Source of the DNA: Gammaproteobacteria bacterium HGW-Gammaproteobacteria-13
Lineage (GTDB): Bacteria; Pseudomonadota; Gammaproteobacteria; Pseudomonadales; Pseudomonadaceae
DNA: 64,000 bases
NCBI GenBank assembly: GCA_002840155.1
Contig: PGZH01000004.1
Coordinates: forward strand, 248,001-312,000
Direction of reading: 5' to 3'
Positions within the stretch are counted from its first letter, which is position 1. Each line of letters opens with the position of its first letter. The notes under the pieces are model-generated. The model saw only the letters and a list, made by a program, of their open reading frames with translations, was not told the DNA's origin and did not search any database. The translations under genes were made by a program, and so were the position numbers. This document shows, one piece after another, positions 1 through 64,000 of the stretch.

Positions 1-9
1 CCTTCCCGC

Positions 10-46
10 CCCCACGGCATCCGCTCCTTGCCGTGGGGCTTTTTTA
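10..46 (+). terminator. Rho-independent terminator of a gene upstream of the window
   Basis: A perfect 10-bp stem (10-19 with 29-38) is followed by GC and a run of seven T. The T-run lies on the plus-strand side, so it should stop transcription coming from a plus-strand gene left of the window. It converges with the minus-strand gene that ends at 44. Confidence 0.85.
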
Positions 47-388
47 TGAGTGAAACGGCCGCACCTCAACCGGTGCCCGGCAGGCAATGGCGGCCTTGCG
101 CCCCCAGGCCAGCGCTTCTTCCAGATCAGCCGTTTCCAGCACCCAGAAACCACCTACGTGCTCCTTGGTCTGCAGGTATGGCCCGTCACTAACAAGCACC
201 TCGCCATCGGGCTGCGCTCGCAGTGCTTTCGCGCCGCGCGCCGGGTGCAGACCGCCGACGAAAACCCTGACACCGGCCGCCACCATCGCGTCATTAAGCA
301 CGTCGATATCGCGGGTCATTGCCTCATCCTCGGCAATGGCCGGGTCGTAGTCATCGGGATGGTGGATCGCCACCAGATACTGCGCCAT
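44..388 (-). CDS. YCII-related domain protein
   Basis: A 114-residue protein starting MAQYLVAIHHPDDYDP and carrying the YCII-type ferredoxin-like layout. It has a mid-region DGPY segment followed by GGFWVLE, typical of the YCII/DGPF family of small proteins. Some members are dehalogenase- or lactonase-like enzymes, but most have no assigned reaction. The start is supported by AGGAGG about 7 bases before ATG. It stands alone, ending against the terminator at 10-46. The family assignment is fairly sure, the function unknown. Confidence 0.75.
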   Translation of the reverse strand: MAQYLVAIHHPDDYDPAIAEDEAMTRDIDVLNDAMVAAGVRVFVGGLHPARGAKALRAQPDGEVLVSDGPYLQTKEHVGGFWVLETADLEEALAWGRKAAIACRAPVEVRPFHS

Positions 389-450
389 AACGCCTCCTGC
401 TACGGGCTTTAGTCGCCCGGATAAATATGCTGAACGCGCTCAGCGCTGCG

Positions 451-891
451 TCATATGCGCTCTTGCGTCGTGAATGAGCGCAATCCGCCGAGCGCACTTG
501 CAAACAGCAATGCAAAACCGGCATTGAGCAGCGCGTTTTGCCAGAAGCCAGACAGCAGCGAATAGGCTGTGTCGGGGATAAACCAGGCGAGCAGCGACAC
601 AACAAACATCCACCATGCGTCTTGGCTGCCTCTGCGCACGGGGCCAAGCGCGAGAAACATCAGCACAGCGCCCCAGCCGAACATCACCGAGCCCAGCACG
701 GCATGCACCAGGCTGATATAAGCCAAGGCTTCAGGGCCGAATGTATTGAGGTGTGCCGCCGATGTGTAAACCAGCAGGCTGAATGCTTGCAGGGTAAAGC
801 CCGGCATCAGCACAAGCGCAAGCCCGAACAACATCAGCCCTGCGGTGGCTGCAACGAGTAAACGCCAGCAAAAAAGCTGAATACGGTTCAC
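451..891 (-). CDS. Small four-helix integral membrane protein of unknown function
   Basis: The 146-residue product is strongly hydrophobic, with about four predicted membrane helices (roughly residues 10-35, 55-80, 90-110 and 118-138). The start is a GTG at 889-891 preceded by GGAGAAGCC, a good ribosome site. Charged residues between helices 2 and 3 (PVRRGSQD) suggest a cytoplasmic loop. I recognise no catalytic motif. It lies alone between minus-strand genes without overlap. It is a real gene by its ribosome site and hydrophobic pattern, but the role cannot be given. Confidence 0.6.
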   Translation of the reverse strand: MNRIQLFCWRLLVAATAGLMLFGLALVLMPGFTLQAFSLLVYTSAAHLNTFGPEALAYISLVHAVLGSVMFGWGAVLMFLALGPVRRGSQDAWWMFVVSLLAWFIPDTAYSLLSGFWQNALLNAGFALLFASALGGLRSFTTQERI

Positions 892-966
892 GGCTTCTCC
901 AGATATCTAATGCCTGTACCGAGGCCGTAAACACTGGTTTGTGCCCACGCGGTAAGGGTTGATTAG

Positions 967-1437
967 TTAGCCCGCCGCGCGAGCGCCACTGAGCCTCTTT
1001 TGCATAAACACGCTCAGCGGATGTTCAGGGTAGTCGCCGAATGCGCTGCATATCTGGAAACCATGCTTCTGGTAAAACGCCAACGCCTCAGCTTGGTAAG
1101 GGCCCGTTTCAAGTTGCAGCAACTGACAACCGCGGTTTATCGACTCGACTTCTAGCTGTAGCAACACCTGCGCAGCTGCACCTTGCGCACGGTTGGCTAG
1201 GCGCACAAACATGCGCTTTAGCTCCCCCGCCCCATTGCCAAGCACCACCGCAGCGCAACCAATGGCCGCCCCGTCGTTGTCTCTGGCCACAGCAAACAAC
1301 ACGTTGTCCTGCTCCAGCGTGGTCAGGTCCAGCGCATAGCGCGCTTCGGCCGGGTACAAGGTGTCCTGATACGCATCCAACTCCGCGATAAGCGCAATAA
1401 CTTCAGGCTGGTTTGGAGGCTCTAGCTGCACGCGCAT
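967..1437 (-). CDS. GNAT family N-acetyltransferase
   Basis: GNAT-fold protein. It has the mid-protein strand FAVARDNDGAAIGCAAVV, then ELKRMFVRLANRAQGAAAQV as the acetyl-CoA binding motif A. It ends with LETGPYQAEALAFYQKHGF, the usual C-terminal YxxxGF segment. The open frame extends upstream to 1491, but the ATG at 1437 (MRVQLEPPNQ) fits where GNAT proteins normally begin, giving 156 residues. The acceptor substrate cannot be told. It is monocistronic, on the same strand as its neighbours. Confidence 0.75.
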   Translation of the reverse strand: MRVQLEPPNQPEVIALIAELDAYQDTLYPAEARYALDLTTLEQDNVLFAVARDNDGAAIGCAAVVLGNGAGELKRMFVRLANRAQGAAAQVLLQLEVESINRGCQLLQLETGPYQAEALAFYQKHGFQICSAFGDYPEHPLSVFMQKRLSGARAAG

Positions 1438-1540
1438 GCTTATATTCTCTGCGGTTTGTACTGTGATTAAGCGAATGAACGAATCGAGCATGCCCCAATA
1501 AGCAAAGCGAACGCGTTAAGCATTCAACGCCATGGCCAAT

Positions 1541-2059
1541 TTATAAATCTGCGGCGTCGGGCGCACGGAAGGCCTTGCTGTAGTATCCAGACTGGTCGAA
1601 ACAGCAAACATGCTTCTTGCCGGACGCGAGCATATCGCAGGCATCACCAATTCGTTTGCTGCGCGTCTTAAGTTGCTTGGCTGAAGTAATCCAATGTATC
1701 CAGTCCAATCGTGCGATGGTCGTCGTATCGGTCCAAACCTTACGGGCCTCAGGTGTGGCTGCCAGCGCCTCCTGAAAATCAGCTGGAATGTCAGGCTCTG
1801 GCTCCTTCTCCACCGCGCCGGCACCTTCGTACAACCCTCTACTGACCTTCAGCCAATGGCTCAGCTGACCATCAGGCTCAAGAGTCGCCTGGAAATGCTG
1901 TCCATTAATTGCGCCCTCAACTGTCGTTCTTCCTCGCCTCGGAAGCTTTTCACTGGCATCTCTCGGCAGTACTACAAACGCCCACGATGTATCACTACCA
2001 GGCTTTGCCGGACGAAGAAGCTTTGCTTCAAATCGGGATGTCACATCGACTTTGCTCAC
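1541..2059 (-). CDS. YdeI/OmpD-associated family protein with DUF1905 domain
   Basis: About 172 residues in two parts. The N-terminal DUF1905-type beta domain runs from FEAKLLRPAKPG to about residue 80. The C-terminal YdeI/OmpD-associated helical region contains DIPADFQEALAATPEARKVW and a WIxxAKQxxTRxxRI segment. The family is loosely called bacteriocin-protection, without a known mechanism. The start is uncertain. An ATG at 2077 is possible, but GTG at 2059 has GGTGGAG six bases upstream and matches the usual family N-terminus. The sequence just upstream (2075-2117) resembles a decayed attC, so this gene might once have been a cassette. Confidence 0.7.
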   Translation of the reverse strand: MSKVDVTSRFEAKLLRPAKPGSDTSWAFVVLPRDASEKLPRRGRTTVEGAINGQHFQATLEPDGQLSHWLKVSRGLYEGAGAVEKEPEPDIPADFQEALAATPEARKVWTDTTTIARLDWIHWITSAKQLKTRSKRIGDACDMLASGKKHVCCFDQSGYYSKAFRAPDAADL

Positions 2060-2074
2060 TGCCACTCCACCCAA

Positions 2075-2117
2075 CATATGCGCTTGGTTAAACTGGCCGC
2101 GGCCTGAATTAATCAGA
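2075..2117 (-). other. Possible relic attC site
   Basis: Read on the minus strand, this stretch has TCTGATTAATTC, a GGCCGCGGCC palindrome, and then TTTAACCAAGCGCATATG. The ends resemble the short attC type of antibiotic cassettes (TCTAACAATTC at one end, TTAACTCAAGCGTTAGATG at the other), but the GTTRRRY core is lost. This is an analogy made by eye; the site is degenerate at best. Confidence 0.25.
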
Positions 2118-2331
2118 CGCCAGCTTCAATCATTAACTTAATTTTTGTTGCCTTCTCGAAATGATCAAGCCTGTGGGTTTCGATCCACCACGTTGCAGCT
2201 TCCATAAGAAGCTCCGGATCATTATTTTTATTTGCGAAGAACGCATAAAAAGAAACGCCAACGACCTCACCTTTGGCAAGTATCTTCTTTGTACAAACAC
2301 TGATGATTTTGTCTCTTAGATCTTGCCGCAT
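2113..2331 (-). CDS. Hypothetical 72-residue protein in cassette island
   Basis: A small soluble protein starting MRQDLRDKIISVCTKK, helical by composition, with a central aromatic stretch (VSFYAFFANK) and LLMEAATWWIETHRLDHFEKA. I do not recognise it. Its ATG at 2331 follows the stop of the gene at 2361-2663 by 29 bases, with no attC between them, so the two probably form a two-gene unit. AT-rich codon use differs from genes outside the island. A role as immunity protein or antitoxin for its hydrophobic neighbour is a guess from the arrangement only. Confidence 0.5.
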   Translation of the reverse strand: MRQDLRDKIISVCTKKILAKGEVVGVSFYAFFANKNNDPELLMEAATWWIETHRLDHFEKATKIKLMIEAGV

Positions 2332-2360
2332 TAATTTAAATTACCTTTTAATTAAGGTTT

Positions 2361-2663
2361 TTAACTAAATAGGCTAGCAATTGCACTTGCTATGCCTTCG
2401 ACAACTGCTACCACTCCATCAATCATGGCCTCGAAGGTTCCGACTACTATCTCCCAAATTCCTTCGTTGCTTTGAGCAAGAGGCGCAGCTGCTCCGGCAA
2501 CGGAAATAGCGATAGCGGCCATAGCGATAGCGGCCATAGCGACAGAGTTGAAACCCATCACGACAATGTAAATTGCAGCCCCCATAAACAATGCTGCACA
2601 AAGTGAATTAAATGACCTCAGTAATTTTGACCTTTCTATTTTCTTTTTCATTTGCAGCACCAT
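2361..2663 (-). CDS. Hypothetical small hydrophobic protein with in-frame 15-bp repeat
   Basis: A 100-residue protein with a basic N-terminus (MKKKIERSKLLR), two hydrophobic helices (about residues 18-36 and 38-62) and an amphipathic tail rich in Ala, Val and Ile ending in SLFS. Two copies of a 15-bp unit encode AMAAI repeated in the second helix. The start may be Met1 (2663) or Met5 (2651); neither has a strong ribosome site. No family is recognised. The composition resembles membrane-active peptides such as bacteriocins or type I toxins, but it is long for the latter. It is followed closely by the 72-residue gene. Confidence 0.5.
   Translation of the reverse strand: MVLQMKKKIERSKLLRSFNSLCAALFMGAAIYIVVMGFNSVAMAAIAMAAIAISVAGAAAPLAQSNEGIWEIVVGTFEAMIDGVVAVVEGIASAIASLFS
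2511..2540. repeat. Two tandem copies of a 15-bp in-frame unit
   Basis: The plus-strand unit GATAGCGGCCATAGC occurs twice back to back, followed by a partial third copy (GACAG). Read on the minus strand it encodes five residues per unit within a membrane segment of the 100-residue protein. Copy-number change would keep the frame and alter helix length. Confidence 0.8.
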
Positions 2664-2684
2664 TTGTAGCTGGATGAAAAATGC

Positions 2685-2757
2685 TTTGAATTTGGCTAAG
2701 GGCCGGCTTTAGTGCGTTCCGGCGAGCGGATCGAACTGGTTTAACCAGTTGTTAGGG
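2685..2757 (-). other. attC site with decayed 3' core
   Basis: On the minus strand the stop codon of the 258-residue gene runs straight into CCCTAACAAC (R''-like end). The site then shares the blocks GGAACG, CTAAAGCC and CCCTTAGC, in the same order and spacing, with the intact attC at 3535-3612. Where the intact site ends in CGTTAGGGC, this one has AAAGCAT, so the recombination core is missing. Its unusual AACTGGTTAAACCAGTT arm is self-complementary. Confidence 0.55.
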
Positions 2758-3528
2758 GGAACCTGCAATATCAAAAAAATCAGCCATCCATGCTTTTTCA
2801 TCGATAGATGGGTTGTAGCAGTAATTAGTTTGATCCGAAGACTCAACTGGTAGCTCGGTCCAATATCTTGGTTGTGCAACAACATCCAAAAAGGCTAGTT
2901 CACATGTGACATAGCACATCCAAACGCTGCTAGTGATGAATTGCAGATTTAGAGCCAGCGGCTCATATGATTCTGTGTACTCACGAATGGGTGTTATCTG
3001 CTTGTACAGTTTCCCTATGTGAGTGAACTCTTTGCTCAGGAGTCCGTAGAACTGGCCAAAAGGCGGGAATACACGTCTTGCACTTGCAACTGCTCTAGTT
3101 GAGTCAAATTTATGGGCTCGATGTGCTTCTAAGTCACTTTGAAACTGGATGAGATGTAGAACAACAGCCATTGACTCCAAGCATGACCGGATAACTGCTC
3201 CGGGTTGGAGAACAAAGCCACCGCGAGCTAGGTAGGTAGCTGCAGCTATGGAGTTGAGGCAGTTAGATAGCAGTTCACTGCATGCAATTCTAAGCTCATC
3301 ATTTTCTTGCGTAGCCTTGATTGTTCCTGATGTAAGCAGCGCAAAGCAATGTGCGAATTCTGTGCTGATGACTTTTAAATCGCCGCTATGTAGGTCGTCA
3401 AAAGATTTGGCGATTTTCTCGGCATCACGAGTTATTTGATTAATCAGTACTGTTGTGCGGATTTCAATCAGTCTGCGGTTGATCGAATCAAATACAACAG
3501 CACAGGTGTCGGGATGCTGAGAGTTCAT
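2752..3528 (-). CDS. Hypothetical cassette protein, 258 residues
   Basis: Largely alpha-helical soluble protein beginning MNSQHPDTCAVVFDSINRRL. Midway it has VIRSCLESMAVVLHLIQFQ followed by a basic HRAHKFDSTR stretch, a pattern also seen in several uncharacterised helical families. There is no signal peptide and no convincing membrane segment, although WMCYVTCELAFLDVV is hydrophobic. The TAA stop is part of the downstream attC end (2751-2757), and the ATG at 3528 lies 7 bases after the core of the upstream attC. It is therefore a complete gene cassette. Function is not recognised. Confidence 0.6.
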   Translation of the reverse strand: MNSQHPDTCAVVFDSINRRLIEIRTTVLINQITRDAEKIAKSFDDLHSGDLKVISTEFAHCFALLTSGTIKATQENDELRIACSELLSNCLNSIAAATYLARGGFVLQPGAVIRSCLESMAVVLHLIQFQSDLEAHRAHKFDSTRAVASARRVFPPFGQFYGLLSKEFTHIGKLYKQITPIREYTESYEPLALNLQFITSSVWMCYVTCELAFLDVVAQPRYWTELPVESSDQTNYCYNPSIDEKAWMADFFDIAGSP

Positions 3529-3534
3529 CTATGT

Positions 3535-3612
3535 GCCCTAACGATTAAGCTAAGGGAAGGGCTTTAGCCCGTTCCAATGAGCGAAGCGAAAAATTTGAGC
3601 GCATTGTTATAC
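3535..3612 (-). other. Integron attC recombination site
   Basis: Read on the minus strand, the site begins GTATAAC (R'') and ends GTTAGGGC (R'). The inner arms AATGCGCTCAA and TTAGCTTAAT pair imperfectly. The centre holds CGCTTCG-type and GGGCTTTAGCCC inverted repeats. Order, length (about 78 bp) and extra-helical mismatches fit attC sites of chromosomal integrons. It lies 13 bases after the stop of the 159-residue gene and 6 bases before the start of the 258-residue gene. Confidence 0.8.
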
Positions 3613-3625
3613 GCAAGCGCTGAGG

Positions 3626-4105
3626 TCATCGAGTAACTTTGTACTGCCATATTCTTGTTTTGACACCAGTATCGTCATCAACGCCATCATGATCTGGTTC
3701 CCCAAACAATTTACCTGCAACTGCAAGAGATGCTTCGTTATCTATCTCAATTAGGGATTCAATATAATATTCTTGGCCATATTTCGGTCGTAAATCATTC
3801 TTGAATTGCTCAAGAACTTGATTGATAAATACTGTTGTGAGCCCTTTTCCTCTTAATTCTTCTAGAGTTCCATAAAACAGGCAGAAGCAGGGGAGGCCGT
3901 TTAGCGACTGATTTCCGTTTAGCACGACGAGCTGCTGAACTTTTAATCCTTTCAGGCGCGCATATGTATAACGCTCGGCTCCTAAGGCCATGTCGACTTC
4001 AAGGTGCAAATCTTCAGTTCCTCGAACCTTTTTCATCCGAAACCCCGAGGAAAACGCCTGCTCTAGTAGCTTGAACCCGGTCATTGGATTTTGGTGTTCA
4101 TGCAT
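3626..4105 (-). CDS. GNAT-like cassette protein
   Basis: A 159-residue protein whose second half looks like a GNAT acetyl-CoA site. A strand (LPCFCLFYGTLEEL) is followed by RGKGLTTVFINQVLEQF, matching the RxxGxG/A loop and helix. Then come IESLIEIDNEASLAVAGKLFG, with the typical N-x-A-S-L-x-x-x-x-K-L-G run. The N-terminus is unlike common GNATs. The ribosome site AGGTGAAGGG before ATG at 4105 is strong. It is the first gene of the array and is followed by an intact attC. The substrate is unknown; cassette GNATs often modify drugs or other small molecules, but nothing here shows that. Confidence 0.6.
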   Translation of the reverse strand: MHEHQNPMTGFKLLEQAFSSGFRMKKVRGTEDLHLEVDMALGAERYTYARLKGLKVQQLVVLNGNQSLNGLPCFCLFYGTLEELRGKGLTTVFINQVLEQFKNDLRPKYGQEYYIESLIEIDNEASLAVAGKLFGEPDHDGVDDDTGVKTRIWQYKVTR

Positions 4106-4149
4106 CCCTTCACCTATCTTTAATAGTTATTGATAATTTGATCTTGTAT

Positions 4150-4197
4150 ATAACTAGACGACATTTTCGTCGCATAACACCACATAAGATGTCGTAT
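4150..4197. other. Possible recombinase or operator site upstream of first cassette
   Basis: The inverted pair ACGACAT and ATGTCGT brackets CGTCGCATAA, a 6-bp spacer and ATAAGATGTCG, which are imperfect inverted half-sites. Half-sites around a 6-bp spacer are typical of tyrosine recombinase cores, and GTTATGC on the minus strand resembles an integron core triplet. It stands where attI would lie ahead of the first cassette. It could equally be a transcription factor operator. Confidence 0.3.
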
Positions 4198-4538
4198 AAA
4201 GTCTCGGCCTAGCACCATCCTTCTAGGCAATCCAAAAATTTCCAAAAGCCAAACCGCCACCACTCAACACCAGCCAGAACCTACGTCTTTGCCGCCGCAC
4301 TGTCTAGCAGCCCTCGATCAATTCCTCAGTAGCGTCAGCCCAATGCCAAGCCTCGGTTTTTCACGTTAAAAACAAGCGCCCCCCTTAAGAAATGTTCACC
4401 AAGCCAGCAGCGTGCGGGTGTCGAGCAGGCATGGGCTAATAAAGCTGCGCCACGCTGGTTTTGTGCTAGATATTTAGCTGATGGTTTTGCCGTTTTTTAA
4501 AACCCCAAAACAATAATCGCAAGAGACGGTACGTGCAT
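4198..4538. other. Non-coding stretch between cassette island and export operon
   Basis: No open frame with coding character was seen on either strand. In particular I found no integron integrase motifs (the RHSFAT or LLGH-type blocks) here. The right end holds the ribosome site AAGAGACGG of the next gene. Composition returns to the flanking GC level after about 4200, marking the edge of the island. Confidence 0.5.
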
Positions 4539-5063
4539 ATGAGTACAGAGCTGAACACAGCCCAGCCCAAGTCCGCCCATTGGCGGTTTAAGTTGGGTAT
4601 CGCGATTATCTGTTTGATTCCGGTTTTGTGGCTTCTGGTGCCGCTGGCAGCGGCGGCGGATGTGCCGGGGTCCAAGGTGGCGGCGCTTTCGGGGGCGCTG
4701 TTTATCCTTAACAAGATTCTCTTGCTGCTGGTTATCGCCATCATGGGCAAGGCGGGTTTCCAGGAGCTGAAGCAGCATATCTACGGCTATATGTCTTCGA
4801 TGGTGCCGAGCACTGAGGATGAGATCAGCCCGATGCGTCATCGCATTGGCTTGGTGATGTTCTGTTTGCCGTTGATTTCGTCCTTTCTTGAACCCTATAT
4901 CGACGCTATCGCGCCTGGCCTGCGGCCTAATAACTGGGCGCTGCAGATGCTCGGCGATGCCATGCTGATTGGCAGCTTCTTTGTTTTGGGCGGCAATTTC
5001 TGGGAGAAGCTGCGTGCGCTGTTTATTCGCACCGCACGGGTTAGCAGCCCCGACGCTGCGTGA
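4539..5063 (+). CDS. Transporter-suffix-domain-like membrane protein
   Basis: About 174 residues with four hydrophobic helices. One segment (IAIMGKAGFQELKQHIYGYM) and the later RHRIGLVMFCLPLISSFLEPY block match the small 'transporter suffix' family of Pseudomonas. The family is found as separate proteins or as tails on transporters. A GTG at 4533 is in frame, but ATG 4539 is better spaced from AAGAGACGG. It lies 60 bases upstream of the HlyD-type gene and is probably co-transcribed with the export genes. Function within the exporter is unknown. Confidence 0.6.
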   Translation: MSTELNTAQPKSAHWRFKLGIAIICLIPVLWLLVPLAAAADVPGSKVAALSGALFILNKILLLLVIAIMGKAGFQELKQHIYGYMSSMVPSTEDEISPMRHRIGLVMFCLPLISSFLEPYIDAIAPGLRPNNWALQMLGDAMLIGSFFVLGGNFWEKLRALFIRTARVSSPDAA

Positions 5064-5123
5064 TCTACCCCGCACTGCCGAGTCAACCTTGGTGCTTGCT
5101 CCATCTGCCTTACGGGAACCCTT

Positions 5124-6254
5124 ATGTCTGAAGCACTAGAGCAGCCTGACAGCACGCCACCGGCCGAGACGCCGGTGGCCGTCGATAAATCCGCGCCGCC
5201 AGCCAACCCGCTGCGACGTATTGCGTTGATCGTGGTGTCAGTTGCCGCCGCGCTGTTTGTGCTGTCCATCCTGATGGAGCGCAGTACCCCGTCCACCTCG
5301 CAGGCGGTGGTGCAGGGTTATGTGGTGCAGATGGCATCCGAGGTGGGTGGCCGCGTGGTGGAAATCGCGGTGCTCGATAATGCGCGGGTGGAGGCTGGGC
5401 AGCTGCTGTTTCGCATTGATCCGCAGCCTTACAAGATCGCCATTGCCGAAGCCGAGGCGCGCCTTGAGCAAACAGGCCAGTCGTTGGGGGCAAACACCGC
5501 ATCGGTGGATGCGGCCCAAGCTCAGCTCGTTTCTGCCCGCGCCCAGCGTGACAATGTGCGCGAGCAAGCACGCCGGGTAATGCAGCTGGTTGAACGCGGC
5601 GTTTATGCGCGGGCGCGTCTGGATGAAGCCACCGCGTCGCTGAACTCCGCCGAAGCTGCCGTGGTCAAGGCGCAGGCCGATTTGCAGCGTGCCCGTCAGG
5701 AACTGGGACCAACCGGTACGGATAACCCGCAGTTCAAGCAGGCCCTCGCGCAGCTGGAAAAGGCCCGGCTTGATCTGGTGCGTACGGAAATTACCGCGCC
5801 GGCCGACGGGGTGATCACCAATCTGCAGCTCGCCGTTGGCCAGGTGGTCAGCGCCGGCCAGCCCGCGCTGACCTTTATAGACACCGGCACCGTGTGGATT
5901 TCCGCAGCCTTTAAAGAAAACAGCCTGGAACACGTACAGGCCGATGATACGGCCGAGCTGGTGTTCGACGTGTTGCCTGGGCGTATTTTCAATGCCCGGG
6001 TCGAGAGTGTCGGCTGGGGCGTTGCAACAGAAGGCAGCAGCTCTTCTGCCCTGCCCTCGGTACGCAACCAGAGCGGCTGGGTACGTGACCCGCAACGCTT
6101 CCCCGTGCGCCTGGTGGTGATGGAGCCTTATCCGAAAGGCCTGCGCTATGGCTCACAGGTTACGGTGGTGATTTACACCGGCGATAACCCGCTGGCGAAT
6201 ATGTTTGGCGTAATCACCGCGCGGCTTGTGGCCCTGCTGACCTATGTCAACTGA
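5124..6254 (+). CDS. HlyD/EmrA-family periplasmic adaptor
   Basis: Membrane-fusion protein of 376 residues. It has a short cytoplasmic N-terminus, one membrane anchor (about residues 32-50), a lipoyl half-motif (VVQMASEVGGRVVEI), and a coiled-coil hairpin rich in Ala, Gln and Arg (about 95-205). The second lipoyl half begins at TEITAPADGVI, followed by a beta-barrel domain. Such adaptors link an inner-membrane pump to an outer-membrane channel. The stop overlaps the start of the DUF2955 gene by 11 bases, so the two act as a pair. No outer-membrane factor gene is adjacent. The substrate is not evident. Confidence 0.85.
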   Translation: MSEALEQPDSTPPAETPVAVDKSAPPANPLRRIALIVVSVAAALFVLSILMERSTPSTSQAVVQGYVVQMASEVGGRVVEIAVLDNARVEAGQLLFRIDPQPYKIAIAEAEARLEQTGQSLGANTASVDAAQAQLVSARAQRDNVREQARRVMQLVERGVYARARLDEATASLNSAEAAVVKAQADLQRARQELGPTGTDNPQFKQALAQLEKARLDLVRTEITAPADGVITNLQLAVGQVVSAGQPALTFIDTGTVWISAAFKENSLEHVQADDTAELVFDVLPGRIFNARVESVGWGVATEGSSSSALPSVRNQSGWVRDPQRFPVRLVVMEPYPKGLRYGSQVTVVIYTGDNPLANMFGVITARLVALLTYVN

Positions 6255-7287
6255 GGCCTTGGCGGCCCCCTCCCCGTCAATCGATCTGGCGCGCGCCAAA
6301 CGCCAGGGCTTGCGTGTGGCCCTGGCGGTGACGGTGGGCTTCAGCGTGGGGCTGGTGAACGGCAGCGTGCTGCCGTTTCTCGCACCGTTGTTCGCCACCC
6401 AGTTTCTGCTGGCCAGCTACAACCCGCCCGGTTTGCGTCAGGGGCTGGGCACTGTGTTGCTGATCTTTATCGTAGGCGCGCTGCTGATCTTCCTCACCGG
6501 CCTGCTCGGTGAGCGGCCGTTGGTACTGCTGCCGTTGCTCTGGCTGTGCTACTTCAGCTGCTTTTTCGCCCAGGGTCGCCAGGTGGGTGGCGCGGGGCCG
6601 GCGTTAATGCTGGTGATTGCGATTGTGGTGCCGCTGCTCGACATCCTCCAGCGTGACCTCGGCGAGTCGATTGTCTTGGTTCTGGCCAAGGCGGTCAGCA
6701 TCGGCCTGCTGCTTGCCTGGGGCGCTCACGCAGTATTCCCGGATCTCGGCCCAGCGCCGGTAACCCCTGCGCCTTTGCAGCGGGCTGAGCTGGGCAGCGT
6801 GACGCGCCAGGCCATGGTCAGTGGCGCCATCCTGTTGGGCATGGTGGCGCTGTGCTTGATCGACTCGCGCCTGGCCACGGCGATGGTCATACCGATTACC
6901 GTGGCCTCGTTGCTCAGTCAGTTCGAGCTGGGGATGAGCAGCCGAACCGCTGCCGCGCTGATCGTGATCAACCTGCTGGGCGGGGTTGTCGCATCCCTGG
7001 CATTTACCGTGATCGAACTGCGACCCAGCCTCTTGTGGGTCATCCTAATCCTGCTGACGGTGAGCCTGCTGTTTGCCGGCCGAGCCGTAATGGGCGCGGT
7101 GACGGGCAAGGTGTTTGGCGGCGGGGTGACGACCTTTCTGATTCTCTTTGGCCTGGGCGTTTCGCCATTGCCCGGCGAAACGCCGGAGCTGTTTTCCACG
7201 CGAATTGCCTATGTGCTGTTCGCGGTTCTGTATGCCTTGTGCATGGCCAGCCTGTTCTGGCCCAGGCCGCGTAACGCCAATCATTAA
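6244..7287 (+). CDS. DUF2955 / FUSC-like inner-membrane transporter subunit
   Basis: A 347-residue polytopic protein with about ten helices in two similar halves. It starts MSTEALAAPSPSIDLARAKR and has an early GFSVGLVNGSVLPFLAPLFA stretch typical of DUF2955. These proteins sit beside HlyD-type adaptors and are related in layout to aromatic acid exporter (FUSC/AaeB-like) families. The overlap with the adaptor gene supports one export complex. What it transports cannot be deduced here; aromatic acids or toxic anions are guesses from the wider family. Confidence 0.75.
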   Translation: MSTEALAAPSPSIDLARAKRQGLRVALAVTVGFSVGLVNGSVLPFLAPLFATQFLLASYNPPGLRQGLGTVLLIFIVGALLIFLTGLLGERPLVLLPLLWLCYFSCFFAQGRQVGGAGPALMLVIAIVVPLLDILQRDLGESIVLVLAKAVSIGLLLAWGAHAVFPDLGPAPVTPAPLQRAELGSVTRQAMVSGAILLGMVALCLIDSRLATAMVIPITVASLLSQFELGMSSRTAAALIVINLLGGVVASLAFTVIELRPSLLWVILILLTVSLLFAGRAVMGAVTGKVFGGGVTTFLILFGLGVSPLPGETPELFSTRIAYVLFAVLYALCMASLFWPRPRNANH

Positions 7288-7318
7288 TCGCTGTACTGCT
7301 GTTAATCAGGTGCCGTCT

Positions 7319-7663
7319 ATGCGCAAGCTCTGGAGCAAGTACCTGGCGCTACTGGATGCAGACTTAAGCGCCAAGATCTTCGACAACATCAAAAACCTGC
7401 TGGTCTGCGCGCTTCTATTTGCCGCCGGCACTGACGCGTTGCATGGCAACCATCAGATCTTTATGGGGCTCTGGGGCTCAACCCTGGCAGGTTGGGGGTT
7501 GATCATCGTATCGGCGCTTCTGCTGCTACTGAATATCAGCGACGCCCTGCGGCGCCTGGCCAAACTGCGCCATCACGTGGTGCTGCAGCTCATCCTGTTT
7601 CTGCTTTACCTGATCCTGGCTGTGCGCGTGGTGGAAATCGTCTGGAGCTTCAGAAGCACATAG
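7319..7663 (+). CDS. Small membrane protein of unknown function
   Basis: A 114-residue protein starting MRKLWSKYLALLDADLSAK. It has three hydrophobic segments (roughly residues 24-42, 48-72 and 88-108), and the basic stretch RRLAKLRHH between the last two suggests a cytoplasmic loop. The frame extends upstream into the DUF2955 gene, but ATG 7319 is preceded by a CAGG and sits 31 bases after that gene's stop. It is convergent with the sensor kinase gene, only 7 bases apart. Probably the last gene of the export operon; no family is recognised with confidence. Confidence 0.55.
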   Translation: MRKLWSKYLALLDADLSAKIFDNIKNLLVCALLFAAGTDALHGNHQIFMGLWGSTLAGWGLIIVSALLLLLNISDALRRLAKLRHHVVLQLILFLLYLILAVRVVEIVWSFRST

Positions 7664-7670
7664 CGCCCCA

Positions 7671-9002
7671 CTACACCTCAGCGGCCGAGCGGGTAACGAC
7701 CAGCAAGCTCACGCAGAACCCATTGCCCGTATTGGCAAACTCAAGTTCGCAACCGCAGCGCTCGGCGATGGCCTTGACGATGGACAGTCCCAGGCCGCTG
7801 CCTTCGCCGCTGGAGTTGCGCCAGAAGCGCTCGGTCAGCTGGGCGAGCTTGTCCGCAGCCACTCCAGGTCCGGAGTCGCGCACGCTGAAACAGACCTTAT
7901 CCCCACGCATTTTCACGCTCAGGCTGACGGCAGTGCCGGGCGGGGTATGCCGTTGGGCGTTGTCCAGGAGGTTGCGCAAGGCGGCAATGGCCAAGGTCGG
8001 AGGCATATCCAGCAAGCGCTGGGCGCTGGCGTCGGGCAGCTGCAGTTCGATGACTGGCTGGCCCGGCTGCTGGGCGTCACCGATAGCTAGCTGCGCCACT
8101 TGCTCGGCGCTGTATTGCAGGTTCTCGTCAAACGGCAGACGGCCTTCAACCCGCGCCAGCAGCAGCAATTGCTCCAGGGTCTGGTGCAGACGGTCGGCAC
8201 CGGCTTCAGCGTTGGCCAGTGCCTGGCGGGCGGTTTCGCCTTCGGTCATGCCGGCCACCTGCAGGTGGGTCTTGATCGCGGTCAGCGGGCTGCGCAGCTC
8301 ATGGGCGGCATCGTCGGTCAGCCGGCGTTCACGCTCGATGGCCTGGGCGATACGTTGAAACAGCTGATTCTGGGTAGCCACCAGCGGTTGCAGTTCCTGC
8401 GGCAGGCCGTCGATTTGCAGAGGTTCGATGCAGTCGGCACGACGCTGGGCCAGGGCCTGGCGGATGCGCTGCAGAGGCGACAACTCACGGCTGAGACCAA
8501 ACCAGAGCACCAGCAGGCTGCCAACCAAGGCCAGCAGCACTGGGGCGGCGGCGGCCAGCAGAATGGAACGTTTGAGCGTGTCGCGCTCGTCCAGTCGGTC
8601 TGCCGTGGTTACGCGCATATCGCCTTCCACCAGGGTGAAGGTGCGCCAGGTCAGATCACCAATGGTGCGTTCATGAAACCCCGTTTCCGCCATGCCCAAG
8701 GCGCTGTCCGGTGCGGCGCGACTGCTGGCAAGTATTTCGCCGCGTACCGAGCTGATCTGGCAGGCGATGCCTTCGGGAATACCCAGCTGTTCGGTGCTGA
8801 GCGGTGCACCACTTTCCCCCTGTTGCGGTGCCGGCAGCTGCGCGAGCAACCCGGCGACCATGCGCGCGGAAGAGGCCAGGCGCTGATCGAGCGAGAGAGT
8901 CAGCTGATTGCGCAGATCAAACAGCATCCACACGGCTGCCAGCGACCAGAGCAGCACAAAGGCCGAGCCGAGAATAAGGGTAAGGCGCAGACGCAAACTC
9001 AT
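7671..9002 (-). CDS. dsbS: Sensor histidine kinase, DsbS-like
   Basis: A 443-residue kinase with two membrane helices (about 8-28 and 147-170) flanking a periplasmic sensor of about 115 residues, then HAMP. The DHp phosphoacceptor is His234 in DDAAHELRSP, and the ATPase domain has N (LLDNAQRH), G1 (DSGPGV) and G2 (GSGLGLSIV) boxes. The sensor holds a single cysteine, Cys81. In P. aeruginosa DsbS, copper sensing is reported to depend on a cysteine at nearly this position. The start overlaps the regulator stop by 4 bases. The name rests on synteny with divergent dsbD-dsbE-dsbG plus this cysteine. Confidence 0.75.
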   Translation of the reverse strand: MSLRLRLTLILGSAFVLLWSLAAVWMLFDLRNQLTLSLDQRLASSARMVAGLLAQLPAPQQGESGAPLSTEQLGIPEGIACQISSVRGEILASSRAAPDSALGMAETGFHERTIGDLTWRTFTLVEGDMRVTTADRLDERDTLKRSILLAAAAPVLLALVGSLLVLWFGLSRELSPLQRIRQALAQRRADCIEPLQIDGLPQELQPLVATQNQLFQRIAQAIERERRLTDDAAHELRSPLTAIKTHLQVAGMTEGETARQALANAEAGADRLHQTLEQLLLLARVEGRLPFDENLQYSAEQVAQLAIGDAQQPGQPVIELQLPDASAQRLLDMPPTLAIAALRNLLDNAQRHTPPGTAVSLSVKMRGDKVCFSVRDSGPGVAADKLAQLTERFWRNSSGEGSGLGLSIVKAIAERCGCELEFANTGNGFCVSLLVVTRSAAEV

Positions 9003-9694
9003 GAGGCGTTGCTCTCATCAGAGGTGGTTGCATGCCCGGCTGGCCCCAGGCGGTAACCAAGGCCGCGTACCGTTTCGACAATGCCATTGCCCAGCTTGCG
9101 CCGTAGGTGGTGGATATGCACGTTGAGGGCGTTGCTCTCGACTTCACCATCGAGGCCGTAGACCGCGTCCTTAAGCTGTTCGCCGCTGAGCACCCGACCT
9201 GGGCTGTGCAACAGCGCCTGCAGCAGCACTTGCTCACGACGCGACAGGTCGACCGGTTGCTCGTGCAAAAACGCCTGGCAGGCCACTGGGTCGTAACGCA
9301 GCGGGCCGTGCTCGACCTGCGGGCTGGCGCGTCCGGCGGCGCGACGCAGCAAGGCATGCAGGCGCGCGGCGAGTTCGCGCAGGTCGAAGGGTTTGACCAG
9401 GTAATCGTCGGCGCCGTCCTGCAGACCAGACACGCGGTCGGCTACCGAGTCACGGGCGGTCAGCAGCAACACGGGCAACGTCACACCGCGCTGGCGCAGG
9501 CGGCGCAGCAGGCTCAGACCGTCTTCGTCCGGCAGGCCCAGATCCAGCACCAGGGCGTCGAACTCCACTGTACGCAGCAGCGCCTCAGCCTCGGCCGCAG
9601 TCGCGGCGTGCATCACGCGAAAGCTCTGGGCGGTGAGCCCAGCCACCACGCCGCTGGCGATCAGGGCGTTGTCTTCAGTCAGCAATATGTACAT
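8999..9694 (-). CDS. dsbR: OmpR-family response regulator, DsbR-like
   Basis: A 231-residue regulator with a receiver domain (acidic pair E7-D8, phosphoacceptor Asp51 in LVLDLGLPDEDG, Lys near 101 in LVKPF). The C-terminal winged helix ends with HIHHLRRKLG and the VRGLGYRL signature. It is co-transcribed with the kinase gene (ATGA overlap) and divergent from dsbD. It is expected to activate the dsb genes when phosphorylated. The inverted repeats at 9731-9815 are its likely targets. Other OmpR regulators of the QseB/PmrA type look similar, so context carries the name. Confidence 0.75.
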   Translation of the reverse strand: MYILLTEDNALIASGVVAGLTAQSFRVMHAATAAEAEALLRTVEFDALVLDLGLPDEDGLSLLRRLRQRGVTLPVLLLTARDSVADRVSGLQDGADDYLVKPFDLRELAARLHALLRRAAGRASPQVEHGPLRYDPVACQAFLHEQPVDLSRREQVLLQALLHSPGRVLSGEQLKDAVYGLDGEVESNALNVHIHHLRRKLGNGIVETVRGLGYRLGPAGHATTSDESNAS

Positions 9695-9730
9695 GGAACC
9701 AGTCCGTGGAGGAGATTGAAGTATCCGTTG

Positions 9731-9815
9731 TCAGGATTAATCCGACGTTATCGCTAGGCACGAAATGATAACCGGCGACTGCAATTTGCGCCGATTATCA
9801 CATCGTTAATCCTGA
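9731..9815. promoter_or_regulatory. Nested inverted repeats in the dsbRS/dsbDEG divergent promoter
   Basis: A perfect 10-bp inverted pair, TCAGGATTAA (9731-9740) and TTAATCCTGA (9806-9815), encloses a second pair. The inner pair is TGATAACCGGCG (9766-9777) and CGCCGATTATCA (9789-9800), matching at 11 of 12 positions. They lie in the 175-bp space between the divergent dsbR and dsbD starts and are good candidate DsbR operators. Which pair is bound is not known. Confidence 0.55.
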
Positions 9816-9869
9816 CTTAACCGCCAACTGCGATGCTTTGCGCCTCGACATTCACAGACGTGGTTATGC

Positions 9870-11630
9870 ATGCGCACGCTTCTACTGTTCTCTCTGATGT
9901 GGGCCTGGCTACTGCAGCCGGTACAGGCCTCCAGCTTTTCAACCAGCTCACTACTGACGGGTAACAGCCAGCAGGCGGACTTTCTCCCCGCCGAGCAGGC
10001 GTTCGAGCTCAGCGTCGAACCGCAGGCCAATGGTGAAACCCTGCTGCGCTGGGACATTGCCCCCGGCTACTACCTCTACCAGCACCGTCTGCAGTTCAGC
10101 GGCCTGCCCGCTGGGGTTAAGCCCGAGCTGCCGCCTGGGCTGCCGTATAGCGATGAGTTTTTTGGCGACTCGCAGATCTATCGCGACCGCCTTGAGCTGA
10201 TTCTGCCCGCCGGCAACACCGGCAGCATCCAGATTGGCTGGCAAGGCTGCGCCGATGCAGGGCTCTGCTATCCGCCGCAGACCCAACAGATCGACCTGCC
10301 CGGCACCGGTGCGCCGAGCGCAGAGAACGCGACGCTGGCCGAAGACCAGGCGCTGGTTGGCGGACTGCAGAACCAGACGCTGGCCTTGAGCCTGCTGGTG
10401 TTCTTCGGCCTGGGCCTGCTGCTGGCCTTTGCCCCCTGCTCGTTGCCGATGCTGCCGATTCTCGCCGGCATTGTGGTGGGCAGTGGTGCCTCGCCGCGTC
10501 GCGGTTTGGCACTGGCCTCGGCCTATGTGGTGAGCATGGCGCTGGTGTATGCCGCACTGGGCGTAGTGGCAGCCCTGATGGGCGCCAACCTGCAAGGCCT
10601 GCTGCAGCAACCCTGGTTGCTGGCCAGCTTTGCCGCACTGTTTGTACTGCTGGCCTTGCCGATGTTTGGCCTGTTCGAGTTGCAACTGCCGGCAGCCCTG
10701 CGTGACCGCCTGGAAAATGCCGGCCGCAAGCAGCAAGGCGGCAGCCTGATGGGTGCCAGCATGCTCGGCCTGTTCTCCGGTCTGCTGGTCGGCCCGTGCA
10801 TGACCGCGCCGCTGGCCGCTGCCCTGCTGTATATCGCGCAAAGTGGTGACGCGCTGCACGGTGGTCTGGTGTTGTTCGCCCTGGGTCTGGGTATCGGTAC
10901 GCCGCTGGTGTTGCTGGTCACCCTGGGTAACCGCTTCCTGCCGAAACCGGGCGCGTGGATGGATCGAGTCAAGGTGGTGTTTGGTTTCCTGTTCCTGGTG
11001 ACTGCGTTGCTGGTGATCCGCCCGCTGTTGGACGAGTCGGTCTGGCTGGGCCTGTGGGGCGCGCTGCTGATTCTGCTGGCCAGTGCCCTGCTGCAACTGG
11101 CGCGTCAGGTGCAGCAACACACCAGCCTGAGCAAGGCGGCTGGCGCGCTGCTGGGGCTCTGGGGCATGGCGATGCTGCTGGGTGCCGCCGGTGGTGCTAG
11201 CGACCCGCTGCAGCCGCTCAAAGTGTTCACCGGCACCGCCGTTGCCGCAGCCCCGAGCGAGCAGCACTTTATCGACCTGAACGAGCCGGCCGCGCTGGAG
11301 CGCGAGCTGGCCGCCGCCAAGGCCGAGGGCCAGTGGGTACTGGTGGATTACTACGCGGACTGGTGTGTGTCGTGCAAAGTCATGGAGAAAACCGTGTTCG
11401 GTAACCCCGAGGTGCAGGCCAGCCTGCAGGGTGTGCGCGTGTTGCGTCCCGACGTGACCGAGAGCAGCGCGGCCAGCCGCGCGCTACTCAGCCGCTTTGA
11501 CGTAATGGGCCCGCCCACCCTGCTGTGGATTGGCCCGAACGGTGAGGAGCGCCGTTCACAGCGCATCACCGGAGCGGTGGATGCCGAGCAGTTTCTGCAG
11601 ATATGGACGACTACCCAGGAGCGTGGTTGA
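9870..11630 (+). CDS. dsbD: Thiol:disulfide interchange protein DsbD
   Basis: A 586-residue three-domain reductase that carries electrons from cytoplasmic thioredoxin to periplasmic partners. It has a signal peptide ending near residue 20. The alpha domain has Cys127 and Cys133 (CADAGLC). The eight-helix membrane domain has Cys190 (FAPCSLP) and Cys310 (GPCMTAP). The C-terminal thioredoxin-like gamma domain has Cys499-V-S-Cys502. All six redox cysteines are present. It is first gene of a tight operon, its stop sharing one base with the next start, and is divergent from dsbRS. It is probably the copper-inducible paralogue (PA2478-like) rather than the housekeeping DsbD. Confidence 0.9.
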   Translation: MRTLLLFSLMWAWLLQPVQASSFSTSSLLTGNSQQADFLPAEQAFELSVEPQANGETLLRWDIAPGYYLYQHRLQFSGLPAGVKPELPPGLPYSDEFFGDSQIYRDRLELILPAGNTGSIQIGWQGCADAGLCYPPQTQQIDLPGTGAPSAENATLAEDQALVGGLQNQTLALSLLVFFGLGLLLAFAPCSLPMLPILAGIVVGSGASPRRGLALASAYVVSMALVYAALGVVAALMGANLQGLLQQPWLLASFAALFVLLALPMFGLFELQLPAALRDRLENAGRKQQGGSLMGASMLGLFSGLLVGPCMTAPLAAALLYIAQSGDALHGGLVLFALGLGIGTPLVLLVTLGNRFLPKPGAWMDRVKVVFGFLFLVTALLVIRPLLDESVWLGLWGALLILLASALLQLARQVQQHTSLSKAAGALLGLWGMAMLLGAAGGASDPLQPLKVFTGTAVAAAPSEQHFIDLNEPAALERELAAAKAEGQWVLVDYYADWCVSCKVMEKTVFGNPEVQASLQGVRVLRPDVTESSAASRALLSRFDVMGPPTLLWIGPNGEERRSQRITGAVDAEQFLQIWTTTQERG

Positions 11631-12439
11631 TGTTAACGATCAATATCGGGCCGCTGGCACTCAGCACCGCCCATGTGCTGTTGCTGCTCAGCCTGCTGCT
11701 GGCGACGTTTACCGGCTGGTACGTCGGCCGGCGCAGCGCGGTAAACCCCGAGAAACAGCTGTTTCGCTTGCTGCTGGTGGCCATGCTGGTCGCCCGAGTG
11801 GCGTTCGTGGCGGTGTATTTCGAGCACTACCGCGAGCAACCCTGGCAGGTGTTGGATATCCGTGACGGCGGCTTTATCGCCTGGCCTGGTTTGTTGGCTG
11901 CCCTACTGCTAGGTGCCTGGCTGGCCTGGCGCACGCCAACTATCAGAACCTCGCTGGCCAGCGCACTGGCTGTCGGCGTACTCAGCTGGGGCCTGGGCAG
12001 CTTGACCCTGCATGGTCTGGAACAAGGCACGCGCCTGCCAGAGCTGTCCTTCCGCGACAGTAACGGTGCCACCGTGGCGCTGGAGGACTATGTCGGCAAA
12101 CCACTGGTGGTCAACCTCTGGGCCACCTGGTGCCCACCGTGCCGCCGCGAAATGCCGGTACTGGCCGAAGCACAACGCGACAACCCCGAGCTGACCATCC
12201 TGTTCGTCAACCAGGGCGAAGGCCAGGGCGTAGTCAACCAGTACCTGGAGGCCGAAGCCCTGGGATTGGACAACGTTCTGCTCGACAGCGGCGGCCGCCT
12301 GGGCCAGCACGTCGGCTCCATGGCCCTGCCCAGCACGCTGTTCTACGACGCCGAAGGTCGCCAGGTAAGTAGTCACCTGGGCGAACTCTCCCGCGCCAGC
12401 CTGGCTCGCGCGCTTGAAGTATTTAACAAGGAACAGTAA
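11630..12439 (+). CDS. dsbE: TlpA/DsbE-like thiol:disulfide reductase with multi-helix N-terminus
   Basis: A 269-residue protein whose C-terminal half is a TlpA/ResA-type thioredoxin domain with the active site WCPPC (Cys168, Cys171) and a cis-Pro region ALPSTLF. The first 130 residues form about four membrane helices, more than the single anchor of classic DsbE/CcmG. ATG at 11630 overlaps the dsbD TGA and follows CAGGAG; the frame is open further upstream but that start is less likely. DsbD probably keeps its thioredoxin domain reduced. The name follows usage for the same position in the P. aeruginosa dsbDEG operon. Confidence 0.8.
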   Translation: MLTINIGPLALSTAHVLLLLSLLLATFTGWYVGRRSAVNPEKQLFRLLLVAMLVARVAFVAVYFEHYREQPWQVLDIRDGGFIAWPGLLAALLLGAWLAWRTPTIRTSLASALAVGVLSWGLGSLTLHGLEQGTRLPELSFRDSNGATVALEDYVGKPLVVNLWATWCPPCRREMPVLAEAQRDNPELTILFVNQGEGQGVVNQYLEAEALGLDNVLLDSGGRLGQHVGSMALPSTLFYDAEGRQVSSHLGELSRASLARALEVFNKEQ

Positions 12440-12441
12440 CC

Positions 12442-13212
12442 GTGAAAAAACTGATCAATCTCCCCGTAATGATTTCAGCTTTAACCCTGCTGACCGTGCC
12501 CTTGTTGCATGCAGAGGATTGGCCCGAGCCGATCAAAGCCGTTGAAGCGCGCGGCGCTGAAATCATTGATCGCTTCGATGCACCAAGTGGCTTGCAAGGC
12601 TATGCCGCCCGCTACAACGGCCAGGGCGTCGCCCTGTACCTGACGGAGGATGGCCAGCATGTGCTGGTCGGCAGCCTACTCAATGCTAAAGGTGAAGACC
12701 TCTCGCGCCAGCCGTTGGACAAGCTGGTGTATGAGCCGCTGGGCAAGGAAATGCTCGGCAAGCTGGAGCGCAGCACCTGGATCGCCGACGGCAGCGCCAA
12801 GGCGCCGCGCATTCTCTATATGTTCTCCGACCCCAACTGCCCCTACTGCAACATGTTCTGGAAGCAGGCGCGACCCTGGGTCGAGGCCGGTGACGTACAG
12901 ATCCGCCACATAATGGTTGGCATGCTGCGCCAGGACAGTGTCGAAAAGGCCGCAGCCCTGCTCAATGCCAAAGATCAGCAGGCGGCGCTGCATGAGCATG
13001 AGTCCGCAGGCAAAGCCAGCAAACTGAAAGGCTTGAAGAAGATTCCAGCGGCGATCCAGCAGCAGCTCGACAACAACCTTGGCCTGATGGCTGAGATGGG
13101 CGTAGCGGCTACACCGGCGATTTTCTACCCGGACGAAAACGGCCAACTGCGCCAGCAGCGAGGGGCGCCAAGCCCGGATGTTCTCAAACAGATCATGGGG
13201 CCGCGCTCCTGA
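12442..13212 (+). CDS. dsbG: Thiol:disulfide interchange protein DsbG
   Basis: A 256-residue periplasmic DsbC/DsbG-type protein. It has a signal peptide (about residues 1-24), an N-terminal dimerisation domain, then a thioredoxin fold with Cys133-P-Y-Cys136 and the cis-Pro loop ATPAIFYP. DsbG protects single cysteines from over-oxidation and is kept reduced by DsbD. It starts with GTG at 12442, two bases after the previous stop, with AAGGAAC as ribosome site inside the preceding gene. It is last gene of the dsbD-dsbE-dsbG operon. Confidence 0.88.
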   Translation: MKKLINLPVMISALTLLTVPLLHAEDWPEPIKAVEARGAEIIDRFDAPSGLQGYAARYNGQGVALYLTEDGQHVLVGSLLNAKGEDLSRQPLDKLVYEPLGKEMLGKLERSTWIADGSAKAPRILYMFSDPNCPYCNMFWKQARPWVEAGDVQIRHIMVGMLRQDSVEKAAALLNAKDQQAALHEHESAGKASKLKGLKKIPAAIQQQLDNNLGLMAEMGVAATPAIFYPDENGQLRQQRGAPSPDVLKQIMGPRS

Positions 13213-13286
13213 TCGCTACATCGCGCGCTGAGCGGTTTCGCTCGATAATCCGAGCCCCAGGCGCGCGGCAATAGATTGCCCACACC

Positions 13287-13308
13287 TTAGTCAGACCGAC
13301 TGACTTAA
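13287..13308. promoter_or_regulatory. Palindromic operator upstream of the SDR gene
   Basis: TTAGTCAG, a 5-bp centre, then CTGACTTAA form a near-perfect palindrome 21 bases before the SDR start codon. Symmetry and position fit a TetR-type repressor site. No TetR gene is adjacent, so the regulator would be encoded elsewhere. Confidence 0.5.
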
Positions 13309-13329
13309 CTTTTGTAATGGAGATACAGC

Positions 13330-14079
13330 ATGACAACTAGCCAAACCCTGCAAGGCAAAGTCGCTTTTATCCAGGGCGGTTCGCGCGGTATCGGCGCAGC
13401 CATCGTCAAGCGCCTGGCCGCTGAAGGCGCGGCAGTGGCCTTCACCTATGTGTCCTCCGCCGAGCGGGCCAATGCCCTGGCCAGCGAAGTCACCAGCGCT
13501 GGCGGCAAGGCCCTCGCCCTCAAGGCCGACAGTGCCGACGCAGCCGCCGTGCAACAGGCTATTCGCGCTGCGGTCGAGCACTTCGGCGGTCTGGACATCC
13601 TGGTCAACAACGCCGGTGTGCTGGCCTGGGGCAGTACCGAAGAACTGACCTTGAAACAGCTGGATCACACCCTGGCGGTCAACGTGCGCAGCGTGTTCGT
13701 CGCCAGCCAGGAAGCCGCCAAGCACATGACCGATGGCGGACGCATCATCAACATCGGCAGCACCAACGCCGAGCGCATCCCGGTGGCCGGCGGCGCGGTC
13801 TACGCCATGAGCAAGTCAGCGCTGGTCGGTCTGGCCAAAGGCATGGCCCGCGACCTGGGCCCACGCAACATCACCGTGAACAACGTACAACCAGGCCCGG
13901 TGGACACCGAAATGAACCCAGCCGATGGCGAGGGTGCCGAGTATCTGAAAGGCCTGATGGCGCTGGATCGCTACGGCAAAGCCGAGGAAATCGCCGGTTT
14001 TGTCGCCTACCTGGCCGGCCCGGAAGCGGGTTACATCACCGGGGCCAGCTTGATGATTGATGGCGGTTTCTCGGCCTAA
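13330..14079 (+). CDS. Short-chain dehydrogenase/reductase (3-oxoacyl-ACP reductase type)
   Basis: Classical SDR of 249 residues. It has the nucleotide-binding glycine motif GGSRGIG (16-22), NNAG at 93-96, catalytic Ser144, Tyr158 and Lys162 (YAMSK), and the PGPVDTEM loop near the C-terminus. The first glycine motif begins QGGS rather than TGGS, a mild variant. NADP(H) use is suggested by the absence of an acidic residue at the end of the second strand (FTYVSS). The substrate is unknown. It is monocistronic, with GGAGATACAGC before ATG and a palindromic operator just upstream. Confidence 0.8.
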   Translation: MTTSQTLQGKVAFIQGGSRGIGAAIVKRLAAEGAAVAFTYVSSAERANALASEVTSAGGKALALKADSADAAAVQQAIRAAVEHFGGLDILVNNAGVLAWGSTEELTLKQLDHTLAVNVRSVFVASQEAAKHMTDGGRIINIGSTNAERIPVAGGAVYAMSKSALVGLAKGMARDLGPRNITVNNVQPGPVDTEMNPADGEGAEYLKGLMALDRYGKAEEIAGFVAYLAGPEAGYITGASLMIDGGFSA

Positions 14080-14164
14080 CCTCTGACTGAAACAAGGGCA
14101 TGTGCGGCTCACCACATGCCCCGATCAGCTGGCGAGGCCTTCGGAAAATTCGATCAATTGCGCA

Positions 14165-14716
14165 TCAGCTGGTCTGGGTGCAACTCGGCTGCCCAGCCGA
14201 GTAACGCACGCCGGGGCTGACTGCGGCGTTGAATTCTTTCAGGGCCGATGAGCCGATCAGCAGCGGAAATTCAAAGGCGCTGCGGTCGGTCAGGTTGACC
14301 TCAATGTTCTTCAGCTCATCACCCACGCAGATGTCCATCGCGATCACCGGGCGGGCGGTATACAGCTGTTTGTCGCCGGGTTTGCGGTCATCGGCGCGAC
14401 GTTTGATGTAGCTCATGCGCGCCAGCGGCCTTTCGATGATCTGCGCTTGCTTGGCGTCTTGCATACCCAGCTGGAAACGCACCCATTCGCCGCCATCACG
14501 TTTGAACATTTCAATATTCTTGGCGCTGAGCGAGGCGGTTTCGGCGCCGGTATCGAGCTTGGCGGGCAACTCCAAAGCCAGTTCATGCAGCGAAACCTTC
14601 TCGTGCAGGCCGTAAATCTGCGGCTGGTTGGCCATCGCGCCGGTGGCGAACAGTGCGGCGCAGAATGCAAAGGCGGCCGGCAGCTGTTTGAGCGGTACGC
14701 AGGCGAGGTTCGACAT
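14165..14716 (-). CDS. Retropepsin-like (putative ATP-dependent zinc protease) family protein
   Basis: A 183-residue exported protein with a signal peptide ending about AMANQ. The core is KLDTGAETASLSA, the D-T-G-A signature of the RimK-associated retropepsin-like family long called ATP-dependent zinc protease. A later FPLLIGSSALKEF block corresponds to the second half of the fold. The C-terminal Cys near the end is unpaired apart from one in DICVGDE. The substrate is not known. It is a single gene, read away from katG. Confidence 0.75.
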   Translation of the reverse strand: MSNLACVPLKQLPAAFAFCAALFATGAMANQPQIYGLHEKVSLHELALELPAKLDTGAETASLSAKNIEMFKRDGGEWVRFQLGMQDAKQAQIIERPLARMSYIKRRADDRKPGDKQLYTARPVIAMDICVGDELKNIEVNLTDRSAFEFPLLIGSSALKEFNAAVSPGVRYSAGQPSCTQTS

Positions 14717-14794
14717 CAGGTGGCTCCAATAACATTTAGAAAGTCAGGCTAAGTTAACGGCGCTGGCTGAATTCAAGCTTAATCAGACACTTAT

Positions 14795-14836
14795 AAAAAC
14801 TTCGCCCCGCCATGAATGACCATGGCGGGGCGAAGT
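14795..14836 (-). terminator. Terminator of katG
   Basis: A perfect 15-bp stem (14800-14814 with 14821-14835) with a 6-base loop, followed on the minus strand by TTTTT. It lies 36 bases after the katG stop codon, as expected for an intrinsic terminator. Confidence 0.9.
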
Positions 14837-14871
14837 GGTTTCAATTGAGGCCGGCTAGGCCTCTATGCGGA

Positions 14872-17100
<2,229 letters not shown>

Positions 17101-17171
17101 TTACCTAACGGGGTGGACTCAGCTTGGTAGCTGGACTGCGAACGAGCCAATAGGATTTGGGTATGACCTTT

Positions 17172-17211
17172 ATAGTAGTCAGGGTATATGACTCAGTGAC
17201 TATAGAGTCAT
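17172..17211. promoter_or_regulatory. Possible redox-regulator site upstream of katG
   Basis: ATGACTC (17188-17194) and GAGTCAT (17205-17211) form a perfect inverted repeat, and ATAG/CTATAG elements flank it. It lies about 105-130 bases before the katG start. OxyR sites use ATAG/CTAT blocks on an 11-base rhythm; only part of that rhythm is present, so OxyR binding is possible but not shown. Confidence 0.35.
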
Positions 17212-17303
17212 CGCCGTAAAACAGCTGATAAAGTGGCGGGTGTCTGCGCCCTGTTCGCGCCGAAAAACACCGCGTTAAATCACCCCAAATGAGCGCTTGA
17301 ACC

Positions 17304-17495
17304 GTGGAAAAGACCCGCCAAACAGCAGCCGCCAGCGACGCCGAAGTGCTGGCTTATATGCAGCGTCAACTGCGCTCCGGCCGCGTGAAACCGAGCGTGC
17401 TGGTGAGCCTGACGCAAAAGGAATTCGCCGATGTCAGCCATGAGCGCATCGTGCAGTGCTTCAATCAGTTGGACTCTTCTCTACTCAAACGCTGA
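17304..17495 (+). CDS. Small hypothetical protein, 63 residues
   Basis: Starts with GTG at 17304, giving MEKTRQTAAASDAEVLAYM. It is charged and helical, with a C-terminal VSHERIVQCFNQLDSSLLKR. The layout resembles a small helix-turn-helix-sized domain, but no family is recognised. It ends 25 bases before the cupin gene and may be co-transcribed with it. The ribosome site is poor, so this call is moderate. Confidence 0.45.
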   Translation: MEKTRQTAAASDAEVLAYMQRQLRSGRVKPSVLVSLTQKEFADVSHERIVQCFNQLDSSLLKR

Positions 17496-17520
17496 GCCAG
17501 AACAGGACAAGGAGCACAGC

Positions 17521-17919
17521 ATGCCCGCCAGCCGCGTCGAGGAAATTCTGCATACGTACCTGCATGTTCAAGATGGCGGAAAAACCCAGCAGGTTGCCGT
17601 CACCGAACAGTTCTGGAGTGATATTACTGGCGGGTCCAAGCCTGAGTTGGACCAGGGCAGGTTGATGTCCGCCTTCAGCTTTTCGGCAGACTGGCCCAGT
17701 TGGGAACGCCACCCGGCTGGTGAAGAGCTGGTCATGCTACTAAGTGGCAGTGCAGTGCTACTGCTTGAAGAAGCAAACGGCGAGCGCGAGCTACTGCTGG
17801 ATATGGTTGGCAACTATGTGCTGGTGCCACAGGGTGTGTGGCACACGGCCAGAACCACACAACCCTCCACCCTACTGTTTCTTACGCCCGGCGCCGGCAC
17901 CGAACATCGCCCTGTTTGA
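17521..17919 (+). CDS. Cupin domain protein
   Basis: A 132-residue single-domain cupin. The first motif is HPAGEELVMLLSGSAVLLLE (the G-E-E-x6-G pattern) and the second is VLVPQGVWHTART with the conserved PxGxxH. These give a metal-binding beta barrel, with His and Glu side chains as likely ligands. Family members include dioxygenases, isomerases and sugar-binding proteins; none can be chosen. CAAGGAG precedes ATG at 17521; the frame runs open upstream but that start lacks support. It is convergent with the DUF1203 gene, one base apart. Confidence 0.75.
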   Translation: MPASRVEEILHTYLHVQDGGKTQQVAVTEQFWSDITGGSKPELDQGRLMSAFSFSADWPSWERHPAGEELVMLLSGSAVLLLEEANGERELLLDMVGNYVLVPQGVWHTARTTQPSTLLFLTPGAGTEHRPV

Positions 17920-17920
17920 T

Positions 17921-18421
17921 CTAGCCCTCGCTTGCCCGCTCGACCCGGCACTGGAAGCAGTTGAACTTGGAGCGGATATGCACGTAGGCCACGCTGGGGT
18001 CGCGAAGAATCTGCTGACAGACCGCTGTTAGCTCTTTGCCTGGCACCACCTGGCCGGTGTCGTAACGAATCCAGTCGTCACTGCCGTAGCCACGCACAAT
18101 CGCCGGTTCCAGAAACGCAAACCAGGCAGGCAATGTCGCCTGTTCATACCGTTCACAGGGTTGCTGATGCAGAAAGATCGGTCCAGTTTCGGCATAGGGT
18201 TGCAGCGCCGTAAAGGGCCGGTAAGCCAACACCAGTTTGGTGGCGCCGGGGGTAATCAGGTTCAAGCAGTGCCTGCAGGGATTGGCCAGGCCTTCAGCCG
18301 GGCGTTGTACGGGTAACTGGCCGTTGGCATCCAGCCCGCCCTGCCAGATATGCATGGCCTCGGCACTGGCTATGCCGCGAACGCGCAATGCAATGGGTGC
18401 TGCATCAGTGGATGGGTTCAT
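17921..18421 (-). CDS. DUF1203 domain protein
   Basis: About 166 residues. It carries the DUF1203 signature NPCRHCLNLI early on, with GATKLVLAYRPF and a C-terminal VAYVHIRSKFNCFQCRVER. The two cysteine pairs (CRHC and CFQC) could bind a metal. The function of the family is unknown. AAAGGAGCTTGGCG before ATG at 18421 fixes the start; the open frame continues to 18487 without a ribosome site. It is divergent from the small membrane protein gene at 18580. Confidence 0.75.
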   Translation of the reverse strand: MNPSTDAAPIALRVRGIASAEAMHIWQGGLDANGQLPVQRPAEGLANPCRHCLNLITPGATKLVLAYRPFTALQPYAETGPIFLHQQPCERYEQATLPAWFAFLEPAIVRGYGSDDWIRYDTGQVVPGKELTAVCQQILRDPSVAYVHIRSKFNCFQCRVERASEG

Positions 18422-18579
18422 CGCCAAGCTCCTTTGTCCGGGGTGTGCGACAGACCTTAGCCAGCTGAAATGCTGCCCGCTATGCACTTCTGGCTTTCAA
18501 ACTTCAGGGTTTTTGCTCAACGCCTGGTGCGCCGTTATGCTCGCGCAATTCCAATGCCTTTCTACAGGGAGCGTTACCT

Positions 18580-18984
18580 ATGCTTGGCAAACTGCTGGTG
18601 ACCCTTGGCATCGTGTTTTATGCCGTGGTGGTGCCGATCTTCGAGCTGAACGACTCGCATGTGTTTAACCCAAGCTGGGAGGCGCATGCGCGTTTGCATG
18701 AGGTCTGGCAGCTGGCGACCAATTGCGCGATTGGCGCGTTCTCGTTCTGGCTGGTGTGGTTTAGGGCCAACCTGCGCCTGAGCAGCCTGATGACCTTCTT
18801 CGTCACCGGCGGCTTTCTCCTGGCCTATGCCTTGCGCGGCAGCTATGGCGGCTCGATGGTGTTGTCCGATGGTTCGGAAAAAATGATCCTGGGCATCCAT
18901 CTGGGCTTGTTTGCCTATTCGCTGGCGATCATCCTTGCGCTGCTAGCCCTGTATCTGGATCGCTCAAACAGGCCTGCAACTTAA
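18580..18984 (+). CDS. Four-helix membrane protein of unknown function
   Basis: A 134-residue protein starting MLGKLLVTLGIVFYAVVVP, with four membrane helices. A short polar loop (FELNDSHVFNPSWEAHARLHE) after helix 1 contains two conserved-looking histidines. CAGGGAGCG gives a good ribosome site. It lies 74 bases upstream of dsbB on the same strand and could share its transcript. No known family can be stated. Confidence 0.6.
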   Translation: MLGKLLVTLGIVFYAVVVPIFELNDSHVFNPSWEAHARLHEVWQLATNCAIGAFSFWLVWFRANLRLSSLMTFFVTGGFLLAYALRGSYGGSMVLSDGSEKMILGIHLGLFAYSLAIILALLALYLDRSNRPAT

Positions 18985-19058
18985 ATTCGTGCCGAGTATC
19001 TGATGCCTCGGCAGAGTATCTGCCTCAGACAATGCGAACGTCCCTACCGGAGATTCAG

Positions 19059-19559
19059 ATGTCCCGCGCCACCTCAATCAAGCCTCTACTTGCCCTGATT
19101 GCCCTCGCCTGCTTTGCCATGCTCGGCGGTGCCTTGCTGCTGCAGCACCTGGCCGGTTGGGAGCCTTGCACCCTGTGTATTCAGATTCGCCTGTGGCTGC
19201 TCTGTGGTGGCGTTGTCAGCCTGTTGATTCTGGCCGCAGAAGCCCTCGGCCTGCGCTGGCTGACCCTGCCACTCTGGCCGTTACTGCTGGCCGCTGCGGG
19301 TATGGCGGTGTATGACAACACGCACCTGGTGCTGATCGAAACCGGCGTGCTGGAAAGCTCCAGTTGCTCGCCCTTCCCCTTCTATGCCTTCTACCTGCCG
19401 CTGCATGACTGGCTGCCCAGCGTATTTATGAGCGCCGGCGTGTGCGGGCAGAACGACTACAGCATCCTCGGTCTGTCGTTTACCCACTGGACCCTGCTCA
19501 GCGTCGCCCTACTCTTGGCTTTGTGTCTGTTTACTGCCTGGCGCGCTGCACGCCGCTGA
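19059..19559 (+). CDS. dsbB: Disulfide bond formation protein DsbB
   Basis: A 166-residue four-helix quinone reductase that re-oxidises DsbA. The first periplasmic loop has Cys37-T-L-Cys40 and the second has Cys103 and Cys129, the two redox pairs expected. The second loop is of normal length (SSSCSPFPFYAFYLP to AGVCGQND). ATG at 19059 follows CGGAGATTCAG; an upstream in-frame ATG at 19032 is less likely. It is separate from the dsbDEG operon 6 kb away, so the oxidising and reducing branches are controlled separately here. Confidence 0.9.
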   Translation: MSRATSIKPLLALIALACFAMLGGALLLQHLAGWEPCTLCIQIRLWLLCGGVVSLLILAAEALGLRWLTLPLWPLLLAAAGMAVYDNTHLVLIETGVLESSSCSPFPFYAFYLPLHDWLPSVFMSAGVCGQNDYSILGLSFTHWTLLSVALLLALCLFTAWRAARR

Positions 19560-19583
19560 TCCGCCGATAGCACTTCCCCCGCA

Positions 19584-19610
19584 GGTGGCGGTAAAACGCC
19601 ACCCACGCCA
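19584..19610 (+). terminator. Hairpin after dsbB
   Basis: GGTGGCG (19584-19590) pairs with CGCCACC (19597-19603) across a 6-base loop, 24 bases after the dsbB stop. There is no clean T-run directly after it, so termination is only suggested. Confidence 0.4.
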
Positions 19611-19681
19611 TCAATAAGCGGTTTTTTGCCGATTTTTGCGCATAAATGGCGATTTCTCGCCAGCCGCTGTGCGTTCGATCA

Positions 19682-19698
19682 CGGCCACTTTGTGGCCG
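19682..19698. promoter_or_regulatory. Palindrome upstream of sigma-54 promoter
   Basis: CGGCCAC, TTT, GTGGCCG is a perfect palindrome starting about 45 bases before the -24 element at 19727. Its position would suit an enhancer-binding activator such as DctD, but I know of no match to a defined DctD site. Confidence 0.35.
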
Positions 19699-19726
19699 CT
19701 CAAGCCCTGCAGCCGTTTTGCCACTC

Positions 19727-20880
<1,154 letters not shown>

Positions 20881-20952
20881 GACGTGCGCCATCGCACTCC
20901 ACGTCCTCACCAAGTGCAGTAACCTGCGCGCCGCTCTAACTAGCCCCTCGCC

Positions 20953-20977
20953 CATCCCTGGTTGATCACCAGGGATG
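20953..20977 (+). terminator. Hairpin between the two TRAP binding-protein genes
   Basis: CATCCCTGGT pairs perfectly with ACCAGGGATG across a 5-base loop, 73 bases after the stop of copy 1. There is no T-run, so it may attenuate transcription or protect the upstream mRNA end rather than fully terminate. Confidence 0.45.
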
Positions 20978-21061
20978 CCGGCAAAAAGCCGCTACGCTTT
21001 AACCTGGGTTTAAACCCCGACTATTCAAGACTGCTCGCCTGCCTCAACCAAGGACTCACCT

Positions 21062-22069
21062 ATGTTCAAGTCGATTGCTGTTATAGCCGTTGGCACCCTG
21101 CTGTTCAGTGCATTCAACCTCTGCAACGCTCAAGAACAGGAGCCCATCCTGATCAAGTTTGCCCATGTCGCCGATGAGCACACGCCCAAGGGCCAGGGCG
21201 CACTGCTGTTCAAACAGCTGGTCGATCAACGCCTGGCAGGCAAGGTCAACGTCGAGGTTTACCCGACATCCAGCCTATTTGGCGATGACAACGAATTGCA
21301 GGCATTGGCTAACAACGAGGTGCAATTGCTGGCGCCGTCGCTGGCCAAGTTCGAGAAATACACCAAACAACTGCAAGTATTCGACCTGCCCTTCCTGTTC
21401 GATGATCTGGAAGCCGTAACGCGCTTCCAGAAACGCGCCAAGGGCCGCCAATTGCTGAGCTCCATGGAGGCGCACAACATCATTGGTCTGGCGTATTGGC
21501 ATAACGGCATGAAGCAGCTCTCGGCAACCAAAGCGCTGCAAGTGCCCAGTGATGCGGCGGGTTTGAAGTTCCGTATTCAGCCCTCCAGCGTGCTGGAAGC
21601 GCAGTTCTATCAGATCGGTGCGACGCCACTGGCCATGCCTTTTGCCGAAGTCTTCGACGCGCTGCAGAGCGGCAAGGTGCAGGGCACCGAGAATGCCTGG
21701 TCAAACATCTACACCAAGCAGTTGCACACCCTGCAGCCGTTTATCACCGAGACCAACCACGGTGCGCTCGACTATATGCTGGTCAGTAACCAGCGTTTCT
21801 GGTTTTCCATTCCTCACCATATCCGCAGTGAGCTGGAAGCCATCATTGATGAAGTGAGTTTTGAGGTGAACCGCCAATCCGAGGCCGCCAATCGCGCTGA
21901 TCGTCAGCGTATCGAGGCGTCGGGCAGCAGCCAGATCATCAGCCTCAGCGACGAACAACGCGCCGCCTGGCGCGCCGCCATGCAACCGGTTTGGCAGCAG
22001 TTTGAAGCCGACATCGGTGCAGACATCCTCAAAGCCGCGCAAACGGTTAACCGCAAAAACCGCGAATAG
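21062..22069 (+). CDS. TRAP transporter substrate-binding protein, DctP family (copy 2)
   Basis: A 335-residue paralogue of the preceding gene, with long identical stretches such as [20 protein letters not shown] and [15 protein letters not shown]. It has a signal peptide ending near NAQEQEP. Differences cluster in the first 90 residues, in positions such as AENP versus TENA near the binding site, and at the C-terminus. This is clearly a tandem duplication that has since diverged. It has its own 181-bp upstream space with a hairpin and no evident sigma-54 match. No permease gene follows; the operon ends at the hairpin 22086-22118. Confidence 0.88.
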   Translation: MFKSIAVIAVGTLLFSAFNLCNAQEQEPILIKFAHVADEHTPKGQGALLFKQLVDQRLAGKVNVEVYPTSSLFGDDNELQALANNEVQLLAPSLAKFEKYTKQLQVFDLPFLFDDLEAVTRFQKRAKGRQLLSSMEAHNIIGLAYWHNGMKQLSATKALQVPSDAAGLKFRIQPSSVLEAQFYQIGATPLAMPFAEVFDALQSGKVQGTENAWSNIYTKQLHTLQPFITETNHGALDYMLVSNQRFWFSIPHHIRSELEAIIDEVSFEVNRQSEAANRADRQRIEASGSSQIISLSDEQRAAWRAAMQPVWQQFEADIGADILKAAQTVNRKNRE

Positions 22070-22085
22070 CACTCCCTGAGCCTTG

Positions 22086-22118
22086 AGCGTCAATACGGCG
22101 GTAGTCCGTACTGACGCT
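22086..22118. terminator. Bidirectional terminator between TRAP and mux operons
   Basis: AGCGTCAATACGG (22086-22098) pairs with CCGTACTGACGCT (22106-22118), one mismatch in 13, across a 7-base loop. It lies between convergent stops at 22069 and 22127. T-runs are weak on both sides (GGCTTGTTT to the right). Confidence 0.6.
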
Positions 22119-22126
22119 TGGCTTGT

Positions 22127-23578
22127 TTAGCGGTCTTCTTGCTTTTGCTCTTGCCCCTCTAAATCACCCTGCCAACCACCACCCAACGCAGCGATCAACT
22201 GCACGCTGGCGGTCAAACGGCTGCCCAGCAGGCTGAGATTGCTGCGTTCGTTGTTCAGCGCCGTGGCCTGCACGCTGACCACGCTGTTGAAGTCCACGGT
22301 GCCGGCGCGGTACTGGTTTTCGATCAGGCGCAGGGATTCGCGGGCGGCGTCCAGCGCTTCCTGCTGGATCACGGCTTCCTGCTGTAGTACGCGCAGTTGC
22401 ACCAGGTAGTCCTCAACCTCACGGAAGCTGTCGAGCACCGACTGGCGGTATTGCGCCACGGTCTGGTCGTAGGCTGCTTCGCTGCGTTCCAGCTCGGCGC
22501 TGCGCGCGCCGCCATCGAACAGGGTCAGTGCCAGCTGCGGGCCGAGGGACCAGAAGCGGTTGGGCAGATCAATCCAGTCGGCAAAGCTGCTGCCACGGTA
22601 GCCGCCGCTGGCGGAGAGGGTCAGATCTGGGTACCAGGCGGCTTCGGCGACGCCGATCTCGGCGTTGGCGGCGATCACCCGGCGCTCGGCAGCGGCCACA
22701 TCCGGACGGCGTTCCAGCAGTTGCGACGGCAGCGCCACGGGGATTTCTGGCAGCGCAGGAAGTTGTTCACGAGCTGCAATGCTGAGCTCGCTGGGCGGTA
22801 CGCCGACCAATACGGCAATCGCATGTTCCAGCTGAGCGCGCTGCCACTTCAGGTCAATGGCCTGAGCCTGGGTGCTTTTCAGCTGGGTCAGCGCCTGGCT
22901 GACATCGGATTTCGGCACGATGCCGGCGTTGTACTGGTTTTCCGTGAGTTTCAGCGAACGCGCATAAGCTGCGACTGTGGCATCGAGCAGGCGCTGCTGA
23001 TCATCCAGCACACGCAGTTGTAGGTAGTTCTGCACCAGTTCGGCCTGCAGGCTGAGTTTTAGCGCGGCGAGATCCGCGGCGCTGGCATCAAAACCTGCGC
23101 GGCTGGATTCCAGCGAGCGGCGCAGCTTGCCCCAGATATCCAGCTCCCAGGCGGCATTCAGGCTGAGGTTATAGCTCTTGCTGATATCGCCCGTGCTGCT
23201 CGTGGTGCTGCTGGTATTGGCACCGCTGCCCTGACTGCTGCGGGTAGCTCCGGCGCTGCTCGACAGGCTCGGGTAGAACGCTGCTCGCGCACCGTGCACC
23301 AGGGCGCGGGCCTGGCGATATTGCGCCTCGCTGGCGGCGAGGTTCTGGTTGGAGATATTCAGTCGTTCGACCAGGGCATTCAGCTCTGCATCGCCATACA
23401 ACTGCCACCAGCTGCCACGCTCCAGCACATCGCCGGGCTTGGCCTGGGTCCAGCCTTCGATCTGTTTGAACTGCGCCGGGGTTTGCAGCTGCGGGCGCTG
23501 GTAATCCGGGCCGATGGCGCAGGCGCTTAGAACCAGGCTGAGCGCCAATAAATTAGGTAAGGCAACTAGGGCTTTCAT
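22127..23578 (-). CDS. opmB: Outer-membrane efflux lipoprotein OpmB
   Basis: A 483-residue TolC/NodT-family outer-membrane factor. The lipobox LSAC places the acylated cysteine at residue 20, followed by AIGPDYQRP, the usual start of the mature protein. Two repeated halves carry long coiled-coil regions and barrel strands. It is the outer channel for the MuxABC pump. The ATG overlaps the muxC stop by 4 bases. The last residues (GQEQKQEDR) form a charged tail. Gene order muxA-muxB-muxC-opmB matches P. aeruginosa, which supports the name. Confidence 0.88.
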   Translation of the reverse strand: MKALVALPNLLALSLVLSACAIGPDYQRPQLQTPAQFKQIEGWTQAKPGDVLERGSWWQLYGDAELNALVERLNISNQNLAASEAQYRQARALVHGARAAFYPSLSSSAGATRSSQGSGANTSSTTSSTGDISKSYNLSLNAAWELDIWGKLRRSLESSRAGFDASAADLAALKLSLQAELVQNYLQLRVLDDQQRLLDATVAAYARSLKLTENQYNAGIVPKSDVSQALTQLKSTQAQAIDLKWQRAQLEHAIAVLVGVPPSELSIAAREQLPALPEIPVALPSQLLERRPDVAAAERRVIAANAEIGVAEAAWYPDLTLSASGGYRGSSFADWIDLPNRFWSLGPQLALTLFDGGARSAELERSEAAYDQTVAQYRQSVLDSFREVEDYLVQLRVLQQEAVIQQEALDAARESLRLIENQYRAGTVDFNSVVSVQATALNNERSNLSLLGSRLTASVQLIAALGGGWQGDLEGQEQKQEDR

Positions 23579-26500
23579 AACGGGGTTTCCAGAGCAGCGT
23601 CAGTGCGCACACCGCGCCAGCGGTTGACCCGGTGGCGCAGGCGGTCGAAATACAGGTAGATCACCGGTGTGGTGTAAAGGGTCAGCAGTTGGCTCAGCAC
23701 CAGCCCGCCGACGATGGTGATGCCCAGCGGCTGGCGCATTTCCGAGCCTTCGGCGCTGCTCAGCATCAGCGGCAATGCGCCGAGAATCGCCGCCAGGGTG
23801 GTCATCATGATCGGCCTGAAACGTAGCAGGCAGGCCTGGCGGATCGACTCCTCCGGGCTCAGGTGTTGTTGGCGTTCCAGCTGCAGGGCCAGGTCGATCA
23901 TCAGAATGGCGTTCTTCTTGACGATACCGATCAGCAAAAACAAACCGAGCAACGAGATCAGGCTGAATTCGATGCTCATCAGCTGCAACGCCAGCAGCGC
24001 GCCGACCCCGGCCGAAGGCAAGGTGGAGAGAATAGTCAGCGGGTGGATATAGCTCTCGTAGAGCACGCCGAGCACGATATACACCACCACCAGGGCCAGC
24101 AGGATCATCCACGGCTGGTTCTGCTGGGTTTGTTTAAAGGCCCCGCCGGTGCCGCCCATCATGCCTTGCACCTCGGTGGGCAAACCGATCCGGGCAATAG
24201 CGTTGTCGATGGCCTGGCTGGCCTGATCCAGGCTGACGCCTTCGGCCAGGGAAAAACCGATGTTTTCTGCGGCGAACTGGCCCTGGTGGTGGACGCGGTC
24301 CTCTTCCAGGCTGCGCTCCCAACGGGCGAAGCTGGACAGCGGCACCCGCGCGCCCTCGGCGGTAATCAACTGAATCTGGTCGAGGGTTTCCGGGTACTGG
24401 GCGAACTGCGGGTTGATCTCCATCACCACGCTGTACTGATTCAGGCTGTCGTAGATGGTCGACACCTGGCGCTGGCTAAAGGCGTTATTCAGTACTGCGG
24501 TGATCATGTTCATGTCCACGCCCAGGCGTTTGGCCATATCGCGGTCAACCACCAGGCGAATCTGCTGGGTGCCTTCGGCTTCCTTGGCGTCGATATCGGT
24601 CAGTTCCGGCAAGGCCCGCAGCGCCTCACGCACCGGCGGCAGCCACTTGCGCAACTCGTCCAGGTCGCCGGACAGCAACATGTATTCGGTTTCCGAGCTG
24701 CGCCCTTCCCGCCCACCGATCTGCAGGTCTTGGTCGGGCATCAGAAACATCCGCCCGCCGGGCACTTTCGGCACCGAATGGCGCAGGCGGTTGATCACCT
24801 CCTGGGAGCTGACCTTGCGCTCGGCGACCGGTTTGAGGCGCACGATCATAAAGGCGTTGTTGATCCCGCCGCTGCCGCCGATAAACCCGGCCACACTCTC
24901 CACCGCAGGGTCGGCCAGCACCGCGCGGCGGAAGATTTCCATCTTCGGCTGCATAACCTGAAACGACAGGCCGTTGTCGCCACGGATCATGCCCACCAGT
25001 TGACCGGTGTCCTGCTGCGGCATAAAGGTCTTCGGCACGCTGACAAACAGAAAGATATTCAGGGCGATGGTCGCCAGCAGGCTAAACAACATCAACAGCG
25101 AATGGCGCAGCGCCCAGTCCAGACCACGCGCGTAAAACGCCAGCACGCGCGTCTGCACCGCCCCGCCCCAACGTTGCATGGCGCTGGGCTGGTGCTCGGC
25201 GGTTTCAGACTTGAGCCAACGCGCGCAGAGCATGGGCGTCAGGGTCAACGACACCAGCAGGGAAATCACGATGGCCACCGCCAGGGTGATAGAGAACTCG
25301 CGGAACAGCCGCTCGACGATGCCGCCCATAAACAGGATCGAGATAAACACCGCGACCAGCGACAGGTTCATCGCTAGCAAGGTGAAGCCCACCTCGCGCG
25401 CGCCCTTGAACGCCGCCGCCATGGGTGTTTCGCCGGCCTCGATATGCCGCGAGATGTTTTCCAAAACGACTATGGCGTCGTCCACCACCAGACCGGTGGC
25501 GATAATCAGCGCCATCAGCGACAGGTTGTTCAGGGAGAAATCCAGCAGGTACATCACCGCAAAGGTGCCGACCAGTGACACCGGCACGGCCAGCGCTGGA
25601 ATCAGCGCCGCGCGCCAACGGCCGAGAAAGGCGAACACCACCAGAATCACCAGCACCACGGCGATCAGCAGGGTTTGCTCGGCCTCGTGCAGGGTGGCGC
25701 GGATCACTGGCGAGCGGTCCATCGCCACTTCCAGCTCAATGCTGGCGGGGATCACCGCACGCAAGGACGGCAATTGCTCGCGAATGCCAGCGATGGTTTC
25801 GATGATATTGGCCCCGGTCTGGCGGTTGATCACCAGCAGCACGGCTTGCTCATCGTTGAAGAAACCGCTGTTGTAGCGGTCCTCAACGCCATCGGTGACG
25901 CTCGCGACATCACCGAGGCGCACCGCTGCGCCATCCTGGTAGCGAATGATCAGCGGCAGGTAATCGGCGGCTTTCTCCAGCTGATCGCTGGCCTGCACCT
26001 GCCAGTGCCGCTCGGCATCTTCCACTGCGCCTTTCGGCCGTTTGGCATTGGCTGCGCTGATGCTCTGACGCACTTCATCCAGGGCGATGCCGTACTGATC
26101 GAGCAGACGCGGCTCCAGCGCCACACGTACGGCGGGCAGCGAGCTGCCGCCAATCTGCACTTCACCGACGCCGGTGACCTGGGCCAGCTTCTGCGCCAGA
26201 ATGGTCGAGGCTACGTCGTACAGCTGACCCTTGTTGAGCACGTCGCTGGTCAGCGACAGCACCATGATCGGCGCCTGCGACGGGTTGACCTTGCGGTAGG
26301 TCGGCATGCTGCGCATACCACTGGGCAATAGCTCGCGCGAAGCATTGATCGCCGCCTGCACCTCACGGGCGGCGGCGTTGATATCACGATCCAGATCGAA
26401 CTGCAGCATGATCCGCGTGCTGCCCTGGCTGCTGCGGCTGTTCATCTGGCTGATGCCGGCGATTGTGCCGAGCGAGCGCTCCAGCGGCGTGGCCACGCTG

Positions 26501-26682
26501 GAGGCCATGATCTGCGGGCTGGCCCCCGGCAGGCTGGCCTGCACGGTAATCGTAGGGAAATCCATCTGCGGCAGCGGCGCCACCGGCAGCAGGCCGAAGC
26601 TGACGCCGCCGAGCAGCAGAATCGCCAGGCTCAGCAGCAGGGTTGCCACCGGCCGGCGGATAAAGGGCGCGGAGAGGTTCAT
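23575..26682 (-). CDS. muxC: RND efflux permease MuxC
   Basis: A 1035-residue RND pump protein with 12 membrane helices and two large periplasmic loops. TM4 has the proton-relay pair in GLVVDDAIVVLEN, and TM1 is preceded by FIRRPVATLLL. It is of the MdtC/MuxC type, which works as a heteromultimer with MuxB. The start is ATG at 26682 (MNLSAPFIRRP); the frame opens upstream to 26730 but RND proteins begin at this point. It is separated from muxB by 196 bp carrying REP sequences, whereas the other operon joints overlap. In P. aeruginosa the pump exports novobiocin, aztreonam, macrolides and tetracycline among others. Confidence 0.9.
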   Translation of the reverse strand: MNLSAPFIRRPVATLLLSLAILLLGGVSFGLLPVAPLPQMDFPTITVQASLPGASPQIMASSVATPLERSLGTIAGISQMNSRSSQGSTRIMLQFDLDRDINAAAREVQAAINASRELLPSGMRSMPTYRKVNPSQAPIMVLSLTSDVLNKGQLYDVASTILAQKLAQVTGVGEVQIGGSSLPAVRVALEPRLLDQYGIALDEVRQSISAANAKRPKGAVEDAERHWQVQASDQLEKAADYLPLIIRYQDGAAVRLGDVASVTDGVEDRYNSGFFNDEQAVLLVINRQTGANIIETIAGIREQLPSLRAVIPASIELEVAMDRSPVIRATLHEAEQTLLIAVVLVILVVFAFLGRWRAALIPALAVPVSLVGTFAVMYLLDFSLNNLSLMALIIATGLVVDDAIVVLENISRHIEAGETPMAAAFKGAREVGFTLLAMNLSLVAVFISILFMGGIVERLFREFSITLAVAIVISLLVSLTLTPMLCARWLKSETAEHQPSAMQRWGGAVQTRVLAFYARGLDWALRHSLLMLFSLLATIALNIFLFVSVPKTFMPQQDTGQLVGMIRGDNGLSFQVMQPKMEIFRRAVLADPAVESVAGFIGGSGGINNAFMIVRLKPVAERKVSSQEVINRLRHSVPKVPGGRMFLMPDQDLQIGGREGRSSETEYMLLSGDLDELRKWLPPVREALRALPELTDIDAKEAEGTQQIRLVVDRDMAKRLGVDMNMITAVLNNAFSQRQVSTIYDSLNQYSVVMEINPQFAQYPETLDQIQLITAEGARVPLSSFARWERSLEEDRVHHQGQFAAENIGFSLAEGVSLDQASQAIDNAIARIGLPTEVQGMMGGTGGAFKQTQQNQPWMILLALVVVYIVLGVLYESYIHPLTILSTLPSAGVGALLALQLMSIEFSLISLLGLFLLIGIVKKNAILMIDLALQLERQQHLSPEESIRQACLLRFRPIMMTTLAAILGALPLMLSSAEGSEMRQPLGITIVGGLVLSQLLTLYTTPVIYLYFDRLRHRVNRWRGVRTDAALETPL

Positions 26683-26736
26683 GCCACAGCCCCTGTAAGA
26701 GCCTGTTCGCTTAAGCTCGCGGAGTGGCATTTTTTT

Positions 26737-26873
26737 GTAGCCCGGATGAAATCCGGGAGAAAGTTTAACGGGTGATACCGCTCCCGGATTGCATCCGGGC
26801 TACGCTTCGGCGCTTTGCTTGCGATTAAAGCATCGCCAGGACGCCGGGCCGCAGCAAGCTGGCTCCTACACAA
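26737..26873. repeat. REP elements between muxB and muxC
   Basis: Two facing copies of the GTAGCCCGGAT repeat (26737-26759 and 26781-26803) form a large hairpin. A different REP-like sequence follows at about 26840-26873, reading GTGTAGGAGCCAGCTTGCTG on the minus strand. The two repeat families sit side by side inside an operon, possibly from successive insertions. Confidence 0.75.
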
Positions 26874-26878
26874 AACCC

Positions 26879-29800
26879 TCACACCGCCACCCCGGCGGCG
26901 CTACGGCCGCTGACCCGCCGCGACAGGCGATCGAAGTACAGGTAGATCACCGGCGTGGTAAACAGCGTCAGCACCTGGCTCAGCAGCAGCCCACCAACCA
27001 TCACCAGGCCCAGCGGCTGGCGCAGTTCAGCCCCGGAGCCAGTGGCCAACATCAGCGGGATCGCGCCAAACAGCGCGGCCAGGGTGGTCATCAGAATCGG
27101 CCGAAAGCGCAGCAGCGCCGCCTGGTAAATCGCCGCTTCCGGCTGCATGCCCTGGTTGCGTTCGGCGTCGAGGGCGAAGTCGATCATCATGATCGCGTTC
27201 TTCTTGACGATGCCGATCAGCAAGATGATGCCGATGATCGCAATCAGGCCCAGTTCGTTACCGCTAAGCAGCAACGCCAGCAGCGCGCCAACCCCGGCCG
27301 AAGGCAAGGTGGAGAGGATGGTGATCGGGTGGATATAGCTCTCGTAAAGCACGCCGAGCACGATATACATGGTGACGATGGCCGCGAGAATCAGCAGTAA
27401 GGTGCTCGACAGCGAGGCACGGAAGGCTTCTGCCGCGCCCTGGAAGCGGCTCTGCACCGCCGGCGGAATGCCGATCTCCTGCTCAACCCGCTCGATCACC
27501 GCCACCGCCTCGCCCAGCGATACGCCGCTGGCCAGGTTGAATGACAGCGTGGCTGCCGGGAATTGGCCGATATGGTTGATCAGCAGGCTCGCGGCGCGCT
27601 CCTCGACCTGGGCCAGGGTCGACAGTGCGACCTGCTGGCCATCGGCGGCCTTGACGTGAATCTGCCGCAGCGCGGCTGGGCCGATGCTGCCGGCATTCTC
27701 GCTTTCCAGCACCACGCGGTACTGGCTGGCCTGGGTGTAGATGGTGGAAATCTGCCGCTGGCCAAAGGCGTCGTACAGCGCGTTGTCGATATCGGCAATG
27801 CTTACGCCGAGGCGCCCGGCCATGTCGCGGTCGATCTGCAGAAACACCTGCAGGCCACGGTTCTGCAGGTCACTGGCCACGTCAGTCAGCTCCGGCTGCT
27901 CGCGCAGCGCGCTGACCAGCTTGGGCACCCACTCTTCCAGCAGGCTGATATCCGGCGACTCCATGCTGAACTGGAACTGCGTGCGACTGACCCGATCCTC
28001 GATGGACAGGTCCTGCACCGGCTGCAGGTACAGCTCAATCCCGGGAATCCGCGCCAGTTCTGGGCGCAGACGCTCGATGATCTGACTGGCGCTGACATCG
28101 CGCTCGGCCCGTGGCGTCAGATTGATCAGCAGACGGCCGCTGTTCAGCGTCGGGTTGTCACCGTCGACGCCGATATAGGACGACAGGCTGGCCACGGCCG
28201 GGTCCTGCAGAATGACTTCGGCCAGGCGCTGCTGACGCTCGCTCATGGCGCGGAAGGAAATCGACTGCGGTGCTTCGGAAATGCCCTGGATCACCCCGGT
28301 GTCCTGCACCGGGAAGAAGCCCTTGGGCACGGCCAGATACAGCAGCACAGTCAGCGCCAGGGTGCCGATGGCCACCAGCAAGGTCAGCGGCTGATGCTTG
28401 AGCACCCAGGTCAGCCACACACCGTAACGGGTGATCATGCCGTCGATCACCGCTCCCGCGGCGCGGTAGAAACGCCCTTCTTCTTCGGGCTTTTCCGCCT
28501 TGAGCAGGCGCGCGCACATCATCGGCGTCAGAGTCAGCGACACCACCAGGGAAATCAGAATCGCCACCGCCAGGGTGATGGCGAATTCGCGGAACAGCCG
28601 CCCCACCACATCGGCCATAAATAGCAGGGGAATCAGCACGGCGATCAGCGAGATGGTCAGCGAGACCAGGGTAAAACCGATCTGCCTCGCACCTTTCAGC
28701 GCTGCATTCAGCGGGGTTTCGCCCTCCTCCAAATGGCGGGCGATGTTCTCCAGCATGACGATGGCGTCGTCCACCACAAAGCCGGTGGCGATGGTCAGGG
28801 CCATCAGTGTCAGGTTGTTGATGGTGAAACCGGCCAGGTACATCACGCCGAAAGTGCCAACCAAGGACAGCGGCACGACGATGGACGGGATGATGGTCGC
28901 CGAGACCTTGCGCAGAAACAGGAAGGTCACCAGCACCACCAGGGCGATGGCCAGCAGCAGTTCATGCTGCACACCCTTGACCGCCGCGCGGATGGTTTCG
29001 GTGCGGTCGGTCAGCACGCTAACCTCGACGCTAGCCGGCAGGCCCTGGGTCAGATTGGGCAGCAGGGTCTGGATACGGTCGACCACATCGATGACGTTGG
29101 CCCCGGGCTGACGCTGCACGTTGACCAGCACCGCTTCGTTGCGGTTGGCCCAGGCAGCCAGACGCTGGTTCTCGGCGCCGTCGATGATGCTGGCAACATC
29201 TTTCAGGCGCAGGGTGGCGCCGTCCTTGTAGCCGAGAATCAGTTCGCGGTATTCGTCGACGGATTTCAGTTGGTCGTTGGCGTCCAGTTGCGACACCCGA
29301 GTTGGGCCGTCGAAGTTGCCCTTGGGCTGGTTGACGTTGCTGGCGGTAATCAGCGTGCGCACATCACTGAGGTTCAAGCCATAAGAGGCCAAGGCTTCCG
29401 GGTTGACCCGCAAACGCACCGCCGGGCGTTGCCCGCCGGCCAGGCTGACTAGGCCGACGCCGCTGGTTTGCGCGAGTTTTTGCGCCAGGCGGGTATCGAC
29501 CAGATCAAACACCTGCGGCAGCGGCATGGTTTTCGAGCTGATGGCCAGGGTCAGTATCGGGGTGTCAGCCGGGTTGACCTTGTTGTACACCGGCGGTGCC
29601 GGCAAATCGCTGGGCAGCAGGTTGCTCGCGCCATTGATCGCCGCCTGCACTTCCTGCTCGGCGACATCCAGCTTCACCTCCAGGTTAAAGCGCAGGGTAA
29701 TCACCGAGGCGCCGCCCGAGCTGGTCGAGGACATCTGTTTCAGCCCGGCCATCTGGCCGAATTGGCGCTCCAGCGGCGCGGTGACGGCGCTGGTCATCAC

Positions 29801-29971
29801 GTCCGGGCTGGCGCCGGGATAGAGGGTCATCACCCGGATGGTCGGGTAATCCACTTCCGGCAGCGCCGATACGGGCAGCATGCGGTAAGCGATCAGGCCG
29901 CTGAGGAAGATCGCCAGCATGATCAGCGTGGTGGCGACCGGACGCAGGATAAACAGGCGGGAGGCGTTCAT
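26879..29971 (-). CDS. muxB: RND efflux permease MuxB
   Basis: A 1030-residue RND protein of the MdtB/MuxB type. It starts [20 protein letters not shown] and has 12 helices, with TM4 carrying [13 protein letters not shown] (two relay Asp). Periplasmic pore and docking loops are of normal length. It pairs with MuxC in a two-permease pump. The start overlaps the muxA stop by 4 bases, indicating translational coupling. No truncation or missing relay residue was seen. Downstream, a 196-bp REP-bearing gap precedes muxC. Confidence 0.9.
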
Positions 29972-31194
29972 TGGACGCGCGGCGCTCCTTTGCGCTCAGG
30001 CGTAAGTGCTTCGCTCTGAGCGGCAACCGGTTTATCGCCAATCACTTCGACCGGATTGCCCGAACGCAGGCGGTCGGTGCCTTCCAGCACCAGGCGATCA
30101 CCGGCTTTGAGCCCCTGTTCGACCACACTGAGCTGGCCATCGCTGGCGCCAACGCTGATCGGCGTCAGCTGCACCTTGTCTTCAGCGTCCACCACATAGG
30201 CGAAGGTGCCGCTGGCGCCGAACTGCAGCGCGGCGGCTGGCATCAGGGTGACGTTCTGCAGGGTTTTCACCCGCAGGCGCACGTTGACGAACTGATTGGG
30301 GAAGAGCATTTCTTCGGCGTTGGCGAAGCGTGCCTTGAGCTTGACCGTGCCGGTAGCGGTGTCGATCAGGTTGTCGACGCTTTCCAGCTCACCGTCGGCC
30401 AGTTTGAGTTTTTCACTGCGGTCCCAGGCCTCGACGGCCAGGGTTGCGCCGCTACGCAGCTGCTGCACCACTGCCGGCAATTCGGCTTCGGGCAGGGTAA
30501 ACATCACGGCAATCGGCAGGGTCTGGGTAATCACCACCAGCGGTAATGCATCGCCGGAGCTGACCAGGTTGCCGACATCGGCCTGGCGGATGCCCAGGCG
30601 GCCGCTAATAGGCGCGCGTACCTGGGTGAAATCCAGGTTCAGCCGCGCGGTGGCAACATTCGCCTGCAGGCTTTTGATCCCGCCACGGTATTGGTTGACC
30701 AGGGCTTCCTGGGTGTCGAGGGTCTGCTTGGCAATCGAGTCTTCGGCGAACAGGCCACGGTAACGCGCCAGGTCCAGCTCGGCATTACGCAGCTGCGCCT
30801 GACTTTCCTGCAACGCGCCTTGAGCTTGTTGCAGGGCGATCTCGTAAGAGCGCGGATCGATCACTGCGAGCAGGTCGCCGGCCTTAACCTGCTGGCCATC
30901 CTTGAACAGCAGCTTGACCAGCTCACCCTCCACCCGGCCACGCACATTCACCGTGTTGTAGGCAGTGACGGTGCCCAGAGCCTTGAGCTCAATCGGGAAA
31001 TCGCCCTGACTGACGGTCGCCACGCGCACCGGCACCGGCCCGCCATCGCGCCAAGGCCCGCCACGCTTGGGCGCTTCCGGCGGGCTGGGCCAGAACCACC
31101 ACAGCAATAAGGCGAGAACAGCCAGCGCGAGCGAGCCGACCAGCCATTGGCGCGACAGGTTGCGAGGACGGGGGGTGAGCTGTGTATCAGGCAT
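29968..31194 (-). CDS. muxA: RND efflux periplasmic adaptor MuxA
   Basis: A 408-residue membrane-fusion protein with an N-terminal membrane anchor (about residues 19-38). It has lipoyl halves around [20 protein letters not shown] and [12 protein letters not shown], an alpha hairpin between them, then barrel and membrane-proximal domains. It is the adaptor of the MuxABC-OpmB pump. ATG 31194 follows AAGGAAG; a GTG at 31206 lies too close to that site. First gene of the operon. No regulator is adjacent. Confidence 0.88.
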
Positions 31195-31337
31195 GGCAAC
31201 GATCACTTCCTTGGGGAGCGTGAACGATATGCAGTATCAGCCGGCCTGCAAAGCTTCTTTACCGCCTATTTACCTTTTCCTTACGTAACTAAATATCTGA
31301 TCCACAAATGAAAAGTGCTTGTCATAAAAACCTACAT

Positions 31338-31367
31338 CAACAAAAACGGCCTGCAAAGCAGGCCGTT
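31338..31367 (-). terminator. Terminator of tpx
   Basis: AACGGCCTGC (31345-31354) pairs perfectly with GCAGGCCGTT (31358-31367). On the minus strand the stem is followed by TTTGTTG, just 20 bases after the tpx stop. Confidence 0.85.
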
Positions 31368-31387
31368 GGACACGCATTAAGCGGGTG

Positions 31388-31888
31388 TTACTTGAGCGCA
31401 GCAATCGCGGCGTCGTAGTTCGGCTCATCGGCAATTTCGCCAACCAGCTCGCTGTGCAGCACCTTGTCGTTTTCATCCAGCACCACCACCGCACGGGCGG
31501 CAACACCCACCAGCGGGCCGCTGGCAATGGCCACGCCGTAGTTCTGCAGGAAGTCAGCGCCACGCATGGTCGACAGGTTGATCACGTTTTCCAGACCTTC
31601 AGTACCGCAGAAACGCGCCTGGGCGAACGGCAGGTCGGTGGAAATGCACAGCACCACGGTGTTGGCCAGCTTGCTCGCGCTGGCATTGAACGTACGCACG
31701 GAGGTGGCGCAGGTCGGGGTGTCGACGCTTGGGAAAATGTTCAGAACTTTGCGCTTGCCGGCCAGGCTGGCCAGGCTCACATCGCTCAGGTCACCGGCAA
31801 CCAGGCTAAACGCCGGTGCTTGCTGACCAATCTGCGGCAGTTGACCGGTGATTTCAACCGGGGAACCTTTGAGGGTGACTTGTGCCAT
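31388..31888 (-). CDS. tpx: Thiol peroxidase Tpx
   Basis: A 166-residue atypical two-cysteine peroxiredoxin. The peroxidatic Cys60 lies in [13 protein letters not shown] and the resolving Cys94 in ARFCGTEG, the fixed Tpx spacing. It reduces lipid and hydrogen peroxides using thioredoxin. The start is ATG 31888; the frame continues far upstream without coding character. It is followed by a clear terminator and is transcribed on its own, downstream of the symporter gene, which has its own hairpin between. Confidence 0.93.
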
Positions 31889-31932
31889 GGGAACGATCCT
31901 TATCAGTGGAAATGAGGGGCGGAAAACAAGTA

Positions 31933-31968
31933 AGGGCGCGAACCTGCCAAATGGCAAGCTCGCGCCCT
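31933..31968 (-). terminator. Hairpin after the AGCS symporter gene
   Basis: AGGGCGCGA (31933-31941) pairs with TCGCGCCCT (31960-31968), and the inner bases extend the stem (CCTGCCA with TGGCAAG). On the minus strand it is followed by TTACTTGTTTT. It lies 64 bases after the symporter stop and 45 before the tpx start. Confidence 0.65.
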
Positions 31969-32031
31969 CTTGAAGGGAGGCAGGCATAGCTGACCAAGGA
32001 GTCAGACTACCCTGCCCGCCCAGGCGACACA

Positions 32032-33375
32032 TCAATTTTTTGCGAAGTGATCCTTGGTCAGCTTGACCACGATCGGGCTGAGCAACAGCAGCGACAGCAG
32101 GTTGGGGATCGCCATCAAACCATTGAGGGTGTCCGCCACCAGCCAGGCGAAGTCCAGCTGGGCAATCGCGCCAAACGGCACGGCAACCACCCAGAGAATG
32201 CGGAACGGCAGGATCGACTTGGTGCCGACCATGTATTCCCAGCATTTCTCGCCGAAATAGCTCCAGCCGAGGATGGTGGTAAAGGCAAACACCACCAGGG
32301 CGATAGTCAGAATATAACCACCGACGCCCGGCATGGCCTGCTCGAAGGCTGCCGCCGACAGCGCTGCACCGCTGGCACCGCTGGTCCATACGCCGGAGGT
32401 GATGATCGCCAGGCCAGTCATCGAGCAGATGATGATGGTGTCGATAAAGGTCCCGAGCATGCCGATCATCCCCGAACGTACCGGGCTATTGGTGGTGCCG
32501 GCCGCCTGAGCGATACCTGCAGTACCCAGGCCTGCTTCGTTGGAGAAAATACCGCGCGCCACACCGAAACGAATCGCTGCCATTACCGCTGCACCGGCAA
32601 AACCACCGGTAGCCGCAATCGGGGTAAAGGCGTAGGTGAAGATCATTTCAAAGGCCGCCGGGATCTCCGAGGCGTTGACCACCAGCACCACCAACGCGGC
32701 GATGATGTAGGCGACACACATAAACGGCACCAGAGTCGCCGCCACCTTACCGATACGCTTGATACCGCCGAGGATCACCATGCCGACAAACAGCATGGTC
32801 ACCACACCGGTGACCCACAGCGGAATGTTGAAGGTGGTGTGCAAGGCTGCGGCCATGCTGTTGACCTGCACCATGTTGCCGATGCCGAAACCGGCAAAGC
32901 CGCCGAAGATGGCGAACGCGGTACCCAGCCACAGCCACTTTTTGCCCAGGCCGTTTTTGATCGCGTACATCGGGCCGCCGACGTGTTCGCCGCGCTTATC
33001 CTTCTCGCGGTAATGCACCGCCAACACCACTTCGCAGTACTTGGTGGCCATGCCAACCAGTGCGGTACACCACATCCAGAACAATGCACCTGGGCCGCCG
33101 AGGAAGATTGCGGTGGCTACACCAGCGATATTACCGGTACCCACAGTGGCGGCCAGGCAGGTCATCAATGCCTGGAACGGACTGATCTCGCCGCTCTCGG
33201 CATCGCCTTTCTGGCGGCCTTGCCACATCAGTTTGAAGCCGGCGCCGATCTTGCTCAGCGGCATGAATTTCAGGCGCAACATGAGGAACAGACCGGTGCC
33301 GAGAATCAGCACCAACATGGGCGGGCCCCAGACCACGCCATTGAGTTGATTGACCAGGGTGTTGACGAATTCCAT
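32032..33375 (-). CDS. Alanine/glycine:cation symporter family protein
   Basis: An AGCS-family carrier of about 447 residues with about 11 membrane helices. Family signatures are [12 protein letters not shown] near residue 130 and [18 protein letters not shown] near residue 285. Members import alanine, glycine or related amino acids with sodium. Two ATG codons lie six bases apart (33381 and 33375). The second is better spaced from AAGGAAA. It is a single gene with a hairpin downstream. Confidence 0.88.
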
Positions 33376-33669
33376 GCTCATTTCCTTATTCTTGTAGTGA
33401 ACGCGAGGTGGGTAGCCTTCGCTTGTCCGATTGCCGGGTAGGCCAGGCTGTTACGCAGAACGCGAGCCGGGTTGGCGCGTCTGCAAACAACGGATCGGGC
33501 TATACCAGTCAGCGCAATGACTGCCCGGTGATCAGCGGCGGTCAGTATATGAAGACTGTGATAGTGGTTTTCACTGTTTAGATTTCAACGCTCAGACGTT
33601 TTGAGCGAGGGGCGCAATTTAAACGCGAATTAACTGGGTTAATCCAGCGTTGCCCCGCAGAAACATGGC

Positions 33670-36600
33670 CTAGAAATCGCGTCGATAGAACAAATCCAGG
33701 GAGCTGGCCAATCCGCTGGCAGCCTCTAGGTAGAGCCGTCGGCTCAGTTCATAGCGCAAGGCGATGGTATTGGCTGGCTCGAATACCCCCACGCCGTAAC
33801 GCAGGCTCAAACGCTCGGACAGGTTGCCGCTGGCAACCACGCTGGTGGTCACCCCCGAGCCCTGGGTGTCGAGTTGAAAATCGCTGATGCCCAGGCCCTG
33901 CGCCAAGGTATTGACCAGCGGTGCACTGCCGGCCATGCCCAGGGCCAGCGCAGCTTGCGCCAGCATGCTGTTGTCACCACCGCCCTGCCCCAGCGGCCGC
34001 CCCATAACCAGGTAGGACAGCGCCTGCTCCTGGCTCATGGCCGGCTCGGAAAACACCGTACTGGTCGGTTGCGCGGCATTGCCACTGAGGCGCAGGCCGG
34101 CAGTCACGTCATCGACCTGACGCACCGCCTCGATATCAAGAAACGGCTGATCGATAGGCCCGGCAAACAGCAGGCGCGCGCGGCGCACATTCAAGCGCTG
34201 ACCATAGGCGCGGAAGCGGCCCTTGTTCAGGCTCAGCTCGCCACGGGTATCCAGGTCATTGCCGATATGCACGCGGCCAAGCAGCTCGGCCTCCAGGCCA
34301 AAGCCGCTGAAGGTCAGACGCTGCTGGCCGACTTCAACATCGATATCCATGGCGATTGCCGTAGCCTGCTGCTGCGTGCTGTCGCGGCCCACCACCACGG
34401 CATCGCTGGAAACCTGCACGGTTGAGGGCGGCAGTTCGCGCACTTGAATCTTGCCGCTGGGGATCAGCACCTTGCCGGCCACCGCCAGCTGTTCACCACG
34501 CAGGCTCAGGCGCAGATCCGGCGCAACTTCCAGCGCGGCGTAGGGCTCCACCGTCACCGGCAGACGACTGCCGCGCAGCTGCATATCCGCGAGCAATCCA
34601 TCGGCCCAGCTCAGCTCGCCATTCAGGCTGCCCTGGCCCTGCTCGCCACTGCGCCAATCGCCCTCCAGCTGCAGCCGCTCACCCTCGATGCGCGCCTGTA
34701 GTTGCAGCTGCTCGATATTCATCGGCAGCTCGCCACCGCTGATTTCGCCATTCAACACGCGCAGGTTGCCGTTGATCTGCGGCGCCAGCAGCCCGCCTGA
34801 CAAGGTGCCCGCGCCATTCAGTTGCCCGGCGATACGCTCGACCATCGGCACAAACGGACGCGCCAGCGCCAGGTCCAGGCCGTTGAGGCGGAAGCTGCCA
34901 GACAGCGGCTTGCTCGCCGGGCGCGGATCAAGTTGAGCCTGCAGGGATAGTTCGCCGATAGCCGGGCCACGCAACTCCAGCAGGCTGTCAATACGTTGCG
35001 GGCGCAATTGCGCGCTCAGGCGCAGGCTGTCGTAGGTAAAGTCCAACCACTGTTGTTGATCACGAATACGCCAGATACCGCTGCCGGCATCCAACTCCAG
35101 GCTGCCATTCGGCCCGCTGGCCGGCAGATCCAGCTGCAGCCGGCCATTGAGCTGGCCTTGCCAGGCGAAATCCTTGGGCCACCACTGCGCCAGACTGTCC
35201 ATGGGGAAGTTGCTTAGCTGGTAGTTCAGCTTGGGCTGGGGCAGCAGGCGCTGCTCCGCGCCACACAGGCTGGCATCGCCAGAACGCCAGCAATGCGCAC
35301 CCAGGCTGAGCTGCCCATTGGCCAGCCGCACCAGCGTGGCCGGTTGTTGCAGGCGCCAATCCTGGCCGCCGCTTTGCACCTCGCCACGGCTCAGGCTGCC
35401 GCGCCAGTTGCCCTTATCCAGCTTGCCGGCCAGGGCCAGCTGACTTTGCAACAGGGGACCTTGCAGTTGCAGCTCAAGACTTTGTTGCTGCTGATCACCG
35501 GCGGCAGTGACGTCCAGGCGCCCCAGCTCGGTTTCGCCCAGCTGAATACCCAGTGCCTCCAGGGTAATCCGGCCACGCTGGGCACTGTTCAGGCTGGCGT
35601 CGAGCTTTAGCTGTTGCAGGCGCTGGTCGGCAAAAGCCAGGCGCTGACCTTGCAGCTGTAACTGGCCTTGGAGTGCTTGCAGGTTTCCGGCCAAATCCAG
35701 CTGGCCATTGAGCTGCCCCTGCAGGCCCGGCCAAAGCTGCCCCAGCCTTGGCATTGCCAACAGCAATTGACCGCTCAACTGTTGACGCAGCGCCGCTTGG
35801 CCGCTGATGCGGTTATCCCCCAGGCGGATATCCAGGGCACTCAACTCGCCTTGCTCCAAGCCGCCGGCAAACTTCGCCAGCAGCTTGGCCGGCTGCCCGC
35901 GCAAACGACCGCTGAGATCGATATCGGCGTTGAGATTGAGCTGCTGATTAATCAGGCTGCCGGAGCTATTTAACGGGCCGGCCAGGCTGCCGGGCAATTC
36001 GACCAGCCAGTATGCGGGGTCAAGCTGACTCAACTGCAAACGCACATCCCAGCTCAACTGCTCGGCAAACCCCAGGCTGACCTGGCCTTCGGCGCGGCCC
36101 TGGCCGGCCTGCAGGCGCAGCTCAGGCAAATACAGCTTCTGTAGATCGCCACTCAGCGGGCTTTGCAGGCTAAAGGCGCCAGCGGGGCCATCCAGCTCGG
36201 CGGCAAAATGGCCGAGGTAGTTGCCATCCTGATAGGCCAGCTCACCATTAAGTACCCGCAGCGCCACAGGCGGCTCTTCATCCAGAGGATAGAGGCGCTG
36301 CCAGGGAAAGTTCTGCCAATTAAAGTGGCTGTCCAGGCTCAGGCCCTGTTGCCAGCTCAGCTCGCCGCTAAGCTGCACCTGCTGCTCCGGGCTGGCGGTC
36401 AGGCTCAAGTTGCTGATCGCTGCGCCGTCGGCCTTAAGCAACCCCGCCAGCGCCAAGGCAATCGGTCCCTCGCTTGCCGGCAGGCTGGCGCTGCCGACGA
36501 CCTGATAGCCGTCCTGCAGATCGCCCTGGGCATTTAGCTCAACCTGCTCAAGATTCAAGGTATCCGGCAACTCGGCGCTGGCCTTGAAAGCGGCAACCTG

Positions 36601-37338
36601 CAAACGCAGTTGCGCTGGCAGGTGTTCAGCCAAGGGTTGCAGCCAACCGCTCAGTTCGCCAGTCAGATAACCGCTGCTGCTGGCCGTGATCTGCACCCGC
36701 TCGCGCAGCTCACCTTCGAGCTGCAGTGCCAGCGGCCAGGCCTGTTGCTCGGGCGCTGGCAATTGCAGCTGTCCACTGAGCTGCAGCGGCCAGTTGCCGG
36801 TGGTTTGCACCCGGCCCTGCAACGCCAGCTGCAGATCGGCGGTGTGCAAGCTGAGGTTGTCGACCTGAATGCCCTGCGCAGTCCAGCGTGCGGCCAGCTG
36901 CAGGCCTTGCAGCTGCTCGACGCCATTAAGCTGCAGACTGCCGATCTGCACCTCGCCTAGTTGCAGTGCCAGCGGCAGGCTCAGGTCCAGCAGGGCGAAC
37001 GGCTCGCTGCTGGGCTGCTGATCATCCGGGAATACCAGGCTGATCGACCCGCTGCGCAGTTGCTCGACACACAGCGTCAGGCGCAACAGGCAGGTAGGTG
37101 ACCACTCCAGGCGAGGCGCCATAACCTGTACGCTGCTCTCACCTTGCTGCCAGCGCAGCTGAGTCGCACTCCAGTTGCCCCCCAGGTGGCCTGTAAACTC
37201 GTCCACCTGCAAGCCCGGCACCTGCGCCAATAACCAACGGCTGCCGCCCTGGGTGCCCAGCAGCAGGCTCAGGCTGATGGCCAGCACCAGCAGCAGCCCG
37301 AGCAGACCGAACAGCCCATTACGCAGCCCGCGCTTCAC
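33670..37338 (-). CDS. tamB: Translocation and assembly module subunit TamB
   Basis: A 1222-residue protein with an N-terminal inner-membrane anchor (about residues 8-30), then a very long periplasmic region of repeated beta strands rich in Gln and Leu. The C-terminal DUF490/TamB domain spans about the last 350 residues, with DVEVGQQRLTFSGFGLEAEL and QEQALSYLVMGRPL. It bridges the membranes and works with TamA in outer-membrane protein assembly and phospholipid transport. Its start overlaps the tamA stop by 4 bases. Length is close to the family norm. The protein ends in FYRRDF, typical of the family. Confidence 0.92.
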   Translation of the reverse strand: MKRGLRNGLFGLLGLLLVLAISLSLLLGTQGGSRWLLAQVPGLQVDEFTGHLGGNWSATQLRWQQGESSVQVMAPRLEWSPTCLLRLTLCVEQLRSGSISLVFPDDQQPSSEPFALLDLSLPLALQLGEVQIGSLQLNGVEQLQGLQLAARWTAQGIQVDNLSLHTADLQLALQGRVQTTGNWPLQLSGQLQLPAPEQQAWPLALQLEGELRERVQITASSSGYLTGELSGWLQPLAEHLPAQLRLQVAAFKASAELPDTLNLEQVELNAQGDLQDGYQVVGSASLPASEGPIALALAGLLKADGAAISNLSLTASPEQQVQLSGELSWQQGLSLDSHFNWQNFPWQRLYPLDEEPPVALRVLNGELAYQDGNYLGHFAAELDGPAGAFSLQSPLSGDLQKLYLPELRLQAGQGRAEGQVSLGFAEQLSWDVRLQLSQLDPAYWLVELPGSLAGPLNSSGSLINQQLNLNADIDLSGRLRGQPAKLLAKFAGGLEQGELSALDIRLGDNRISGQAALRQQLSGQLLLAMPRLGQLWPGLQGQLNGQLDLAGNLQALQGQLQLQGQRLAFADQRLQQLKLDASLNSAQRGRITLEALGIQLGETELGRLDVTAAGDQQQQSLELQLQGPLLQSQLALAGKLDKGNWRGSLSRGEVQSGGQDWRLQQPATLVRLANGQLSLGAHCWRSGDASLCGAEQRLLPQPKLNYQLSNFPMDSLAQWWPKDFAWQGQLNGRLQLDLPASGPNGSLELDAGSGIWRIRDQQQWLDFTYDSLRLSAQLRPQRIDSLLELRGPAIGELSLQAQLDPRPASKPLSGSFRLNGLDLALARPFVPMVERIAGQLNGAGTLSGGLLAPQINGNLRVLNGEISGGELPMNIEQLQLQARIEGERLQLEGDWRSGEQGQGSLNGELSWADGLLADMQLRGSRLPVTVEPYAALEVAPDLRLSLRGEQLAVAGKVLIPSGKIQVRELPPSTVQVSSDAVVVGRDSTQQQATAIAMDIDVEVGQQRLTFSGFGLEAELLGRVHIGNDLDTRGELSLNKGRFRAYGQRLNVRRARLLFAGPIDQPFLDIEAVRQVDDVTAGLRLSGNAAQPTSTVFSEPAMSQEQALSYLVMGRPLGQGGGDNSMLAQAALALGMAGSAPLVNTLAQGLGISDFQLDTQGSGVTTSVVASGNLSERLSLRYGVGVFEPANTIALRYELSRRLYLEAASGLASSLDLFYRRDF

Positions 37339-39062
37339 AGTTCCGGCCCCATGGAGAAATGCAGGCGCACACCGCCCTGATCATCCAGTGGGTGTGCCAG
37401 ATCGAGGCGCAGCGGCCCCAACGGTGACACCCAGCGCACGCCAACGCCCACCGCGCTTTTTAGCGAGGGAATCGCCAGCGAATCGAAGGTATTGCCCTGG
37501 TCGAAGAAGCTCGCCAAGCGCCAGCGCTCAGTCAGGCTGTATTGGTATTCCAGGCTGCTGGTAAACAGATAGCGCCCGCCGATCTTGTCGCCGGCACGGT
37601 TCTCCGGCGACAGGCTCTGGTAGTCATAACCGCGCACGCTCTGGTCGCCCCCGGCGAAGAAGCGCAGCGACGGCGGCACCTTGGCAAAGCCATCGGACTC
37701 AGTGCCGCCCACTTGCACCCGGCCGAGCAGTCGATGGCGGTTAAAGACAGTGGTCAGACCCTTGAGCTGGATATTGCCGTGCAGCACATTGGCATCGGAC
37801 AACAGCCCCTTGGCCGCACCAGACAGATCGAGCTGCAGGCGATAGCCGTGGTTGGGGTCGATCTGGTTGTCACTGTGCAGATAGGAATAACTCAGGCCCG
37901 GCATCAACAGCGTGCTGGTGCCGGCGTCATCACCGAGGTCGTACTGTTCGTGCCGCCACTTCAGCGAGAGCACGCGCTGCCAGCCGCTGTCGAGCTTGCT
38001 GTGCCATTCCGGGCCGAAGGTCAGCAGGCGGCTGCTGCTGTCGGTATTGGCCAGGTCTTCGGCCTGGTAACCGCCGGCCACGCGCAGCTTGTCGGTCAGC
38101 GGTGGGTCGAGCGGCACGTCGTACCACAGGCCGACATTCTGCCGCGGCGCCGACAGCTCGAACTCCGCGCCATAGCTGTGCCCCTGCGGGTTGGCCCAGT
38201 GCCGCGTCCAGTTGGCCCGGCCACGCGGGCCAACGTCGGTGGAAAACCCTAGCCCCAACCCCATGCTGCGCGGCTTGCGCGCCTGTAACTGAACCTGCAC
38301 GGGGATCTGTTCGGCGGTTGCGCTGCCAGGGTTGGCATCCACCTGCACCGACTCGAAATAGCCGCTGGAGCGCAGCGCCTGATACAGCTCGGCAATCAGC
38401 GCCGAGTCGTAGGGCGTGTCGGCCGGGAACGGCACCATGCGCTGCAGCAACTGCTCATCGAAGGGCGCATCGCCGACAAAACTCACTTCACCCAGTTGAT
38501 AACGCGGCCCGCTGAGATAGATCAGCTCGATATCGGCAACCCCGGCGGCGGGATCGATGCTCAGTCGCTGCTGACTAAAACGCCCGGCGAAGAAGCCATA
38601 GCGCGAGGCCTGATTCTGAATCTCGCGCTTGGCCGTATCGTAACGCCCGTGATTGAGCTGCGCGCCGCTGCGCAGCTGCGGGTCATTGGGTGTGCGGAAG
38701 GCGCGTAGCTGTGCGGCAGGCCCGTCGACGCGCACCACCACATCACGTAACCGCACCGGCTCACCGGGCTGGATGCGCAGGGTCAGGCGCGGTGTCGTGC
38801 CCTCGCTGACTTCGCTGCTGATCTGCGTCTGGTAATAGCCCAGCGCCTGGGCGGCCTTCTCGGCCTGGTTCTCGGCGACTCGGCGAAAACGCTGCAGGGC
38901 CTCGGCATCGCGCTCGCCCAGGCTGCCGATATAGCCCTCGATATTGCTCTTCAGCGCGCTATTGGCCGGTTCAACCCGCACACGCAACTGCGCTTCGGCC
39001 AGGGCCGTAGCACTCAGCAGCAGGAGAAACAGCCCGGCGAGAAGGTTGGGGAAAACACACAT
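37335..39062 (-). CDS. tamA: Translocation and assembly module subunit TamA
   Basis: A 575-residue Omp85-family outer-membrane protein. It has a signal peptide ending around TALAEAQ, three POTRA domains over about residues 25-260, then a 16-strand barrel. The barrel includes FFAGGDQSVRGYDYQSLSPE, the conserved lid-lock VRGF/Y-type motif, and ends with MGPEL. It partners TamB encoded directly downstream. The start at 39062 has no strong ribosome site but gives a normal signal sequence. Confidence 0.92.
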   Translation of the reverse strand: MCVFPNLLAGLFLLLLSATALAEAQLRVRVEPANSALKSNIEGYIGSLGERDAEALQRFRRVAENQAEKAAQALGYYQTQISSEVSEGTTPRLTLRIQPGEPVRLRDVVVRVDGPAAQLRAFRTPNDPQLRSGAQLNHGRYDTAKREIQNQASRYGFFAGRFSQQRLSIDPAAGVADIELIYLSGPRYQLGEVSFVGDAPFDEQLLQRMVPFPADTPYDSALIAELYQALRSSGYFESVQVDANPGSATAEQIPVQVQLQARKPRSMGLGLGFSTDVGPRGRANWTRHWANPQGHSYGAEFELSAPRQNVGLWYDVPLDPPLTDKLRVAGGYQAEDLANTDSSSRLLTFGPEWHSKLDSGWQRVLSLKWRHEQYDLGDDAGTSTLLMPGLSYSYLHSDNQIDPNHGYRLQLDLSGAAKGLLSDANVLHGNIQLKGLTTVFNRHRLLGRVQVGGTESDGFAKVPPSLRFFAGGDQSVRGYDYQSLSPENRAGDKIGGRYLFTSSLEYQYSLTERWRLASFFDQGNTFDSLAIPSLKSAVGVGVRWVSPLGPLRLDLAHPLDDQGGVRLHFSMGPEL

Positions 39063-39123
39063 GAGGGCGATGCTAGCACGAGCTCAGGGCCGACTTAGAG
39101 CACCAGTGCGGGCAAATAGTTGC

Positions 39124-39153
39124 GACTCGATGTGTCGGCAAACACATCGAGTC
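39124..39153 (-). terminator. Hairpin between GNAT gene and tamA
   Basis: GACTCGATGTGT (39124-39135) pairs perfectly with ACACATCGAGTC (39142-39153) across 6 bases, 9 bases after the GNAT stop. There is no long T-run on the minus strand (CGCAACTATTTG follows), so it may be a weak terminator. Confidence 0.5.
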
Positions 39154-39161
39154 GGCCATTC

Positions 39162-39803
39162 TCAGGCGCTGGCCTTGATTGCTTCTTGCGGGCTGGGATG
39201 GAAAAACACGTGCTCGATAATTGGGCCAATCGCCACTTCGCCGATTTCCTCGTAACCCTGACGCTTATAGAAATCCAGGTAATGTCCATTGCCGGTATCC
39301 AGTACCACGCCCTGGGAACTGGCGTCTTCGGCGCACCAGTTGTGCAGCGCCTCAAGCAGTTGCTCGCCGAGGTGCTTGCCCTGGTATTCCGGGTGAATGC
39401 CCAGCAGTGGCAGTACGTGGTACGGCCCCGGTGGCAGGCAGGCGATCACTGCGTCGTGATATTCCAGATAGCGCTTGGTACAACGGAAACCAGCGGTCAG
39501 CAGCATGCGCATGCGCCAGCCCCAGCTTTCGGTGATGTCCATGCGCCGTTGCGGCGGTGCAATCAGCGCCATGCCGATCAGGCGGTCGTCGATCAGCAGG
39601 CCAATGGCCGGCAGGTCCTCATTAAAGTGCTGCTGCACCAGTTCGCGTACGGTGGCGCGCACACGCTGGTCATAGCCGGGACGTTCGGCTTCAAACAGGT
39701 AGGCGAAGGTGGGGTCGTGGCGGTAGGCGTGATAGAGCAACGAGCGTGCTTCGCGGGCGTAACCGCCATCGAGCATGCGTACTTCGGCGAGACTGTTGGG
39801 CAT
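39162..39803 (-). CDS. GNAT family N-acetyltransferase
   Basis: A 213-residue GNAT protein. The acetyl-CoA site is HVLPLLGIHPEYQGKHLGEQLLEALHNW, with Q/R-x-x-G-x-G/L at YQGKHLGEQL. It is followed by LDTGNGHYLDFYKRQGYEEIGE, a typical C-terminal YxxxGF/Y element. The N-terminal 60 residues with HDPTFAYLFEAERP fit the larger, generic acetyltransferase type of Pseudomonas. The substrate is unknown. It lies on the same strand as tamAB, separated by a hairpin, and is divergent from xthA. Confidence 0.8.
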   Translation of the reverse strand: MPNSLAEVRMLDGGYAREARSLLYHAYRHDPTFAYLFEAERPGYDQRVRATVRELVQQHFNEDLPAIGLLIDDRLIGMALIAPPQRRMDITESWGWRMRMLLTAGFRCTKRYLEYHDAVIACLPPGPYHVLPLLGIHPEYQGKHLGEQLLEALHNWCAEDASSQGVVLDTGNGHYLDFYKRQGYEEIGEVAIGPIIEHVFFHPSPQEAIKASA

Positions 39804-39946
39804 CTGCTTGACCTCTGTTGTTCTTGATTTACTGGGCCTGCAGCCACGTTAGCACCGCGCACCCAGCACCGCCACAGGCTGGCCGGCAGGGCCGCTAATC
39901 GGCTAGCATCGCTGGCTTTCCAGAGCAACAGCCAGGACTGCCGCCC

Positions 39947-40762
39947 ATGAAGATCGTCTCCTTCAATATCAATGGCCTGCGTGCACGCCCCCATCAACTG
40001 GCCGCCTTGATCGAGAAACACCAGCCGGATGTGATCGGCCTGCAGGAAACCAAGGTGGCCGACGAGCAGTTCCCCGAGGCGGATATCCGCCAGCTCGGCT
40101 ACCACGTGCATTATCACGGCCAGAAAGGCCACTACGGCGTCGCCCTGCTCTCGCGCCAGGAACCACTAAGCCTGCACAAGGGCTTTCCCGGTGATGCCGA
40201 AGACGCGCAGCGGCGCTTTATCTACGGCACCTTCGCCGATGCCCAGGGCAACCCAGTCACGGTAATGAATGGCTACTTCCCGCAGGGCGAAAGCCGCGAC
40301 CACCCGACCAAGTTCCCAGCCAAGCAGCGCTTCTATGCCGACCTGCAACAGCTGCTGCTTAGCCAGTTCAGCCCCGAGCAGGCGTTGGTGGTGATGGGCG
40401 ATATCAATATTTCGCCGGAAGACTGCGACATCGGCATCGGTGAACCCAATCGCCTGCGCTGGCTGAAAACCGGTAAATGCAGCTTCCTGCCGGAAGAGCG
40501 CGAGTGGCTGGCCACCCTGAAGAACTGGGGTCTGGTCGACAGCTTCCGCCACCTCAACCCGGCGGTGAATGACCGCTTTAGCTGGTTCGATTACCGTAGT
40601 CGCGGTTTCGAGGACGAACCCAAGCGCGGCCTGCGCATCGATGTGATTCTCGCCTCCCAGGCGCTGCAGGCGCGGATCAAGGATGCCGGCGTCGACTACG
40701 ACCTGCGCGGCATGGAAAAGCCATCGGATCACGCGCCGATCTGGCTGGAGCTGGCGCAGTAA
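39947..40762 (+). CDS. xthA: Exodeoxyribonuclease III
   Basis: A 271-residue AP endonuclease of the exonuclease III family, acting in base-excision repair. Catalytic residues seen are Glu34 (LQETKV), Asp152 and Asn154 ([13 protein letters not shown]), Asp232 (RIDVIL) and the Asp261-His262 pair ([10 protein letters not shown]). The asparagine in FNINGLRA is also in place. Length and motifs match the E. coli enzyme. A strong bidirectional hairpin follows at 40786-40818. P. aeruginosa has a similar single-gene arrangement. Confidence 0.93.
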
Positions 40763-40785
40763 CCCTGTACTAGAGCGCTCAATCG

Positions 40786-40818
40786 AAAAAGTGACTGTCA
40801 TATTGCAGTCACTTTTTT
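40786..40818 (+). terminator. Terminator of xthA
   Basis: AAAAAGTGACTG pairs with CAGTCACTTTTTT across an 8-base loop, 24 bases after the xthA stop. A-tract and T-tract make it potentially active in both directions. Confidence 0.9.
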
Positions 40819-40866
40819 GTCTTATCGTCGCGGCACTTTCACTCACCCATATAAGGTGTTTGCCGC

Positions 40867-42249
40867 ATGTTGCGCGCCTGCTCTGCCTTCGAACGTGATA
40901 CCTGGATTCGCACCGTCAGCTTTCTGCTGCTCGGCTCCATCTGCTACGCACTGCCCTGGTCGGTATTTGCCGCCCTGCCCATCCCCAGCGATAACAGCAG
41001 CGTGCTGCGCATCCAAGGCTCCAACACCATTGGAGCGCGCCTTGGCCCGGCGCTGGTCAAAGGCCTGCTGGAAGAACAGGGCCTGAGTGCCATTCGCATC
41101 GAAGCGGGCGCGGCGGAAAACGAGCAGAAGATCATCGGTAAGACCGCCGATGGCCGCAGCGTAAGCATTGAAGTGGCGGCTCACGGTTCGGGCACCGGCT
41201 TTACCTCATTAGCCGATGGCAGCGCCGAACTGGCCGCCTCGTCCCGGCCGATCAAGGACAGTGAAGCCGCCAGCCTGCTCAGCCTGGGTGACCTGAAAAG
41301 CGCCAGCGCCGAGCAGATCATCGCCCTCGACGGCCTGGCCATTATTTTGCACCCGAGCAACCCGCTCGCCGCGCTTAATACCGCACAACTGGCGCAGGTA
41401 TTTGCCGGCGAGATCACTGACTGGGCGCAACTCGGCGCCCCAGCCGGGGCCATCACCCTGTACGCCCGCGATGACAAGTCCGGCACCTTCGACACCTTCA
41501 AGGAGCTGGTACTGAGCGCCAACGGCAAAACCCTGGCCCCTGGCGCCAAGCGTTTTGAATCCAGCGAAAAGCTTTCCGACTCGGTCAGCCAGGACCCTAA
41601 GGGCATCGGCTTTATCGGCCTGCCGTATATCCGCCAGGCCAAGGCCGTGGCGATTGCCGCCGGCGACTCGCAGCCGATGCTGCCGAGCCTGACCCTGGTG
41701 GCCACCGAGGATTACCCGCTGTCGCGCCGCCTGTTTCTGTACAACCAGCCGGAGCTGAGCAACCCCTGGGGCCGTGCATTGGTGCAGTTCGCCCACAGCA
41801 CACGCGGTCAGGCGATTGTCGACCAGAGCGGGTTTATCGCGCAGACCGTACAAGCGGTGACAATCCCCGCCAACGCGCAAATGCCGGCGAACTATCAGGC
41901 TCTGGCGAAGAACGCTCAACGTCTGTCGGTGAACTTCCGCTTTCAGGAGGGCAGCGCCAACCTCGACAACAAGGCCCTGCGCGACCTCAACCGGCTGATG
42001 GCCTACCTGCAGGAGCAGAACAAGCTGCACGACAAGGTGGTGCTGGTCGGCTTCGGCGATGCCAAGGCCGACACTGCCCGTGCCGAGCTGTTGTCCAAGC
42101 TGCGCGCCATGGCCGTACGCCGTGAGCTGAACAAGGGCGGCGTGATCTTCCGCGACATCATCGGTATGGGTGATGAGCTGCCGGTGGCCGCCAACAGCGG
42201 CGATGACGGGCGAATCAAGAACCGTCGGGTGGAAGTCTGGGTTTACTAA
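40867..42249 (+). CDS. PstS-like substrate-binding domain fused to OmpA-like domain
   Basis: A 460-residue exported protein with a signal segment ending near VFAALPIP. Residues about 45-310 form a phosphate-binding-type periplasmic domain, including LRIQGSNTIGARLGPAL, HGSGTGFTSL and the YARDDKSGTFDTF loop. From about residue 345 there is an OmpA-like peptidoglycan-binding domain (NFRFQEGSANLDNKA to NRRVEVWVY). The fusion suggests a binding protein tethered to the cell wall. Whether it binds phosphate is not certain. No pst genes are adjacent. It is preceded by the xthA terminator. Confidence 0.8.
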   Translation: MLRACSAFERDTWIRTVSFLLLGSICYALPWSVFAALPIPSDNSSVLRIQGSNTIGARLGPALVKGLLEEQGLSAIRIEAGAAENEQKIIGKTADGRSVSIEVAAHGSGTGFTSLADGSAELAASSRPIKDSEAASLLSLGDLKSASAEQIIALDGLAIILHPSNPLAALNTAQLAQVFAGEITDWAQLGAPAGAITLYARDDKSGTFDTFKELVLSANGKTLAPGAKRFESSEKLSDSVSQDPKGIGFIGLPYIRQAKAVAIAAGDSQPMLPSLTLVATEDYPLSRRLFLYNQPELSNPWGRALVQFAHSTRGQAIVDQSGFIAQTVQAVTIPANAQMPANYQALAKNAQRLSVNFRFQEGSANLDNKALRDLNRLMAYLQEQNKLHDKVVLVGFGDAKADTARAELLSKLRAMAVRRELNKGGVIFRDIIGMGDELPVAANSGDDGRIKNRRVEVWVY

Positions 42250-42355
42250 ACCTGACTCAGCCCCGGCGTTGTTTGCAGGTATTGCAACATCAGGCAGTGA
42301 TTAACAGCGCCGAGTGGCTAAGCTGAACACACACCCAACGCCCTGAGACTTTGTC

Positions 42356-43108
42356 ATGCCTGCAAGCAAGCCTCTGCACCTGATTTTGCTGCTGGTTATG
42401 CTGTTCGGGCCAACCGCCCAGGCAGAGGTGTTCCGGGTGTTTGGCGCGCATGATGGCTTCCCCAAGTACTTCGAGGAGGATGGCGAGGCCAAGGGCATTG
42501 TCGTGGACATCAGCAAACATTGCCTGAACCAGATGCAGGTGCCTTATCAGATCCAGCTCTTGCCGTGGAAACGCGCCTACACCATGGCCGAGCGCAGTGA
42601 AGGCGGCGTAATTGGTTTGTCGATCAGTGATGAGCGCCTGACGCTGTTCGATTTTTCAGAGCCGATCTTTACCGAACATATCGTGCTGGTGGTGCAGAAA
42701 GGCCGCGAGTTTGCCTACCAGAACATCACAGACCTGAAAGACAAACTGATTGGCGCCACCATCGGCACCAGCTATGGCACTGCATATGACGAGGCCGTGG
42801 CCAACGGCACCCTGACCATCGTCGGCTTCAACGACACCCGCAGCGGCCTGGGCATGCTGCAGCGTGAGCGCATCGACGCGATCCTGATCGGCTCCAGCGT
42901 CGATATTCGCAGGCTCGCCCAGAGCTGGCCTGGCCTGCATCCGGATGCCTTCACCACACTACCGGTGCCATTCAAGAGCGACAGCAAGCACATGGGCATT
43001 GCCAAAGCGCTGAAGATGGGCTGGTTCCTGGAGCAGTTCAATCAGTGCCTGAAAAATGGCCACGACACCGGGATTTTTGCCCCGATCATCTACCAGTACA
43101 GCAACTGA
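42356..43108 (+). CDS. Periplasmic substrate-binding protein, family 3
   Basis: A 250-residue family-3 (amino-acid type) binding protein with signal peptide ending at AQAEVF. It has the early EDGEAKGIVVDISKHCL block, PWKRAYTMAERSEGG and IGATIGTSYG. Proteins with the 'PWKRA' segment form a Pseudomonas subgroup whose ligands are mostly unknown. No permease or sensor gene is adjacent, so it may act as a solitary binding protein. A related solitary protein lies at 57481. Confidence 0.75.
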   Translation: MPASKPLHLILLLVMLFGPTAQAEVFRVFGAHDGFPKYFEEDGEAKGIVVDISKHCLNQMQVPYQIQLLPWKRAYTMAERSEGGVIGLSISDERLTLFDFSEPIFTEHIVLVVQKGREFAYQNITDLKDKLIGATIGTSYGTAYDEAVANGTLTIVGFNDTRSGLGMLQRERIDAILIGSSVDIRRLAQSWPGLHPDAFTTLPVPFKSDSKHMGIAKALKMGWFLEQFNQCLKNGHDTGIFAPIIYQYSN

Positions 43109-43256
43109 AATCCCCCGCTCCTGCGCTTGCCAAGTTCGCCGCCAAGGCCTATTGCTTAATCAGCGTGACGCCGGGCCCCTCTGGCGGTGAGCCTTCACCG
43201 TGATGTCGGAGTCACTGAGTTGATTTTCAACTTAGGCAGACATTCGAGGTGGCTCT

Positions 43257-44240
43257 ATGGATAGCCTGACAAGCATGCTCACGACCCCACTGTTCGGCAC
43301 CCCCGGCTGGTTTTGGCTGGCCTTTCTACTGATTATTCTCGGCCTCTTGATACTCGACCTCGGCGTGCTGCACCGCGATCAGCACGAGATCGAGATGCGC
43401 GAGAGCCTGCTGCTATACAGCGGCTATTTCAGCGTTGGCCTGGCCTTTGGCGGCTGGATCTGGTGGCAGCTGGGCGCGACCAAGGCGCTGGAGTTCTACA
43501 CCGGCTTTCTGGTCGAGCAATCGCTGTCGATGGACAACGTGTTCGTTATGGCGGTGATTCTCAACTTCTTCGCCATCCCCCGGCGCTACCAGCACCGCGT
43601 GTTGTTCTGGGGCATTCTCGGGGTGATCGTGCTGCGCGCAACGATGATCGGCCTGGGCACGGCGCTGGTGCAGAACTTCGAATGGGTGCTGTACCTGTTT
43701 GGCGCGTTTCTGCTGTTTACCGGCGTGCGCATGCTTTCGGCCAAGGAAGAACAGCACCCGGACCTCAGCCAGAACCGCCTGCTGCAGTTTCTGCGCAGAC
43801 ACCTGCGGGTGACCGAGGATATGCACGAGGGCCGCTTTCTTGTTCGCCAGCCGGATAGAAAAACAGGCAAGCACCTGCTGCATGCCACCCCGCTGCTGCT
43901 GGCGCTGGTGCTGATCGAGCTGGCCGACCTGGTGTTTGCCGTGGACAGCGTGCCGGCGGTGCTGGCCATCTCCCAGGACCCGTTTATCGTCTACACCTCG
44001 AACATCTTTGCGATTCTCGGCCTGCGCGCGCTGTACTTTGCCTTGGCGGCGTTGATGCACCGTTTTATCTACCTCAAGTACGCTCTGGCATTGGTGTTGA
44101 TGTTTATCGGTGGCAAGATCTTTCTCCACGACATGATCAAGGTGCCCGCCCTGCTCTCACTGTGCATGACCCTCGGCTTGCTGGCGGGCGGAGTGATACT
44201 GTCGTTACTGAAAACCCGTGCCCCCAGGCAGGAGCATTGA
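43257..44240 (+). CDS. TerC/Alx family membrane protein
   Basis: A 327-residue protein with about eight membrane helices. It has TerC family blocks ALEFYTGFLVEQSLSMDNVFV and IELADLVFAVDSVPAVLAIS, whose acidic residues inside helices probably bind a cation. Family members have been linked to manganese export and tellurite resistance. E. coli alx sits under a manganese riboswitch; I did not find that motif in the 148-bp upstream space. The ribosome site GAGGTGG is strong. A small gene follows 4 bases after its stop. Confidence 0.85.
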   Translation: MDSLTSMLTTPLFGTPGWFWLAFLLIILGLLILDLGVLHRDQHEIEMRESLLLYSGYFSVGLAFGGWIWWQLGATKALEFYTGFLVEQSLSMDNVFVMAVILNFFAIPRRYQHRVLFWGILGVIVLRATMIGLGTALVQNFEWVLYLFGAFLLFTGVRMLSAKEEQHPDLSQNRLLQFLRRHLRVTEDMHEGRFLVRQPDRKTGKHLLHATPLLLALVLIELADLVFAVDSVPAVLAISQDPFIVYTSNIFAILGLRALYFALAALMHRFIYLKYALALVLMFIGGKIFLHDMIKVPALLSLCMTLGLLAGGVILSLLKTRAPRQEH

Positions 44241-44244
44241 TCGT

Positions 44245-44439
44245 TTGAGTTCACCGAGCATTGTTATCGAGCCGCTGCTACAGCGCGGCAAGTTGCGTTG
44301 GCAAGTGCGCATGGGCCGCCGCAGCCTGATCTTCCATCAGGAACAGGCTGCCCGCGCCTTCGCGGCGCAGTTGCATATGCGCCTGCTCTGGTTGCAACAG
44401 AACGCGAGTCCAGATGATCAACAAGCTCCGCCGGGCTAA
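44245..44439 (+). CDS. Small conserved-looking protein, 64 residues
   Basis: Begins with TTG at 44245 (SSPSIVIEPLLQRGKLRWQV) about 11 bases after AGGAG and 4 bases after the TerC gene stop. It is basic, with a beta-like N-terminus and a helical AARAFAAQLHMRLLWLQQ. I do not recognise a family. Position and ribosome site suggest it is translated together with the TerC gene. Confidence 0.5.
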   Translation: MSSPSIVIEPLLQRGKLRWQVRMGRRSLIFHQEQAARAFAAQLHMRLLWLQQNASPDDQQAPPG

Positions 44440-44461
44440 ACACACGAACAGACTGCACTAT

Positions 44462-44520
44462 TGTGGGGGGCTTTAGCCGCGACGCATTCACGATCAATCG
44501 CGGCTAAAGCCCCTTCCACA
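44462..44520. repeat. REP-type palindrome
   Basis: TGTGGGGGGCTTTAGCCGCGA (44462-44482) faces TCGCGGCTAAAGCCCCTTCCACA (44498-44520). This is a familiar Pseudomonas intergenic palindrome. It lies between the small gene and a terminator. Confidence 0.75.
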
Positions 44521-44559
44521 GAGCCTGCATTGCAACCTGAAACTGCATTAGCCACAACG

Positions 44560-44593
44560 CACAAGGCCCGCAGATGCGGGCCTTGTGGTTTTT
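44560..44593 (+). terminator. Terminator of the TerC transcript
   Basis: CACAAGGCCCGCA (44560-44572) pairs perfectly with TGCGGGCCTTGTG (44575-44587), then GTTTTT. The T-run is on the plus-strand side, so it ends transcription from the TerC genes, facing the acyl-CoA dehydrogenase gene. Confidence 0.8.
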
Positions 44594-44605
44594 CAGTGAC
44601 GCGTT

Positions 44606-45835
44606 TTAGCGGCTGGCTTTCATCACTTCTTTCGACACGTACTTGCCGATTTCGAACTTGCCGATAGCAGCGCGGTGCACTTCGTCCGGGCCGTCAGCCA
44701 GGCGCAGGGTGCGCTGCATGGCGTACCAGTAGGCCAGCGGGAAGTCGTTGGACACCCCGGCGCCGCCGTGAATCTGGATCGCCCGGTCGATCACTTTCAA
44801 GGCCACGTTCGGTGCGACCACTTTGATCTGGGCAATTTCACTGGCCGCGATCTTGTTGCCCACGGTGTCCATCATATAAGCCGCGTTCAGCGTCAGCAGA
44901 CGGGCCATATTGATCTCCATACGCGAGTCGGCGATGTGATCGATATTGCCGCCCAGGCGGGCCAGCGGCTTGCCGAAGGCAGTACGGTTGATCGAGCGCT
45001 CGCACATCAATTTCAGCGCGCGCTCAGCCATGCCGATGGAACGCATGCAGTGGTGGATACGGCCTGGGCCAAGGCGACCCTGGGCAATCTCGAAGCCACG
45101 GCCCTCACCCAACAGCACGTTCTCGTACGGTACGCGGACGTTTTCGAACAGTACTTCGGCATGGCCGTGCGGCGCGTCGTCGTAGCCGAAGACCGGCAGC
45201 GGGCGCAGCACTTTCACACCAGGGGCGTCCATCGGCACCAGAATCATAGAATGCTGGGCGTGGCGCGGGCCATCCGGGTTGGTCAGGCCCATAAAGATCA
45301 TGATCTTGCAGCGCGGATCGCAAGCACCGGAGGTCCACCACTTGCGGCCGTTGATCACCCACTCATCGCCCTGGCGCACGGCGCTGGCCTGCATATTGGT
45401 GGCATCGGAGGACGCTACGCCCGGCTCGGTCATGGCGAAGGCGGAACGGATGGTGCCGTCCAGCAGCGGCTTGAGCCATTGCTCTTTCTGCGCTTCGTTG
45501 GCGTAGCGCACCAGCACTTCCATATTGCCGGTGTCCGGCGCGGCGCAGTTGAACGGCTCGGCACCGATCAACGAGCTGCCCATGATTTCCGCAAGCGGCG
45601 CGTATTCGGTGTTGGTCAGCCCGGCACCCAGTTCGGACTCCGGCAGAAACAGGTTCCACAGGCCTTCGGCTTTAGCCTTGGCTTTCAACTCTTCCATGAT
45701 CGCGGTGGGCTGCCAGCGGTCGCCTTCATTGACCTGTTGCTCGAACACGGCCTCGGCTGGATAGACATGGCTCTCCATAAACGCGGTGACGCGTTCACGC
45801 AGCTGCTGAACCTTGGGGGAGTAGGCGAAATCCAT
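44606..45835 (-). CDS. Acyl-CoA dehydrogenase
   Basis: A 409-residue flavoenzyme of the acyl-CoA dehydrogenase family. It has the FAD/substrate block [17 protein letters not shown] and [19 protein letters not shown] in the beta domain. The C-terminal helical domain has [19 protein letters not shown]. Its length and the N-terminal [16 protein letters not shown] match the subgroup (FadE9/ACAD10-11-like) distinct from LiuA. The chain length of its substrate is unknown. It is divergent from a LysR gene 159 bp away, which may regulate it. Confidence 0.87.
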
Positions 45836-45994
45836 GATGGCTACCTTCTGACGCTGATTTTTGGGGAGTTCGGTGAAGTGGAAATGATGCTAGAACAGGG
45901 CTTAGGATTTATCTAATCTATTCTCACCGTGTATTAACATTCATCACCGATATATGTTCCACTGATAGCGATCATCACTCGGAGTGAGCGTGCA

Positions 45995-46912
45995 ATGAAT
46001 CTGAACAAGGTCGACCTCAACCTCTTTGTCGTCTTCGATGCCATCTACACCGAGGCCAATCTGACCCGGGCCGGGCAGATCGTCGGCATTACTCAGCCCG
46101 CAGTATCCAACGCCCTCGCTCGCCTGCGTGAAACCTTCAATGACCCGCTGTTTGTGCGCACCGCTCAGGGCATGGTGCCCACGCCTATGGCACAGAACAT
46201 CATCGGCCCGGTGCGCAACGCGCTGCAGCAACTGCGCATCTCCGTGCAGGAAAGCCGCATCTTCAACCCGGGGCAGGCCAACAAGACTTTCCGCATCAGC
46301 ATGACCGACCTCACCGAGGCCATCGTCCTGCCGCCGCTGTTTCAGCGCCTGCGCCGCCTGGCGCCGAACGTGAATATCGAGAGCATGCTGGCCCGGCGCC
46401 GCGAAACCACTAAAGAGCTGGCCGCTGGCCGTCTGGATTTTGCCGTGGACGCGCCGCTCAACACCGACCCGCAGGTGCGCCACGTCAAGTTGATGGAAGA
46501 CCGCTACGTGTGCGCCATGCGCCGTGGCCATCCGCTGGCCAAAGAGAAAATCAGCCTGGACGAATACATGGGCATGACCCATATCCATATTTCCAGCCGC
46601 CGCAGCGGTCTTGGCCACGTCGACCTGGCCCTGGGCCGCATGGGCATCCAGCGCAAGATAGCCCTGCGTTCGCAGCATTACCTGATGGCCACCACCGTAC
46701 TGCAAGGCACTGATATGGCCATGACCGTGCCCGAGCGCTTCGCCCGGCGTAATGACCTGCACTTTGTCGAGCTGCCGATCAAGGACATGACGCCGCTGGA
46801 AACTCACCTCTACTGGCACGAAAGCACCGACCAGGACCCGGCCAACCGCTGGATGCGCGAGCAGATCATCGAAATTTCCCAGCAGGCCACGGCCCAGGAA
46901 AAGAAAGCCTGA
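45995..46912 (+). CDS. LysR family transcriptional regulator
   Basis: A 305-residue LysR regulator with N-terminal helix-turn-helix over about residues 9-66 (ANLTRAGQIVGITQPAVSNALARLRE) and a linker helix. The effector domain contains FRISMTDLTEAIVLPPLFQRL. This 'LxxLFP/NodD-like' effector start is shared by regulators of fatty acid and aromatic genes. GGAGTGAG precedes ATG. It is divergent from the acyl-CoA dehydrogenase gene, the likely target. The effector is not known. Confidence 0.88.
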   Translation: MNLNKVDLNLFVVFDAIYTEANLTRAGQIVGITQPAVSNALARLRETFNDPLFVRTAQGMVPTPMAQNIIGPVRNALQQLRISVQESRIFNPGQANKTFRISMTDLTEAIVLPPLFQRLRRLAPNVNIESMLARRRETTKELAAGRLDFAVDAPLNTDPQVRHVKLMEDRYVCAMRRGHPLAKEKISLDEYMGMTHIHISSRRSGLGHVDLALGRMGIQRKIALRSQHYLMATTVLQGTDMAMTVPERFARRNDLHFVELPIKDMTPLETHLYWHESTDQDPANRWMREQIIEISQQATAQEKKA

Positions 46913-47044
46913 CGGCGAATACGCCGCGCTATGTGTGATCAAGTAAATCGCCTGCTGAATGCCAGCACTGTGTTTCAATGGCCTGGACGGCCCTGCCTAT
47001 GAAACCGCTGGCGATTAGCTCAGGCGCTGCACGAGGATCACAGC

Positions 47045-47266
47045 ATGAATTCAATCCGGATTATCTCTATCGCACTGGTCGTGGCAGGCCTGTTGGGGCT
47101 GCTGTATGGCGGTTTCAGCTACACCAAGGACACCACCGCAGTGAAGCTCGGCCCGATCGAACTCTCGCTGCAGGAGAAGGAAAGAGTCAACGTGCCAGTT
47201 TGGGCGGGCATCGGTGCCATCCTCGCCGGTGGTTTGCTGTTTGGCTTTGCCGGTAGAAAGCCGTAA
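47045..47266 (+). CDS. Small two-helix membrane protein, DUF3185-like
   Basis: A 73-residue protein with two membrane helices (about residues 6-25 and 50-68) joined by a polar loop (TKDTTAVKLGPIELSLQEKE). It resembles the small DUF3185 type of inner-membrane proteins, without known function. The ribosome site GAGGATCACAGC before ATG is good. It lies alone between the LysR and phosphatase-like genes. Confidence 0.55.
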   Translation: MNSIRIISIALVVAGLLGLLYGGFSYTKDTTAVKLGPIELSLQEKERVNVPVWAGIGAILAGGLLFGFAGRKP

Positions 47267-47317
47267 GTCTTTCATTTATCCATAGCGCTTAGCTCGGCGC
47301 CGATCAGGGACGATTGT

Positions 47318-47662
47318 TTGCCACTGAAACTGCTGTTTATCTGCGCCAAGAACCGCCTGCGCAGCCCCACTGCCGAACAACTGTTCGCTGACTGGCCTGG
47401 CGTAGAAACCGCATCGGCCGGCGTCAACCACGACGCCGACACGCCGGTCTGCCCCGAGCTGTTGGCCTGGGCCGATCTGATTCTGGTGATGCAACGGGTT
47501 CATCGCAGCAAGCTCACCAGCAAGTTCAAGGCCCAGTTGGGCAATAAGCGCATCGTCTGCCTGGATATCGCCGACGACTATGGGCTTATGGACCCGGCGC
47601 TGGTCGACCTGCTAAACGCACGGGTGCTGCGCTATTTGCCTGCGCGGCAGCCGATCAACTAG
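47318..47662 (+). CDS. Low-molecular-weight protein-tyrosine-phosphatase-like protein
   Basis: A 114-residue protein starting with TTG at 47318, seven bases after AGGGA. It has the phosphate-binding loop Cys9-AKNRL-Arg15-Ser16, the C-x5-R-S signature of LMW-PTP enzymes, followed by PTAEQLF. It is shorter than the usual 150 residues, and the C-terminal general-acid D-P loop could be LMDPAL. It belongs to a known short subgroup found in Pseudomonas. Whether it acts on phosphotyrosine or arsenate is not known. Confidence 0.7.
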   Translation: MPLKLLFICAKNRLRSPTAEQLFADWPGVETASAGVNHDADTPVCPELLAWADLILVMQRVHRSKLTSKFKAQLGNKRIVCLDIADDYGLMDPALVDLLNARVLRYLPARQPIN

Positions 47663-47831
47663 CCAAGCGCTTATCCCTAGGCGACCAGACTCCGCCGTTA
47701 GCCAGCCTCAATACTTTATGGCGTGTTTAGCTAAGAGCGCTAAGCAACTGTTTTTAAAGTGATCAAGCCCCGCTAACAACTCCACTCGCAAGGCGCTAAA
47801 TCAAGCAGGTTGACTAAACCGGCCTGCAGCC

Positions 47832-47845
47832 TTACGTTAACGTAA
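47832..47845. promoter_or_regulatory. LiuR operator
   Basis: TTACGTTAACGTAA is a perfect 14-bp palindrome 22 bases before the liuR start codon. LiuR-type MerR regulators of branched-chain amino acid breakdown are known to bind palindromes of this kind near TTTACGTNAACGTAAA. It probably controls the whole liuR-liuABCDE transcript. Confidence 0.7.
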
Positions 47846-47867
47846 AGGTAAACAAGAGCGCTGCCGT

Positions 47868-48269
47868 ATGTCCGCCACCACCTACTCTATTTCCGAACTG
47901 GCCCGCGAGCTGGACATCACCACCCGCGCCATTCGCTTCTATGAAGAACAGCAGATGCTCAGCCCCGAGCGCCGTGGCCAGGAGCGCATCTACACGGCCA
48001 AGGACAAGGTCACCCTCAAGCTGATCCTGCGCGGCAAGCGCATCGGTTTTTCCCTGGCCGAGTGCAAGGAACTGATCGAGCTGTACGACCCGGTGCACGG
48101 CAATCACAAGCAGCTGCACACCTTTATGGCGAAGATCGCCGAGCGCCGCGCCCAGCTGCAGCAGCAACTGCTGGATATCGAGCAGATGCAGCTTGAGCTG
48201 GATACCGCCGAAGAGCGTTGCCTGGCCGCGCTAGCTGAAACCGATAAAAAACAACCCGTTATCTCCTGA
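47868..48269 (+). CDS. liuR: MerR-family regulator LiuR
   Basis: A 133-residue MerR protein. The winged helix-turn-helix is [24 protein letters not shown] near the N-terminus and is followed by a coiled-coil dimerisation helix ([22 protein letters not shown]). There is no metal-binding cysteine cluster, apart from Cys residues at 66 (AECKEL) and near the end (ERCLAAL). It lies 29 bases upstream of liuA and is the usual repressor of the leucine and isovalerate degradation operon. Its operator palindrome is at 47832. Confidence 0.88.
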
Positions 48270-48298
48270 ACTTAATTCGAACAATTACAGGTGGAACC

Positions 48299-49462
48299 AT
48301 GAGCTACCCGACCCTCAACTTCGGTCTCGGCGAGACCATCGATATGCTCCGTGACTCGGTGTATCAGTTCTCACAGGCCGAACTGGCCCCGCGCGCCGCG
48401 CAGATCGACCGCGACAACGAGTTCCCCATGGATATGTGGCGCAAGTTTGGCGACATGGGCCTGCTCGGCATGACCGTGGAAGAGGAATACGGCGGCACCA
48501 ATATGGGTTACCTGGCCCATGTGGTGGCCATGGAAGAGATCAGCCGCGCCTCGGCCTCGGTCGGCCTGTCCTACGGCGCGCACTCGAACCTGTGCCTGAA
48601 TCAGATCCGCAAGAACGGCACGCACGAGCAAAAGGCCAAGTACCTGCCTAAGCTGTGCTCCGGTGAACACGTCGGCGCCCTGGCCATGAGCGAGCCGAAT
48701 GCCGGCTCTGACGTGGTATCGATGAAGCTGCGTGCCGAGAAACGCGGCGACCGCTACGTGCTCAACGGCAACAAGATGTGGATCACCAACGGCCCCGACG
48801 CCCACACCTATGTGATCTACGCCAAAACCGACATCAACGCCGGCTCGCGCGGCATGACCGCGTTTATCGTCGAGCGCGACTACAAGGGTTTCTCCCGCCA
48901 CCAGAAGCTGGACAAGCTGGGCATGCGCGGCTCCAACACCTGCGAACTGGTGTTCGAAGATTGCGAAGTACCGGAAGAGAACATTCTCGGCGCCGAAGGC
49001 GCTGGCGTGCGCGTGCTGATGAGTGGCCTGGATTACGAACGCACCGTGCTCTCGGGCGGCCCGACCGGGATCATGACGGCCTGCATGGACGTGGTGCTGC
49101 CCTACGTGCACGAACGTCAGCAGTTCAAGCAGTCAATCGGCGAATTCCAGCTGGTACAGGGCAAGCTGGCCGACATGTACGCCGGCATGAACGCCTCCAA
49201 GTCTTACCTGTACAACGTCGCCAAGGCCTGTGACCGTGGCGAGGAATCGCGCAAAGACGCCGCCGCAGTGATCCTCTACACCGCCGAAATGGCCACCAAG
49301 ATGGCCCTCGACACCATCCAGCTGCTCGGCGGTAACGGCTACACCAACGAATACCCGGCCGGCCGTTTGCTGCGCGACGCCAAGCTCTACGAGATCGGCG
49401 CAGGCACCAGCGAAATCCGCCGCATGCTGATCGGCCGCGAGCTGTTTAACGAAACGAAATAA
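48299..49462 (+). CDS. liuA: Isovaleryl-CoA dehydrogenase
   Basis: A 387-residue flavoenzyme converting isovaleryl-CoA to 3-methylcrotonyl-CoA. It has [18 protein letters not shown] in the FAD/substrate region. The catalytic glutamate lies in the [14 protein letters not shown] segment, the position specific for isovaleryl-CoA dehydrogenases. The end has [33 protein letters not shown]. Ribosome site AGGTGG. First structural gene after liuR. The 109-bp gap to liuB holds a REP pair. Confidence 0.93.
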
Positions 49463-49480
49463 CCCTACGCCGCAAGAACC

Positions 49481-49555
49481 GTAGCCCGGATAAGCCTTGG
49501 CGCAATCCGGGAGCAGTTGGTGCGACACAGAGTCCCCGGATTGCATCCGGGCTAC
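49481..49555. repeat. REP pair between liuA and liuB
   Basis: GTAGCCCGGATAAGC (49481 on) faces GGATTGCATCCGGGCTAC (ending 49555), forming a hairpin of the same family as those at 26737 and 55158. It ends 16 bases before the liuB start. Confidence 0.8.
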
Positions 49556-49571
49556 CAATGGAGTGAGCCGA

Positions 49572-51179
49572 ATGGCCATCCTGCACACCCAGATCAATAC
49601 CCGTTCACCGGAGTTCGCTGCCAATAACGCGGCGATGCTCGCCCAGGTTAACGACCTGCGCGCCCTTCTCGCCCGCGTTCATGAAGGCGGCGGCGCCAAG
49701 GCCCAGGAGCGTCACACCTCGCGTGGCAAGCTGCTGCCACGGGAACGGATCAACCGCCTGTTGGACATCGGCTCACCGTTCCTCGAAATCGGCCAACTGG
49801 CCGCCTATGAGGTCTACGGCGAAGAGGTGCCGGCGGCTGGGGTGGTGGCCGGTATCGGCCGGGTCGAGGGCGTGGAATGCATGATCGTGGCCAACGACGC
49901 CACGGTAAAAGGCGGCAGCTACTACCCACTGACGGTGAAAAAACACCTGCGCGCACAGACCATCGCTCAGCAGAACCGCCTGCCGTGCATCTACCTGGTG
50001 GATTCCGGCGGCGCCAACCTGCCGCGTCAGGATGAAGTGTTCCCGGACCGCGAGCACTTCGGGCGGATCTTCTTCAACCAGGCCAATATGTCGGCCATGG
50101 GCATTCCGCAGATCGCCGTGGTCATGGGTTCCTGCACCGCTGGCGGCGCCTATGTGCCGGCCATGGCCGATGAAGCGATCATGGTGCGCAACCAGGCCAC
50201 CATCTTCCTCGCCGGCCCGCCGCTGGTAAAAGCCGCTACCGGTGAAGTGGTCAGCGCCGAAGACCTTGGCGGCGCCGATGTGCACTGCAAGACCAGCGGC
50301 GTGGCCGACCACTACGCCGACAACGACGAACACGCCCTGGCCCTGGCCAGGCGCAGCATCGGCAATCTCAACTGGCGCAAGCTCGGTGTGCTGAATAACC
50401 GTGCGCCGATCAACCCGCTGTACAGCAGCGAAGAGCTGTACGGGGTGATTCCGGCAGATGCCAAGCAGCCCTTTGATGTGCGTGAAGTGATCGCCCGCAC
50501 CGTCGATGGCAGCGTATTCGATGAGTTCAAGGCGCTGTTTGGCGCAACCCTGGTCTGCGGTTTTGCGCATATCCACGGCTATCCAGTGGCAATCCTCGCC
50601 AATAACGGGATCTTATTCGCCGAATCCGCACAAAAAGGTGCGCATTTTATTGAGCTGGCCTGCCAGCGCGGCATTCCGCTGCTGTTTTTGCAGAACATCA
50701 CCGGTTTTATGGTCGGTCAGAAGTACGAAGCCGGCGGTATCGCCAAGCACGGCGCCAAACTGGTCAACGCCGTGGCCTGCGCCAAGGTGCCGAAATTCAC
50801 CGTGATCATCGGCGGCAGCTTCGGCGCCGGCAACTACGGCATGTGCGGCCGCGCCTACGATCCACGCTTTTTGTGGATGTGGCCGAATGCGCGCATTGGC
50901 GTGATGGGTGCCGAACAGGCCGCTGGCGTACTGGTGCAGGTCAAACACGAACAGGCCGCTCGCGCCGGGCAGCGCTTCTCCGCCGAAGATGAAGCCGCAC
51001 TCAAACAGCCGATCCTCGAACAGTACGAACGCCAGGGCCATCCCTACTACTCCAGCGCGCGCTTGTGGGACGACGGTGTTATCGACCCGGCGCAAACCCG
51101 CGAGATATTGGGCCTGGCGTTGTCCGCCAGCCTTAACGCGCCGATTGAGCCGACCACCTTTGGCGTGTTCAGAATGTAA
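49572..51179 (+). CDS. liuB: Methylcrotonyl-CoA carboxylase, carboxyltransferase subunit
   Basis: A 535-residue carboxyltransferase subunit. It has [21 protein letters not shown], a glycine-rich oxyanion region [20 protein letters not shown], and a second [20 protein letters not shown]. The latter two form the biotin and acyl-CoA binding crotonase folds. It transfers CO2 from biotin on LiuD to 3-methylcrotonyl-CoA. ATG 49572 ([12 protein letters not shown]) is the family start; an upstream start inside the REP is not plausible. It ends 96 bases before liuC. Confidence 0.94.
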
Positions 51180-51191
51180 TCAGGACAAACC

Positions 51192-51244
51192 GTAGGATGG
51201 GTGCAACCCATCGATATCGTTTGATGGGTTAGCACCCATCCTAC
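51192..51244. repeat. Palindromic repeat between liuB and liuC
   Basis: GTAGGATGGGTGCAACCCATC (51192-51212) faces GATGGGTTAGCACCCATCCTAC (51223-51244). Both arms contain an inner hairpin. It is of a different family from the GTAGCCCGGAT repeats. Confidence 0.75.
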
Positions 51245-51275
51245 AGGTGCAACGCACGCGCCCCAGTGAGTGACC

Positions 51276-52076
51276 ATGACCGACTTCAACACCCTCGAAC
51301 TGCAAACAGACCCACGCGGCTTTGCCACGCTCTGGCTCAACCGTGCGGACAAGAACAACGCCTTTAACGCCGAGATGATCCGCGAGCTGATTCTCGCCCT
51401 CGACGCGGTAATGGCCGACAAAAGCCTGCGCTTTCTGCTGCTGCGCGGGCGGGGCAAGCACTTCTCCGCCGGCGCCGACCTGGCCTGGATGCAGCACGCC
51501 GCCACTCTGGATTACAGCGCCAACCTGGCCGATTCGCGCGAACTGGCCGAGCTGATGCACAACCTGTATCAGCTGAAGATCCCCACCTTGGCCGTGGTGC
51601 AAGGCGCGGCTTTTGGTGGTGCACTCGGGTTGATCAGCTGCTGCGATATGGCCATCGGCACCGTTGACGCCCAGCTGTGCCTGTCCGAAGTGCGCATCGG
51701 CCTGGCGCCAGCGGTGATAAGTCCCTTTGTCGTGCAGGCCATCGGCGAACGCGCTGCGCGGCGCTATGCCCTGACTGCCGAGCGCTTTAGCGGCCAGCGC
51801 GCCCAGGAGCTGGGGCTGTTTGCCGAATGCTATGCCGCCGATGCCCTGGAACAGGCCGTGGCCGAGTGGGTCGACACGCTGCTGCTCAATAGCCCGCAAG
51901 CGATGCTCGCCAGCAAGGATTTGCTGCGCGAAGTCGGCAGCGGCGTGCTGACGCCGGCGCTGCGCCGTTATACCGAGAACGCCATCGCCCGTATCCGCGT
52001 TAGCCCTGAAGGTCAGGAAGGTCTGCGGGCATTTCTGGATAAGCGCAAACCCGCATGGCAGGAGCCACAAGCATGA
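51276..52076 (+). CDS. liuC: 3-methylglutaconyl-CoA hydratase
   Basis: A 266-residue crotonase-fold enzyme. The oxyanion-forming block is LRGRGKHFSAGADLAWMQ, and VQGAAFGGALGLISCCDMAIG is followed by FCLSEVRIGLAPAVISPFV-type residues carrying the catalytic Glu. It hydrates 3-methylglutaconyl-CoA to HMG-CoA. ATG 51276 is chosen over GTG 51270, both just after the repeat. The stop overlaps the liuD start (ATGA), implying coupled translation. Confidence 0.9.
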   Translation: MTDFNTLELQTDPRGFATLWLNRADKNNAFNAEMIRELILALDAVMADKSLRFLLLRGRGKHFSAGADLAWMQHAATLDYSANLADSRELAELMHNLYQLKIPTLAVVQGAAFGGALGLISCCDMAIGTVDAQLCLSEVRIGLAPAVISPFVVQAIGERAARRYALTAERFSGQRAQELGLFAECYAADALEQAVAEWVDTLLLNSPQAMLASKDLLREVGSGVLTPALRRYTENAIARIRVSPEGQEGLRAFLDKRKPAWQEPQA

Positions 52077-54034
52077 GCCTTAAGCCTATCGACACCCTGC
52101 TGGTGGCCAACCGTGGCGAGATCGCCTGCCGGGTGATGCGCACGGCCAAAGCCATGGGCATTCAGACCGTGGCGGTACACAGCGCCATCGACGCCAGCGC
52201 GCGGCATGTGCGTGAAGCCGATCTGGCGGTCAACCTGGGCGGTGCCAAGCCGGCAGACAGCTACCTGCGTATCGACGCGCTGATCGCTGCGGCCAAGGCC
52301 AGCGGTGCCCAGGCGATTCATCCCGGTTATGGTTTTCTGTCGGAAAACGCCGGCTTTGCCCGTGCCATAGAAGCCGCCGGTTTGATCTTTCTCGGCCCGC
52401 CCGCCTCGGCTATCGACGCCATGGGCAGTAAGTCCGCGGCCAAGGCGCTGATGGAGGCCGCCGGCGTACCGCTGGTGCCGGGCTATCACGGCGAAGAGCA
52501 AGATGTAGAAACCTTCCGCGCTGCCTCGAACGCAATCGGCTACCCGGTGTTGCTTAAGGCCGCAGCCGGTGGTGGTGGCAAAGGCATGAAGGTGGTCGAG
52601 GTTGAGAGCGAACTGGCCGAAGCCCTGGCCAGCGCCCAACGCGAGGCGCAGTCGTCGTTCGGCGACTCGCGCATGCTGGTGGAAAAATACGTCCTCAAGC
52701 CGCGCCATGTGGAGATTCAGGTTTTTGCCGACTCGCATGGCAACTGCCTGTACCTGAATGAGCGCGACTGTTCGATCCAGCGCCGTCACCAGAAGGTGGT
52801 CGAAGAAGCCCCTGCCCCCGGCCTGTCAGCCGAACTGCGCCGCGCCATGGGCGAGGCGGCAGTCAAGGCCGCCCAGGCCATTGGCTATGTCGGCGCCGGC
52901 ACCGTGGAGTTCCTGCTGGATGAGCGCGGCGACTTCTTCTTTATGGAGATGAACACTCGCCTGCAGGTCGAGCATCCGGTCACCGAGCTGATCACCGGCC
53001 TGGATCTGGTCGCCTGGCAGATTCGCGTGGCCCGTGGCGAGGTGCTGCCGATCAGCCAGGAACAGGTGCCGCTGATTGGCCATGCCATCGAAGTACGGCT
53101 GTATGCGGAAGATCCGGACAACGACTTTCTCCCGGCCACCGGCACCCTGGCGCTGTACCGCGAAGCCAATGCTGGCCCAGGTCGCCGGGTAGACAGCGGG
53201 GTCAATGAAGGCGATGAAGTATCGCCCTTCTATGACCCGATGCTCGGCAAGCTGATCGCCTGGGGCGAAAACCGCGAGGAGGCGCGCCTGCGCCTGCTGG
53301 CCATGCTTAAAGAAACCTGCGTGGGCGGCGTCAGAACCAACCTGGCCTTTCTCACCCGCGTGCTGGCCCACCCGGCCTTTGCCAATGCCGAGCTGGATAC
53401 TGGCTTTATCCCGCGCCATGAAGCGCAGCTACTGCCGCCAGTAAGCGAATTGCCCGCCGAATTCTGGCAACTGGCTGCCGAAGCCTTTGTGCAAAGCGAA
53501 GCGCCACTGCAGCGCCACGATGATTTCCATTCGCCCTGGTCACGCAACAACGGCCTGCGTCTGGGCCTGCCGGCAGAAACCGACTTGCACCTGAGCTGCC
53601 AGGGCGAGCGCCAGGTGGTAAGCCTGCGCCATGCCTCGGCTTCCACTGTGCAATTACAGGGCGAAGTCCTGCAGGTAGAGCGCGATGGCCTGCGCCAGCA
53701 GCATTTGGCGATTCGTCGCGGCGATGCCCTGTACCTGCACTATGCCGGTGAGCTACGCAGCATCCAACGCGTCGACCCGATTGCCGAAGTGGAAGCCAGC
53801 CACAGCCATCACGGCGGCCTGACCGCTCCTATGAACGGCAGTATCGTCCGCGTATTGGTGGCGGCCGGGCAGACCGTCGAGGCCGGCACCGCCCTGGTGG
53901 TGCTGGAAGCGATGAAGATGGAACACAGCATCCGCGCGCCACATGCCGGTACGGTCAAGGCGCTGTATTGCAATGAAGGCGAGATGGTCAGTGAGGGCGC
54001 CGTGCTGGTGGAGCTGGAGGACGCCAGCGCGTAG
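52073..54034 (+). CDS. liuD: Methylcrotonyl-CoA carboxylase, biotin-containing subunit
   Basis: A 653-residue biotin carboxylase/carrier subunit. It has the N-terminal domain LVANRGEIACRVMRTAK, ATP-grasp with KAAAGGGGKGMKVV, and the active-site stretch MEMNTRLQVEHPVTE. The C-terminal biotinyl domain has Lys615 in LEAMKMEHS. It carboxylates biotin for LiuB. The stop codon TAG is itself part of the GTAGGGTGGA repeat that begins at 54031, so the repeat boundary defines the end of the protein. Confidence 0.94.
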   Translation: MSLKPIDTLLVANRGEIACRVMRTAKAMGIQTVAVHSAIDASARHVREADLAVNLGGAKPADSYLRIDALIAAAKASGAQAIHPGYGFLSENAGFARAIEAAGLIFLGPPASAIDAMGSKSAAKALMEAAGVPLVPGYHGEEQDVETFRAASNAIGYPVLLKAAAGGGGKGMKVVEVESELAEALASAQREAQSSFGDSRMLVEKYVLKPRHVEIQVFADSHGNCLYLNERDCSIQRRHQKVVEEAPAPGLSAELRRAMGEAAVKAAQAIGYVGAGTVEFLLDERGDFFFMEMNTRLQVEHPVTELITGLDLVAWQIRVARGEVLPISQEQVPLIGHAIEVRLYAEDPDNDFLPATGTLALYREANAGPGRRVDSGVNEGDEVSPFYDPMLGKLIAWGENREEARLRLLAMLKETCVGGVRTNLAFLTRVLAHPAFANAELDTGFIPRHEAQLLPPVSELPAEFWQLAAEAFVQSEAPLQRHDDFHSPWSRNNGLRLGLPAETDLHLSCQGERQVVSLRHASASTVQLQGEVLQVERDGLRQQHLAIRRGDALYLHYAGELRSIQRVDPIAEVEASHSHHGGLTAPMNGSIVRVLVAAGQTVEAGTALVVLEAMKMEHSIRAPHAGTVKALYCNEGEMVSEGAVLVELEDASA

Positions 54035-54231
54035 GGTGGACATCGTTTTTTATGTCCACCAAGGCATTCACAGCCGATGGCCATGGCGGATGTATAAAAC
54101 GACATCCACCCTACAACCACCCGAGCCTCAGCATCCGCGCAATGATGTGTAGGGTGGAAAACCGCGTAGCGTTTTCCACCAGGCAACGGTGGATCGAAAC
54201 AGCGCCAGCTGCGCGCCCCGATCCACCCTAC
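54031..54231. repeat. Two palindromic GTAGGGTGG repeats between liuD and liuE
   Basis: GTAGGGTGGACAT (54031 on) faces ATCCACCCTAC (ending 54114). A second unit runs from GTAGGGTGGAAAACCGC at 54149 to GATCCACCCTAC ending at 54231, 12 bases before liuE. The first unit contains the liuD stop codon. These large imperfect hairpins fill nearly the whole 208-bp gap. Confidence 0.75.
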
Positions 54232-54242
54232 GGAGAAGATGC

Positions 54243-55145
54243 ATGAACCTACCCAAACAAGTGCGCCTGGTCGAAGTCGGCCCGCGCGACGGTTTGCAGA
54301 ATGAGAAACAGCCGATCAGCGTGGCCGACAAGGTGCGCCTGGTCGATGACCTGTCTGCCGCAGGCCTGGGCTATATCGAGGTGGGCAGCTTCGTTTCGCC
54401 CAAGTGGGTGCCGCAGATGGCGGGCAGCGCCGAGGTGTTTGCGCAGATCCAGCAACTGCCAGGCATCGTCTACGCCGCCCTGGCCCCCAATCTGAAAGGC
54501 TTTGAGGGTGCGCTGGAAGCGGGCGTGCGCGAAGTGGCGGTGTTTGCCGCGGCTTCGGAAGCCTTCTCGCAGAAAAATATCAACTGCTCGATCAGCGAAA
54601 GCCTTGAGCGTTTTGTCCCGGTAATGGACGCCGCCAAGCAGCATGGCATTCGCGTGCGCGGTTACGTGTCCTGCGTGTTGGGCTGCCCGTATGACGGCAG
54701 CGTACCGCCCGAACAGGTGGCCAGCGTAGCCCGTGAGCTTTACGCCATGGGCTGCTATGAGGTTTCCCTGGGCGACACCATAGGGGCCGGCACCGCTGGG
54801 GCAACCCGTCACCTGTTCAACGTGGTCGGCCGCGAGGTGCCACGTAATCTGTTGGCCGGGCATTTCCACGATACCTACGGCCAAGCTTTGGCCAATATCT
54901 ACGCCAGCCTCTTGGAAGGCATCAGCGTATTCGACAGCTCAGTCGCGGGGCTGGGTGGTTGCCCTTACGCCAAGGGTGCCACCGGCAATGTCGCAACCGA
55001 AGATGTGCTGTACCTGCTTGAGGGTCTGGGTATCAAAACCGGCATTGATATGAACAAGCTGATCGCAGCCGGTCAGCGGATTTGCACAGTACTGGATAAA
55101 CCCAATGGCTCGCGGGTCGCGCGGGCCAAACTGGCCAACGCCTGA
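54243..55145 (+). CDS. liuE: Hydroxymethylglutaryl-CoA lyase
   Basis: A 300-residue HMG-CoA lyase of the DRE-TIM metallolyase family. It has VRLVEVGPRDGLQNEKQPIS at the start (metal-binding Asp and catalytic Arg). Later elements are GHFHDTYGQALAN (metal-binding His pair) and GLGGCPYAKGATGNVATED with the active-site Cys. It splits HMG-CoA to acetyl-CoA and acetoacetate, ending the leucine branch. ATG 54243 is the family start; upstream frame lies in the repeat. Confidence 0.94.
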   Translation: MNLPKQVRLVEVGPRDGLQNEKQPISVADKVRLVDDLSAAGLGYIEVGSFVSPKWVPQMAGSAEVFAQIQQLPGIVYAALAPNLKGFEGALEAGVREVAVFAAASEAFSQKNINCSISESLERFVPVMDAAKQHGIRVRGYVSCVLGCPYDGSVPPEQVASVARELYAMGCYEVSLGDTIGAGTAGATRHLFNVVGREVPRNLLAGHFHDTYGQALANIYASLLEGISVFDSSVAGLGGCPYAKGATGNVATEDVLYLLEGLGIKTGIDMNKLIAAGQRICTVLDKPNGSRVARAKLANA

Positions 55146-55157
55146 TTGGTAGACGGC

Positions 55158-55244
55158 GTAGCCCGGATAAGCCGCGGCACGCGGCGCAATCCGGGAAGCA
55201 TCTCCGGATAAGCCCCGGATTGCGCCAGGGCTTATCCGGGCTAC
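55158..55244. repeat. REP pair between liuE and acetoacetyl-CoA synthetase gene
   Basis: GTAGCCCGGATAAGCCGCGG (55158 on) faces GGGCTTATCCGGGCTAC (ending 55244), with an inner CGGCACGCGGCGC hairpin. Same family as the repeat at 49481. The remaining bases of the gap, 55245-55452, show only the start-proximal CGAGGAAC ribosome site; no gene was seen. Confidence 0.8.
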
Positions 55245-55452
55245 GTCGGCTGTAAGGTTTTATTTACGTACTGTAAAGCGCCCCCATCAGGTTCGCTGCA
55301 GGTTGCCTGGGAGCGTTGCACAGTGGCTACAGGCGCGGCGGCTGCCGATCAGGATCAGCCCCGCGCAGCTCGACGCAAGCCATCCGCCAGCCAGTAGGCT
55401 TGCAGCAATAAGCCCGCATTGCGCAGGCATAACAAGAGTTCGAGGAACCAAC

Positions 55453-57408
<1,956 letters not shown>

Positions 57409-57480
57409 AGTACCAAAAACTCCAGCCGAGCCCGGCGCGCAGTGCTTATACTCCAAGCCAGTCGTTGTTGGAGTGCTGCC

Positions 57481-58212
57481 GTGGCTGTGCGCTGGATCTG
57501 TCTCGCTGTACTGCTGACCTCGCTGAGCCTAAGCGCAACAGCACAGGAACCGCTGGAGCTGCATATGCCAGACGCGCCGCCGCTGACCTTTGTCAGCTTC
57601 CAGGGCGGCTACGGCATGGTCGGCGATGTGGCATTGGCCGCGATTGCCCGCGCGGGCTACCTCAGCCATATCCATGTAACCCCCTGGGCCCGCGCGCAGC
57701 AGCGGGTCAGTCGCGGGCAGAATCTGCTGATCATCCCGCTCTCGCGTACTCCAGAGCGCGAAGCGCTGTACACCTGGATTGCAGCCATTTCGCCACTTGA
57801 ACGCGCCTTTTTCAGCCTCGATGCGCCCGTGGCTGACTTTGCCGAAGCGCGTCAGCGTTACCGGCGTATTGCCGTCGGTCATGGCACAGCACAGATGGAA
57901 ATCCTCAAGCGCGAAGGCTTTAGCGAAACGCAGATTGTCAGCCTTAAGCTTGGCGATAACCCTGCGCGCATGCTCGAGCTGGGCCGCGTTGATGCCTGGT
58001 TTACTGGGGTGCCGGAAGGGTTGTATCTGTGGCCGCAAAGCAACAACAAACTGCAGATGAGCCCCGTGCTGGCCAGTACCGATATGTACCTGGCCTGCTC
58101 GAAAGACTGCGATGCGCAGTTGCAGGAAGATCTGCGCAAGGCCGTTGAAGCGCTACGTGCCGAAGGCATGATTCAGCGTATTCAGGACGCCTACCGCCCC
58201 GAACAACGCTAG
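57481..58212 (+). CDS. Periplasmic substrate-binding protein, family 3-like
   Basis: A 243-residue exported protein. The start is GTG 57481 (VAVRWICLAVLLTS), seven bases after TTGGAG, with a signal peptide ending at TAQEPLELH. The later pattern HVTPWARAQQRVSRGQN and GRVDAWFTGVPEGLYLW fits the solitary family-3 binding proteins of Pseudomonas, like the one at 42356. Two cysteines (ACSKDC) near the C-terminus could form a disulfide. Ligand unknown; no transporter genes nearby. Confidence 0.72.
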   Translation: MAVRWICLAVLLTSLSLSATAQEPLELHMPDAPPLTFVSFQGGYGMVGDVALAAIARAGYLSHIHVTPWARAQQRVSRGQNLLIIPLSRTPEREALYTWIAAISPLERAFFSLDAPVADFAEARQRYRRIAVGHGTAQMEILKREGFSETQIVSLKLGDNPARMLELGRVDAWFTGVPEGLYLWPQSNNKLQMSPVLASTDMYLACSKDCDAQLQEDLRKAVEALRAEGMIQRIQDAYRPEQR

Positions 58213-58240
58213 CGGTAAGCCGCTCTATCGGCGCCGGTGT

Positions 58241-59470
58241 TCAAATACCTTTGCGCCCTGGGTCCTCTGGCAGCTGTTCTTCTTCAATATCTTCCAGCTT
58301 CAACTCCAACCCCCACTCTCCCGCCGAAGCAGCGGGCGCCGCAGGTGCAGCAGGCGTCGGTGCGGCGGCCGCTGGCGCGGGCGCAGCGGCAGGTGCTGAG
58401 GTGCCTGGGTTGTCGCGATAGAGTTTGAGCTTGAGGCGTACGTTGTTCGCCGAGTCAGCGTTTTTCACCGCTTCTTCTTCATCAATCGAGCCATCGTTGA
58501 CCAGGTCGATCAGCGCCTGATCGAAGGTTTGCATACCGAGGTTTTTCGACTTTTCCATGATCTCCTTGATCTCGGAAAACTCATTGCGCTTGATCAAATC
58601 ACGAATGGTCGGCGTGCCCAGCAGCACCTCCACCGCCGCCCGGCGCTTGCCGTCGATGGTCTTGACCAGGCGCTGGGAGACGAACGCCTTGAGGTTGTTG
58701 CCCAGGTCATTGAGCAACTGCGGGCGGCGGTCTTCGGGGAAAAAGTTGATGATGCGGTCCAGCGCCTGGTTGGCGTTGTTGGCGTGCAGGGTGGAGATTG
58801 CCAGGTGGCCGGTGTCGGCAAAGGCCAAGGCATGCTCCATGGTTTCGCGGTCGCGGATTTCGCCGATCAGGATTACGTCCGGCGCCTGACGCAGGGTGTT
58901 CTTCAGTGCGGCGTGGAAGCTGCGGGTATCCACCCCCACCTCACGCTGATTGATGATCGACTTCTTGTGCTTGTGCACATACTCCACCGGGTCCTCGATG
59001 GTGATGATATGGCCGCCGCTGTTACGGTTGCGGTAGTCGATCAGCGCCGCCAGCGAGGTCGATTTGCCCGAACCGGTGCCGCCAACAAATAGCACCAGGC
59101 CGCGCTTCTCCATCACCGTTTTGAGCAGCACTTCCGGCAGCTTGAGGTCTTCGAATTTGGGAATTTCCATCTTGATATTGCGCGCGACAATCGACACCTC
59201 GTTGCGCTGTTTGAAGATATTGATGCGAAAACGGCCAACGCTGGGAATGGAAATCGCCAGGTTCATCTCCAGCTCACGCTCGAATTCCTCACGCTGCGCG
59301 CTATCCATCACCGAATCAGCAATGGCTGCCACCTCGCCGGCCTTGAGCGGCTCGGCGCTGAGCGCCTTGAGCACGCCATTGAACTTGGCGCAGGGCGGCG
59401 CACCAGTGGAAAGATAAAGGTCGGACCCGTCCTGGCTGGACAGGATTTTCAGCATGGCGTTGAGGTCCAT
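58241..59470 (-). CDS. PilT/PilU-family type IV pilus retraction ATPase with Ala/Pro-rich tail
   Basis: A 409-residue secretion ATPase. It has Walker A GGTGSGKST (about 130-138), the Asp box IITIEDPVEY, Walker B DVILIGEIRD (198-207) and the His box TGHLAISTLHANN (220-232). The N-terminal GSDLYLSTGAPP is typical of PilT/PilU. The core resembles PilU more than PilT. The last 55 residues add an Ala/Pro-rich linker ending in an acidic EDIEEEQLPEDP tail, which neither classic protein has. No other pilus gene is adjacent. It may power twitching as an accessory motor. Confidence 0.85.
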   Translation of the reverse strand: MDLNAMLKILSSQDGSDLYLSTGAPPCAKFNGVLKALSAEPLKAGEVAAIADSVMDSAQREEFERELEMNLAISIPSVGRFRINIFKQRNEVSIVARNIKMEIPKFEDLKLPEVLLKTVMEKRGLVLFVGGTGSGKSTSLAALIDYRNRNSGGHIITIEDPVEYVHKHKKSIINQREVGVDTRSFHAALKNTLRQAPDVILIGEIRDRETMEHALAFADTGHLAISTLHANNANQALDRIINFFPEDRRPQLLNDLGNNLKAFVSQRLVKTIDGKRRAAVEVLLGTPTIRDLIKRNEFSEIKEIMEKSKNLGMQTFDQALIDLVNDGSIDEEEAVKNADSANNVRLKLKLYRDNPGTSAPAAAPAPAAAAPTPAAPAAPAASAGEWGLELKLEDIEEEQLPEDPGRKGI

Positions 59471-59613
59471 AACGAGATTTCCCGCGAGTTGGATTTATTA
59501 CGTTAGGCCAAGATTACGCATCGCTCCCGAGAAAATCGGCGCGTGCCCGGCTCAAGCGCTAAGCGGCTGAAAATACTGGCACAATATGCCAATTGAATTC
59601 CGAGGAGCCCGTC

Positions 59614-59892
59614 ATGCCAAAGGCAATGGCCCGCCATATTCTGGTGAAAACCGAAGCAGAAGCCGCCGCACTGAAAAAGCGTATTGCCGCCGGCGAGGCG
59701 TTTGACGTGCTGGCGCGCAAATACTCAACCTGCCCCTCCGGCAAGAAAGGTGGCGATCTGGGTGAGGTGCGTCCGGGACAGATGGTGCGCGCCATCGATC
59801 AGGTGATATTCAAAAAGCCGGTGCGTGAAGTCCACGGCCCGGTTAAAAGCCAATTTGGCTACCATCTGGTGCAGGTTTTCTACCGCGAGTGA
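59614..59892 (+). CDS. ppiC: Parvulin-type peptidyl-prolyl isomerase
   Basis: A 92-residue single-domain parvulin. It has ARHILVKTEAEAAALKKRI at the start, FDVLARKYSTCPSGKKGGDLGEV in the middle and VKSQFGYHLVQVF at the end, the full fold with catalytic His and Cys residues in place. There is no signal peptide, so it acts in the cytoplasm like E. coli PpiC. CGAGGAGCC precedes ATG 59614. The YjbR gene follows 7 bases later and is probably co-transcribed. Confidence 0.9.
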   Translation: MPKAMARHILVKTEAEAAALKKRIAAGEAFDVLARKYSTCPSGKKGGDLGEVRPGQMVRAIDQVIFKKPVREVHGPVKSQFGYHLVQVFYRE

Positions 59893-59899
59893 CCCTGTT

Positions 59900-60268
59900 A
59901 TGACGCCCGAACACGTTGCTGCTTTTTGCCTGAGCCTGCCGGGCGCCCGTGAGGACATCAAATGGGGCGGCGTGCGGGTTTTCTCGGTGGCCGAGAGCAA
60001 GATGTTCGCCCTGTTTCACTTGGGTAGCCATGACGGCCTGGCCTTCAAAGTGGATGCCGAGCTGTTTCTCGGCTACTGCGACCGTCCCGGCATCCGCCCT
60101 GCGCCTTATCTGGCGCGCGCTCGCTGGATCAGCATGGCCGCACCCTACCCGCTAAGCGATGGCGAACTGCGCGAGCTGCTAACGCGCTCCCATCAGCTGG
60201 TGGTAGGCAAATTACCCAAACGCCTAAAGCTGGCCCTGTTGCTCGACCCGCCAGCAGCGGATTCGTAA
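59900..60268 (+). CDS. MmcQ/YjbR family protein
   Basis: A 122-residue YjbR-fold protein with CLSLPGAREDIKWGGVRVFSV and the later GIRPAPYLARARWISM segment characteristic of the MmcQ/YjbR family. The family has a double-wing DNA-binding-like fold but no confirmed role. ATG 59900 lies 7 bases after the ppiC stop. The frame opens upstream inside ppiC, but that start is unlikely. Confidence 0.8.
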   Translation: MTPEHVAAFCLSLPGAREDIKWGGVRVFSVAESKMFALFHLGSHDGLAFKVDAELFLGYCDRPGIRPAPYLARARWISMAAPYPLSDGELRELLTRSHQLVVGKLPKRLKLALLLDPPAADS

Positions 60269-60401
60269 CAGCCGCGTCATGCCGCTGTAACCCGCTCAAC
60301 GCAGACTGCGCTGGCGCTGGTCTAGCCCACCCACCTTTCGATCATTCTCGCGGTTAACGGTGACTGGAAGACTGGCCATTCCCCTATCCGGAGGCCACCC
60401 T

Positions 60402-61916
60402 ATGCATCGCTGCCTGTTGCCACTGCTGTGTTTCAGTACGCTTGCCCTATCCGCCCCGACCTTTGCCCAGGCAAACCCGGATGAACAGTTCAAACTGCTG
60501 GCACATAACGTATTCCTGCTGCCCAGCACGATAAAGCCGGGTTGGGGCCAACAGCAGCGCGCGGCGTTAATCGCTGAGGCGGCGTATATCAAGGGCCAGG
60601 ATGCAGTGATTCTCAACGAGCTGTTCGACAACCCAGCGTCGGCCATTCTGCTCAATGGTTTGCAAAGCCAGTACCCGTTTCAGACGCCCGTGCTCGGTCG
60701 TAGCCGCACGGGCTGGGATGCCACTCTGGGCGCCTATTCGGACACCACCCCGGAAGACGGCGGCGTGGCCATCGTCAGCCGCTGGCCAATCGAGCAACGC
60801 GTGCAGTATATCTACAGCCAGGGTTGCGGGGCGGATTACCTGTCCAACAAGGGCTTCGTCTACGTCAAACTCAATCGCAATGGCCAGGCCGTACATATCA
60901 TCGGCACCCACGCGCAGGCGGCGGACACCGGTTGCCCGGATGGCAAAGGCGCAGCGGTACGGGCCAGCCAGTTTGATGAGCTGCAGAACTTCATCAGCGC
61001 CCGCGGCATTAGCCTTGATCAGCTGGTGTTTATTGGCGGCGACTTCAACGTCATCAAGGACAGCAGCGAGTACCACGACATGCTCGCCCGCCTGCAGGTC
61101 AACGCGCCGGATAGCTATGCCGGCAGCGACACCACCTTTGATACCAAACGCAATGGCATCGCCAACTACCAATACCCCAACCATGCCCCGGAATACCTGG
61201 ATTACATCTTCCTTTCGCGCAACCACCGACAACTGCCGTTCTGGCACAACCAGGCCCTGGATACCCCGGCGCCACGCTGGACGGTCAACCTGGCGGGCGC
61301 GACCTGGCAATTTCAGGACTACTCCGATCATTCCCCGGTAGCCGGCTTTACCCGCGCCGACAGCACGACGCCAACCCGCGCCAGCAAGCCGCAGCAAAAC
61401 CTCTACGGCGAAGTGGTCTTGCAAAGCACCACCACCGGCAAAACCCTGCGCGCCGGCAGCAGCAAGGCCAACGACTGGGTGAAGATCAACGGCAACGGGC
61501 TGGAGCCAGAAAGCCTGTTCAGCCTGCGCAACTGGTATCACCCGGAGAGTTTCTGCATTCGCAGTGGCGACTACATTGAAGTCGAATCGCGCCGCCACCC
61601 GGGCTATTGGCTCAACTGGTGGCTGGGCGGTGGTGGCGGTAACTACGCCTATTACATGAAAGCAGGCGATTCATCCAACCAGCTACGCATCGAGCTAGCC
61701 AACAACAACGGCTGCCTCAAGGATGGCGACAACATCCGCCTGCGCGACCGCGACACGGTGCGCGGCACTGACTACTACCTGCAAAACTGGGCGTCCGGCA
61801 GCTGGAAAGAGCACCTGTACCTGTGGAGCAGCTCACCCGCCAATGCCGAACAGTTCCGCGTGCACCTCAAACGCCCGGCGCACTACCCGGACTGGAGCAG
61901 CAAGCTGCATTACTGA
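60402..61916 (+). CDS. Secreted sphingomyelinase-like phosphodiesterase with C-terminal accessory domain
   Basis: A 504-residue exported protein with a signal peptide ending at TFAQANP. Residues about 25-320 are an endonuclease/exonuclease/phosphatase fold of the sphingomyelinase C type. It has LAHNVFLLP, the metal-binding Glu in ILNELFDN, GTHAQ, GGDFNVIKD and the terminal DHSPVAGF. The remaining 170 residues, beginning YGEVVLQSTTTGKTLRAG, look like a beta-rich binding domain. Substrate could be sphingomyelin or a related phospholipid. CGGAGGCC precedes ATG 60402. Confidence 0.75.
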   Translation: MHRCLLPLLCFSTLALSAPTFAQANPDEQFKLLAHNVFLLPSTIKPGWGQQQRAALIAEAAYIKGQDAVILNELFDNPASAILLNGLQSQYPFQTPVLGRSRTGWDATLGAYSDTTPEDGGVAIVSRWPIEQRVQYIYSQGCGADYLSNKGFVYVKLNRNGQAVHIIGTHAQAADTGCPDGKGAAVRASQFDELQNFISARGISLDQLVFIGGDFNVIKDSSEYHDMLARLQVNAPDSYAGSDTTFDTKRNGIANYQYPNHAPEYLDYIFLSRNHRQLPFWHNQALDTPAPRWTVNLAGATWQFQDYSDHSPVAGFTRADSTTPTRASKPQQNLYGEVVLQSTTTGKTLRAGSSKANDWVKINGNGLEPESLFSLRNWYHPESFCIRSGDYIEVESRRHPGYWLNWWLGGGGGNYAYYMKAGDSSNQLRIELANNNGCLKDGDNIRLRDRDTVRGTDYYLQNWASGSWKEHLYLWSSSPANAEQFRVHLKRPAHYPDWSSKLHY

Positions 61917-61950
61917 TAGGCAGAGGGCGGTGGTAATAAGCCGCCGTTCG

Positions 61951-62005
61951 TGACGGGGCCTACTTGGCAGCCAGGGGGTATCTCCGGACGACCCATGCCC
62001 CGTCA
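61951..62005. other. Long-range inverted repeat between sphingomyelinase and hipA genes
   Basis: TGACGGGGC (61951-61959) and GCCCCGTCA (61997-62005) are perfect inverted arms 37 bases apart, between convergent stops. A shorter hairpin, GGCGG to CCGCC, lies just left. No T-run follows on either strand. It may be a structured terminator or the trace of a repeat; its role is unknown. Confidence 0.4.
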
Positions 62006-62020
62006 TCTGCTCTGAGCGTT

Positions 62021-63217
62021 TCAGCCAAAACTCTGGCTAAACGGCTGAGCGCTTGCTCGGATGGCCGTGGCCACCTGAGGTGCTTGTTCACAGAGCTCGG
62101 GAAAGCGCGCGAGCACCCTTTCATGAGCGGCTAACAAACGCAGAATGCGTGCCTTGGGCTGGTCGACATCACAGGTTTTGGCGAACTCCAACAGCCCTTG
62201 ACGTGAAGCGAACAGTGACTTGTTACCGAGCAGATCCAGCGCCAGCACATCGTCCGGGATATAGGCGGTGGTATTGACGATGTCATAGGCCGGGGCCAAG
62301 CGCGCATCACGCTGCGTCGGGTCGCAATAGAGCAAGCCAAAGTTCTTCAGGTGCGCATCACCATTACCGACGATGCAGCTCAGGGCCACGCTGTCGAACA
62401 GCTGATCAAGCGAACTGCGCAGGTGCTCCGTCGGGCAGAACAGGCGGATGGCTTTGGCGATGGCAGCGTAGCTTTTGCTGTATTTCTGCTCGGCAGATAG
62501 CCCCATCAGTGCCGCCATATCTTCAAAACCAATCGGGTTCTGCTGCTCATCACGGTCAAAGCGGCGCATGACAAACAGCCTGGCGTTATCTGACAGGTAG
62601 AACTCCGGGGTAGGAATGCCGGCTTCTTTGGCAATCGACATGCAGAGAAACTCATTGATCGCCAGGCCGGGAAACTCATCGCGGCCGCTCTTGATGATCA
62701 AGTCAGAGGTTTTGCTTGTGAATTTATGCGGCACAGACGCCGCATGTTCCGGCACCAGCACCTTGGGCTGAACGCCAGAAATGCCGGCGCGCAGAATGTA
62801 GCGGTCGACCAAATCGATAAAAATGTCCTCGGCACCGTCCCAGGTGAGGATTTCCTCCAGGCGCTCACCGGGAAACTGCTGGCGCAGCAATAACGCATCG
62901 ACGGCCTGAGAACTTACGAAGACCCGGCCAATAGGGGCGCTGCTACCTGAGAGCGCCAGCAGCAGCATCGGGTCGACATTAACGGTCTTGGCCAGGCGGT
63001 TACGCAGCTGTTCCAGCACATAGCCTTCGGGAAGATTCATCTGGAAAATCGGGTGCAGCTCGCGGCGGCGATACTCATCCATGCGCACAGGCATCAGCAG
63101 GCTGATCGCGGCACCTGCAGTCGCTTGGTCGGCATAGCGGAAAATGTAGTCTTCCGCACTGGTGAAGATTCGCCCGCTATCCCCTGCCGGCGTGCTGACC
63201 TGCAATGGCGTGCTCAC
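62021..63217 (-). CDS. hipA: HipA-family serine/threonine kinase toxin
   Basis: A 398-residue HipA-type protein. It has the N-terminal couple domain, then GISGVQPKV (146-152) where HipA binds ATP, FVMRRFDRD, and FEDMAALMG (231-239). The kinase catalytic loop is GNGDAHLKNF (284-293) with Asp287 and Asn292, and the AYD motif supplies Asp312. HipA of E. coli phosphorylates glutamyl-tRNA synthetase and causes persistence. GTG 63217 overlaps the hipB stop by 4 bases. The target of this one is not known. Confidence 0.88.
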   Translation of the reverse strand: MSTPLQVSTPAGDSGRIFTSAEDYIFRYADQATAGAAISLLMPVRMDEYRRRELHPIFQMNLPEGYVLEQLRNRLAKTVNVDPMLLLALSGSSAPIGRVFVSSQAVDALLLRQQFPGERLEEILTWDGAEDIFIDLVDRYILRAGISGVQPKVLVPEHAASVPHKFTSKTSDLIIKSGRDEFPGLAINEFLCMSIAKEAGIPTPEFYLSDNARLFVMRRFDRDEQQNPIGFEDMAALMGLSAEQKYSKSYAAIAKAIRLFCPTEHLRSSLDQLFDSVALSCIVGNGDAHLKNFGLLYCDPTQRDARLAPAYDIVNTTAYIPDDVLALDLLGNKSLFASRQGLLEFAKTCDVDQPKARILRLLAAHERVLARFPELCEQAPQVATAIRASAQPFSQSFG

Positions 63218-63465
63218 TCAAACACCCCCTGCACTTCTTCCAGCGTCGGCATGCTGGCAGGCACAACCGACAGCTCACAGCCGAGAGCACCCAGCACGCG
63301 GGCATAGGCCGTCATACCCACAGAAATGCTGCCCTTTTCCACGGCAATGACTTTTTGCCGCGTAAGCCCGGCAATATCTGCAAGCCCAGCTTGAGTCAGC
63401 CCACGGTTAAGCCTCCGCGCGCGGATCTGCTGGCCTAATCGCTGAGTAAGAAGTAGATAGTCCAT
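63214..63465 (-). CDS. hipB: HipB-family helix-turn-helix antitoxin
   Basis: An 83-residue XRE-type DNA-binding protein. The helix-turn-helix is IRARRLNRGLTQAGLADIAGLTRQKVIAVEKG. The C-terminal segment VLGALGCELSVVPASMP is the usual HipB dimer region. It neutralises HipA and represses its own promoter. The stop overlaps the hipA start. Two direct repeats at 63464-63480 and 63494-63510 just upstream are its probable operators. Confidence 0.88.
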   Translation of the reverse strand: MDYLLLTQRLGQQIRARRLNRGLTQAGLADIAGLTRQKVIAVEKGSISVGMTAYARVLGALGCELSVVPASMPTLEEVQGVFE

Positions 63466-63510
63466 GTTACGTATATGCGACCTTTGTTTGTAAATGTAAC
63501 GTATACGAAA
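63464..63510 (-). promoter_or_regulatory. HipB operator repeats
   Basis: ATGTTACGTATATGCGA (63464-63480) and ATGTAACGTATACGAAA (63494-63510) are imperfect direct repeats whose starts are 30 bases apart, about three helical turns. They cover the hipB start region and promoter, which fits self-repression by a HipB dimer pair. Confidence 0.6.
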
Positions 63511-63773
63511 CTAAAGCTAAGATCAAATCACCCGCTAGGGGGCATATGCCGCCGAATGACCTCTGCACGCAGCAAGCCTGCGGTTATTCAAACGGCGCCG
63601 TTACTGCTGAGATTGGAAGGCGCAGAGTTCTGATCAGCAGGCTGTGGCAAACGGCTGTCACGTTGCACACAGGGGTAGCCCTGCGCAAAGGCTGTACCTG
63701 GCAGCCTTGATCAACGACCATTGGCGAGGGCCAGGTTTGCCTGCCCCGCCCCACAGCTATTCAAGGCCATACC
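63511..63773. other. Intergenic space between hipB and LysR gene
   Basis: Apart from the operator repeats to its left and a possible AAGG ribosome site near 63762, I see no gene, RNA or repeat here. It should hold the divergent promoters of hipBA and the LysR gene. Confidence 0.5.
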
Positions 63774-64000
63774 GTGTTCTCCTCTGAGCGTTTGAAAGGC
63801 ATCGATGTATTCGTCTGCGTCGCCGAACTCGGCAGCTTTACTGCGGCGGCCGAACGCCTGAGCCTGACCAGTTCGGCGGTGAGCAAAGGCGTTGCACGTC
63901 TGGAAACCCGCCTCGGAATACGCCTTTTCGAACGCACCACGCGCCGGCTGGCGTTGACGGATGCGGGCACGGCCTTCTACCGAACCTGCACCCGAGTGCT
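63774..64000 (+). CDS. LysR family transcriptional regulator (cut by window end)
   Basis: The first 75 residues of a LysR regulator, starting with GTG 63774 (FSSERLKGIDVFVCVAE). The helix-turn-helix reads GSFTAAAERLSLTSSAVSKGVARLETRLG, followed by LFERTTRRLALTDAGTAFY. The pattern is of the common LysR/CrgA-like group. Effector domain and target lie beyond the window. It is divergent from hipBA. Confidence 0.85.
   Translation, partial: MFSSERLKGIDVFVCVAELGSFTAAAERLSLTSSAVSKGVARLETRLGIRLFERTTRRLALTDAGTAFYRTCTRV

Follow-up and report, generated by a model that had tools for sequence, protein, structure and literature searches.

The window, that is, the whole stretch of 64,000 nucleotides analyzed here, corresponds to C11:248001-312000 of G000, a genome of 4.5 Mb in 26 contigs. 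It contains, between two chromosomal flanking genes, four minus-strand genes (A to D), two attC sites, and an attI-like site that the original prediction had overlooked (Table 1). Read along the minus strand, the attI-like site is followed by gene A, attC 1, gene B, and attC 2. The segment 2113-4197 has a GC content of 43.4% versus 60.6% for the window, in agreement with its predicted AT-richness; the integron array on contig C16 of the same genome has 45.2%. All four genes had been regarded as cassettes. This holds for genes A and B, the only ones bounded by recombination sites, but not for genes C and D, which lie beyond the last attC and are kept in relatives. Because of their position downstream of the last attC and because counterparts exist at the same place in the related locus L057, genes C and D were treated as flank. 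In the 64-kb window, there was no match of our attC model R1 downstream of gene C.

Table 1. Features of the locus in window coordinates, ordered along the minus strand.
Feature	Position	Strand	Basis
Chromosomal flank, conserved gene used as query for finding relatives	4533..5063	+	no Pfam family
attI-like site, 5' end of the array	4149..4200	-	R2 model; L box TGTCGTCTA retained, R box without the crossover GTT
Cassette gene A, 159 aa, probable GNAT-type acetyltransferase	3626..4105	-	weak PF13302; plasmid relatives
attC 1, R' box GTTAGGG intact	3536..3612	-	R1, 64.6 bits, E 2.7e-17
Cassette gene B, 258 aa, without family assignment	2752..3528	-	profile searches
attC 2, degraded, R' box without GTT	2683..2757	-	R1, 27.7 bits, E 9.5e-6
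Flanking gene C, 100 aa, adjoins the last attC	2361..2663	-	L057 counterpart; L056 alignment
Flanking gene D, 72 aa, DUF6500 (PF20110)	2113..2331	-	E 7.4e-26
Chromosomal flank, YdeI/OmdA and DUF1905 gene	1541..2077	-	PF13376 E 1e-19; PF08922 E 1.4e-15

The attC family downstream of the C16 integron integrase was first located by a script scan, and R1 was built from 26 attC of this main integron; according to the tool itself, the E-values of R1 are approximate. A covariance-model search for attC had been suggested along with the original prediction, and R1, our own model, recovered both predicted sites: the one proposed at 3535-3612 almost exactly, and the second, sequence-related one as a degraded member of the same family. 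At E ≤ 10, these were the only two matches in the 64 kb, both on the minus strand. A check of the R''/R' core boxes (GTTRRRY) found the GTT in the R' box of attC 1 but not in that of attC 2. An Rfam gathering scan of the window detected no attC or attI family; its only match was a terC RNA at 43163-43218 (58.1 bits).

Gene A probably encodes a GNAT-type acetyltransferase, as suggested by a match to PF13302 that is below the family cut-off (E 0.012) and by its plasmid relatives: of six matches, four with 26-31% identity are annotated as N-acetyltransferases, and two with 57% are hypothetical proteins. It also matches phrog_3609 (function unknown, E 1.9e-4). Gene B had no Pfam match at E ≤ 0.01, with only DUF5677 (0.22) and BORCS6 (0.039) as weak matches, and none in PADLOC or NCBIfam; a single relative with 26.5% identity is encoded on a Methylobacterium plasmid. 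A sequence search of the PDB gave no match for gene A and three at E 0.21 for gene B. The suggestion of defence-related cargo found no backing, as a PADLOC search for known defence families gave no hits for five proteins.

The attI-like site

The upstream border of the array is similar to the attI of the C16 intI. To test this similarity, we used R2, a sequence model derived from 21 intI-adjacent attI sites, including those of C16 and of genome G411 and excluding the window and L057. R2 matched positions 4149-4200 of the window (22.4 bits; E 2.3e-5 for the 207 kb searched, E 4.9e-4 for the whole genome), a score far below those of intI-linked sites, such as the attI of C16 with 53.8 bits. Ungapped alignment to the C16 attI gave 37/52 equal bases, whereas none of 358,766 background positions exceeded 27/52. 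Both outer attI motifs are present with the same spacing as in C16. Where the linked C16 attI reads TTATAGTTA, the window reads TTATATACA, and the crossover GTT is therefore missing. This GTT is intact in L057, which shares 46/52 bases of the block with the window. Among the 21 linked sites, the nearest to the window site are those of G411 (0.73), a close relative, and of its own genome (0.70), by a narrow margin over the third (0.69).

As in a complete integron, an attI site precedes the first cassette, but no intI lies beside it. A minus-strand promoter-like site that could represent the cassette promoter Pc was not found in a consensus scan of 2000-4700. The arrangement resembles the delta-attI cassettes described for class 1 and 2 integrons (PMC12901181) in that attI occurs outside its usual place, where those sites are recombination-active; as described there, however, attI replaces attC at the cassette 3' end, whereas the window attI lies 5' of gene A, and genes A and B are each followed by an attC. 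Short stretches matching the window near 4254 were seen in other genomes but dismissed: four of the five fetched share one coding-like context unrelated to the locus, and the fifth differs.

Integrases, further arrays, and related loci

The predicted lack of intI was confirmed for the window, as no remnant was found at E ≤ 1e-3 in positions 1-8000. An ORF was obtained for 7 of the 14 IntI queries planned for this search. We counted the five with a length of 348-349 aa (L001, L110, L133, L134, and L143) and disregarded the matches of L121, an ORF whose behavior is unlike that of IntI. The genome as a whole carries a complete intI at C16:275150-276091 (487.4 bits), the only match over the cut-off. 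The genome-wide search, also suggested at the outset, further detected 59 attC of the same family at E < 1e-3, of which 35 belong to the C16 array with intI, 15 lie at C17:390786-398298, 4 at C22:203960-206689, 2 in the window, and 3 are single. Among these matches, the last attC had the lowest score in all four groups of at least two attC (39.1 bits at C16:292889, 38.2 at C17:398224, 32.2 at C22:203960, and 27.7 at window 2683).

With R2, seven matches were obtained in this genome at E ≤ 10, the top one being the C16 attI. On the same strand upstream of the C22, C17, and C11 groups, R2 scored 34.9, 23.2 (right half only), and 22.4 bits, respectively, and 14.3 bits (E 0.17) before the single attC at C17:176064. 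A site without attC was matched at C20:252131 (16.5 bits, E 0.036), and the match at C20:181767 (12.0 bits, E 0.91) is probably background, because near-equal weak matches occur in G411 and G413. The attI-like site at C20:252131-252187 (L155 4131-4187) is directly followed by an ion-channel gene (PF07885), and a tRNA-Arg gene lies nearby. No stretch of more than 130 bp is shared between the C16 array and the arrays of C17, C22, the window, or L057.

Scanning genome contigs for the flanking protein yielded 50 loci, six of which were compared by BLAST (L055-L058, L065, and L074), and junctions were read in three of these six. The records of the close relatives are Pseudomonas sp. or Gammaproteobacteria MAGs. 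In L057 (NZ_JAUXXP010000061.1), the flanks are 93.5% and 95.8% identical to the window, and the counterparts of genes C (105 aa) and D (72 aa) are in place. The same attI is followed there by five attC of 61-100 bits around other genes, and only attC-sized pieces and the borders match the window island. In L056, the gene C/D stretch aligns, and the flank adjoins an attC reduced to its 3' half. L056 was considered as an empty site, but as its junction contains this half attC, it was taken as a deletion remnant. L055 diverges at window 4251, before attI, and was uninformative. Eight more distant relatives (L047-L054) were rejected as empty sites, since their upstream flank is not adjoined by the window's other side; R1 gave one match only in these loci (16.5 bits). 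The loci of the window, L056, and L057 contain no intI remnant.

attI heads on integrase-less arrays of other genomes

To see how common such heads are, we counted groups of at least two attC that have no intI and do not lie at a contig start. G000, G122, G411, G412, and G413 contain 11 such groups (3, 2, 0, 4, and 2, respectively), and an attI-like site was assigned to the 5' end of nine. One of the nine heads is the right half on C17, and that of C200 in G412 is weak (13.7 bits, E 0.27). For both assessable G122 groups (L251 and L252), an attI match was absent, and three further G122 groups at contig starts were excluded. In G207, G346, and G279, all ten groups (3, 5, and 2) had an attI-like head, one of them a right half, a count that is biased upward because these genomes were chosen for their many attI matches (6, 6, and 5). 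Single attC in G207 and G279 had such a head in two of five cases. Of the 88 attC (E ≤ 1e-4) in these three genomes, which comprise 3, 1, and 1 contigs, 67 lie outside the intI-linked array, including the 25 attC of the largest G346 group.

At the scale of the genus, 122 of 398 genomes had an R2 match at E ≤ 0.01 in a search with stricter filters (nominally about four by chance), and 46 of 398 had an intI at E ≤ 1e-80. An attI match was present in 42 of these 46, and 27 of the 42 had two or more. Conversely, 80 genomes had an attI match without an intI at this threshold, some of them with a broken intI below it, e.g., at L220 (G198) and L241 (G255).

From the matches listed, we hand-picked 20 strong attI sites, none beside an intI of E ≤ 1e-80. 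At 19 of them, attC (≥25 bits) followed downstream on the same strand, at 17 two or more, and only L223 had none; sizeable intI pieces were found at three (L212, L216, and L220). In a second hand-picked set of 20 from lower in the list, 10 sites had attC, and all 15 attC matches were on the attI strand. The stronger attI matches examined were thus nearly always accompanied by downstream attC, and the weaker ones half the time. Many solo attI sites share about 75 bp upstream, which in linked sites includes the intI start region; they sit behind unrelated chromosomal genes. The window attI lacks these 75 bp. The idea that solo sites always follow the resident attI type was abandoned, as the genome's own attI ranked first of 21 for 5/17 solo sites, second for 6/17, and lower for 6/17.

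Origin of the array and the CALIN label

The island probably represents a small array of integron cassettes that has its own attI but no adjacent integrase; its cassettes were probably loaded by an integrase encoded elsewhere, and the array is now likely frozen. In integrons, the attI crossover occurs at G/TT against the folded attC strand. We infer past recombination at the window attI, in which an integron integrase would have inserted cassette B and presumably thereafter cassette A. The simplest interpretation would be that the locus was already without intI in the ancestor of the window, L056, and L057, and that cassettes were still exchanged later. As these loci share a position without intI, while the cassettes of the window and L057 are entirely different and L056 retains half an attC, exchange was most likely mediated by an integrase encoded elsewhere, such as the C16 intI in G000, which would have acted in trans. 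What speaks against trans action is that no intI over the family cut-off was found in the L056 and L057 genomes, although these are MAGs and may be incomplete. Further points against the proposed origin are the low R2 score of the window attI, the two G122 groups without an attI match, the unremarkable DNA folding of attC 1, the negative promoter scan, and the lack of matches above 130 bp between the C16 array and the others. Both attI and the last attC have lost the crossover GTT; the array thus looks frozen, and neither outer border should recombine.

Alternatively, the island could be the relic of a complete integron, whose cassettes were loaded in cis by an adjacent intI that was subsequently deleted, without any trans action. 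We deem this plausible but somewhat doubtful. The genus does offer a decay series at other loci, with interrupted intI beside attI (L220 and L241) and partial intI (L212, L216, and L231), and the 75 bp kept by many solo attI sites include, in linked sites, the start region of intI. Because of these shared 75 bp and the broken intI in L220 and L241, local intI loss is favored for some loci. At the window, L056, and L057, however, there is no remnant, the window site is devoid of the 75 bp, and the complete difference between the window and L057 cassettes suggests that turnover was later than any intI loss.

Cassettes might also have entered a chromosomal site that is not an attI. Loot and colleagues reportedly described in 2024 such insertion at attG sites. 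Insertion at attG, which would give an off-site CALIN, is likewise mentioned in PMC12444791. For the window, this origin is improbable, as an attI-like block of 52 bases, including the two outer motifs spaced as in C16, is present at the insertion border, and much of it is shared with L057. Palindromes arising by chance among AT-rich genes were also considered as an explanation of the attC, but the R1 search refuted this. Although attC 2 is degraded and DNA folding relative to shuffles, analyzed without a C16 attC control, was unremarkable for attC 1 (z -0.66 and -0.15 for the two strands; attC 2, z -1.89), the two E-values with no further match in 64 kb and the presence of intact attC at the corresponding position of L057 leave this explanation next to no probability.

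With at least two attC, as detected by our own model, and no integron integrase nearby, the label CALIN given in the original prediction stands by definition. The island is not a bare cluster, however, since it has an attI-like head, two cassettes rather than four, and an intI elsewhere in the genome. It exemplifies, in worn form and with two cassettes, arrays that have an attI head but no integrase, and as an explanation, the label is incomplete. CALINs as described with IntegronFinder (PMC9024848) share with the window the attC sites and the missing neighboring integrase but differ in that the window array has an attI-like head; that survey counted 2961 CALINs versus 2760 complete integrons. 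A CALIN with its own attI has been published for the Shewanella prophage M16-3 (PMC9892861). That case concerns one prophage, whereas the present arrays belong to bacterial contigs, with several in a genome, and are spread over many genomes of a single genus. The Xanthomonas CALINs of PMC12444791 are similar in that several lie at fixed or conserved loci away from intI, and differ in that, as far as described, attI was not reported there; according to the same source, CALINs can be mobilized in trans. Among the literature matches listed, from a search mostly outside the subscription literature, attI-headed arrays without intI across a genus had not been announced, and we regard this pattern as provisionally novel. 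It would escape IntegronFinder, which detects attI of class 1 only.

Taken by itself, the window island is of modest interest, while the attI-head pattern is worth pursuing. Decayed integrons and off-site insertion are two candidate origins of CALINs, and an attI head could separate them by sequence. As most intI-less groups examined have attI heads, service in trans by one integrase is directly testable. Tentatively, the Pseudomonas integron may be a distributed system, in which one resident or transferred integrase serves several scattered attI-headed chromosomal arrays. If this were true, the satellite arrays together could exceed the cassette number of the intI-adjacent array, and many Pseudomonas CALINs would be functional satellite platforms rather than debris.

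Three further observations concern the array heads. The C17 (L105 from about 4558) and C16 (L009 from about 14231) arrays share 116 aligned bases with two differences, which begin inside attI and reach into the first cassette, followed by divergence. A second type of head consists of an attI right half after a hairpin and was seen at L105 4490-4590, L244 1310-1430, and L246 2240-2345 (DNA folding z of the hairpin -2.1, -4.4, and -6.4, respectively); L244 and L246 represent one locus, and about 150 bp of it recur in the C17 region at 82-83%, although the C17 flanking genes differ. Finally, the solo attI sites of L207, L210, and L221 lie behind the same gene, LysR-type by sequence reading, in three genomes, with 2, 12, and 2 attC in the respective stretches fetched.
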